DNA from: Akkermansiaceae bacterium | GTDB taxonomy: Bacteria; Verrucomicrobiota; Verrucomicrobiia; Verrucomicrobiales; Akkermansiaceae | NCBI GenBank assembly: GCA_015062045.1 | Contig: SUVJ01000009.1 | Span: 1-44,981, forward strand | DNA: 44,981 bases | Direction of reading: 5' to 3' | Part shown: one piece after another, positions 1 to 44,981 of the stretch | Layout of the letters: the number at the start of each line of letters is the position of its first letter | How positions within the stretch are numbered: the first letter of the stretch is position 1 | Program-made: the position numbers and the translations under genes | Notes under the pieces: model-generated | Told to the model about the DNA's origin: nothing | Seen by the model: the letters and a program-made list of their open reading frames with translations, nothing else | The model's database searches: none

Positions 1-30
1 CTCTATGGATTTTAACATGACTTAAGTGTC

Positions 31-131
31 ACCCGTTTCACGGGTTCCCTTTATAATTAATTAATTCGAGTGGTTGCGCCGCTGCGCGGCTCCACCACTC
101 GCTATTTGAAATGCCGCCCGCTTACGCGGGC
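31..131. repeat. Cluster of intergenic palindromes (REP/BIME-like)
   Basis: ACCCGT-TTC-ACGGGT (31-45); CGAGTGG...CCACTCG (67-101) enclosing GCCGC-TGC-GCGGC; GCCCGC-TTAC-GCGGGC (116-131). Confidence 0.6.
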
Positions 132-174
132 TCAAAAATTTAGCTCGCTTACGGTCACGAAAAAGTCCGGTTAT

Positions 175-441
175 TTATTCCGGCTGCTCATCGTTGCCGG
201 TGCCGTGTAGCCATTCTCTGGCTGCGTTAAAAACAACAGCAGGATCCGCTCCCGGTTGTTTCAGTTCGTAGAGTATGGCATCCCTCACTTCAAGAGCTGC
301 ACGAAACGCTGAGCGATACCCCTCAAACTGTTTGTCGCCAAAGTATTTGACAAAAGTATGCCCTTTGCGGGATATAGCAAGCCGCCAACCCTGAAAAGCT
401 GTTTTTTTGTATGTATAACGTGAAATGTTTTTGGCTCGCAT
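175..441 (-). CDS. Small AP2/integrase-type DNA-binding-domain-like protein
   Basis: 88 aa ORF; GWRLAISRKGHTFVKYFGDKQFEGYRSAFRAALEVRDAIL resembles the AP2/integrase N-terminal fold pattern (W-x-[VL]-x-I.. KYF.D..Y.G...A...A...RD). Confidence 0.5.
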   Translation of the reverse strand: MRAKNISRYTYKKTAFQGWRLAISRKGHTFVKYFGDKQFEGYRSAFRAALEVRDAILYELKQPGADPAVVFNAAREWLHGTGNDEQPE

Positions 442-490
442 AGATTAATAACTGTTATCTGCCGATATTATCGCAAAAAATCACAAGTCG

Positions 491-1348
491 TCAAGGGAAA
501 TTTTTCAAAATCAGTTTTTTGTAGGAGAGAACAGAGGCATCCTGCATATCGAGGTAGTAGGGGGTGGCATGTTTAAACCAAGCCCCGGTATTATAGATAT
601 GGCGGTTTTTAAAACGCCAATGACCGGAGCGGTGAAAATGCCCCAGTACCACGGTTTGAGCCTCGGGGAAAAAGCGCTCTGCAAAGCGGTTGGCGCGCTT
701 GCCGCAAGTAAGCCAGCAGCGTATGATGTTGAGAGGGCGCTGCGGAGGCCAAAAGCAGTGCAACAAGCCACGCAGGTATTTGTTCTTAATGCCTTTACGG
801 CGCAAAATAGGCGGGGTGAGTTGGCACATCGCCCTGGATAACTCCAAGCGGGACACTAAATTGGTGTCGGAATCTGCATAGTTAGCTATGAGCTTATGGC
901 ATTCTTCTTTATGAAGCAGGTACTCCCAGCTCCATGGGGCTACTTCTTTGTAAAGGGCATGCCCATGCATGGCAACTACTTTGCCCCCCCAAAAGCGGAT
1001 GAGCAGGGGCTCTGTGTCGGGGTCATGGTTGCCCGCTATTTCCACCAGCTGTACATTTTTTTCTTGGCAGGTGCGGCGCAGTTCTTCCCGCAGGGCTTTG
1101 CCCCGCGCTTGCCAGTCGCACACGCGGGTTTCTGCGGCATCTCCCACCAGCACCAGCATGTGTATGCCTTGCAGCAGCGTTTCTGCCAAGGTGGCTATGC
1201 TTGGCACCTCGCAACGCTCATGCCCCAAGTGTAGGTCTGAGACAAAGCGCACAACGGCCCCCTGTGGCGGTTCTATGGTTTCTATGGTTGGCAAAGGGTG
1301 GGGTGGGTTACAGGTTTCTTTGGCGCACGGCTTCATACAGGCACACAC
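491..1348 (-). CDS. Calcineurin-like metallophosphoesterase
   Basis: Motifs [33 protein letters not shown]. Confidence 0.85.
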
Positions 1349-1925
1349 CCGTGGCTACGGATACATTGAGGCAGGGAACGCTGCCGTACATGGGTATGCG
1401 GATGAGAAAATCGCAGTTTTCCTCCGTAAGGCGGCGCATGCCGTCTCCTTCTGCCCCCATCACCAAGGCAATGCCGCCTTTGAGGTCCATGGCGTAAAGG
1501 TCTCGGTCTCCGTGGTCGGATGTGCCTACAAACCAGATGCCTGCCTCCTTCATCATCTTCATGGTGCGGGCCAGGTTGGTTACCTGCACAAAAGGCACTT
1601 TCTCCGCAGCACCCACGGAGACTCGCAGCACGGTCTCTGTAATACCCACGGATTTGTCTTTGGGGGTGATGACAGCGGCCACGCCCGCGCCATCAGCCGT
1701 GCGGAGTATGGCCCCCAGGTTATGCGGGTCTTGCACGCAGTCCAACACCAAGTAAAGGCCTTGGGGCTGAGCCTCCAGAATATCTTGCAGGGCTCCTTCA
1801 TCCAGAGCCTTTACCACCGTTTTAGTGGGGGGCTTATCGTAGTGAGGCTGCCCTTTGCCACGAGGTCGGTCATCCGGGCGGGTGGTGTGCTTATTGGGGC
1901 GTGCGGTGCGATCGTTGAATTTCAT
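1308..1925 (-). CDS. rlmB: SpoU/TrmH family RNA 2'-O-methyltransferase (RlmB-like)
   Basis: [68 protein letters not shown] are SpoU motifs 1-3. Confidence 0.85.
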
Positions 1926-1934
1926 GGTGGTATT

Positions 1935-3941
1935 TCAGAGCTTTTGTAAATCTGTTTTGCCGCAGTGTTGCAGCACGTAAGGTTGTTTGTTGTGCATAGG
2001 GGCGTGCTTATCATCAAACTGCACCGTATTGTTGCGTAGGATGATGCCATCTGCCGATATGGCATAGATAAGCGGCACGCGGTGGGTAAGGAAGGTGTTG
2101 CCCTCTATCAATATATTTTGGTGATAACGCTCCGTCTGTTGCTCGGGGTGTTTTACCATGGGGTATATGGAGATGATACCCTCCGTAAACTGATAACGCT
2201 GTAACAGGTTGTGATCAAACAGGTTGTTGATGATTTTTACATCCAGGCAACGCCCGCTCTCATACCAGCCTTGGGCATCCCCCGCCAGCAGAATGGCGGA
2301 CCCGCCGGAGCCTATGAACTTGCACTCTTGCACCAACACGGGCTTGGGCGTGGTAAACAAGGTGCCGCGTGCGCGGTTGTGCTGTACGGTGCAGTTAGTA
2401 AAGCTGACGGCGGGGTACCAGTCTGCATTCTCAATGGCATCTCCTGCGCCTATGCCGGCGGGCAGGGGCGCTGCCAAGGTGATAAGCAGGTGGGTTTCAT
2501 TGATTTTTTTCACTCGGGCAGCTTTGATGAGCTGCGGGTGATTCTCCAGTGTTTTTCCCTTAATGAACTGAATGTGCTCGCCGGCTTCAAACACCTCAAA
2601 GCCCACGGCCTGCGGGTGCATGTATTCTGCAATGATTTCTGTGGGTGAGATAACTTGTTTGATACCCAAGCAAGTGGAGTGCACGTTGATGGCGTCGTCC
2701 ATCATGCCCTCGTACATTGCGCCGTTGACCGTGATGGTGCCTGCACAGTTGGAGAAGTGAGTGGCATCTGCCGACACGGTGTACACGCGCCCCTCTGCAC
2801 AAATGCAACCGCCACCGTTGATGCTGACATCTTTGCTGCGCTGGGCGATGAGCGCCATGCCCTGGCTGTCCTGAAACACTATGTTGTTGAGCGTTGTACC
2901 CTTGGCGCGGTACAACACCATGGTGGGGTGGGGGCGCCCATAGTGACGGTATACCAGCACTTGTCCCTCCTTAAGCCCTAATTCTGCCGCATCGTTATAA
3001 AACTTGACTCGGTTTTTACCGACTTGCTCGCATTTGTTGGGCCAAGGCATATCCCCCGCTTTGCCCGTGGCTACCATGCGTCCATCTGCCTCAAAGGCCA
3101 GCACAGCCCCGGGCTTGCGGGGGGTACCATCCCCCATCAGGTAATAATGCCCGGCTTTTACCTGCCATCGGAACTGCTCTGCAAACTCCAGCGTGGTGCA
3201 GCCGTCTTTTATCTCGACTATCTTCCCTTCGTTGTAGTAGGGGGCATCGTGCTTAATGGTAATATCGTTCAGCTCCACGCCCTCGCTGTCCATAATCAGC
3301 ACGGGCTGCATGGCCCCATGAAAGACGAATGTAGAGCCGTTGCCGTTGATTTTGAGGTTCTTTTGCCCCACAATCGGCACCCCCACGGGTTGCATGTCCT
3401 GCTGGTCGTGGTTGGAGATATAGTAGCTCATTTGCAGAGCCCCCTCGGGGTAGAAATGGTATTCTCCCTTGGGTATATTAATTGTTACCTCGCTGTCACA
3501 GCATCCGTGCCACGTGGCATCGCTTATCAATTCCCGCAGTGCAGGCCCGGCATCTGTACCGTCTGCTTTCATTTCTCCCCACCCGTTGCTGCCATCCGCC
3601 GATACCTGAATCTTTTTATCCCGCTTGGCGTAATAGATGCGGGTGGGCTCCCACCGTAGGGTGGTGGCGGCGCAGCTTGTGGCAGAGTCACTCAACAGGT
3701 AAAGTTTTTTGCAGTATGGGGTTATTTCAAAGGTTTCCCCGTCTTTCCCTTTCCACAGAATTTTTGTGCCGTCCGTTATGTGTAGTTTTTTACCTTGCGG
3801 GGCATGCCCCACCAGTTTTTTATCGCTTGGCACATCCACACTCACCATGCACCGCCCGCTTTGCAACATGTTGAGGGTTGCCGGTTCTGCCATTGCTGTG
3901 CATGCTGCTGCCATTGCTGTTAAAAATATACCTTTTGTCAT
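1935..3941 (-). CDS. Secreted right-handed beta-helix glycosidase, GH110 alpha-1,3-galactosidase-like
   Basis: N-terminal signal peptide; beta-helix segments (NGNGSTFVFHG, GVELNDITIKHD, DDAINVHSTCLGI, NCTVQHNRARGTLFTTPKPVLVQECKF) resemble GH110 enzymes. Confidence 0.75.
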   Translation of the reverse strand: MTKGIFLTAMAAACTAMAEPATLNMLQSGRCMVSVDVPSDKKLVGHAPQGKKLHITDGTKILWKGKDGETFEITPYCKKLYLLSDSATSCAATTLRWEPTRIYYAKRDKKIQVSADGSNGWGEMKADGTDAGPALRELISDATWHGCCDSEVTINIPKGEYHFYPEGALQMSYYISNHDQQDMQPVGVPIVGQKNLKINGNGSTFVFHGAMQPVLIMDSEGVELNDITIKHDAPYYNEGKIVEIKDGCTTLEFAEQFRWQVKAGHYYLMGDGTPRKPGAVLAFEADGRMVATGKAGDMPWPNKCEQVGKNRVKFYNDAAELGLKEGQVLVYRHYGRPHPTMVLYRAKGTTLNNIVFQDSQGMALIAQRSKDVSINGGGCICAEGRVYTVSADATHFSNCAGTITVNGAMYEGMMDDAINVHSTCLGIKQVISPTEIIAEYMHPQAVGFEVFEAGEHIQFIKGKTLENHPQLIKAARVKKINETHLLITLAAPLPAGIGAGDAIENADWYPAVSFTNCTVQHNRARGTLFTTPKPVLVQECKFIGSGGSAILLAGDAQGWYESGRCLDVKIINNLFDHNLLQRYQFTEGIISIYPMVKHPEQQTERYHQNILIEGNTFLTHRVPLIYAISADGIILRNNTVQFDDKHAPMHNKQPYVLQHCGKTDLQKL

Positions 3942-3945
3942 TATT

Positions 3946-6672
3946 TCAGCTGTTCACTTTTTTACTATATTGCTCAAACAAATACGCTACGCGCTGCGCA
4001 TCATCGCCAAACTTGCGCCCATACGCCTTCTCCACCTCGGCATCAAGTTTGCGGTGGGCTGCCACCAGCTCCACTGGCATGGTCAGCGGGTCATACAAAT
4101 CTGCCAAGCTGCTATCAGGGTACAGGGCGCGGGCATCCAACACGCCCTGTGCCAATTCGGCTATCTTCTCCTGCTGCGCTTCCGTTGTCTCCGGCCACGG
4201 GAAATTATTGTAGACAATTTTGGCGGAGTATTGGTAATCGCTCTTCAATCGCCCACATACGGCTTTTGTCCAAGCCATGTGCATGGATGAGGTAAGTACC
4301 CCAAAGTGGTAGAGGGTAGCATGGGGAATGAGCCTGAGTTTATCGCTACATAGTATTTGCGGTGATAAAAAGCCCATAGGTATGTAATCTCGTCGCTCTG
4401 AGGAAACTTGAGGAATAGCTATGTAACTGTTGGTCGGTATGTTTTCCGTTTGGAACTTCGTTGGATATGCAGCAAGTTTTAAGGTAGATGCCCTGCTGCT
4501 TGCCAAGCGGAACAAGCGCACCGCTTCTATACGTTGCAGCACATGCGGCATTTTCTTCAGTTCATGGGGGGGAACCTGTGCAATATACAGACAATGACGT
4601 GGTTTGTTATTGATGAACTCTTGTGCTCCTAACCAAGGGTGAAAATAAGCAGCCGCTGCGGGTTCAAGCTTCAAAAATTCCTCTTTTTCTTCTGAAGAGA
4701 ATAGGTAGTTGCTGTTGTCAATGGGTTGATTACCCATGGCCATTTCAGGTACTGAGCAAATGGGATGATTGCGGTTTTCTATGTAAATATCAGGGGCATA
4801 AGTGAGGTACCCATTAATGTTTTCACTATTTTTTATGGTTACTTCATTGTCAAAAATAATTTTTTGTGCTGAGTACACACACGAAAAACCTACAATGACA
4901 CAATGCACACCGGCAACGCCCTTCGATTCATTTCTCCATTTGAAGGTACGGTAGGCAAAATGTATGTCTATCCCCAAATCCTGTTTCAAGTGTTTCCAGA
5001 TGATGGCCACAGATTGACCTTGACAAACGGAGTTTGTAGCCACAAAGGCTGTTTTGATGTTTGTGCCCTGCATGATGGTTGCAGCTATTTTAAACCAGCA
5101 TGTTACAAAATCTAAGTCACCTGCGTTTTTGACACCGTTAAAAATTTTCAGTAAATTCCCTTTTTGCTCCTTGCTCATGAATCTGGCACCGGAGAACGGC
5201 GGGTTGCCCATAATGTAGTTGAGTTTCTCTTTGGGAACAACGGTTTCCCAGTCAATTTGCAGGGCGTTGCCGCGAACAATGGAGGCAGAGGCGGTGAGGG
5301 GGATGCGGGCGTAGGCCTCGCCAAAGTAGTTGCCTACCTCAATATTCATGAGGTGGTCCATAAGCCACATGGCTACTTGTGCAATTTGGGCGGGGAAATC
5401 CTCAATCTCTATGCCGTAGAATTGGTTAACATTCACCAGGCACACATCATTGGCAGAGAGCATCCAATCACTGCCGGTGGTGGCGCGCTCCAGCTTTTCA
5501 CGCTCTGCAATAACGGCCAGCTCCAGGCGGCGCAGCTCTCTGTATGCCACTACCAGGAAATTGCCGCAGCCGCAGGCGGGATCCAAAAACCTGAGCTCTG
5601 AGATTTTTTTGTGAAACTTAGCGAGTTTTGATTTTCTTGCGGAGGATTTATCGTGCTGAATGAGCTCGAACTCCTCTCGCAAAGAATCCATAAACAAGGG
5701 GTTAATGAGTTTGAGGATATTGCGCTCGCTGGTGTAGTGGGCACCCAAGGCGCGGCGGGCGGTGGCATCCATCACGCTTTGGAACATGGAGCCGAAGATG
5801 GCGGGGGAGATGGTGCTCCAATCCAACGCGCAGCAGTTCAGCAGGGCTTGGCGCATATCCGCATCAAAGGCAGGCATGGGCAAAAACTCTGCAAAAAGCC
5901 CGCCGTTGATATAGGGAAACTCTTTGATAGCCTCATTACGGGTACAGAGCCGGCTTTTTGGTGGGGTATTGAGCACTTGAAAGAGCTCTGCGAGCAGGGG
6001 CGCCAGGTCTCGCCCGTCTTCTGCCGTGCAGTTCAATATGTAAGAGCGGAAGGCGTCTTTGCGGAATATGCCGGTATCTTCAGCAAACAGGCAAAAGAGC
6101 AGGCGCACGAGGTAGACCTCCAGCGGGTGGCCAATGTAACCAATCTCTTTAAGCCTGTCGTGTAATTTGCCCAACAGCTCGGCAGCTTGCACGTTGACGG
6201 GGTCTTCCTCCTGGTATTCTCGTTGCTCGTAGCCTGCTAAGAAGTGGAACAGGTGGATGTATTGAGGCAGCTCTGAGAGTGAGAACGTGGTGAGGCGGGC
6301 ATCTTGAGCCAAGTCGTAGAGGTGCCAGTTTTCGAAATCGCACACCAAGATGGCCTTGGGCAGCTCATGGGGAGCCAGGGTTTCTGCATAACGCTTGGCT
6401 TGTTCATAGGCTTTGGTTAAATCCTTACCGCGGGATTTCATCTCGATGAGGATTTTACCTTTCCAGAACAAGTCTATATAACCATTGCCGCCATCCGTAC
6501 ATTTGACTTTGTGCTCAAATATGGCAACTTTTTTGCGGTCCACCCCCAATACGTGAAAAAAGTCGATGAGAAAGGCCTGCGCCTCTGCCTCCTCACGCTC
6601 GGTGTTTTTCCATACCCCGGCAAATTTGGCGGCACGTGCGCTGATTTCATTTTGACTGAGAGTAATCGCCAT
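3946..6672 (-). CDS. Fused restriction-methyltransferase, MmeI-like (type IIG/IIL)
   Basis: N-terminal PD-(D/E)xK-like IDLFWKGKILIEMKSRG; MTase motif I FLDPACGCGNFLVVAYRELR; motif IV GNPPFSGARF; long C-terminal region compatible with a target-recognition domain. Confidence 0.85.
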   Translation of the reverse strand: MAITLSQNEISARAAKFAGVWKNTEREEAEAQAFLIDFFHVLGVDRKKVAIFEHKVKCTDGGNGYIDLFWKGKILIEMKSRGKDLTKAYEQAKRYAETLAPHELPKAILVCDFENWHLYDLAQDARLTTFSLSELPQYIHLFHFLAGYEQREYQEEDPVNVQAAELLGKLHDRLKEIGYIGHPLEVYLVRLLFCLFAEDTGIFRKDAFRSYILNCTAEDGRDLAPLLAELFQVLNTPPKSRLCTRNEAIKEFPYINGGLFAEFLPMPAFDADMRQALLNCCALDWSTISPAIFGSMFQSVMDATARRALGAHYTSERNILKLINPLFMDSLREEFELIQHDKSSARKSKLAKFHKKISELRFLDPACGCGNFLVVAYRELRRLELAVIAEREKLERATTGSDWMLSANDVCLVNVNQFYGIEIEDFPAQIAQVAMWLMDHLMNIEVGNYFGEAYARIPLTASASIVRGNALQIDWETVVPKEKLNYIMGNPPFSGARFMSKEQKGNLLKIFNGVKNAGDLDFVTCWFKIAATIMQGTNIKTAFVATNSVCQGQSVAIIWKHLKQDLGIDIHFAYRTFKWRNESKGVAGVHCVIVGFSCVYSAQKIIFDNEVTIKNSENINGYLTYAPDIYIENRNHPICSVPEMAMGNQPIDNSNYLFSSEEKEEFLKLEPAAAAYFHPWLGAQEFINNKPRHCLYIAQVPPHELKKMPHVLQRIEAVRLFRLASSRASTLKLAAYPTKFQTENIPTNSYIAIPQVSSERRDYIPMGFLSPQILCSDKLRLIPHATLYHFGVLTSSMHMAWTKAVCGRLKSDYQYSAKIVYNNFPWPETTEAQQEKIAELAQGVLDARALYPDSSLADLYDPLTMPVELVAAHRKLDAEVEKAYGRKFGDDAQRVAYLFEQYSKKVNS

Positions 6673-6683
6673 GGCCCTCAAGA

Positions 6684-7454
6684 TTAATTGTTTAAAAGCT
6701 TTAACGCAGCCCCCGCCATCAAAAAGCCGAAGGTGCCGGTAACATGGGTGGCAGAGCCGAACCCGGAGGCACAGCCTATGCCGCCTTTCTGCCCGGGCTC
6801 ACGCTCGCAGCTTACGCTGCCGTCGCAGCGGGGGAAACGCGGTTTCTCCGGGGAGTAGACGCAGGGGATGCCGATATCGGGGCATTTGTCGTGCAGGGGG
6901 AACCCGTATTCCTTACGCAGAGTTTTGCGCAGTTGAGAGAGCATGTTATCCCCACAGGTGCGGGCAAGGTCTGCCATGGTAATACAGGCGGCATCGATGC
7001 GCCCGCCGGCCCCGCCGCAGGTGATAATGGGTATGCCTCGCTTGTAGCACTCTGCAATGAGGTGGGCTTTGGGGCGCATGGAGTCTATGGCATCTATCAC
7101 GATATCGGGTGCGGTATCGAACAGCCGCTCGGGGTGGGATACGGTATAAAAAGAGAGCAGGGACTCCACCTGTACAGCGGGGTTGATGAGGCGTGTGCGC
7201 TCTGCCATTACCTCCACCTTAGCTTGGCCGTATGTGCCTTGCATGGCGTGAATTTGCCTGTTGGTGTTGGTAATGCACAGGTCATCCATATCTTGCAGTA
7301 TAAGCGTGCCCACGCCACTGCGTGCCAAGGCCTCCACCGCCCAAGAGCCCACACCGCCAATACCCACCACCGCAATGCGGGCTTGCGCTATGCGCTCGGC
7401 CTGTGCTACGCCGTACAAGCGGGCAATGCCGCCGAATCTTTCCTCATCTATCAT
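6684..7454 (-). CDS. tcdA: tRNA threonylcarbamoyladenosine dehydratase (ThiF/E1-like)
   Basis: RIAVVGIGGVGSWAVEALARSGVGTLILQDMDDLCITNTNRQ; start placed at MIDEERFGG. Confidence 0.9.
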   Translation of the reverse strand: MIDEERFGGIARLYGVAQAERIAQARIAVVGIGGVGSWAVEALARSGVGTLILQDMDDLCITNTNRQIHAMQGTYGQAKVEVMAERTRLINPAVQVESLLSFYTVSHPERLFDTAPDIVIDAIDSMRPKAHLIAECYKRGIPIITCGGAGGRIDAACITMADLARTCGDNMLSQLRKTLRKEYGFPLHDKCPDIGIPCVYSPEKPRFPRCDGSVSCEREPGQKGGIGCASGFGSATHVTGTFGFLMAGAALKLLNN

Positions 7455-8235
7455 AATCTCTGTTAAAGGCTTGTATGGATAGTGCCCGCCCCGTGTTTTC
7501 ATCTGCCGTAATCACCACGCCGCTCACACGGGCCGGGTAGCCGCCGATGTCGAGCTTGCAGGGCATGGCGGTAATTTGAGCTTGCAGCACTTGCTCGACA
7601 TCTCTGCCGATAACGCCGTCTCTGCTGCCGCACATGCCCACATCCGTAATGGCTGCCGTGCCGGCGGGTAAAATGCGGGCATCTGCCGTTTGTACATGGG
7701 TGTGTGTGCCCAGTACGGCTGTGGCGCGTCCGTTCAAGTGCAGAGCCAGGGATATTTTCTCACTGGTGGCCTCTGCATGTATATCTACCAAAATGGTGTG
7801 TATGCCTTGTGCGTGCAGGGACTCCACGGCACTTTCTGCCACCAAAAACGGATTCTCTGCGGCATAGCGCATAAAGGTGCGCCCGATAAGGCAGATAACC
7901 CCGACATCTCCCTTGGGGGTGTGGATGATACAGCTGCCTTTGCCGGGGTTGTTGCTTTGCAGGTTGAGCGGGCGCAGCACGTTGGGCAGGGTGTCTATTT
8001 GGTCTGCCAGAGATTGTTGATCCCACACGTGATCCCCCAGGGTGATGGCATCCACCCCGTGTTCAAAGAACTCATTTACCAACGGGGGCGTAATGCCGCG
8101 GCCTCCTGCAGCGTTTTCTCCGTTGACAATGACGGCGTCTGCCCCGTATTCTGCCTTAAGCTCGGGTATGGCACGGTATAGGGCGCGCCGCCCCGGCTCG
8201 CCCACGACATCCCCGAAAAATAGCAGTGTCATCAT
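7444..8235 (-). CDS. ymdB: YmdB family metallophosphoesterase (TIGR00282-like)
   Basis: LLFFGDVVGEPGRRAL, NGENAAGGRGIT, ITLGDHVWDQ, HAEATSEK, GTHTHVQTAD, TDVGMCGSRDGVIG. Confidence 0.9.
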   Translation of the reverse strand: MMTLLFFGDVVGEPGRRALYRAIPELKAEYGADAVIVNGENAAGGRGITPPLVNEFFEHGVDAITLGDHVWDQQSLADQIDTLPNVLRPLNLQSNNPGKGSCIIHTPKGDVGVICLIGRTFMRYAAENPFLVAESAVESLHAQGIHTILVDIHAEATSEKISLALHLNGRATAVLGTHTHVQTADARILPAGTAAITDVGMCGSRDGVIGRDVEQVLQAQITAMPCKLDIGGYPARVSGVVITADENTGRALSIQAFNRDYDR

Positions 8236-8237
8236 TT

Positions 8238-8717
8238 TTATTTGCTGCCGCACGGTACCACCGTAACGGGTATTTTAGCGGCACGCACCAGTTTTTCTGC
8301 CGTGTTGCCCAGCAATATGGAGGTGAGCAGGGAGTGGTGGCGATTGCCGATAACGAGTATGTCTATATTATGGCGTTTGCAGAAGTCGTGCACGCAGCTC
8401 ACAATATCATCCGACTCCTCCGCTTTGCCGTAAATGGGGATTTCATATTGTTTGCTGATGGCCTCTGCCAAGTGCTTGGCACGTTGATCTGCCATGGTCA
8501 GGATGGTGTTATCCGGTAAATCTTCTATGGTGGGCACCGTGGCATAGCCCCTCAGCAGGTCCTCTGCTGCCATGCTGCCGGCGGCATCCATCATGCAGGG
8601 TTCTACTGCGTGAAGCAAATACATTTTGCCCCCCGTTTGCTTGACCAAGTTTGCCGTAAAGTCAAGAACCGGGCGCCCGTCCTCCGAAAAATCCGTTGCT
8701 GCAAGTACTCTTACCAT
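8238..8717 (-). CDS. Universal stress protein family
   Basis: VLAATDFSEDGRPVLDFTANL...IDILVIGNRHHSLLTSILLGNTAEKLVRAAKIPVTVVP. Confidence 0.9.
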   Translation of the reverse strand: MVRVLAATDFSEDGRPVLDFTANLVKQTGGKMYLLHAVEPCMMDAAGSMAAEDLLRGYATVPTIEDLPDNTILTMADQRAKHLAEAISKQYEIPIYGKAEESDDIVSCVHDFCKRHNIDILVIGNRHHSLLTSILLGNTAEKLVRAAKIPVTVVPCGSK

Positions 8718-8723
8718 AGTGTC

Positions 8724-8752
8724 ATTCTAGCATGGGAGAACATGTTTTCCAA
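8724..8752 (-). promoter_or_regulatory. Sigma70-type promoter for usp and the downstream directon
   Basis: Minus strand TTGGAA - 17 nt - TAGAAT just upstream of the usp start. Confidence 0.6.
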
Positions 8753-8779
8753 GAATAAAATGCCGGTTTGTGTGGCGAA

Positions 8780-9124
8780 TCAGAAATTTCTCTCGGTATA
8801 ATAGGTATAAATTCCCTTTGCCTTACCGGTATTCGCGTCAAAACGCCATACCTCTGCCAGTTGTTTATTGGGCTGCCCTTGATAATAGGGGGTATGGTGG
8901 CGGCGGAATACATACACGGCATCGCCTGTCTTTTTATCGGTAAAATGCAGGTCTACAGGTATATCCAGTGCTTTGAGGTCGGTTTCCGTAAAGTCGGCAG
9001 GTGCTTGCTGCACGTAGTGCCAAGCGGTGAAGTTGTCTTCAAAATAATCCGACGGGGCAAAAACACGGCAGGCACATAATATACCCGTGGCGGCCAGGGT
9101 GCTGAGTATCAGGGCGCGTTTCAT
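8780..9124 (-). CDS. Small lipoprotein, unknown function
   Basis: N-terminal MKRALILSTLAATGILCAC lipobox; start overlaps the rseP stop. Confidence 0.65.
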   Translation of the reverse strand: MKRALILSTLAATGILCACRVFAPSDYFEDNFTAWHYVQQAPADFTETDLKALDIPVDLHFTDKKTGDAVYVFRRHHTPYYQGQPNKQLAEVWRFDANTGKAKGIYTYYTERNF

Positions 9125-10566
9125 GGCTGGGCAGGCAGGTTGAAGATGGGTTCCGGCAGTTGCTCTGCTTCATCTTCTCCCACCATGTCGCCAATGTCTT
9201 TAAAGGTGACAAATACAAAGAAGAACAGCAGCAGGAAGATGAAGCCGGTCATAATCCAGTCCAGGAACTTACCGCTCACGGGTTTGCCACGCAACATTTC
9301 ACAAATGCCCAGCACCACGTGCCCGCCATCTACCACCGGCAAGGGTAAGATATTGAGTACAGCTAAGTTGACATTGAGTACCACGGCAAACCACAGCAGC
9401 AAACGCCAACCTACAGAGGCGGGTAACTCCATCATTTTGTACATGTAAGAGCCAATGCCCACGGGGCCGCTCAAGTGCTCCATGCCCACGCTGCTGTCGG
9501 GGGCTATTAATTTATTGAGGGTTGTACCCATCCACCGCAAGCTTTGGCTGACTTGCTGTTGCGGGTTGGGGTATTCAAACTGCACTTGTTTATTGGGGTT
9601 ACCCCAGGCAATACCCAGCATGGGGGTGGCTCCCTGCTTACCTTGCCAGTTGTCGGGCAGGGCGGGGGTAAGGCGCAGGGTGTTACTTTGAGCATCTGCA
9701 CTTTGCACGGTGAGCTCCAGCTCTTGCCCTTTTTCGGACGCTTTGAGTATGGCTACCGGGGAGTAGATGCGCTGCCCGTTGAGGTGGGTGATGGTTTGCC
9801 CCGGCTGCAAGCCTGCTAATGCAGCGGGGGAGTTGGGTACCACGCTGTGCACCATGGATTCTTCTGCCCCGTAGATACCGATTTTGCGCATGGCCGAGCG
9901 TTGCCACCATTGGGTCTCGGGTTGAATGTAAGTTGTTTGGAAATCAAGCGTCACAAAGCTGCCATCCGCTTGCGGGCGGTCTACGGTGATGTTGATTTTA
10001 TCATGTTCACTCAAGGCGATAAGCTCTGTCACACCCTCCATGTTGCCCATCCATTTGGTGACGGGCTGACCATCTATCTTGCGGATGATGTCGCCGAGTT
10101 GCAGCCCGGCCTGTGCAGCGGGGGCGCCATCCACCAAGTAGCCAATCTGAGTGTTCGGTAGCTCTGTTACAGGTTTACCCACACCCCATACAATGCAGGC
10201 AAAGGCATACGCCAGCAACAGGGAAAACAACGGCCCGGCTGCGGCGATGATAACTTTATCTTTGGCTTTAAGCGGTTTGAGGTCTGCCGGCAGCTCTGCC
10301 TTGCCCTCAATGTTCTGCATGTCTTCCAGCTGCGGCAGGGAGACAAAACCACCCGCCGGAATCCACCCCAGCCCCCATTGCACGCCCCATATTTTCTTGC
10401 TCCAAATGGGCTTGCCGAACCATATCTGAAAGCGGTCTATATACGCACCACGCCATTTGCCGGCCAAAAAATGCCCCAGCTCGTGCACAAATATCATTAT
10501 GTTAAAGAACATAATGACGATAAAGATAATCCCTATGGATTGCAGGATTGATAAAAGAGTTTCCAT
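9121..10566 (-). CDS. rseP: Site-2 protease, RseP-like
   Basis: HELGH zinc motif, two PDZ-like regions, NLAVLNILPLPVVDGGHVV. Confidence 0.9.
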   Translation of the reverse strand: METLLSILQSIGIIFIVIMFFNIMIFVHELGHFLAGKWRGAYIDRFQIWFGKPIWSKKIWGVQWGLGWIPAGGFVSLPQLEDMQNIEGKAELPADLKPLKAKDKVIIAAAGPLFSLLLAYAFACIVWGVGKPVTELPNTQIGYLVDGAPAAQAGLQLGDIIRKIDGQPVTKWMGNMEGVTELIALSEHDKINITVDRPQADGSFVTLDFQTTYIQPETQWWQRSAMRKIGIYGAEESMVHSVVPNSPAALAGLQPGQTITHLNGQRIYSPVAILKASEKGQELELTVQSADAQSNTLRLTPALPDNWQGKQGATPMLGIAWGNPNKQVQFEYPNPQQQVSQSLRWMGTTLNKLIAPDSSVGMEHLSGPVGIGSYMYKMMELPASVGWRLLLWFAVVLNVNLAVLNILPLPVVDGGHVVLGICEMLRGKPVSGKFLDWIMTGFIFLLLFFFVFVTFKDIGDMVGEDEAEQLPEPIFNLPAQP

Positions 10567-10577
10567 AATGCACGCAT

Positions 10578-10607
10578 ATTATGCCATGAACCCACCGCAG
10601 CTTGCAA
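10578..10607 (-). promoter_or_regulatory. Putative promoter of rseP
   Basis: Minus strand TTGCAA - 18 nt - CATAAT just upstream of the start codon. Confidence 0.45.
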
Positions 10608-10673
10608 GCCCTCAGCCTGACATAAATGCACATGCCGCGCAACTATTTTGCTACGTGGGGAGAGGCCGAGGGT

Positions 10674-11891
10674 TTACTTCATTTTACGCGCCAAAAGCCC
10701 GGCACCTACCACGGCCAAACCACCGGTAAGGAACACGGCTTGGGGCCCACCCGTGTAAGACCATATCAACCCGCCGATAACGCCGTAGGTGATAGAGGCT
10801 GCATGGTTAATGGCAATACCCGTGTAAATGCAAGGGGTGATGTCTGCACGGCGCTCCCCGCAAATGCGGGCTATATAGGTAGTGCGTGCCATGCCGAGGT
10901 CAAAGAGTATTTTATCTAACACGAAACAGCAGGCTATAACAACCACAGCCCATTGTGCCGATAACAGGGTGGGGGCAAAAGCGTATGCCAAGCAGAGTAC
11001 GGATAATGCCATGCTGTCAAAAATGGTAACACGTTTTTCACCGTATTTTTTTATGCATTTGCCGATGGTGGGCTGGGTAAATAGCCCGATGATGCCGGCT
11101 ATGAGCATAATTTTGCCCACCTGTTCGGGCGGTTGCCCCATAGTGTTGACCAGCAACCAATAGCCGAAGGTGATATAAAGCTGTTTACGGATGCCGTGCA
11201 GGGTTTCTATACCATAATAAACGGCATATTCTCGGCGCAATATGAAGTTCTCCCGGAAACTTTTGCGGCGCGGAAAATCCGGGGCTTTGATGCAAAAGAG
11301 CATGATGGCGGCAATCACGAAAAACACAATCACCAGCACATAGTCCACAGCAAAGTTGTCGTTAAATTGCCACTTGAGCCACACATAACCCGCCCCCAGC
11401 AAGGTGGCGGCTGTGCCTAAAGCGCGCATTTGGCCTAAACGCAGGCTGCGGTTTTCGGGGCGGGCGGTGTGCATCACAATGGAATCCACCGTGCCCATCA
11501 AAATATGTAAGCCTAAACTGGCTGTTACCACGCAGAGACTCAGTTGCCAGATGCCGGCATGCGGCCCCAGGTTCATCATGAAAAAACTACCCACGGCAGC
11601 CAGCAAAACAGATACCGCTGCCAAGCGTACCTCATTCAGGAAAAACAGAGACCCCATCACCAGCAGGCTTAATACACCGGGTAATTCTCGCGGCAACTCC
11701 AAAAAACCGCGCTCTTGAGCGTTGAGCCCTTGTGCGTCGCTCAAGTAGTTGGTAAACAACAGGTCATATACTCCTGCGCCCAGTTGTGCCATAAATAATG
11801 CCGCCAACACTGCCACCATCACCTTGCGTATGCGCGGTGAGTTTTCATCTGTTCGGCTATTCATATCGGGGGGTGTTTGCTTTGCGCTCAA
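10674..11891 (-). CDS. MFS transporter
   Basis: About 12 hydrophobic segments, MFS-like organisation; start overlaps the merR-like stop. Confidence 0.8.
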   Translation of the reverse strand: MSAKQTPPDMNSRTDENSPRIRKVMVAVLAALFMAQLGAGVYDLLFTNYLSDAQGLNAQERGFLELPRELPGVLSLLVMGSLFFLNEVRLAAVSVLLAAVGSFFMMNLGPHAGIWQLSLCVVTASLGLHILMGTVDSIVMHTARPENRSLRLGQMRALGTAATLLGAGYVWLKWQFNDNFAVDYVLVIVFFVIAAIMLFCIKAPDFPRRKSFRENFILRREYAVYYGIETLHGIRKQLYITFGYWLLVNTMGQPPEQVGKIMLIAGIIGLFTQPTIGKCIKKYGEKRVTIFDSMALSVLCLAYAFAPTLLSAQWAVVVIACCFVLDKILFDLGMARTTYIARICGERRADITPCIYTGIAINHAASITYGVIGGLIWSYTGGPQAVFLTGGLAVVGAGLLARKMK

Positions 11892-12397
11892 AGTTCCGAA
11901 TCATCCCAAATGGCCGGCATATCCGGCTCCAGCTTGCCTTCATCCGTCATCATGGTGGGAATAGTGGCAATGCCTTCTCTTGTAAGCAGCGGGAATGCTT
12001 TGTCCGGGTCCTCTCCGTTTGCCATGGCTGTCAAAGCGGCGTTGGCTCCGTCTATAAAGAAATCTACCAATTTAATGCTCTTGGCTATGTTTGCCTGTAA
12101 GTCTAACAGATTCTCACGTGCAGAGGCTAACATCTCCAAACGACGGGGCAGGGATTCGCTCCCCTTGACCGTTAAGTCAAAAAACTCTTTTATCTGAGAG
12201 AGTGTGAGCCTGGCCTGCTTCATGCAAAGCGCTCCAATCAGGCAGCCAATGCTGTCTTCCCCGTAGATTCGTCGCCCGGATTCCGTTCTCTCTACGTGTC
12301 TGATAATCCCCTCTTTCTCGTAGAACCGAAGCGTGTGCACAGAGAGCCCCGTTTTGCGGGACAAGGCTGAAATGGAATAGCGAGCTTTATTGGACAT
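11888..12397 (-). CDS. MerR family transcriptional regulator
   Basis: YSISALSRKTGLSVHTLRFYEKEGIIRHVERTESGRRIYGEDSI helix-turn-helix. Confidence 0.9.
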   Translation of the reverse strand: MSNKARYSISALSRKTGLSVHTLRFYEKEGIIRHVERTESGRRIYGEDSIGCLIGALCMKQARLTLSQIKEFFDLTVKGSESLPRRLEMLASARENLLDLQANIAKSIKLVDFFIDGANAALTAMANGEDPDKAFPLLTREGIATIPTMMTDEGKLEPDMPAIWDDSEL

Positions 12398-12409
12398 GGC
12401 AACCGCAAG

Positions 12410-12446
12410 ATTTAAGCATATTCCCCCCTTAGAGTCAAGACTAACT
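12410..12446 (-). promoter_or_regulatory. MerR-gene promoter with overlapping inverted repeat
   Basis: Minus strand TTGACT - 17 nt - TTAAAT; inverted repeat TTAGTC/GACTcTAA overlaps the -35. Confidence 0.5.
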
Positions 12447-12513
12447 TTAACATTTTTCGGAATCTTTCAAAACTAGCCCGCTGTACATGAAAAAATGCGG
12501 CATTGTTACCCGT

Positions 12514-12963
12514 TTATCGACGGAGCAAATCTGCCGCCTTGCGTGCACAAAATGCCACGCAGCGCTCGCAGGGGCGGGCTGCGTAATAGGCTTGGGTGCG
12601 CTCGTTGGGGCGGGCTCCCTCTTGCAAGCCTTCATCCAAGTGCAACAGCTCACGGCAGGTGAGGGTGCCGAACTCTGCCTTGAAAGACTCCGCCAGCTCT
12701 CTCACCAGAGAGAAGACGACCTCTTTGTCCTCCGGCTCACCGGTGAGGTTGCCCTTGCAGTAGCCGGCCACCATGGTGAGCCCGCTGAAGGCACCACACA
12801 TGCCGCGCATGCGGCCCACCCCGGCACCAAAACCGGCAGAGAGTCGCAAGGCAAGCTCCTCGCTCAACCCTACATCCTCGGCAAATGCTGCAAAGACGGA
12901 TTGCGCGCAGTTATAGCCTTGGTGAAAATAAGCTAATGCTTTTTGTTCTGCCGTGGTACTCAT
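12514..12963 (-). CDS. C-GCAxxG-C-C family protein
   Basis: YNCAQSVFAAF, GFGAGVGRMRGMCGAFSG, TCREL, RPCERCVAFCARKA. Confidence 0.85.
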   Translation of the reverse strand: MSTTAEQKALAYFHQGYNCAQSVFAAFAEDVGLSEELALRLSAGFGAGVGRMRGMCGAFSGLTMVAGYCKGNLTGEPEDKEVVFSLVRELAESFKAEFGTLTCRELLHLDEGLQEGARPNERTQAYYAARPCERCVAFCARKAADLLRR

Positions 12964-12975
12964 GGTGTGGTGTTT

Positions 12976-14910
12976 TTATTTTTTACGGGGCTTTTTGCTG
13001 CCGGCAAACTTGGTGTAAAAGGCATCTGCCTCTTGTCGAGGGGCTCGGTCAAAGCGTTTGCGGAACCCGCCGTCTTTACCGGCTCCTTCATAGCGGTCAA
13101 ACTTTTCGCGGCGTGGGGCAGAGTAACGCTCTGCTCGCTCAAAGCGGCTGCCATGCTCGCGGCGGTCGGCATCCTTGCGGGCGGGGCGGTCAAATTTGTC
13201 GCTGCGGTCTCGGCGGTATGAGTCGGGCGCGTTGGTGCGGCGGTCTCTTACATTGACTCTCGGGCCGGCATCCTGCCCGGGTATGCCTTTGTCCTCTCTT
13301 ATGTTAACCTCATAGCCGCAGATATTGCAGGTAGCAAGTCGCTCGCAGAGCTGCGGGGCGAGCTCCGGCGATACCTCGATGAGTGAGTGCTTAAGGAAAA
13401 TCTTGATATCGCCCACGCTGCCTTTGGGGGCACCGCCCTCGTTGTAAAAGAGCCCGGCGATATCCTTGGGGCGTATGCCGATGAGCTTGCCACCGTTCAT
13501 GAACAAGGTAGTGCTCTCTTGCAGGGTGCTCCAATCGTTACCCTTTTCTGCCATTGGCATGTTGTCTGCGGCTTGCTGCTTGCCGGTATGGCGACCGGGG
13601 CGATCCTCGGGTATGGGGTGCAGCTCGCAACTGCCTTTGCTCACCAAGAGTTCAAACATGGCTGCCATAATTTGCTCGGCAGGCATGTCGATATCCTTGA
13701 GCTCATCGGGCAGTTCTGTGGCTTGGGCTGCTTTTTCAATAATGTCGTCCACCAAAGACTCCCTGCGGGCTTGCTCCACTTGGTGGGCGGTCATGACTTT
13801 TTCTCGCGGCATGCGTATGCCTACAAAGCGTTCTATGCGCCCCAGCAAAGAGAAATCTCTGCGGCCGATGAAGGTGACAGCTTTGCCCTTGCGCCCGGCT
13901 CTTGCCGTGCGGCCGATGCGGTGCACGTAGTCCTCCGGGTCCCGCGGTAATTCAAAGTTTACCACAATGTCTACATCATCAATATCTAAGCCTCGGGCGG
14001 CAATATCCGTTGCCACCAATACATTGAGGTTGCCCTTGCGGAAGGAGTCCATCACGCGCTCGCGCAGACTTTGCGGCATGTCTCCGTGCAGGCGGTCCAC
14101 AGAGTAGCCGCGTGCCAACAATCCGTCCACCACGTCATCCACCACGCGTTTGGTGTTGGCAAATACCAAGCCTCTCTTCATGCGGCCCATTTCGATTAAG
14201 CGGCTCAGTACCTCTATGCGAGAGGAGAACACTACCTCATACACGCACTGCTCGCAGGTGGGCACGGTGAGCACGGGACGCTCGATGCTGATTTCTTGCG
14301 GCTCTGCAGAAAGGCGGTTTATCAACGCCCGAATAGCGGGAGACATGGTGGCAGAGAAGAAAAGCGTTTGGCGGTTAACGGGTAGTTGTGCAACCACACG
14401 GTCAATATCCTCCTGAAAACCCATGTCCAGCATCTCATCCGCCTCATCCAGAATAAGGGTGGAGATATGCTCCGTCTTGAGTTCGCCTTGCTCCATCAGG
14501 TCTATCACGCGGCCGGGCGTGCCTACAACAAATTGTACGCCGCGTTGCAATGCTGCCAGCTGTGGTGCAAAGGAGGTGCCACCGTAAATCGGCACGGCAG
14601 ATACACCATCCAAGAACATGGCCAGCTTGTCTACCTCTCTGCAAATTTGCACCGCAAGCTCACGGGTGGGGGCCAAACACAGCACTTGTACTCCGCGCAC
14701 GGTGGGGTCTATGTTCTCTAACGCCGGTATGGAGAATGCCAGCGTTTTGCCGGACCCGGTGTGCGAGAGCCCCACAATATCTTTACCCTCCAGCGCGGCG
14801 GGGATGGCCTGCTGCTGAATGGGGGAGGGGGCCTCGAATCCGAGCACCTCTATCGCTTCTAAAATTTCCGGGCAAATACCGAGTTCTGCAAATGACATAG
14901 ACGGGCGCAA
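12976..14910 (-). CDS. DEAD-box ATP-dependent RNA helicase with DbpA-type RNA-binding domain
   Basis: SHTGSGKT, PTRELA, DEAD, SAT, HRIGRTARAGRKG; C-terminal IGIRPKDIAGLFYNEGGAPKGSVGDIKIF; basic tail. Confidence 0.93.
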   Translation of the reverse strand: MRPSMSFAELGICPEILEAIEVLGFEAPSPIQQQAIPAALEGKDIVGLSHTGSGKTLAFSIPALENIDPTVRGVQVLCLAPTRELAVQICREVDKLAMFLDGVSAVPIYGGTSFAPQLAALQRGVQFVVGTPGRVIDLMEQGELKTEHISTLILDEADEMLDMGFQEDIDRVVAQLPVNRQTLFFSATMSPAIRALINRLSAEPQEISIERPVLTVPTCEQCVYEVVFSSRIEVLSRLIEMGRMKRGLVFANTKRVVDDVVDGLLARGYSVDRLHGDMPQSLRERVMDSFRKGNLNVLVATDIAARGLDIDDVDIVVNFELPRDPEDYVHRIGRTARAGRKGKAVTFIGRRDFSLLGRIERFVGIRMPREKVMTAHQVEQARRESLVDDIIEKAAQATELPDELKDIDMPAEQIMAAMFELLVSKGSCELHPIPEDRPGRHTGKQQAADNMPMAEKGNDWSTLQESTTLFMNGGKLIGIRPKDIAGLFYNEGGAPKGSVGDIKIFLKHSLIEVSPELAPQLCERLATCNICGYEVNIREDKGIPGQDAGPRVNVRDRRTNAPDSYRRDRSDKFDRPARKDADRREHGSRFERAERYSAPRREKFDRYEGAGKDGGFRKRFDRAPRQEADAFYTKFAGSKKPRKK

Positions 14911-14968
14911 GAATGCACGATATACCCCCTTTTGTAAAGCTTTTTTTTAATTTATTTTGCTCTTTGTG

Positions 14969-15913
14969 TCAGTTTGAAACGGGCTGTATAAGTTGGGAGA
15001 AGTGTTTGTACTCTTGCATGGGCAGGTACATGCTTTCCTGCTCTGTGCAGTGTTGTTGGTTGCGGGCTGCATCGGCATGTGTTATCGACTGTGCATCAAG
15101 TTGTCCGATTGTTTTACCGGAGGCATCGTAAAAGCTGATGGTAGTTTTATGTGCCCGCAAGCCCGGTATATTGCCTGAGAATGCCAGTGGTTTGCATTGG
15201 CGCAGCAGGCGGCAAAGCTTTTGGGTTTCTGCCGGGGTTAATTTACGTATCCAAACAGCGGAAAACATGTTGCTGAGTGTGTACACCTCTGCTGTTTTGC
15301 AGTTACGCAGCAGGGCGTGTAAGTCTTTCACCGCTTGGCGGTGTTGTTGGGTTGCTGCCTCATGTTGCTGCTTGGTGGAAACGGTGTTTTCCTGGTATAC
15401 AATACGCTTCCAGCGGCGGTAGTTTTCATCGCTCAAAGCCAAGTAAGCACCCGGTGCATAGCCGTCTTTGCTGACCATGCTTTCCGGGCATAACAGAACC
15501 GTGTCGTGGTAGAGGCATTTGCCTTTTCTGTCTCGCAGCACCAGCTCAGTGCGCTCTGTTGCGGGAGTAATCGGTTGAATACTCGTGTCGTTCTTGACCG
15601 GGTGGTAGGTGGCTTTGAACAGAAGCATGCGCAGGGTTTCCTGCTCCTTGGGGTGCAAGCGGATTGTGCGTTTGTGCTGTGTGCCGCTTCGGGTGGTATG
15701 CTGTTCTAAAGAGATGCTTGCGGCATCTATGGCAGCATGCAGTATTTGTTTGCGGTATTCGTGGCTGGTTGTCTCTTTAGCCTGAATTTCCTCCCATGTG
15801 TATAAGCTGTCTTTGCCCCACTCCGGCTGTTCATTCTGTTGCAGAGCACACCCGCAAAGGCAGAGCGCGGCTATATGAGCCATGGCGAATTGTGAGAACT
15901 TGATGCATATCAT
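14969..15913 (-). CDS. Lipoprotein with two copies of an unknown domain
   Basis: Lipobox LCLCGC; internal repeat LHPKEQETLRMLL / LTPAETQKLCRLL. Confidence 0.65.
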   Translation of the reverse strand: MICIKFSQFAMAHIAALCLCGCALQQNEQPEWGKDSLYTWEEIQAKETTSHEYRKQILHAAIDAASISLEQHTTRSGTQHKRTIRLHPKEQETLRMLLFKATYHPVKNDTSIQPITPATERTELVLRDRKGKCLYHDTVLLCPESMVSKDGYAPGAYLALSDENYRRWKRIVYQENTVSTKQQHEAATQQHRQAVKDLHALLRNCKTAEVYTLSNMFSAVWIRKLTPAETQKLCRLLRQCKPLAFSGNIPGLRAHKTTISFYDASGKTIGQLDAQSITHADAARNQQHCTEQESMYLPMQEYKHFSQLIQPVSN

Positions 15914-16413
15914 CGGATGGCTCCTTTTTCTATTTTTTCTTTGTGTTGCCTGACTCTGTCAATCAGTTTTCGCCATTGAGCGTACTCCTCGTCCGTCAAA
16001 ACAAATCGCCCCAAAGGGTAACTGCCGTCCGGGTCTGCCTCGCTTTTCTTAACAACGTCTAATTCATCCAAAGAGATGATAACGTTTTTACCCTTAAAAC
16101 ATACCCCGATGAATACAGACGGGTCAATTTCCACGTCCATATTGGTATCACACGGGCGCATGGCGGCTACCAGTCGGCGCATGGTTGCTGCCTCCGTCGG
16201 CGTTAAATGGGCAATGTATTCTGAGTCCTCCTCCCAGTCAGCAATAATCAAATACATCTCTGTACATGTGCTCGCCGCTTGTTGTAATAGCTTTAACTCC
16301 GCTGCGTTGTTTTCGATGGAGGCTCCTATTTCATCCTGCTCCTCCTCATGGGCCTTTATCCCCATTGCGCTTACCCAACATATACCGAGCATTATGGCCA
16401 ATAAATTTTTCAT
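15910..16413 (-). CDS. Secreted protein with one copy of the same unknown domain
   Basis: Signal peptide; LTPTEAATMRRLVAAM...RFVLTDEEYAQWRKLIDRV; overlaps the next gene by 4 nt. Confidence 0.65.
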   Translation of the reverse strand: MKNLLAIMLGICWVSAMGIKAHEEEQDEIGASIENNAAELKLLQQAASTCTEMYLIIADWEEDSEYIAHLTPTEAATMRRLVAAMRPCDTNMDVEIDPSVFIGVCFKGKNVIISLDELDVVKKSEADPDGSYPLGRFVLTDEEYAQWRKLIDRVRQHKEKIEKGAIR

Positions 16414-16490
16414 ACACTATTGTTAACTCACTTCATTGTAATGTCCGCGAAAAAAATTGCAAGTTTTTTTCCCTTCAAGGGTATAAACAA

Positions 16491-16517
16491 TTAAACCTGC
16501 CTATCAGGCAGGTTTAA
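16491..16517 (-). terminator. Hairpin downstream of tRNA-Arg
   Basis: TTAAACCTGCC-TATCA-GGCAGGTTTAA, perfect 11-bp stem. Confidence 0.65.
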
Positions 16518-16522
16518 TGATA

Positions 16523-16594
16523 TAGCCCCGGCGGGAATCGAACCCACATCGAAGGTACCGGAAACCTTTGTCCTATCCATTGAACGACGGAGCC
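16523..16594 (-). tRNA. tRNA-Arg (CCG)
   Basis: GGCTCCG/CGGGGCT acceptor; anticodon loop TTCCGGT on AAGGT/ACCTT stem; GTGGG-TTCGATT-CCCGC T arm. Confidence 0.9.
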
Positions 16595-16733
16595 ATGTGC
16601 CATAAACGGCAACGCAGGGTATGATGTCAGATTGTGTTGCGATTGTCAAGCTACGAATGAGGCAGAGGGGGTAAAGTGGGCAAAATTCTGTGTCACCATC
16701 GAGACGATAATTTGTGAATTGACGGATTTACAA

Positions 16734-16791
16734 AGTATGTGGAGTGTAGCAGTTTGCCCACTCGTCGTGGGTTCGAATCCCCTACATACCA
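16734..16791 (+). pseudogene. tRNA-like remnant (5' and 3' ends, anticodon arm missing)
   Basis: GTATGT...ACATAC can close an acceptor; TCGTGGGTTCGAATCCC T-arm-like sequence; no anticodon stem-loop. Confidence 0.5.
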
Positions 16792-16862
16792 AAGTACGCA
16801 AAACAAAAACGGCACATCTAACGATGCACCGTTTTTTGTTTTGAGAGCGGATGATGGGATTC
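16749..16862. repeat. tRNA 3'-half + terminator cassette, copy 1
   Basis: GCAGTTTGCCCACTCGTCGTGGGTTCGAATCCC (16749-16781) plus GCAAAACAAAAACGGCACATCTAACGATGCACCG...GAGAGCGGATGATGGGATTC (16798-16862). Confidence 0.8.
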
Positions 16863-16877
16863 TACCCGCGCCCCTCG

Positions 16878-16955
16878 CCCTTGCCGGTGGCAAGGGTTCC
16901 CGACAGGAGGTGTCCTGTCGGCTCGGGGCCAAACTGCTCGCTTGCTCGCAGTTTG
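16878..16955. repeat. Array of three adjacent hairpins
   Basis: CCCTTGCC-GGT-GGCAAGGG (16878-16896); CCGACAGGA-GGTG-TCCTGTCGG (16900-16921); CAAACTGC-N10-GCAGTTTG (16930-16955). Confidence 0.8.
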
Positions 16956-17058
16956 CCCACTCGTCGTGGGTTCGAATCCCTTGTGCACAAGCATGCAAAA
17001 CAAAAACGGCACATCTAACGATGCACCGTTTTTGTTTTGAGAGCGGATGATGGGATTC
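16948..17058. repeat. tRNA 3'-half + terminator cassette, copy 2
   Basis: Same two blocks as copy 1 at 16948-16980 and 16995-17058; the second runs into an intact tRNA-Gly. Confidence 0.8.
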
Positions 17059-17113
17059 GAACCCACGACATCAACCTTGGCAAGGTTGCGCTCTACCACT
17101 GAGCTACATCCGC
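17042..17113 (-). tRNA. tRNA-Gly (GCC)
   Basis: GCGGATGTAGCTCAGTGGTAGAGCGCAACCTTGCCAAGGTTGATGTCGTGGGTTCGAATCCCATCATCCGC; anticodon GCC. Confidence 0.95.
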
Positions 17114-17139
17114 ATGGAGGCTTGCGCCTTGTTATGGAG

Positions 17140-17211
17140 AGCGGATGATGGGATTCGAACCCACGACATCAACCTTGGCAAGGTTGCGCTCTACCACTGA
17201 GCTACATCCGC
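17140..17211 (-). tRNA. tRNA-Gly (GCC), second identical copy
   Basis: Same sequence as 17042-17113 with a different 26-nt spacer. Confidence 0.95.
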
Positions 17212-17429
17212 GTTATTTTATGTGGTAAGTGTCTGCCTTGGCGGCGAGGACGGGGACATTATACACGATTGGAGGAAGGAGTCAAGCCCTTTTTTGTGAA
17301 AAATGTGAGATTTTTTGCAAAGACGGAGAAAATAGCCGGGCAATAAGCTGTGTATCAAGCAAAATGAGGGAGCAAAAAAAGTTTTGGCTTGCAAGCCGGT
17401 GTGTAGCTTGCTAAACTGCGGGCGTAGTT

Positions 17430-18473
17430 ATGAAGTCAGCAGGTAATCACATCATTATATCCGCAGTGCTGAGTGCATTGATGCTCAGCTCTTGTGTGTT
17501 GCAGCGTCAAATGATAGCCGAGGATGCGGCAGCAGTGCGCAGTTTGCGTTCTATGGGGCTTATAGACAAAGCGGAAGATGTGAACGCTAAGCGTTTACCC
17601 AGTGGGGCAACGCTGTTGATAGATGCGGCTGAGAAGGGGAATGTGGCATTGGTGGATACGTTGATTCAAGCGGGAGCGAATCCCGATGGCAGGGGGTATT
17701 CTATCAACGCAGTGCCGCTTACACGCACGCAATCTGCGGAGGTGGTGGCGTCTTTAATTAAGGCGGATGCGGATGTAAACATTGCGGATGATACGGGTAC
17801 AACCCCATTAAGCCGTGCATTGAGCACCAATAATAAAGCGGGGGTGGAGCTGTTGCTGAAAGCGGGTGCCGGTGTAACGCCGGATGCCCCCGCAGATTCC
17901 CCCTTGCTGGTGGTGAGGGATGTTGCAACTGCCACGCGTTTGGTGGAGCTTGGGGCGGATGTGAACGGAGCCTCTGCCCGCGGGGTGACGCCGTTAATGC
18001 GTGCGGTTGCCAGAAATAATGAGGCGTTGGTGCGTTTTTATTTAGAGAAGGGGGCAGATGTAAAAGTGGCAGATGCCGCGGGTAATACGGCGTTGCATGG
18101 GGCAAGGTCTGCGGCAGTGGTTAAGTTGTTGTGTGAGGCCGGGGCAGACCCGGCTGCCGTGAATGCTAAGGGCGAGACGGCTCTATTTGATATTTTGCAC
18201 ACGCCGGCAACGGTGCAGGCTTTGGTGGGGGCGGGGGTGCCGCTCAATGTTATATCCAGCGCATCCGGCATGACGGCTTTGCTGGCCATGCTGGCCGATG
18301 AACGTGAGGATGATGCCGCTATTTTGTGTTTGATACGTGCCGGGGCAGATGTGCAGGTGCGTACCCCCAAGGGGGAAACCGCGTTGCAGTTGGCTCAACA
18401 GCGCAAAACAAAACGCCGTGTAGCTATCATTCGAGCACTGATTCAACGTGGTGCTAAGAACGCGGCTCAATAA
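17430..18473 (+). CDS. Ankyrin-repeat lipoprotein
   Basis: LMLSSC lipobox; multiple repeats such as GATLLIDAAEKGNVALVDTLIQAGANPD and GVTPLMRAVARNNEALVRFYLEKGADV. Confidence 0.88.
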   Translation: MKSAGNHIIISAVLSALMLSSCVLQRQMIAEDAAAVRSLRSMGLIDKAEDVNAKRLPSGATLLIDAAEKGNVALVDTLIQAGANPDGRGYSINAVPLTRTQSAEVVASLIKADADVNIADDTGTTPLSRALSTNNKAGVELLLKAGAGVTPDAPADSPLLVVRDVATATRLVELGADVNGASARGVTPLMRAVARNNEALVRFYLEKGADVKVADAAGNTALHGARSAAVVKLLCEAGADPAAVNAKGETALFDILHTPATVQALVGAGVPLNVISSASGMTALLAMLADEREDDAAILCLIRAGADVQVRTPKGETALQLAQQRKTKRRVAIIRALIQRGAKNAAQ

Positions 18474-18507
18474 CCGCACCCTACTTTTTCTATGACGGCA
18501 AAAGCGG

Positions 18508-18536
18508 TTGCCAAAGTGGGAAGAAAGGGGTAGAAT
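18508..18536 (+). promoter_or_regulatory. Promoter of polysaccharide deacetylase gene
   Basis: TTGCCA - 17 nt - TAGAAT. Confidence 0.55.
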
Positions 18537-18558
18537 ATGCCGAGATAACCTTTTTCTG

Positions 18559-19458
18559 ATGATGAAACGTTTTATCCCGGTTTTGATAAGCTTGGTGTTG
18601 GCTGCTTGTTCTACACAGCAGCAGCAAAAGGATGATACCCCAGATGTACTGTTGCCGCCTAAGGAGCAACCCACAACACCCGGCCAAACCATACCCCAAG
18701 TGAAACCGGCTGTTCCGGATAAGCCTTTTAAACCGGCTATGCCGGGGCTGAGGGTGTCTTCCGTCAGTGTGCCCGGTAAGTATGTAGCCATTACATTTGA
18801 TGACGGCCCCAGCTCCTCTTTAACCCCGCAGGTGTTAGATATTTTGAAGCGCCATGGTGCCAGTGCCACTTTCTTTGTGTTGGGTGACAATGCAGCGCGT
18901 AACCCGTCTATCTTGGCGCGAGCCGTTGCAGAGGGGCATGAGATTGGCAACCATACCTATTCTCACATCAAGATGACCTCTGCCTCTGCAGAGACAATCA
19001 GCTCCGAGATTTCTCGTACGGCTGCCGTGATTGAGTCTGCCACGGGGCGTAAAGCCAAAGTGATGCGTCCGCCGTATGGGGCAACCAATGGCAATATTGT
19101 CAATAATATGTATAACAATTACGGCATGCGCAGTATTTTGTGGAATATAGATACGCAAGATTGGCGGCATCCCGGTGTTGGGGTGGTGGTGCAGCGTGCC
19201 GTGGGTGGCGCAAAACCCGGTTCTATTATTTTGTTGCATGATATTCACTCCTCTACCTTAGCTGCGGTGGAGGGGATTGTAACCGGTCTGCAGGCTCGCG
19301 GGTTTAAGTTGGTGACGGTGTCTCAGTTAATAGAAATGGGCCGCCAAGCGGCTCAGCAGCCTGCAACCCCGGCAGCAGAGCCGACAACTCCTGCCGTGCC
19401 TGCACTTGCGCCCGGTGCCGCAGGTGCTGCTACAATTAGCGGGACTGCCTCCTTGTAA
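18559..19458 (+). CDS. Polysaccharide deacetylase (NodB domain) lipoprotein
   Basis: LVLAACS lipobox; AITFDDGPSS, GHEIGNHTYSH, MRPPYGATN. Confidence 0.9.
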   Translation: MMKRFIPVLISLVLAACSTQQQQKDDTPDVLLPPKEQPTTPGQTIPQVKPAVPDKPFKPAMPGLRVSSVSVPGKYVAITFDDGPSSSLTPQVLDILKRHGASATFFVLGDNAARNPSILARAVAEGHEIGNHTYSHIKMTSASAETISSEISRTAAVIESATGRKAKVMRPPYGATNGNIVNNMYNNYGMRSILWNIDTQDWRHPGVGVVVQRAVGGAKPGSIILLHDIHSSTLAAVEGIVTGLQARGFKLVTVSQLIEMGRQAAQQPATPAAEPTTPAVPALAPGAAGAATISGTASL

Positions 19459-19477
19459 TGATTTTTGTGTGTGAATC

Positions 19478-21007
19478 ATGAAAAAATCCAATATCGGTAA
19501 GGTTTACTTGGTAGGGGCGGGGCCGGGAGACCCCTCGTTGATGACGCTCAAGGGTCGTACTCTGATAGAGCAGGCAGATTGCTTGGTGTATGATGCCTTG
19601 GCTAACCCTGCCATGCTTGCATGGGCTACTGCCTCCTGCAAAAAGATTTATGTGGGTAAGCGTGCCAATCAACACGCCATGCCGCAACAAAAAATCAATG
19701 AATTGCTGGTGCAGGCTGCCGCAGAGTATCAATGTGTGGTGCGTTTAAAAGGAGGGGATCCGTATGTGTTCGGCCGCGGTGCGGAAGAGGCTGCTGCTTT
19801 GCATGCTGCCGGGGTGCCGTTTGAAGTGGTGCCGGGTATCAGCTCTGCCATTGCAGGCCCGGCGTATGCCGGTATACCGGTGACCCACCGCGCCTGTTGC
19901 ACGCAATTTACCGTTTTTACTGCTCATGAGGATGCGGATAAGACGGAGTCTACCTTGGATATTCCCGGTATTGCTGCGGCTAAGGGTACTAAGATCATGC
20001 TCATGGGCATGAGCCGCTTGCGCCGAACCCTGGAGGCCTTGATGGCTGCCGGGCAGGGGGGAGATGTGCCTGCTGCCGCTATTCAATGGGCGGCTACGGC
20101 GCGCCAGCGCAGTGTTAAATCTACCGTTGCCGGCTTGGCGGATGCCGTGGATGCTGCCGGACTTGGTGCACCTGCCGTTGTGGTTATCGGGGATGTTGTA
20201 ACCTACGCAGATTCGCTGGATTGGTATACAACATTACCGCTTTTCGGCAAGCGCATTGTGGTAACCCGCACGCGAGAGCAAGCCGGCGAGTTGTCTGCCG
20301 CGCTGGCTGCCTTGGGGGCAGATGCCATGGAGCTGCCCACCATCCGCATTGTGCCGCCTACCGACAGAAAAGATTTTGCGGCTGCTGTGGTGGATTGCCC
20401 GCGTTATGACTGGTTGGTGTTCTCCAGCCCCAATGGTGTACGCAAGTTCTTTGAGGCATTCTATGCCGTGTATGAGGACATACGCGAGATTGGCGGTGCC
20501 CGCATTGCTGCTGTTGGTCCCGGCACTGCCGCAGAGCTTAAAAAGCACGGTTTGATGGTAGATATCATGCCCCAAAAAGCCGTGGCGGAGGAGCTTGTGG
20601 CAGAGTTTGACCGCAAGGGCGATGAGTTTGGCGGTGTTGCCAATGTTACTATGCTTTGGGTTCACAGTGAAAAGGGCAGAGATGTTGTATATAAGGAACT
20701 GATGAAACGCCAAGCCATTGTGGATGAATGTATAGCCTATAACACCGTGCCCGAGACAGAAGACCCCGCCGGCACCTGCGCCCGCTTGGCGGATGAAGGG
20801 GCGGATGTCATTACCTTTACCAGCTCCAGCACGGTAAAGAACTTTATGGCTTTGCAAATCCCGATTCCGCAAAACTGCAAAATTGCCTCCATTGGCCCGG
20901 TTACAACGGCTACGCTGCGCGAGTTCGGGCTGGAGCCCCATATTGTCAGCCCCATGCATAATATACCGAGTTTGGTACAAGCCATAGCAGATTATTTCCG
21001 TAAGTGA
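19478..21007 (+). CDS. cobA-hemD: Uroporphyrinogen-III C-methyltransferase / uroporphyrinogen-III synthase fusion
   Basis: SUMT motifs VYLVGAGPGDPSLMTLKG, RLKGGDPYVFGRGAEE, GIPVTHR; then HemD-like KRIVVTRTREQAGELSAALAALGA...WLVFSSPNGV. Confidence 0.92.
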   Translation: MKKSNIGKVYLVGAGPGDPSLMTLKGRTLIEQADCLVYDALANPAMLAWATASCKKIYVGKRANQHAMPQQKINELLVQAAAEYQCVVRLKGGDPYVFGRGAEEAAALHAAGVPFEVVPGISSAIAGPAYAGIPVTHRACCTQFTVFTAHEDADKTESTLDIPGIAAAKGTKIMLMGMSRLRRTLEALMAAGQGGDVPAAAIQWAATARQRSVKSTVAGLADAVDAAGLGAPAVVVIGDVVTYADSLDWYTTLPLFGKRIVVTRTREQAGELSAALAALGADAMELPTIRIVPPTDRKDFAAAVVDCPRYDWLVFSSPNGVRKFFEAFYAVYEDIREIGGARIAAVGPGTAAELKKHGLMVDIMPQKAVAEELVAEFDRKGDEFGGVANVTMLWVHSEKGRDVVYKELMKRQAIVDECIAYNTVPETEDPAGTCARLADEGADVITFTSSSTVKNFMALQIPIPQNCKIASIGPVTTATLREFGLEPHIVSPMHNIPSLVQAIADYFRK

Positions 21008-21024
21008 TACACCGTGATAGAGAG

Positions 21025-22083
21025 ATGCAAATGTATTGCCTGGGGTTAAATCACCGCACGTCTCCCTTGGCAATAAGAGAGAAATTTGCCGTTGCCAAAC
21101 GGCACATGCAACAAAGCAATGCTGAGATTGCTGCCTTAGCCGCTGTGCAGGAGTGCGTACTGCTCTCCACCTGCAACCGTACAGAGCTTTATTATTGGAC
21201 ACAAGATGCCCAAGCCGCATACGCTGATATTATGGGCTATTTTCTCGGTACGGTGGTAGAAGAGGCCGAGAAAAAACAATTATCTGCCTGTTTTTATTGC
21301 TACGAGGGGGCGGCGGCTTTGCGCCATTTGGCGAGAGTAGCTGCCGGCATGGACTCTATGGTGATTGGCGAGACGGAGATTTTCGGCCAGCTGAAGGATG
21401 CCTACAGAGAGGCCTTGGCGGCAGATGCTACGGCATATTACGCCAACCGCACATTCCAGCGGGTGTTTACGATTGGCAAAAAAGTGCGCACGGAAACGCG
21501 CATTACCAGCGGCCCCACATCTATTGGTGCAGCCGCCGTGCAGTTGGCAGGCGATTCTTTGGGTGGCTTGAGCGGCGCAAAGGTGCTGATTGTGGGTGCA
21601 GGAGACATTGCACGCAGTACGGCTCAAAGCTTGTGCTCCCGTGGTGCGGAGGGCATTTTTGTAGCCAATCGCTCCTATGAACGCGCAGTGGATTTGGCGC
21701 AAAAGGTAGGCGGTAAAGTGATTCGCTTTACTGAGTGGGTGCCTTATCTGGAGCAAATAGATATTGTCATTGTATCGACCGCATCCCCGGTGTATGTGGT
21801 GGTGCCATCTGTGCTTCAACAGGCTCAGGCTGCAAGAAACGGTCGCCCCCTGTTCCTTATTGACTTATCTGTACCCAGAAACATTGACCCTGCCTGTGGC
21901 TTGTTGCCCGATGTTTATTTGTATGATACGGATACCCTGCAACGCATTGCCGAAAACTCCCACCATGCTCGCTGTGGGGAAATTGAACGGGCAGAGCAGC
22001 TGATAGACGCTTGGGTGCATGAAAATTTGGCAGATTTGTTGACCCCGCGTATGCATTTTGATGAAAAATTAGAAAAAAATTAG
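21025..22083 (+). CDS. hemA: Glutamyl-tRNA reductase
   Basis: GLNHRTSPLAIREKFA, LSTCNRTELYYW, GETEIFGQLKDAY, VLIVGAGDIARSTAQSL. Confidence 0.95.
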   Translation: MQMYCLGLNHRTSPLAIREKFAVAKRHMQQSNAEIAALAAVQECVLLSTCNRTELYYWTQDAQAAYADIMGYFLGTVVEEAEKKQLSACFYCYEGAAALRHLARVAAGMDSMVIGETEIFGQLKDAYREALAADATAYYANRTFQRVFTIGKKVRTETRITSGPTSIGAAAVQLAGDSLGGLSGAKVLIVGAGDIARSTAQSLCSRGAEGIFVANRSYERAVDLAQKVGGKVIRFTEWVPYLEQIDIVIVSTASPVYVVVPSVLQQAQAARNGRPLFLIDLSVPRNIDPACGLLPDVYLYDTDTLQRIAENSHHARCGEIERAEQLIDAWVHENLADLLTPRMHFDEKLEKN

Positions 22084-22145
22084 AATTTTTTGAACAAAAA
22101 ACAGTTCGTGACTGTCTATTCTAATGTAGTTTTTAATCGCGCAGT

Positions 22146-22739
22146 ATGAGTAACAAAAAAACAAGTGGCACAAATCTTACCGAGGATGACATTATCAGCC
22201 TGCTGGCTGAATTGAGAATGGAACCGCACCCTGAGGCTAATTTTGAAGACAGATTTGTTCACGATTTCAAAGAAAGAGTTGCTACATACGCCGTAACGCG
22301 TCCTGCCCGTAAAGTGCTTTGGGAGCATATTCTGCTGCGTTTAACAGGTATCGGCAAAATGAAATGGGCATGCGGTGCTACCACCTTGGGCGTTGGCGTT
22401 CTGGCTGTGGGGTTTCTCTCTTGGCCTTCTGACGATGCCTCGGAATCACAGCGCGTTGCTCCGGCTATCGGCTCTGCCAGAGTTGTCTCCAAAACGGCCC
22501 CGATAGTTGACCCGAGGGATGTCATTGTGAGCTCTTCTTTGGAGCTGGAGTCTGCTACTTGTATTTTGCCTGCTCAAGTGAATCCGGTGTTCGGGACTAA
22601 TCCTTCATATTCCTCTTTCGAGAACAATACCCATGTTTTTGATTCTGCGATAAATCCTCGCACCCTCCGAACAGTGCCTCAACAAATAACGCTTCCTGTC
22701 ATTGACTCCGGCGCTACGGTGGTGCCGTCAATGTTCTGA
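22146..22739 (+). CDS. Single-TM hypothetical protein
   Basis: One central hydrophobic segment (ATTLGVGVLAVGFLSW); no recognised catalytic motif. Confidence 0.65.
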   Translation: MSNKKTSGTNLTEDDIISLLAELRMEPHPEANFEDRFVHDFKERVATYAVTRPARKVLWEHILLRLTGIGKMKWACGATTLGVGVLAVGFLSWPSDDASESQRVAPAIGSARVVSKTAPIVDPRDVIVSSSLELESATCILPAQVNPVFGTNPSYSSFENNTHVFDSAINPRTLRTVPQQITLPVIDSGATVVPSMF

Positions 22740-22872
22740 GATTTCTTCCTTTTACCATAAAAACGGGCATGGAGCTTTTGCTTTATGCCTTTTTTCGTGA
22801 GCGGATACAGGGGGTATTACATAATTATCCTGAAATAATTATACCAAAAGGTGTAATTCAATGATTCCGTTC

Positions 22873-22903
22873 TTGATTGTGACCGTCATTTGTGCTATAT
22901 AAT
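22873..22903 (+). promoter_or_regulatory. Putative promoter for the 22909 gene (possibly leaderless)
   Basis: TTGATT - 17 nt - TATATA(AT). Confidence 0.4.
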
Positions 22904-22908
22904 TGCAC

Positions 22909-24477
22909 GTGGAAAAGGAATGTACGAGATGTCATAAAATGTTCCGGGCTTCGACGGAAAGCCAGGATGTGTGTCCGGCGTGCTTAAATGATGAATTCGG
23001 CTCCGGGGTGGCAGCAAAAGATTTCGGGAGAGAGGCATTTATTAAAGAGAACAGCGCAGCCATGCGCCGGCAGCAGGCTCGTGCCACCAGGTTAAGCAAG
23101 AATTTTCGTTCTGCCACGGCCTATAATTTGATTGGCATGCTCAGATGCGGGCTTGGCGTTATCCTGTTCATGATTTGTGTGCTGTTGTTCCTGATTTCCG
23201 ATGGGGATCAAATGACATTTCTCAATCAATTAGATTACACCTATCAGCTTTGTATTTCCCTGGGCACGGCTTTAATCTCAAGCCTGTTGTTGCTGCCGTC
23301 TTTTACTCGTCACAAAATTGTTGTGGCCTCTTTTTGGGTGATTATGTTATCCATGGGGGCTACAATGCCCTCCATGTGGCATTTTAAGGTGCCCAATGTC
23401 TCAGACTATGAGCCGGAGACCGCTGAGGAGAAGCCGGGGGATGATGCCGCGTTGACGAGTGGTCGCCACCTTACGGATGCAGATTTGGCGTACTTCAACG
23501 AGCTGAAGGAATCTCGTACCCGCGGGGTGCATTATTCCGTTTTTGTGCGTTGTGATTTAGTTAAAGAGGATGTTGCAGAGGGGATTATTTCATTTGGCAG
23601 AATGGAGCAGCCCACACGCAACCTTATTCGTACCTCTCTCTCTCGCTTGATGAAGGGGGCTAAGGTGGAGATTAATAACAGTGCAGACGGCAGTGGCGTT
23701 ATTTTCACCGTGGTTAATGTGCCGGATGAAAGAAAAAACATAAGCTCTATTCTGAATCGCTACGGGCGTGTATATTACAGTGAACCGGCAGAGGGTATCT
23801 ATGAGCTGTTGCTGGAGCCCGATAAAGTAAAAATCGGGGATGGGTATGATGCTGCTGTTATGTTAGACCCGTTGCACCCGTCTTTTGCAGAGTTGAATAT
23901 GAAAGCCCTGCGCAGTTTGGATGCCGAAATTGTGCGTGCCGCGGCTTCTCGTTTGGCGGAGGCTAACGTGAACCGCCTGCGTAACGATATTGCCGTGCGT
24001 ATCATTGAAGCATTACAGCAGCCTTGGGAGTCTGAGGCGGATACCTATAATGCATTGGCTGAGGCTTTGGTTGTGTATGCGCCGCATGGTATGCCGCAAG
24101 TTGCGGATATACTTTGGCGGTATTTCCAAAATAATATACGAGCCGGGCGCGGTGTTTCTCAACGCGTAGCTGTTCGTTTGGCTCAAGAAGCACCGGATAA
24201 AATGAAAACGCCTGTGCTTAAGTTATGGCAAGCTAACCCCACGGCGTGGAATGAGGTAGCCGGCGTGCTCGTGGAGTTTATGGAGCCTTATATGATTGAA
24301 CAATTGACAAAGAAAAATCTGAGTGTAAAAGATTTGACTCATGTCATGAACTACTTGCAGTCTTATGGTACGAGCAGAGCCCTGCCGGCTCTTCAACCAT
24401 ATGTGGAACACGGCGATAAAGCCATCACCCGTAAAGCCTCTAACACGATAGATTCTATCAAGGGAAGGGGTAAATAA
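22909..24477 (+). CDS. Zinc-ribbon, multi-TM, HEAT-like hypothetical protein
   Basis: CTRCHKMF...CPACL; two to three TM segments; alpha-helical repeat-like C-terminus. GTG start proposed because the zinc ribbon begins before the first ATG. Confidence 0.65.
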   Translation: MEKECTRCHKMFRASTESQDVCPACLNDEFGSGVAAKDFGREAFIKENSAAMRRQQARATRLSKNFRSATAYNLIGMLRCGLGVILFMICVLLFLISDGDQMTFLNQLDYTYQLCISLGTALISSLLLLPSFTRHKIVVASFWVIMLSMGATMPSMWHFKVPNVSDYEPETAEEKPGDDAALTSGRHLTDADLAYFNELKESRTRGVHYSVFVRCDLVKEDVAEGIISFGRMEQPTRNLIRTSLSRLMKGAKVEINNSADGSGVIFTVVNVPDERKNISSILNRYGRVYYSEPAEGIYELLLEPDKVKIGDGYDAAVMLDPLHPSFAELNMKALRSLDAEIVRAAASRLAEANVNRLRNDIAVRIIEALQQPWESEADTYNALAEALVVYAPHGMPQVADILWRYFQNNIRAGRGVSQRVAVRLAQEAPDKMKTPVLKLWQANPTAWNEVAGVLVEFMEPYMIEQLTKKNLSVKDLTHVMNYLQSYGTSRALPALQPYVEHGDKAITRKASNTIDSIKGRGK

Positions 24478-24517
24478 TGATTTGAATAAGTATTAGACTA
24501 ATTTTATTTTACGCACT

Positions 24518-27214
24518 ATGAGCCAGAATCTAGTAAAACTTTTAGTCGGAGTCTTTGCGTCCATGTTGCTCGGCTATTTGCTGCGGCCGTGCTATAATAT
24601 GATACGCCCCGATGCTGTTGCGGTGGATTATGCCCCCACACCCACAGAAACACCCGAGGCTGAGGCCGGACCGTCCGAAATTGATGTTCTGACAGATGCG
24701 GATGAGCATGCCCCGGTTGTTGTGCATACCGGCGAGGTGAGGGAGAATGTATCTGTTGCAGAATTGGATGATGAAGACGGCCTGGGCTCGGACGATGATT
24801 TTGAGGATGCGGACGATGATACCGTGGCAGATGACGATGCCGGGGAGGATTGGACAGTGGCACGAGACAATGATTCTTTTGTGCCGGAGAAAACGCCGCC
24901 GGCAGAGCTTAAACCCATTCGAGAGGCTAATGTTCAGGTGGATCCTAAGGAAGAGGTGGTGCCTGTTGCTTGTAACAAAGCCCGCAACCGTGCCTACAAA
25001 CGCATGGCAGATAACTTGGCGGACAAGTACGTGCGTGCAGAAAAAAAACGTAAGGATGGCGTGGGCTACTCTGATAAAAAGTTTTCTGCCGAACAATGGA
25101 AACGCCCGGATGTCATATACCGGGATTTGCTCACCAAAACCGTGCCGGATCTTGCTCGCCAGAAAAAACTTTGGACTGCCTTGGAATCCCCCGAGCGGCA
25201 GTTAGATTTAGCCCGCCTTACCTTGATTCGTAAGGTTGGTTATGAGGGCTTGTCGAAAGTGGCAGAAACCAAAATGGGGCTCCCCATGTTGGTGGCACTT
25301 ACCTCAGACCTGGATTGGATGCAGGGGTTATTGTACTCCGGCCCTACGGATAAGTTGGGTAAAGCCTTGCTCTACTTGTCTGCCATTTATGAAAGATATG
25401 TAGAGCAAATGGCCTCCCCTCACACCCGCCGTATTGCCACGACCACGGCATTGGAGTTTGCGCGGGAGGGGTGGTCCGAGCAGGAAATGATGGCACGCTT
25501 TGAGTACTACCACAAGAGTTTTGAGGAGGGTAAGCTCAATTATATATTCGGCACCTTAGGGTATTGGGATACCCGTATAGTAACCGGGTGCAAAGAGCCC
25601 GAAGGGTGGGGTAGCGTGCGCTCTCTCACTTGGCAGCGAGACAATGTGCGCTTGCCTGCCGAGGGATACTTGGGTGCGTGCAACCAGTTGGTATATCGTC
25701 TTCGCAATGTGGCCGGCGATTCCGTGTTCTCCGGGGATTATTTGGGGCCCATCCTTAAACATACCAACCATACAACGGCTTGGGCACACCGTGAGATTGG
25801 CGGTGTGTGTGGAGCGTGCTCTCACTACGGTGCATACGGTGCATTGGCTGCCGGTATACCTGCCATGACCATGGGCGAGCCCGGTCACTGCGCATACACC
25901 GTACGCATCGGTAATGATTGGCAAAAGAGCTATTCGATTTATTGGCAGCACTCCATGCACAAGACGTTTTTCGGCTTGTATGATTGGGATTTCTTGATTT
26001 TGACGCAGGATTTTTATTCGGACAAGCATCACCAACTCATTTCAGACCAATTATTGGCCGCAGCAGAGTTGTTGGCTTCCCGTAAAATGATGAAATCTGC
26101 CTTCAACTGCTATGATGCAGCATTAGTGGCTCATCCCCTCAATTGGCAGGCATACCGCTCATACGCCGGGTATCTTAAGCAGAAAGCCGCAGACAACAAA
26201 GAGCGTTGGAAAGAGCTGCATGATAAGGTGGTTGCCAATATGGCCGTTAAGTTTCATAATGCCGCAGCAACCTATTTATGTAACTATGTGTACCCGAACC
26301 TGCTGCCCATGATTCCCGAGAAAAATGTGCGTAACAAAATGTATGCAGCGTTCTTTAAACAATGTGCAACTTTTGGCACAAATCGTTGGGATATAGCCCC
26401 CCTGCTGACGGCCCAGATAGAGGGATGCACCAACACTAAAGAAAAACTTGCCTACATGAAAGAAGCCCTCAAAACATTGATGGGTAAACCGGACTATGCA
26501 GGGGCTGTGCTCACTTGGGGCTTGGATTATATCAGCAAGTTGCCTAAATCCGATAAGGATGCGGCAAAATTGCATAAATCATTCAGTGATATGATTGTAC
26601 GTGCCATGGGACGCGCTAAGGCCAATAAGAAGAGTGCCGACACCACTTGGGCTGCCCTGAGTGAGGCCATTTATGCCGCCGCTACAAATGGGGATAAACT
26701 CACGTTCCAAGCTATCGGTAAGTTGGCTTACCGTAAGTGTCGTAAGAACTTCCCCAAACAAAAGATGCGCTTCCGTTCATTCCCGGGTCGTGTGGTTTCT
26801 GCCAAAGGACTCATTCGTACGGCTACAACCATAGATCCCGGGCAGATGTCTCAGTGCTGTATGCATTGGGCGGTATTACAGAAACATGGTGGTAATATCC
26901 CTGCTAAGTTTGAGGGTAGTGCCGGTATGACGGTAGAGCTGGAGTCTCCCAGCCTGCTTAATGGTGTTGTTTGTGTGTTTAATGAAAACGTAAAAAATGA
27001 CCGCGACTTTAAACTGGAGATTTCTTCTGATGGTCAGAACTGGGAATCTACGGATGCCGTGCCGGTTGTAGCCGGTAACATGGTGCGTGTAGATGTGCGT
27101 AAAGAAAAATTAACAACCGGATTTGTTCGCCTTTTGAGGGATGGAGACAAGTGGGAGTCTACCGTTATCGGCTTTTATGTATACGGTCGACCTGCAAGAG
27201 GTGCTAAAAAATAA
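24518..27214 (+). CDS. Membrane-anchored transglutaminase-like protein with acidic linker and possible C-terminal discoidin-like domain
   Basis: N-terminal TM; Asp/Glu-rich linker; Cys/His/Asp-like triad in GGVCGACSHYGAYGALAAGIPA - GHCAYTVRIG - NDWQKSY; C-term SPSLLNGVVCVFNENVKNDRDFKLEISSDGQNWE. Confidence 0.7.
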   Translation: MSQNLVKLLVGVFASMLLGYLLRPCYNMIRPDAVAVDYAPTPTETPEAEAGPSEIDVLTDADEHAPVVVHTGEVRENVSVAELDDEDGLGSDDDFEDADDDTVADDDAGEDWTVARDNDSFVPEKTPPAELKPIREANVQVDPKEEVVPVACNKARNRAYKRMADNLADKYVRAEKKRKDGVGYSDKKFSAEQWKRPDVIYRDLLTKTVPDLARQKKLWTALESPERQLDLARLTLIRKVGYEGLSKVAETKMGLPMLVALTSDLDWMQGLLYSGPTDKLGKALLYLSAIYERYVEQMASPHTRRIATTTALEFAREGWSEQEMMARFEYYHKSFEEGKLNYIFGTLGYWDTRIVTGCKEPEGWGSVRSLTWQRDNVRLPAEGYLGACNQLVYRLRNVAGDSVFSGDYLGPILKHTNHTTAWAHREIGGVCGACSHYGAYGALAAGIPAMTMGEPGHCAYTVRIGNDWQKSYSIYWQHSMHKTFFGLYDWDFLILTQDFYSDKHHQLISDQLLAAAELLASRKMMKSAFNCYDAALVAHPLNWQAYRSYAGYLKQKAADNKERWKELHDKVVANMAVKFHNAAATYLCNYVYPNLLPMIPEKNVRNKMYAAFFKQCATFGTNRWDIAPLLTAQIEGCTNTKEKLAYMKEALKTLMGKPDYAGAVLTWGLDYISKLPKSDKDAAKLHKSFSDMIVRAMGRAKANKKSADTTWAALSEAIYAAATNGDKLTFQAIGKLAYRKCRKNFPKQKMRFRSFPGRVVSAKGLIRTATTIDPGQMSQCCMHWAVLQKHGGNIPAKFEGSAGMTVELESPSLLNGVVCVFNENVKNDRDFKLEISSDGQNWESTDAVPVVAGNMVRVDVRKEKLTTGFVRLLRDGDKWESTVIGFYVYGRPARGAKK

Positions 27215-27229
27215 AACATACAACATGTT

Positions 27230-28249
27230 ATGAAATATCTTTTCCTTTTATTAAGTGTATTCACAGCCGTGTTGCCGGCATATGCAGCAACGGCTCGTTC
27301 TTTTGATGATGCTTTGCGTAAAGCCGGGGGGCGTAAGCCTATTGTGCTTTTTTGCTATGGGGCCAATTATGATAAGGTAAGTGAGGCGGCGTATGAAACC
27401 TTTATCCGTAAACGCGGTATCGCCAATGCGGTGCGCTTCTCCGTCTTCTTGGAGGTTCCCGTCTATCAAATGCCCAACGAAAAAGAAAAAAAGGAGTGGC
27501 AGAAGGTAATGGGTAAGCATTCTTTACCGGGGGGGATATGGAGTTATCCCTGTTTAGCCGTGCTTGACGGCTCCGGCTCATTACGTGGTGTTGTGCAAAG
27601 TGCAGAGGAAATGAAAAACCCTGAGACCGCAGCTGCTGCGCTGGAAAAATTATTGGTGGCGTTCGATGCTCAGGAGGATTTACTTAAGAAAGCCGTCAGA
27701 ACGTCCGGCAGCAAGCGTTTGTCGTTGTTATCTCAAGCTGCTGATGAGCAGGCAATTTTGCCGGGGTCTGTAAGTGGGGGTACACCATTTGACCCCATTA
27801 CCGTTGTAGAGGCCTTGCAGCCGATGACGCATGAAGAGGCCAACAACTATGTGCGCCAGCTCATTGCCTCCGGTTATTACAGCCGCCGCCAGCGTCAGGA
27901 GATTATGGCTGCTTATGCGGGGCATATTCGCCGCAATGGCGGCTCCGCCAACCGTTTGCGTGCTATTTATACCGAGATGCGCAACATTGACCCCACCTCT
28001 ATATACGGTGCCTATGCAGAGGGAGCCATAGAGCTTTGGGTAGTGCCCAAAGAGGAGGACCCCTCCCTTGATAAACCCTATAAAACCCTGGCGCAGCGTC
28101 AAGCTGAGGAAAAAGCTAAAAAAGAAAGCGGCGGCAGTACGCCTACCGGTTCAAGCGATGATGAAGGGTGGACCCCCATGGGCAGCAGCAAAAAGCCCGG
28201 TGCCGACACCAAACAGACCGATGGCCCTATGGGCAGTACAAAAAAATAA
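27230..28249 (+). CDS. Secreted hypothetical protein
   Basis: Signal peptide MKYLFLLLSVFTAVLPAYA; low-complexity Gly/Ser/Lys tail with MGSSKK/MGSTKK. Confidence 0.65.
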   Translation: MKYLFLLLSVFTAVLPAYAATARSFDDALRKAGGRKPIVLFCYGANYDKVSEAAYETFIRKRGIANAVRFSVFLEVPVYQMPNEKEKKEWQKVMGKHSLPGGIWSYPCLAVLDGSGSLRGVVQSAEEMKNPETAAAALEKLLVAFDAQEDLLKKAVRTSGSKRLSLLSQAADEQAILPGSVSGGTPFDPITVVEALQPMTHEEANNYVRQLIASGYYSRRQRQEIMAAYAGHIRRNGGSANRLRAIYTEMRNIDPTSIYGAYAEGAIELWVVPKEEDPSLDKPYKTLAQRQAEEKAKKESGGSTPTGSSDDEGWTPMGSSKKPGADTKQTDGPMGSTKK

Positions 28250-28297
28250 ATATTGCCGTTTTACGGGGCTCGTGTCACGAAAAAGACTTGAATATAC

Positions 28298-28330
28298 GGG
28301 GGCAACAGGCTAAACTGTTGCTCCCTTTTT
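28298..28330 (+). terminator. Intrinsic terminator/attenuator upstream of cstA
   Basis: GGGGGCAACAG-GCTAAA-CTGTTGCTCCC followed by TTTTT. Confidence 0.75.
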
Positions 28331-28341
28331 GTGATAGAGTT

Positions 28342-29757
28342 ATGACCGGATTGTTGATATTTATACTGTGTGCATTATTGCTGGTAGGCGGTTATATGGT
28401 GTATGGCCGTTTGGCGGAGAAAATATACGGGCTGAACCGCAACATGGAGATGCCGTGTGATAAATTGGCGGATGGTGTGGACTACGTGTGCATGCCTACT
28501 TGGCGGGTGTTCATGATTCAGCTGTTGAATATAGCGGGGCTGGGGCCGGTGTTCGGGGCATTGGCCGGCTGTTTATTCGGCCCGGTGTGTTTGTTATGGA
28601 TTGTGCTGGGTTGCATACTGGCCGGGGCTGTGCATGATTTTATGGCAGCCATGGCATCTGCCGAGCGCAATGGAGAAAACCTGCCGGAGTTTATCGGGCA
28701 ACAGTTGGGCAAAACTGCTTTGCTGATTATGCGTGGCCTTTGTATTTTGCTCATGCTGCTGGTGGGGGTGGTGTTTACCTCCGGGCCGGCCGGTATGTTG
28801 CACGGCATGGTAGAGTCTGTCTCCGTGGTATGGTGGTGTGCCATTATCATGTTATATTACTTTTTGGCTACGGTATTGCCTATCAATGTTATCATTGGTA
28901 AAATATACCCTTTGTTCGGTTTTTTGTTCCTTTTTATGGCTATTGGCTTGGCCGTGGCATTGCCTTGCAGTGGGTATGAGATATTACCGAATACGGATTT
29001 TCTGATCAACGCGCACCCCAAGGGGCTTTCTGCTTGGCCTATGCTTTTTGTAACAATTGCATGCGGGGCCATCTCCGGGTTTCATGCCACGCAAAGTCCC
29101 ATGATGGTACGTTGCCTGGGGAGCGCAAAAAACATGCGCCCCGTGTTCTACGGTGCTATGATAACGGAGGGCTTGGTGGCCCTTATCTGGGCGGTGGTCG
29201 GTATGTCTTTGCGGGATGTCATCGGGCTGGATACCATAACCCCGGCTGTTGCCGTTAACAAGGCTTGCTCTTTGCTGCTTGGCCCGGTGGGCGCAGTGAT
29301 TGCCGTTTTAGGGGTGGTGGTGTTACCCATTACCAGCGGTGATACCGCTATGCGTTGCTGCCGTTTGATGCTGGCAGATGTGTTGCATCTTAACCAATCA
29401 TCCGTCCGCAACCGCCTTATCTTGTCTCTGCCTCTTTTTGTTCTGGTTATCATTATTGCCAATTTGGATTTCAGTATCATTTGGCGCTACTTCGGCTGGG
29501 CTAACCAAGCATTATCTTGCTTCACCCTGTGGGCGCTGGCGGTACTGCTCCGCAGCCGGGGGCGTTTTCATTGGGTGGTAAGCCTGCCGGCGTTCTTTAT
29601 GACCAATGTGTGTATATGCTTTCTCCTTTGCTCACCGGATTGCTTGATTGCGTTGCCCGTGGGGCTCTCCACTTGCGTGTCCGTAGCGGTTTCTGCACTT
29701 TGTTTCATCTGTTTTATGTGCTATTGCAAGCCCGAAAGCAAAAAGTTACCCCATTAA
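28342..29757 (+). CDS. cstA: CstA family carbon starvation/peptide transporter
   Basis: Many TM segments; LNIAGLGPVFGALAG, GCILAGAVHDFMAAMASAERNGENLPEFIGQQLG, GAISGFHATQSPMMVRCL. Confidence 0.9.
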   Translation: MTGLLIFILCALLLVGGYMVYGRLAEKIYGLNRNMEMPCDKLADGVDYVCMPTWRVFMIQLLNIAGLGPVFGALAGCLFGPVCLLWIVLGCILAGAVHDFMAAMASAERNGENLPEFIGQQLGKTALLIMRGLCILLMLLVGVVFTSGPAGMLHGMVESVSVVWWCAIIMLYYFLATVLPINVIIGKIYPLFGFLFLFMAIGLAVALPCSGYEILPNTDFLINAHPKGLSAWPMLFVTIACGAISGFHATQSPMMVRCLGSAKNMRPVFYGAMITEGLVALIWAVVGMSLRDVIGLDTITPAVAVNKACSLLLGPVGAVIAVLGVVVLPITSGDTAMRCCRLMLADVLHLNQSSVRNRLILSLPLFVLVIIIANLDFSIIWRYFGWANQALSCFTLWALAVLLRSRGRFHWVVSLPAFFMTNVCICFLLCSPDCLIALPVGLSTCVSVAVSALCFICFMCYCKPESKKLPH

Positions 29758-29791
29758 TCGGTACAGATAGCGGTGTAAACGCATTTGCACC

Positions 29792-29820
29792 TTGAAAACG
29801 CCTCCGTTTTCTGCTATCAT
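29792..29820 (+). promoter_or_regulatory. Promoter of the class A PBP gene
   Basis: TTGAAA - 17 nt - TATCAT; spacer includes hairpin GAAAACG/CGTTTTC. Confidence 0.55.
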
Positions 29821-29832
29821 TGTGTTGAAAAG

Positions 29833-32439
29833 ATGGACAATCTTGATGAATACCAAACCCGCCGTAAAGCGGCTGAGGCGCGTCGCAGAAAAATCTGCGA
29901 CGACCGTAAGGCTAACCCCGTGCGCAAAGGCAGTTGGTGGAAGCGTTTTTTGATACGCACCTCCATTATCATGCTTATCCTTACGGCAGCCGGGGCTGTT
30001 TGTGCTTATGCCGGATTCAAGATTTTTACTGCAAAATATGAAAAATGGGCAGAGAAGTTTAATTTGGAGGACATCAATAACTTGGACCATCCCTGCATTA
30101 TATACGACCGCAACGGCAAAGAGATAGGGCGTATATATGATGAAAACCGCAGCTATGTCACCTATGATAAGATAGCCCCCAGTATGATAGATGCTCTTGT
30201 AGCACAAGAGGATAAAACGTTCTGGACCCACAAGGGGTATGACCCCGTGGGTATTTTGCGTGCTGCAAAAGAGGCTCTGGCTGCCGGTGGTGCGGCTAAC
30301 CAGGGTGCCTCCACCATTACTCAGCAGCTGGCTCGCAATGCGTATGATTTGGAGCGACGCGTGCAGGCCATGGGGGGCAGCCGCTACGAGCGTAAAATGG
30401 TGGAAATCTTCTTGGCCATGCGCATTGAGGAGAAATACTCCAAACGCCAGATTATGGAGTTTTACCTCAACCGCATTTACTTTGGCTGCGGTTACTATGG
30501 CATACGCTCTGCCTCGTTGGGGTATTTTGGTAAAGAACCCGCAGATTTAACGATAAGCGAGGCCGCCAGTATTGCCGCCCTCATTAAAAACCCGGAGAAC
30601 TACAACCCCATTCGCAACCATGCGCTGAACAAAAAGTGGCGCAATGATGTGATAGACCGCATGCAACGTGCAGATTACCTCACCTTAGAGGAGGCGGAGC
30701 GTCTTAAGCGTACGGAGTTGGTGCTCAATTCTCAGCCGATTCGGCGCCAGACCTCTCACTTGCATTCTCTGATTCAACAGCAGGCCATCAGCATCTTTAA
30801 GGACCCCGCCCGTGGTGAAGAGATTATCAAAAGCGCCGGTATCAAAATCTATACTACCATAGATAAGGACATGCAAGATGCCGCCATGGCATCTCTGGGA
30901 AACAAGCTCAAGGAGATAGAGTCCCGCAGCGACTACGCACACAAGCGTTTCTCTGACCCTGTGCCTGCGGATCAACCCGCTGTCCACAATTATTTGGATG
31001 GTGCCGTTTACGCCGTTGAGAACAAAACCGGTGCAACCTTGGTGTATGTGGCCGGGCGTAGTTTTGAGCGTGCCAATTATGATTTTATAGAATCCGGGCG
31101 GCGCCCTGTGGGTACGGCATTGCTGCCGTTTTTGTACATGTGTGCCTTTGATAACGGCTATACCCCGTGCTCCAGGTTAGTGGATGATGCCCTGGATAAT
31201 CGATTGGCCGGCATTGGTGGCACAGAGGGTATTTTGGGTGAATGGGGGCTTGAGACCGCAAAGGGGCGTTATCGGGACTCCGTAACCATTCGCCAGGCCT
31301 TGGCCGAGTCCAAAATTTCATCTGCCGCCCGTTTGGGAATTGCGCTGAGCTCTAACCCCCATGTAGGGAGCAAACCTTTTATCAATACCTTGATCAAGGT
31401 GGGTATTACCCCGCCCATGCGTAACCCCGGCAGCACAGAGGCCTGCCCGCAGTATTATCCGCGTGTTTACCTGGGTACGGAGCCCATGTCTCTCAAACAA
31501 ATGGTGATGGCTTATACCGTGTTCCCCAACTGCGGGCGCCGTGCCATTGCCCCTTACATTATTACCAAGATAACGGACAGCAACGGCACCATTTTGTGGG
31601 AGCGTAAGGATAACCTTAAGGGGGAGCTGCTTGCCGGCGCAACACCTTGCTCTGCGTTCCGTATTCACTCCATTTTAAAGGATGCCATGAGCAGTGGCTC
31701 TGCCGTGCGCGTGCGCACGTTTATGCCGGCCTCCTTTAAAGGGGCGGTTAAAACCGGCACTAATTACGACTTTGCGGATACTACGCTCTTTGCCTATGAC
31801 TCCTCTATCACCTGCGGTGTGTGGGTGGGGTTCCTCAATGAGCACTCAGCCATTTACCCCACGGCGTTTGCGTCGGATATTTGCTCCCCTATCATGGGTG
31901 CTGTGTTTCATGCGGCAGATGGCCGCTACCCCAATGAGGAGATTATGCCCCCGCCGGATACAGAGGCGGTGGAGATTTGCCGGGCATCCGGCATGCGCGC
32001 TACAGACCATTGCTATAAGAGCACCATTCGCGGTTGCAACTCCAGTTACGATATGCTGACCTACCGCGAGTATTTCCCCAAGGGGGATACCTCTTTAGCA
32101 ACATGCTCCGTGCACGGTGCAGGGAGTCCCACGTTGGGGGATTTCATTGAGTATGGCTCCGGCCACACATCCTCTACCCGTGTTTTACCGGTCATGCCGA
32201 TTTTGCCGAAGGCACCTGCCTTGAGCGGTGTTGACCCGTATGGTTGCCAGTTAACGCTTAACCCCCGTTACAAGAATGAGGAGGATATTGCTCAGGTCCG
32301 GCAACAGGCTGTGGAGGATGATACCCTGAGCGTTGAAAAAGTTACGGAAGAATCGGAGGAAGAAAAAAGAGATGTCCTCATTCCGCTTACTCCCCCGCGC
32401 CCGCTGCGCGTGCCCCCCATCTTGCCACTCGAAATTTAA
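29833..32439 (+). CDS. Class A penicillin-binding protein: intact GT51, degenerate transpeptidase
   Basis: GT51 motifs EDKTFWTHKGYD, GASTITQQLARN, RKMVEIFLAMRIEEKYSKRQIMEFYLNRIYFG; transpeptidase region has GTALLPF in place of GSxxKPF, KTGT retained. Confidence 0.9.
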   Translation: MDNLDEYQTRRKAAEARRRKICDDRKANPVRKGSWWKRFLIRTSIIMLILTAAGAVCAYAGFKIFTAKYEKWAEKFNLEDINNLDHPCIIYDRNGKEIGRIYDENRSYVTYDKIAPSMIDALVAQEDKTFWTHKGYDPVGILRAAKEALAAGGAANQGASTITQQLARNAYDLERRVQAMGGSRYERKMVEIFLAMRIEEKYSKRQIMEFYLNRIYFGCGYYGIRSASLGYFGKEPADLTISEAASIAALIKNPENYNPIRNHALNKKWRNDVIDRMQRADYLTLEEAERLKRTELVLNSQPIRRQTSHLHSLIQQQAISIFKDPARGEEIIKSAGIKIYTTIDKDMQDAAMASLGNKLKEIESRSDYAHKRFSDPVPADQPAVHNYLDGAVYAVENKTGATLVYVAGRSFERANYDFIESGRRPVGTALLPFLYMCAFDNGYTPCSRLVDDALDNRLAGIGGTEGILGEWGLETAKGRYRDSVTIRQALAESKISSAARLGIALSSNPHVGSKPFINTLIKVGITPPMRNPGSTEACPQYYPRVYLGTEPMSLKQMVMAYTVFPNCGRRAIAPYIITKITDSNGTILWERKDNLKGELLAGATPCSAFRIHSILKDAMSSGSAVRVRTFMPASFKGAVKTGTNYDFADTTLFAYDSSITCGVWVGFLNEHSAIYPTAFASDICSPIMGAVFHAADGRYPNEEIMPPPDTEAVEICRASGMRATDHCYKSTIRGCNSSYDMLTYREYFPKGDTSLATCSVHGAGSPTLGDFIEYGSGHTSSTRVLPVMPILPKAPALSGVDPYGCQLTLNPRYKNEEDIAQVRQQAVEDDTLSVEKVTEESEEEKRDVLIPLTPPRPLRVPPILPLEI

Positions 32440-32458
32440 GTACCTGATTTTTACCATT

Positions 32459-33862
32459 ATGTCCGCAGAAACCCTTACACTCGCTGCTACTCAAGAAAAA
32501 GCGTTCCGTATTAATATGGATAAACGCATCTACGGCACCTTTGCAGAGATTGGTGCCGGGCAGGAAACCGCCAACTGGTTTTTCCGCTCCTCCGGTGCCG
32601 CCGGCACGGTTGCCAAAACGATTTCAGCCTATGATATGACCGTGAGCGATACGCTGTACGGACCCGTGCGGCGCTACGTGTCTCAAGAGCGCCTTGAGCA
32701 GATGATGGATTACGAGTACACCCAGCTTATTAACCGTTTAGGTGAAAAGCGCGGGGCAGACACCTGCTTCTTTGCTTTTTGCAACACGGTAAAATGCAAG
32801 GGGTATCGGGATAACGGCCCGTGGTCTGCGTGGATTGGGGTGCGTTTTCAGCTGCGCCCGGAGGCCCCGCCCAGTGATTTTGTAATGCATGTGCGCCTGC
32901 TGGTGCCCGACCACGATATCCAGATGCGCGTGCTGGGCATATTGGGCGTAAACTTGCTCCATGCCCTTTACTACAACCGCGACCACATGGATGAGTTTGT
33001 CAACAGCGTGGCAGATAACCTGGACCGCAGCATGTACGAGGTGGACTTTATGCGATTCTCCGGGCATGGGTTCGGCATGTTTGATAACCGCTTGTTAGCG
33101 TTGGAGCTGGTCAGAAACGGCTTGTCGGAGGCCACGCTCTTCTGCCCGGATGGCTCCGTGGCTCAGCCTGCGGATTTTCTTTACAAACGCCCCATTGTTT
33201 TGATGCGTGGCAGTTTCTTGCCCCTCTGCAAGATTCACCTGGAGATGATGGACAGTGTGCGTGCCAAGTTTACGGAAAGTCTGCCGCCCGAGCAGCATGA
33301 AAAAGTGGTGGATATTTGTGAGATCTCCCTCTCTAACCTCTTGCGTGGTAAGGAGGTAGACTTGCTGGACTTTATTGACCGCGTGGATGCCTTGGCGGCT
33401 TTGGGTAAAACGGTGATGGTGACGGATATCACACACTTCCACCGCATCTCCACCTTGCTGAATCAATATACCAAAGAGCCCGTAGCCATTGCGCTTTCCA
33501 TTGGCCTGCTCAACGAGCTGTTCAAAGACAAATGGGCAGATATACCCGGTGGAATCCTGGCCAGCACGGGGCTGTGCTTTGTCAACAAGACCAGGTTTTA
33601 TGTCACCCCGTGGATTAACCGCAAAACCGGTGAGTTTGTGACAGCCGGCACCTATGTTGCCCCGGAGAAATACCAACACCTCTACAAGCACCTGCTTGAA
33701 AACGGTGATATCATCTCCGTGCCTTATTTCAATCAAAAATTGCTCTTCCGTACCCCGCGCGACATTGTGCACATGATTAATGATGGTGACGAGTGCTGGA
33801 AAGAGTATGTACCCCAAGAGGCATACCGCATGGCAGAGCACCTCAAAACGCTTGAACAATAA
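32459..33862 (+). CDS. Conserved protein of unknown function
   Basis: MSAETLTLAATQEKAFRINMDKRIYGTFAEIGAGQETANWFFRSSGAAGTVAKTISAYDM; intact ORF in a tight operon. Confidence 0.7.
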   Translation: MSAETLTLAATQEKAFRINMDKRIYGTFAEIGAGQETANWFFRSSGAAGTVAKTISAYDMTVSDTLYGPVRRYVSQERLEQMMDYEYTQLINRLGEKRGADTCFFAFCNTVKCKGYRDNGPWSAWIGVRFQLRPEAPPSDFVMHVRLLVPDHDIQMRVLGILGVNLLHALYYNRDHMDEFVNSVADNLDRSMYEVDFMRFSGHGFGMFDNRLLALELVRNGLSEATLFCPDGSVAQPADFLYKRPIVLMRGSFLPLCKIHLEMMDSVRAKFTESLPPEQHEKVVDICEISLSNLLRGKEVDLLDFIDRVDALAALGKTVMVTDITHFHRISTLLNQYTKEPVAIALSIGLLNELFKDKWADIPGGILASTGLCFVNKTRFYVTPWINRKTGEFVTAGTYVAPEKYQHLYKHLLENGDIISVPYFNQKLLFRTPRDIVHMINDGDECWKEYVPQEAYRMAEHLKTLEQ

Positions 33863-35076
33863 TGGATTCTTCTGCTTCATACCCCATTCTTGCCACTCGT
33901 GTCGGCAAGGCTCCCCTCGTTTATCTCGATAACGCCGCCACTACGCAGAAACCCCGGCAGGTTCTGCGCTGTGAGCTTGAGTATTACGAGAAAATGAACT
34001 CTAACATTCACCGGGGGGCGCACTACCTGAGCCGCTTGTCGACAGAGGCGCATGAGCAGGCGCGTGATACCGTAGCTCTGTTTTTACATGCTGCCTCTGC
34101 CCGCGAAATCGTTTTCACCGCAGGCACCACCGCCGGTATCAACTTGGTAGCGCAGGTGTTGGCGCTTTCCTCCCTCTTTTGCGCGGGGGATGAAATTTTG
34201 GTGACGACAGATGCGCACCACTCCAACATTGTACCCTGGCAAATGCTGTGTCAGCGCACGGGGGCTGTTCTCAAACCCATCCCGCTTACGCCGGAGCTTA
34301 CATTTGATATGCATGCCTACTTGCGCATGCTTTCTCCGCGCACGCGCCTGGTTGCCGTGCCTTATATTTCTAATGCATTGGGTGTTATCAACCCGGTTCC
34401 GCAAATTATTGAGGCCGCCAAGCGCAATAACCCCGCTACAATGGTATTGGTGGATGGTGCGCAAAGCACGGCCCACATGGCGGTAGATGTTCAGGCCCTG
34501 GGGTGTGATTTTTACGTTTTCTCCGGTCATAAGGTATATGCCCCCACCGGTACGGGTATTTTATGGGGCAGGGAGGAACTGTTAGACCGCCTCCCGCCGT
34601 GGCAAGGTGGTGGTGAAATGATTAAGGAGGTCTCCTTCTCCGGCACCACTTACAATGACTTGCCCTTTAAATATGAGGCCGGTACTCCTAATATATGCGG
34701 TAATATTGTACTGGCAGAGGCTTTGCGCTATGTGATGGAGCAGGGGCTTGCCGCCATAGATGCCCACGAGCAGTCCCTCACCCGCCGCATGTATGAGGGC
34801 TTGCAAGCCATCGGTGGTATAGATATCCTTGGCCCCAAAGAAAATCGCGGGGCGCTCATCTCTGTTGTTGTACCCGGGGTTCACCATTATGACCTCGGCA
34901 CCCTGTTGGATCAAATGGGTATCGCCGTGCGCACCGGGCACCATTGCTGCCAGCCCCTCATGCAATACCTCGGTATTACCGGTACAACCCGTTACTCCTT
35001 TGCTCTTTATAACACGGCAGAGGAAGTGGACCGCGCCCTCTCCTGCACGGAGCGTGCCCTTAACATGCTCAGATAA
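33862..35076 (+). CDS. sufS: Cysteine desulfurase, SufS-like
   Basis: YLDNAATTQKP, NIHRGAHYLS, DGAQSTAHMAVDVQALGCDFYVFSGHKVYAPTGTGILWG, RTGHHCCQPLM. Confidence 0.93.
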   Translation: MDSSASYPILATRVGKAPLVYLDNAATTQKPRQVLRCELEYYEKMNSNIHRGAHYLSRLSTEAHEQARDTVALFLHAASAREIVFTAGTTAGINLVAQVLALSSLFCAGDEILVTTDAHHSNIVPWQMLCQRTGAVLKPIPLTPELTFDMHAYLRMLSPRTRLVAVPYISNALGVINPVPQIIEAAKRNNPATMVLVDGAQSTAHMAVDVQALGCDFYVFSGHKVYAPTGTGILWGREELLDRLPPWQGGGEMIKEVSFSGTTYNDLPFKYEAGTPNICGNIVLAEALRYVMEQGLAAIDAHEQSLTRRMYEGLQAIGGIDILGPKENRGALISVVVPGVHHYDLGTLLDQMGIAVRTGHHCCQPLMQYLGITGTTRYSFALYNTAEEVDRALSCTERALNMLR

Positions 35077-35100
35077 ATTGATACTCCACCACTACACACC

Positions 35101-37119
35101 ATGATAGACCCTGCTAAATTACGCGAGCTCCTTGAGGATTATCGTTCTGTCTATAAGGAATCTCGTCAAAAACGCGTTAAATTAACTCTGGAGGCATCCG
35201 TTGCATTTCGTCAGGCGTGGGATGAATGGAGTAGCAATCCCTCCGACCGTAACGGATTGTTTAAGTGCATCGATGCGCTGAAAATAGCAGTGGATGTGTT
35301 CGGCGGTATTTATAATTATACCTATGTGTTTGGTGGTAAACGTGGGGGCTACAATTATGGAATGCTGGGGCTCATGTCTGAAGACTTGGAGGGTGAGGTT
35401 AAAGGTACGGGGGCAATCCTGGTACATGAAATGCTTACAACCCTGTTTGAACCCGGTGATATTAAAAACCGTTATGTGAAATTTGCGGATAAGGCTGAGC
35501 AGAGAGTGGAGAGTATTCGCCTTGCCGGTAAACTCAGGGAGTCTGATGGCCATCTCCAGCAGATTCACCCGGCTTCTGTTTATTGTTGGTTAAAATCCCC
35601 TGCCGATCACTACTACTTCTTTACCAATGAATACGTAAACCTGTGTGCTGCGGCGATGGGGGCTCCTGCTCTCGGTGGACGTCGTGCCAATTTCCTGGAA
35701 AGTGTTTATGCATATATGCAGGAGCTCAAGACGGAGTTCCTCCGTGAGTGGCATGACAATGTGTCAGATGAAGAACTATCTGCGCTGGTATGTGATTTTG
35801 TGGACTACGTGGGCTCTACCGTCAGGGAGCAACGCCAACAACCTACCTCCGGGTGCTGGTTGCTTATCGCGAACCCGAAACAGTGGTCGTTTGCCTCATT
35901 GGCCGTGGGTGAGGAGGTTTCTTATAGCCTTGTTAATGAAGATGGCAAAAAACGCCAGATTTATAAGCATTTTATGGCGGCTCGCGTAGGTGATAAAGTT
36001 GCTTGTTATGAGTCTTCTCCTGCGTGTGCTTTAGTGGCTTTTGCAGAGGTTTCTGCAGAACAGGATGGTACCTGTATTCGTTTCAAAAAAACGAGCAATC
36101 TGCAAACTCCCGTTCTTCTTGCGGATTTGAAAGCACACGCCGTTCTTCGAGAGCGTTTTGAGCATATACAAGGTAGCTTGTTTGATTTGACTCGTGAGCA
36201 ATATGCCGCATTGGAGCGCATGACTCAGCCGGCAATGCGTTGGCAAGGTCCGCACAATCGCATCCTCTTCGGCGCACCCGGCACGGGCAAGAGCTATTTG
36301 CTCAATGCGGATGCCGTTGCCTATTTCGGCGAGTCTCGCATGGAGCGTGTTACTTTTCACCCCGAGTATACCTCGTTTGACTTCATCGGCTCTTACATGC
36401 CAACGGTGCAGGGGCGTGGAACAGCGCAGGAGCATATCACCTACAGCTTTGTGCCCGGCCCGTTTGCCAGAGTACTGCGTAAGGCCCTGCTGCACCCGGA
36501 AACGCCTTATCTTTTGTTGATTGAAGAAATTAACCGCGCCAATGCAGCCTCGGTATTTGCTGATATTTTCCAGCTGTTGGATCGTGATAAAAAGGGGCAG
36601 AGCCTCTATTTTATCACTCCCACACCCCATCTTGCTGAGTATTTGGGGCTGGCGGAGGATGCTTCCTTACGCTTGCCCGATAACCTTTATTTGTGGGCAA
36701 CCATGAACAGTGCGGATCAAGGCGTATTCCCCATGGATACGGCATTTAAACGCCGATGGAACTATGAGTATTGCGGTATAGATGATGCCAAGGATGCTCT
36801 GCTCAGTGTCGGCTATTGTGCTGCAGATTGGAATAAACTGCGCAGCCACGTCAACAAACTGCTCCAGCATGCCGGTGTGAATGAGGATAAGCAAATGGGG
36901 CCATTTTTCCTCTCTGCCGTTGAGTTGGAAACCGTGGATTCCTTCTTATCTGCCGTTAAGAGCAAAGTACTCATGTACTTATATGAGGATGCTGCCCGCC
37001 ACAAGAGAGCTGCCGTGTTCAAAAAATCAAAAGCCCGCTATTCAGAGCTGTGCTCCTTCAATAGTTGCGAGGTAGATGAGATTATAGAGGAACTGTTCCT
37101 TGAAATTACCGAGGGGTAA
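35101..37119 (+). CDS. mcrB: McrB-like AAA+ GTPase with EVE-like domain upstream of the motor
   Basis: Walker A GAPGTGKSYLLN; Walker B LLLIEEINRANAASVFADIFQLLDRD; ATMNSADQGVFPMDTAFKRRW; upstream CWLLIANPKQWSF...AARVGDKVACYESSPACALVAFAEV. Confidence 0.88.
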   Translation: MIDPAKLRELLEDYRSVYKESRQKRVKLTLEASVAFRQAWDEWSSNPSDRNGLFKCIDALKIAVDVFGGIYNYTYVFGGKRGGYNYGMLGLMSEDLEGEVKGTGAILVHEMLTTLFEPGDIKNRYVKFADKAEQRVESIRLAGKLRESDGHLQQIHPASVYCWLKSPADHYYFFTNEYVNLCAAAMGAPALGGRRANFLESVYAYMQELKTEFLREWHDNVSDEELSALVCDFVDYVGSTVREQRQQPTSGCWLLIANPKQWSFASLAVGEEVSYSLVNEDGKKRQIYKHFMAARVGDKVACYESSPACALVAFAEVSAEQDGTCIRFKKTSNLQTPVLLADLKAHAVLRERFEHIQGSLFDLTREQYAALERMTQPAMRWQGPHNRILFGAPGTGKSYLLNADAVAYFGESRMERVTFHPEYTSFDFIGSYMPTVQGRGTAQEHITYSFVPGPFARVLRKALLHPETPYLLLIEEINRANAASVFADIFQLLDRDKKGQSLYFITPTPHLAEYLGLAEDASLRLPDNLYLWATMNSADQGVFPMDTAFKRRWNYEYCGIDDAKDALLSVGYCAADWNKLRSHVNKLLQHAGVNEDKQMGPFFLSAVELETVDSFLSAVKSKVLMYLYEDAARHKRAAVFKKSKARYSELCSFNSCEVDEIIEELFLEITEG

Positions 37120-38613
37120 ATGCGTTCATCCTCAACAGCCGGAGCGGTTCATTCTCTCTCTTGGGTGAGAGAGCGCGTGGCGTATTCTGCCGATACCCTG
37201 TGTGAGCTGTTTGGGGTGCCTTCATCTGAAAAAGCCTCGTTGATGACATATCTGCAAGCAAAGCGCATCATTAGCCGCCGTGGCTTTGATAATATTGGGG
37301 GAACGGAGGATGCGGAACCGTTGGAATCTTACATCACCGGGGCGGATTATTCGTTTCGCTTTGTCGGCATGTATTGTAGGGCAGGTTATATGGTGTGCGT
37401 GCTCCCTAAGTATGCCAATGCAGAGTTGTTGAAGGTGCCGGACCAAGGGGATTTTCACAGACCTTGTCCGGCAGCACGCCGTGCCATTTTTTCGCAGGTA
37501 TTGAAAGCCGTACGCCGTTATAAACATTCTGCTCAATTCGAGTTGCCGGAGAGTCAGCAGGATTTTGCAGACTCAAACTATTTATCATTACTGATTACAC
37601 TGCTGAGCGATTTTGTTGAAAATGGTGTCTACCGAGACAATCGTACAACAGATACCTTGAATGCGCGTGGCAGAATCCTGTGGTCTGCCACCATCCGTAA
37701 AACAAATGCAGTGCTGCAAGAGGGCGGGCCGGTGTATCCTGATGTGGTTACTCGCAAAACAGAGTTTGAGCCGCAGCACCCCATTACGCTGTTGCATCGG
37801 CGTATTGCGGGGGAGTGTTACCACTGTTTACATGACCTGGGATTAATTGATTTGCTGGATTTGCCGGTGATTGATGATGAAGAGGTTCAAGCTTCATACG
37901 ATGCCGCACACATGCTGTATTTAGTGGAGTCTGAGTTGAATGTTCAATTTGATTCTCGTCGGCGCTACATTTTAACCTTGTTACGTGAGTATTTGCTTAA
38001 ACAATCGAGTGCAGATTCGGCTCAGGTGTCGGAATACGCGTTTGGGTGTTCATCCTTTAATCTTTTGTGGGAGGATGCTTGCCGTAGCGTACTGGGGCAT
38101 GATTATTCTCGCCTTTGGTCGATTTTACCACCCGATTGGCGTTTCCCTGACAGAACGCTGCCTGCGACCAAAAGCCTTGAGCCGGATATTATTATATGTG
38201 ATGAAACCGGCACATGCGTATTGGATGCCAAGTATTACCTGCCGATGGAATCCGCCACGGGGCTGCCGTCCGGACTCCCCGGCATAGAGTCTGTTACCAA
38301 GCAGTTTCTTTATCAACAAGCTTTGTTAACCCCGGATTCTATAGAGCTAACTAAGGGGCGCATGGTTCCCCCCATTTACAATGCATTTCTGATGCCGTTG
38401 CCGCAAAACACAGCACAGCATAATAAGACCGTGACTTATTATGCCACGGTTACGATGCCCCTGTTCCAGAATATGGAGATTATCGTCCTATGCATCTCCC
38501 CAAGCAAGTTATTTGCCTGTTATGCAGACAACATCAGTGCCCCGTATTTGAGGGAATCCGTATGGCACTCCATTCGAGCAAATGCATCTGCTGCTTTATG
38601 TTCTAAGGCTTGA
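37120..38613 (+). CDS. mcrC: McrC-like component of 5-methylcytosine restriction system
   Basis: Directly follows mcrB; C-terminal PD-(D/E)xK-like LEPDIIICDETGTCVLDAKYYLP. Confidence 0.85.
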   Translation: MRSSSTAGAVHSLSWVRERVAYSADTLCELFGVPSSEKASLMTYLQAKRIISRRGFDNIGGTEDAEPLESYITGADYSFRFVGMYCRAGYMVCVLPKYANAELLKVPDQGDFHRPCPAARRAIFSQVLKAVRRYKHSAQFELPESQQDFADSNYLSLLITLLSDFVENGVYRDNRTTDTLNARGRILWSATIRKTNAVLQEGGPVYPDVVTRKTEFEPQHPITLLHRRIAGECYHCLHDLGLIDLLDLPVIDDEEVQASYDAAHMLYLVESELNVQFDSRRRYILTLLREYLLKQSSADSAQVSEYAFGCSSFNLLWEDACRSVLGHDYSRLWSILPPDWRFPDRTLPATKSLEPDIIICDETGTCVLDAKYYLPMESATGLPSGLPGIESVTKQFLYQQALLTPDSIELTKGRMVPPIYNAFLMPLPQNTAQHNKTVTYYATVTMPLFQNMEIIVLCISPSKLFACYADNISAPYLRESVWHSIRANASAALCSKA

Positions 38614-38669
38614 TTTTTAATGCTCTGATAAAGTTCAGGATTTGCCCCGTTGTAGTCCATTGTTGTTGG

Positions 38670-38769
38670 GGGAGGGGCTTACTCGTTTCGTGTAAGCATA
38701 AAAATCACCAATTGATACAGCGTAAAGCCTCTCCCTTTGTCATTTGAAAATGTGCCCCTCCCATTTTCA
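38670..38769. other. Intergenic region with competing long-range pairings (candidate structured RNA)
   Basis: GGGAGGGGC (38670-38678) can pair with GCCTCTCCC (38727-38735) or with GCCCCTCCC (38754-38762), which lies in the loop of TGAAAATG/CATTTTCA (38745-38769). Confidence 0.4.
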
Positions 38770-38811
38770 TGCAGCGTACATATTATGCCACGCTAAAATT
38801 GTAAATTTTGC

Positions 38812-38839
38812 TTGACTTTCAGGGTGGGGGGAGTAGAAT
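38812..38839 (+). promoter_or_regulatory. Promoter of aspS
   Basis: TTGACT - 16 nt - TAGAAT. Confidence 0.65.
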
Positions 38840-38902
38840 CTTCGCGCTTCATGGTGCTAATGTTGCAGCATGAACCGATGAATTATCAGCAAGCATACTA
38901 TT

Positions 38903-40756
38903 ATGAACAGTTACCGTACCCATACGTGTGATGAGCTCCGCCTTACAGATGCCGGCAAGCAAGTAACGCTTTGCGGCTGGGTGGATACCGTTCGCGACCA
39001 TGGTGGTGTGATCTTTATCGACCTCCGTGACCGCGCAGGAAAAACTCAGATTGTTTTCCACCCTGAGAATAATGCTGATCTTGCTGATAATGCTGAGAAT
39101 CTTCGTGTTGAATCCGTTATTCAAGTGTGCGGCACCGTGGTTGCCCGCCTTAAGACGGATGAGGTGGATGCCACTAACCCCGACCTTGCCACCGGTGAGA
39201 TTGAGGTGGATGCCTCTGCCATGACCGTGCTTAACCGCGCTGCCGTGCTGCCCTTCCAGCTGGACCGCAACGTGGCTAATGAGGATCTGCGCCTCAAGTA
39301 CCGTTTCCTGGACCTGCGCCGCACCGAGATGCAGCGCAACATGATTCTGCGCCACCGCATCACCAAAACCATGCGAGATTATTTGGATGAGCAGGGATTC
39401 CTGGAGATTGAGACCCCCATCCTCTCCAAGAGCACCCCGGAGGGCGCACGAGACTTCTTGGTGCCCAGCCGACTGACCCCCGGTACCTTCTACGCCTTGC
39501 CGCAGGCCCCGCAGCAGTACAAGCAGCTGCTCATGGTTGCCGGCATGGAGAAATACTTCCAGGTGGCTCGTTGCTTCCGCGATGAGGATTTGCGTGCAGA
39601 CCGCCAGCCCGAGTTCACGCAGATTGATATTGAAGCATCCTTCATCACCCCCGAGGACATTTACGCATGGATTGAGAACATGCTCAAGCGTGTGTTCAAG
39701 GAGTCCGTGGGGCGCGACATCGTAACTCCGTTCCCCCGCATGACTTGGAAGGATGCCATGGACCAATACGGCTCCGACAAGCCTGAGCGCCGCTTTGAGA
39801 TAAAGATTACGGAGTGCTCAGACATCTTTGCCAACAGCGACTTCCGTGTGTTCTCCGGTGCCATTGCCAATGGTGGTGTGGTTAAAGCCATCAACGCCAA
39901 GGGCTTCAATCCCTCCGTCGGTCAAATCGATTCCCTTACCCAAACCGCCATTGAGGCCGGAGCCAAGGGCTTGGCCTACATCAAGGTTCGAGATGTCAAT
40001 GACCTCAAGGAGTGGAAGAGCCCCATTACCAAGCGTCTTTCCGCCACAGAGGTAGAGGCCCTCAAAGAGCGCCTTAACATTGAGAGCGGCGACTGCATCT
40101 TCTTTGCCGCCGGTGAGTGGGAGCAAAGCTGCACCATCCTCGGCCGTGTGCGTTTGGCCTGCGGTGAGTTCATGGAGCTGCTTAAAGACAATGATGAGAT
40201 TGACCTCTTCTGGGTGAACCGCTTCCCGCTGTTCGGGTGGGATGCCGAGGAGCAGCGCTTCTGCGCCATTCACCACCCCTTTACCCGCCCCGTACCGGAG
40301 GACGTGGAGAAAGTGCTCAAGGGTGAAATCTCCACAGATATCTGTGCAGAGGCATACGATGTTATCTTCAACGGTAACGAGCTGGGCGGCGGCTCTATTC
40401 GTATTCACGAGAAAGAGCTGCAAGATGCCACCTTCCGCGCGCTCGGTTTGGATGACGCCACCATTGAGGAGCAGTTCGGCCATTTGCTGGCAGCCTTCTC
40501 CTTCGGTGCGCCTCCTCACGGTGGCCTTGCCCTTGGTCTGGACCGCGTGGTAATGCTTATCGGCAAGTGCGAGTCAATCCGTGAGGTGATTGCCTTCCCC
40601 AAGAACAACCGTGGGGCAGACCTCATGAGCGAGTCTCCCGCCCCGGCAGAGCCCAATCAGCTGAGAGATGTTCACATTCAAGTTAAGCAGCCTGAAAAGC
40701 TCCGCCTTAAACTGGAGGCAGAAAAAGCCGCTGCCGAGGCTGCCGATCAGGCCTGA
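38903..40756 (+). CDS. aspS: Aspartyl-tRNA synthetase
   Basis: GWVDTVRDHGGVIFIDLRDR, LRRTEMQRNMILRHRITK, FRDEDLRADRQPEFTQIDIE, GLALGLDRVVMLI. Confidence 0.97.
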   Translation: MNSYRTHTCDELRLTDAGKQVTLCGWVDTVRDHGGVIFIDLRDRAGKTQIVFHPENNADLADNAENLRVESVIQVCGTVVARLKTDEVDATNPDLATGEIEVDASAMTVLNRAAVLPFQLDRNVANEDLRLKYRFLDLRRTEMQRNMILRHRITKTMRDYLDEQGFLEIETPILSKSTPEGARDFLVPSRLTPGTFYALPQAPQQYKQLLMVAGMEKYFQVARCFRDEDLRADRQPEFTQIDIEASFITPEDIYAWIENMLKRVFKESVGRDIVTPFPRMTWKDAMDQYGSDKPERRFEIKITECSDIFANSDFRVFSGAIANGGVVKAINAKGFNPSVGQIDSLTQTAIEAGAKGLAYIKVRDVNDLKEWKSPITKRLSATEVEALKERLNIESGDCIFFAAGEWEQSCTILGRVRLACGEFMELLKDNDEIDLFWVNRFPLFGWDAEEQRFCAIHHPFTRPVPEDVEKVLKGEISTDICAEAYDVIFNGNELGGGSIRIHEKELQDATFRALGLDDATIEEQFGHLLAAFSFGAPPHGGLALGLDRVVMLIGKCESIREVIAFPKNNRGADLMSESPAPAEPNQLRDVHIQVKQPEKLRLKLEAEKAAAEAADQA

Positions 40757-40782
40757 TTTTGCTCTTATTAATCTTTACCTGC

Positions 40783-40817
40783 AAAAGCCCGTGCCGCATG
40801 ATTCGGTGCGGGCTTTT
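40783..40817 (+). terminator. Intrinsic terminator after aspS
   Basis: AAAAGCCCGTGCCG-CATGATT-CGGTGCGGGCTTTT. Confidence 0.8.
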
Positions 40818-40829
40818 CTACACTAAGCC

Positions 40830-41273
40830 ATGTCCGCATTGTCCCCCACACAACAACAGACCTTGAACGCCGCCTTGCGAGAGGGCGAAACCGTATTGCA
40901 TGCCGCGCCCTGTGGCTCGGGCACCCCCGTTGCTGCGCCTAAAAGCTCATTCTGGGCTCGCTTGCTCGGCAAAAAAGCCCGGCCTGTCACCGCCGGAGCA
41001 GGGGCAGATTTTTTTGCCATAACCGCTAAACGTGTTTTATTGTTCAACGCAGCGTCTTCCACCCCCCGTGAGTGGTTTCTGATGTTAGGGATGATTCAGG
41101 ATTTTACCCTCCATGCGGATGGCTCCGGCAGCATTGTATTTGAATATAACCTTGCTGCAGATGGCACGCGCAGCCCCATCGGCCTGCTTGGCATAGCAGA
41201 TGCGCAGCAGGTGCATACGCTGCTGGCCTCTGCCATAGATGCCGCCTACAACGCCTCCCCGTGGTCCGTGTAA
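40830..41273 (+). CDS. Hypothetical protein, possibly PH-like
   Basis: FFAITAKRVLLFNAA...MLGMIQDFTLHADGSGSIVFEYN resembles bacterial PH-type beta pattern. Confidence 0.55.
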   Translation: MSALSPTQQQTLNAALREGETVLHAAPCGSGTPVAAPKSSFWARLLGKKARPVTAGAGADFFAITAKRVLLFNAASSTPREWFLMLGMIQDFTLHADGSGSIVFEYNLAADGTRSPIGLLGIADAQQVHTLLASAIDAAYNASPWSV

Positions 41274-41318
41274 AATAGTAACTGTGCTGAATTTTTGCCA
41301 TAAAATAATGAGGGCTGT

Positions 41319-41576
41319 TTGAAAAAGGAATTGCCCAATGTGCTGAATGCTGCTATAATACGCCCCGCGCGCATGAGAGAAGAATTGCCCAAGAATGTAG
41401 ATGTTGTTGCAGAACAACAGGCTTGCAAGTTGCAGCGGGACCAGAAAAACGCCCGCCGCTGCGGCGTGAGCCGTGCTTGGGTGATTACCTGGTACCTTCT
41501 GGCGTTAATTTCTCTTTGCTTTTGGTTGTTGAAGCTTTTAGGCTATTTTGATTTGCAAGCCGCCTTGCTTCAATAA
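41319..41576 (+). CDS. Small single-TM protein
   Basis: C-terminal TM AWVITWYLLALISLCFWLLKLLGYF. Confidence 0.5.
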   Translation: MKKELPNVLNAAIIRPARMREELPKNVDVVAEQQACKLQRDQKNARRCGVSRAWVITWYLLALISLCFWLLKLLGYFDLQAALLQ

Positions 41577-41656
41577 TAAGGCTGTTTACATTGATTCGGT
41601 TGTTGTATCGGAGCGTGTGAACAATTTGTGAAATGGCAATTTGTTTATATCGCAGG

Positions 41657-41723
41657 GTGGGACTTAAGTCCCACTTTTTATTGGGGGCATGCCTTTATAA
41701 TATATGTTGGACTAAAGTCCAAC
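41657..41723. repeat. Pair of related palindromes
   Basis: GTGGGACTTAAGTCCCAC (41657-41674) and GTTGGACTAAAGTCCAAC (41706-41723). Confidence 0.8.
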
Positions 41724-41776
41724 ACTCCGATAATATTCGCCCCCGCAACTACCAATTTGTAGGCGCTCCGGTAGAT

Positions 41777-41812
41777 AAAAAACAAACAAGCCACAGCGGT
41801 GGTGCTGTGGCT
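41777..41812 (-). terminator. Intrinsic terminator of the TPR gene
   Basis: AGCCACAGC/GCTGTGGCT 9-bp stem followed on the minus strand by TTGTTTGTTTTTTA. Confidence 0.75.
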
Positions 41813-41841
41813 TGCTGAAAAAAGTGGGCAGCGCAAACTCT

Positions 41842-43215
41842 TCACGAGTAAGCGGACTCTACGCGGTGGGCAACATCCTTGTAGCCGTAGTCCACCTCGT
41901 AAATGGCTTTGAAGTTTTCCAAAGATTTCTCCTTGTTGCCGGCGGTCTCGTAGAGGGTGCCAATCATGTAGAGAATCTCCTTCTTGGTGTCGTCCATAGC
42001 CACCAGCTCCTTGTCGGCGTCCTCCAACTGGCGAATAGCCATATCCGTCATGTTCTTGGCTGCATAGCACTTGCCGAGCATGAGCATGGCCTTGATGCGC
42101 AGGTTGGGGTTGGTGCGGGCACGCTGCAAGGCGGGTATAGCCTCGCTCTGCATACCGGCATCGAACAGGGCCTGGCCATACTTGAACTGCAGCTGGGCAT
42201 CCGTGGGGTTGGCTTCCACGCGGGCCTTGGCATCTTCCACCACAGCCATGGCAACCTCTTGCTTGCGGGCGTCGTATGCGGCACGGGCCTCCTCGTTGGT
42301 GGGGTCTGCTGCCAGCACTTGCTCGTAGTAGGCAAGCTCTGCCTGCAGGGCTTTCTCGTGCATTTCAGAGGCTTTGTCGTTAATGGAAACGTCTGCACCG
42401 CCGCTCAGCTGGAATGCGTAAGCGTAGAAAGAGTAGGAGTTGGCATAGTCTTCCATCTGCTCGTAGATGGAGGCAATGTCTTTAACAACCTGCAAATTGG
42501 TGTTATCCACGGCGTATTGCTCAGAGAGTTGGGCGAGGCGTTGCTCCATTTCTGCACGGGTAAGACCCATCTTATCTGCACTTTCAAGATCGGTGGTAGC
42601 TGTGGCGTTCTTCATCTTGGTGCGGAAGTCGCCGGAGCCCTCCCAGTTACCCTTCTTCATGGTAGCACGGGCGGAGCAGTCTTTTTCACCACGCTGGGCA
42701 ATGGCATCCGTGCGGTCGATTTTGAGGATGCGCTGGTAGGCATCTGCCGCCTCGGCAAACATCTCGTTCTTGATGTAGTGGTTGGCCAGCAAGTGCAGGT
42801 GCTTCTTGGGGTTAGGCTGCCCTTGACAAATGGTCTCCATGGCAAAGGCTGCCAGTGTGGGCAGGCCTAAGTCATTGGCGGCATTGAAGAGCGCCTCGTT
42901 AGCCGTGACAGAGTAGGGATCCCTCTCCAACTCGTCCTCCACGCTCACAATAACGGTGGCAGGGTCTTTGCGAGAGGTGGTGATGCGCATGCCGCCGAAG
43001 AGAGAGGAGCGGCGCCCGGCATCCGGTGTGCTCTTAATCTCACAAGCGCGCAGTACCTTGCGGCCCTCCAGGAAACCCGGGGCGCGTTTAATGAGCGTCT
43101 TGAGAATGCTGACGGCGTATTTGTAGTTTTTTGCAGCCACAGCTTGCTGAGCCTTAACCCAAAGGGAGGCTTCTGCCGGCTCCAGCTGGCGGTCTGTTAT
43201 AATGCTGATACTCAT
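41842..43215 (-). CDS. TPR-repeat protein
   Basis: Repeated TPR helices (AADAYQRILKIDRTDAIAQ, LQFKYGQALFDAGMQSEAIPALQRAR, EILYMIGTLYETAGNKEKSLENFKAIY). Confidence 0.85.
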   Translation of the reverse strand: MSISIITDRQLEPAEASLWVKAQQAVAAKNYKYAVSILKTLIKRAPGFLEGRKVLRACEIKSTPDAGRRSSLFGGMRITTSRKDPATVIVSVEDELERDPYSVTANEALFNAANDLGLPTLAAFAMETICQGQPNPKKHLHLLANHYIKNEMFAEAADAYQRILKIDRTDAIAQRGEKDCSARATMKKGNWEGSGDFRTKMKNATATTDLESADKMGLTRAEMEQRLAQLSEQYAVDNTNLQVVKDIASIYEQMEDYANSYSFYAYAFQLSGGADVSINDKASEMHEKALQAELAYYEQVLAADPTNEEARAAYDARKQEVAMAVVEDAKARVEANPTDAQLQFKYGQALFDAGMQSEAIPALQRARTNPNLRIKAMLMLGKCYAAKNMTDMAIRQLEDADKELVAMDDTKKEILYMIGTLYETAGNKEKSLENFKAIYEVDYGYKDVAHRVESAYS

Positions 43216-43283
43216 AAGTGTGTGTAAGAAAAATATGCGGCGATTACGGCATGCGTATATACCGTAACTCAGTACGTTCACCA

Positions 43284-43312
43284 TATATACCACATAATCC
43301 GCGTGATTTCAA
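43284..43312 (-). promoter_or_regulatory. Promoter of the TPR gene
   Basis: Minus strand TTGAAA - 17 nt - TATATA. Confidence 0.55.
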
Positions 43313-43352
43313 CCTTGTTTTTTAAAAAAATTATGGCAAAATAACTTGCGTG

Positions 43353-44045
43353 ATGAGGATAGATGCCATTTTGAGCCGTTTTGGTTATTGCTCCCGCAGG
43401 GAAGCCGCCTTGTGGGTCAAGCGCGGGCGTGTTACGGTGCCGGGGAGAACGCTCAAATCAGCCTCAGACAAGGCAGAGCCGGCAGAGGTGCTCATAGATG
43501 GTGAACCTGTGGAGTTTGTTAACGGTTTGTATGTTGCCCTTCACAAACCGCTTGGTTGCACATGCAGCCATAAGGAGGCCGGTGAGTTGGTGTATGATCT
43601 GCTGCCCCCGCAGTGGCTTAACCGCAGTAATGGCGTGAGCACCGTAGGCCGATTGGATAAGGAAACAAGCGGCTTACTGTTGTTGACGGATGACGGCGCG
43701 TTTGTGCACGCCCTCACCAGCCCCAAAAAACATGTGCCCAAGGTGTATGAGTTTGAAACTGCTGCCCCCATCCCCGAGCCTGCCGTGGCTCTCTTTGCCT
43801 CCGGTGAGCTCTTGTTGGATGGCGAGACCACCCCATGCCTGCCTGCGGAGCTGCAAATCACCGCCCCATGCCACGGGCTGCTTACCCTGCACGAGGGGCG
43901 CTACCACCAAGTGCGCCGCATGTTGGCCGCTGTGGGTGCCCCTGTTATTAGCCTTACCCGCACCGCCATAGGCCCCTTAAAATTGGCAGATTTACATTTG
44001 ACCCCGGGGGAATGGGCAGAGATTGACCCCACCATCTTTTCATGA
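43353..44045 (+). CDS. RsuA/RluE-family pseudouridine synthase
   Basis: N-terminal S4-like RIDAILSRFGYCSRREAALWVKRGRVTVPG; VGRLDKETSGLLLLTDDG; HEGRYHQVRRMLAAVG. Confidence 0.92.
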   Translation: MRIDAILSRFGYCSRREAALWVKRGRVTVPGRTLKSASDKAEPAEVLIDGEPVEFVNGLYVALHKPLGCTCSHKEAGELVYDLLPPQWLNRSNGVSTVGRLDKETSGLLLLTDDGAFVHALTSPKKHVPKVYEFETAAPIPEPAVALFASGELLLDGETTPCLPAELQITAPCHGLLTLHEGRYHQVRRMLAAVGAPVISLTRTAIGPLKLADLHLTPGEWAEIDPTIFS

Positions 44046-44827
44046 GTTTCGACATGCCCATAGCCGTGCACGCCGACTTTACCGTGTTGTATGAAGATGC
44101 GGATGTGTTGGCTGTGGACAAAGCAGCCCCCTTGCTCACCCACCCCACGGGCGAGAAAAACGAGCCTACCCTATGGCATGGCGTAAAAGAACTGTTGGCG
44201 TATGAGCTGGCTTGCGGCGGGCAGGTGTCCCTGGTCAACAGGCTGGACCGCGAGACCAGCGGTATCACCCTCATTGCAAAAAATGCCGCTGCCGCAAGAG
44301 AGCTGGGCAAGGCCATGCAACACCGCCTCTTGCATAAAGAATACCTCGCCGTGGTGCAGGGTACCCCGCTGTGGAGCACCGCCTGCTGTGCAGAGCCTAT
44401 TTTACGGATGGAGGATGTTGCGCCCACCCGCATCCACGTGCGCCAATGTTGCCACCCCCAAGGCCGCCCCTGCCGTACGGAGTTTGAGGTGCTGCGCCGT
44501 GTGCCTGCCCGTAAGCATCTGCCTGCCATGGCTCTTGTTCGCTGCACCCCCCACACGGGGCGCATGCACCAAATCCGTGTTCACCTGGCCTACCTGGGAC
44601 ACCCCATTGTTGGCGATAAAATTTACGGAGGCGATGAGCAGAATTACCTGGACTTCATTGCCCATGGCTGGACACCTCAGCTTGCCTCCCGTCTTTTTTT
44701 GGAGCGTCATGCCCTCCATGCTTCCGCCCTCTCTTTCCCCTATGCCGGTACCTCCATTAACGTCAGCAGCCCCATGCCGCGCGACATGAGGCTGCTGTTG
44801 GAAGAAGGGGGTATTTTATGTTGCTGA
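44042..44827 (+). CDS. RluA-family pseudouridine synthase
   Basis: VNRLDRETSGITLIAKN; RCTPHTGRMHQIRVHLAYLGHPIVGDKIYGG; overlaps previous stop by 4 nt. Confidence 0.92.
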   Translation: MSFDMPIAVHADFTVLYEDADVLAVDKAAPLLTHPTGEKNEPTLWHGVKELLAYELACGGQVSLVNRLDRETSGITLIAKNAAAARELGKAMQHRLLHKEYLAVVQGTPLWSTACCAEPILRMEDVAPTRIHVRQCCHPQGRPCRTEFEVLRRVPARKHLPAMALVRCTPHTGRMHQIRVHLAYLGHPIVGDKIYGGDEQNYLDFIAHGWTPQLASRLFLERHALHASALSFPYAGTSINVSSPMPRDMRLLLEEGGILCC

Positions 44828-44887
44828 TTTTTTGCTAAATCCCTTTTTATCTGCCCTTCGTAAATCGGGGACCTCAAAAAACTCGCC

Positions 44888-44981
44888 AAATGGCAATTTG
44901 TAGGGGATACCCTGCGGACGAATGCCCGCCGAAATCAGAGCCCCGGCGAGGGGCGATATATGGTAGCCCGGCGGTGGAGCC
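44888..44981. repeat. Probable dispersed intergenic repeat, cut by the window edge
   Basis: Non-coding GC-rich AATGGCAATTTGTAGGGG...GCCCCGGCGAGGGGCGATATATGGTAGCCCGGCGGTGGAGCC; shares AATGGCAATTTGT with 41634-41646. Confidence 0.4.

Follow-up and report, generated by a model that had tools for sequence, protein, structure and literature searches.

Enzymes of the transglutaminase-like superfamily (PF01841) share a papain-like fold and a Cys-His-Asp active site. One of them, the eukaryotic peptide:N-glycanase, is a transglutaminase-fold amidase that acts on glycoproteins and is found with carbohydrate-recognition domains; its cysteine motif may resemble that of the protein termed P3 below. The other described proteins with which our locus can be compared are the thioredoxin-fold proteins DsbH, DsbD-C and Thioredoxin_7, and the F5/8 type C or CBM32 beta-sandwich domains. 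The locus lies in a metagenome-assembled genome (MAG) of Akkermansia, a major mucus-dwelling gut genus; this assembly comprises 2.37 Mb in 126 contigs, and the stretch of 44,981 nucleotides that we analysed is referred to here as the window.

A first-pass annotation of the window had described 4 open reading frames of the same strand, the last 2 of them separated by 15 nt and followed by a terminator-like hairpin, as one candidate envelope system. We found the reading frames (P1 to P4, in that order, of 197, 524, 898 and 339 aa, respectively), the spacing and the hairpin to be as described, and the same holds for the features that had been assigned to the 4 proteins. The positions of these and other features are as follows, with the evidence for each in brackets.

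22146-22739, + strand: P1, a one-TM protein and putative anti-sigma factor, last gene of the hemA unit (neighbourhood, terminator)
22765-22790, + strand: terminator-like hairpin and T-run between P1 and P2 (11 pairs, -20.7 kcal/mol, z -6.1, followed by TTTTT)
22903-24477, + strand: P2, with a zinc ribbon, three hydrophobic segments and HEAT-like repeats (motif, hydropathy, profile matches)
24518-27214, + strand: P3, a predicted membrane-anchored protein (reading frame, AlphaFold, profiles)
25787-25957, + strand: putative transglutaminase-like core of P3, residues 424-480 (conservation, profile alignment)
25808-25810, 25886-25888, 25889-25891 and 25919-25921, + strand: P3 codons for Cys431, His457, Cys458 and Trp468, respectively
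26786-27214, + strand: C-terminal F5/8-type C or CBM32-like domain of P3, about residues 757-898 (Pfam, Foldseek)
27230-28249, + strand: P4, with a signal peptide, a predicted thioredoxin-like fold, a helical domain and a disordered C-terminal tail (reading frame, AlphaFold, Foldseek, profile)
27359-27382, + strand: degenerate thioredoxin active-site segment of P4, GANYDKVS, residues 44-51 (alignment)
28298-28325, + strand: terminator-like hairpin and T-run after P4 (-21.5 kcal/mol, z -6.0)

By sequence inspection, the genes to the 5' side of P1 were named as a polysaccharide deacetylase-like gene, a fused uroporphyrinogen methyltransferase/synthase-like gene and hemA, and those to the 3' side of P4 as a CstA-like transporter followed by a penicillin-binding protein. 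We searched each of the 4 proteins against 97 relatives and then read the gene order in the loci obtained; these genomes are mostly MAGs, and the start codons at several loci represent a longest-ORF choice. Because homologues of each protein occur in many genomes, none of the 4 is a chance reading frame. None of the 4 window proteins gave a Pfam or NCBIfam match above cut-off, and no model in either collection names the core that P3 and P4 form.

In the aggregate, our observations showed that P3 and P4 belong together, and that the pair is duplicated and in some lineages fused as a unit. P4 lies immediately 3' of P3 on the same strand in 86 of 97 distinct P3 loci, with gaps mostly between -3 and 44 nt. 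The other 11 consist of 2 loci flagged as contig ends, 2 on contigs that stop soon after P3 (L136 and L174), one with a P4 that ORF calling had missed (L171), one half of a split P3 gene (L080), one fusion (L086), three distant relatives (L083, L088 and L089), and L124 of genome G040, which is the sole genuine separation of P3 from P4 among the 97. At that locus a different sequence stands downstream of the P3 orthologue, and P4 is on another contig (G040:C42).

The window genome itself has 5 copies of P3, on contigs C85, C87, C105, C106 and C119, of which 4 adjoin a P4 and the other one reaches the end of its contig. The paralogous P3 on C119 (L080:6670-9158) consists of 2 overlapping reading frames ahead of an intact P4, which may reflect a frameshift, a pseudogene or an assembly error. 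The occurrence of many such paralogous pairs indicates that duplication copies the cassette as a whole. When the distance matrices of P3 and P4 were compared for 96 pairs, we obtained a correlation of r = 0.96, to which shared species history contributes, and a maximum of 0.14 in 500 permutations; in 86 of the 96 pairs the nearest relative of P4 was the partner of one of the three closest relatives of P3.

The closest public match to P3 is from an Akkermansia sp. MAG of goat cecum (95% identity), and the pair was also seen in A. glycaniphila, an Opitutia MAG, Akkermansiaceae UBA956, Planctomycetota/Phycisphaerae MAGs and other families of Verrucomicrobiota. With a P3 profile, 124 of 388 Verrucomicrobiota genomes drawn gave matches at E <= 0.001; at most this number would carry the full family, since many of the weaker matches are confined to the F5/8C end or to a short segment of the protein. 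We read 40 further loci, and found P4 and P3 side by side in 12 of them and joined into a single polypeptide, P4 first, in 17; with L086, whose N-terminal part matches Thioredoxin_7, there are 18 fused loci, all from Verrucomicrobiota. That the 2 are fused in several families is our strongest indication that P3 and P4 act together. Through the fusions, hypothetical genes that were only loosely clustered become a defined protein of 2 subunits, in which one residue is predicted to be catalytic, so that function becomes directly testable.

Some loci departed from this pattern in other ways. Three of them, from one genus of the same family (L269, L270 and L273), have a conserved gene of about 765 aa upstream of P3-P4, with F5/8C, PDZ and DUF6288 domains in the 2 copies scanned; its product is a possible additional partner. 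Distant P3-like proteins that have no P4 partner were seen at L088, L089 and L283-L289, and in L089 the P3-like region is followed by an FGE-sulfatase domain.

From sequence and structure prediction, P3 would consist, in order, of a membrane anchor, an acidic linker, a helical region, the transglutaminase-like core, TPR-like helices and an F5/8C-like beta domain. The hydrophobic anchor is at residues 4-22, and the acidic stretch from residue 29 to 135 is predicted to be disordered. The sequence of the core is GGVCGACSHYGAYGALAAGIPAMTMGEPGHCAYTVRIGNDW. We observed that Cys431, His457, Cys458 and Trp468 are invariant in all 127 P3 homologues aligned, and that the catalytic Cys and His of PF01841 are thus present in order, as Cys431 and His457. 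Position 472, four residues past Trp, is that of the canonical Asp; it is occupied by Tyr (87 sequences), Asn (30), Phe (9) or Ser (1) and is never acidic, and with this residue lost, activity of P3 is not assured.

A profile of the P3 core, aligned by hhalign with 32 transglutaminase domains from related genomes, gave a pairwise E of 8.7e-5 and a probability of 60%, compared with E values of 0.03 to 0.6 for controls (one reversed and 8 column-shuffled). The register of this alignment placed Cys431 on the transglutaminase Cys, and His457 and Trp468 at or beside their counterparts. The AlphaFold model, which is of moderate confidence in this region, has a helix at 431-444 and strands at 449-452, 459-464 and 467-471, an order that fits the transglutaminase fold; both this model and that of P4 were built on alignments of 12 sequences. 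No member of the P3 family that we scanned matched Transglut_core (PF01841) above the Pfam cut-off, and a search of the window genome with this model retrieved three ordinary transglutaminases, P3 not being among them. Likewise, the 50 best Foldseek matches to the whole P3 model contained no transglutaminase; they comprised long helical proteins, for which TM-scores are meaningless, and CBM32 domains. Given the missing Asp and these negative searches, we describe P3 as transglutaminase-like and refrain from assigning it to PF01841. We infer, with moderate support from the profile alignment and the model, that the core probably has a transglutaminase-type fold. The assignment of the C-terminal domain draws on an F5_F8_type_C match that is below the Pfam cut-off for the window copy (E 0.0029) and above it for several relatives, together with a Foldseek TMt of about 0.65 against CBM32 structures.

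P4 was modelled with a pLDDT of 82, reaching about 90 in the thioredoxin-like domain and falling below 50 from residue 305. Residues from about 20 to 156 are predicted to adopt a thioredoxin fold; the nearest solved relatives by Foldseek are DsbD-C and DsbH, and the DsbH entry 2ju5 was also matched by profile (E 2e-4). The active-site segment, however, is altered from the usual GSDWCxxC to GSDW[C/N/S/D]xxG, and reads GANYDKVS in the window. We found CxxC in no paired or fused P4 copy examined; it occurs in 2 of 123 P4-type sequences, neither of them a partner of P3, and one of the 2 was confirmed to be an ordinary Thioredoxin_7 protein. The cis-Pro position has retained its Pro in 90 of 90. 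Loss of CxxC implies that P4 is not an oxidoreductase; judged from its sequence and model, it appears to be a thioredoxin fold that has given up the usual redox chemistry and is retained for structure or binding. The P4 homologue of a Phycisphaerae MAG (L173:6923-8917) has a C-terminal BNR/sialidase-like domain, which points to glycans. At three loci (L268, L278 and L279) a large insertion separates the thioredoxin part of P4 from its helical part.

The explanation that we favour, and to which we would give about even credence, is that P3-P4 works as an exported enzyme of the Cys-His type on substrates that bear glycans or belong to the envelope, with P4 as a dedicated non-redox partner. The 2 proteins would be halves of one exported machine, in which P3 is the enzyme, anchored in the membrane and built along transglutaminase-like (papain-like) lines. 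Its catalytic dyad would consist of Cys431, which opens a helix, and His457, which opens the strand that follows, with Tyr, Asn or Phe in place of the usual Asp. Such an enzyme might cleave or transfer an amide or acyl bond in a substrate gripped by the F5/8C (CBM32-like) domain and the helical repeats, the most plausible substrate being a glycan-bearing protein or polymer of the envelope or the surrounding mucus. P4 could then serve as a structural partner, i.e. a folding factor, scaffold or substrate adaptor, that is made together with P3. Catalysis by P3, a glycan-bearing substrate, and a physical complex of P3 and P4 where the 2 are encoded separately are the parts of this scheme that we infer, and export and domain layout are taken from sequence and prediction. 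A bolder version, which we regard as unlikely, holds that P3-P4 represents an undescribed class of exported Cys-His enzymes of Planctomycetota and Verrucomicrobiota that requires a redox-dead thioredoxin-like subunit, cleaves or transfers amide bonds of glycoproteins (e.g. mucin-type or N-glycosylated) and has expanded to several copies in gut Akkermansia.

The main rival to the enzyme reading is that P3-P4 is a non-catalytic exported complex for binding or adhesion, in which the core would be a pseudoenzyme and function would lie with the glycan-binding and repeat domains. The absence of the canonical Asp from all 127 homologues would be accounted for in this way, as would a P4 thioredoxin that has no active site and the presence in P3 of a CBM32-like domain and a large acidic linker. 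Yet invariance of Cys431, His457, Cys458 and Trp468 in 127 of 127 sequences from very divergent lineages is difficult to account for unless these residues take part in chemistry or have a fixed role in metal binding or disulfide formation, and we consider the pseudoenzyme a serious possibility that is nevertheless less probable than an enzyme.

A further rival assigns to P4 a redox or thiol-protecting role, by which Cys431 or Cys458 of P3 would be maintained in the reduced state in the periplasm. A fold nearest to DsbH/DsbD, invariant Cys residues in P3, and retention of the first motif Cys in some copies of P4 (GSDWCxxG) would all be consistent with such a role. However, many copies of P4, including that in the window, have no Cys at either motif position, and no paired or fused copy has CxxC, so that we think this role improbable. 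An active redox role for P4 is disfavoured for the latter reason.

That P2 joins the pair in Akkermansia as a partner in the inner membrane, to make a system of 3 genes, seems to us about equally improbable. P2 has a zinc ribbon with a conserved CxxC...CxxC pair (C7, C10, C24 and C27) and three hydrophobic peaks; its HEAT-like repeats are indicated by HEAT_2 matches in 7 of 12 family members and by similarity to designed HEAT/alphaRep chains (E 3.7e-19). Among 48 genomes of the genus with a P3 orthologue, P2 immediately precedes P3 in 34, at short gaps (40 nt in the window), and in the window terminators flank P2-P4 on both sides; P2 is possibly co-transcribed there with P3-P4. But P2 is absent from 12 of the 48 and located elsewhere in 2, it is not linked to P3 in A. 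muciniphila-like genomes or A. glycaniphila, and it was found in only one of 20 genera searched, compared with the spread of P3-P4 across phyla. P2 is a lineage-specific neighbour, outside the conserved P3-P4 unit.

P1, which has a single, borderline hydrophobic segment, is also outside the P3-P4 system. The hairpin between P1 and P2, which the first-pass annotation had overlooked, is as strong as that after P4, and a similar signal was present in 3 of 6 close relatives tested; a strong terminator at this position splits the cluster. The adjacency of hemA and P1 is kept where P2-P4 are located elsewhere (L090, L091 and L097). In other lineages P1 is directly 3' of a sigma-70 ECF-type gene, as in G052 (a single-contig A. 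muciniphila-like genome), G015 and G061 (a genome of another family), where the sigma gene was confirmed by Pfam; G096 has the same layout, and in A. glycaniphila P1 lies, by coordinates, just after the sigma orthologue. Although a Pfam scan of the P1 family gave no match to an anti-sigma domain, this neighbourhood suggests that P1 is most likely an anti-sigma factor, and its cognate sigma gene would have moved away: the sigma orthologue of the window genome (57% identity) is on contig C1 (G000:C1:15205-15780). A conserved ECF sigma gene with a P1-family gene as its downstream partner was noted in several Verrucomicrobiota (loci L074, L092, L093 and L096), and in the ruminant/rabbit Akkermansia clade the sigma-P1 pair is separated, with P1 behind hemA. 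A single envelope system of all 4 genes, suggested by their common strand and by their lying side by side both in the window and in close relatives, is highly improbable, being contradicted by the P1/P2 terminator and by gene neighbourhoods in which P1 keeps to hemA or an ECF sigma gene and P2 is genus-restricted and, in many genomes with P3-P4, either lies apart from them or is missing. What survives of the original proposal, that of a papain-fold enzyme with helper proteins at the envelope, is the part that concerns P3 and P4, which co-duplication, pairing across phyla and fusion now support far better than adjacency did; it does not hold for P1 and P2. Similarly, co-occurrence of homologues in other genomes was borne out for 2 genes and not for 4.

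In open-licence PMC papers we found no description of a P3-P4 module or of Akkermansia transglutaminase-like/discoidin proteins, and yet the pair is kept in several copies per Akkermansia genome and in distant Verrucomicrobiota and Planctomycetota. A redox-dead thioredoxin fold as the near-constant partner of a Cys-His enzyme would, if true, be an unusual arrangement.

Compared with the described systems, P3 resembles the transglutaminase-like superfamily in its invariant Cys at the start of a helix, in a GIPA-type segment, and in a His and a Trp that follow in the same order and at roughly the same spacing. It differs in scoring below the Pfam cut-off, in having Tyr, Asn, Phe or Ser at the acid position, in a characteristic GEPGHC motif, in the placement of its core between helical repeats and an F5/8C domain, and in its dedicated thioredoxin-like partner. 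The C-terminal domain of P3 is similar to F5/8 type C and CBM32 domains by profile (in several members) and in its predicted beta-sandwich fold, although the window copy is below cut-off. P4, in turn, shares with DsbH, DsbD-C and Thioredoxin_7 a predicted thioredoxin fold and the Pro of the cis-Pro position, and departs from them in the lack of CxxC in its paired and fused members and in an extra C-terminal helical domain.
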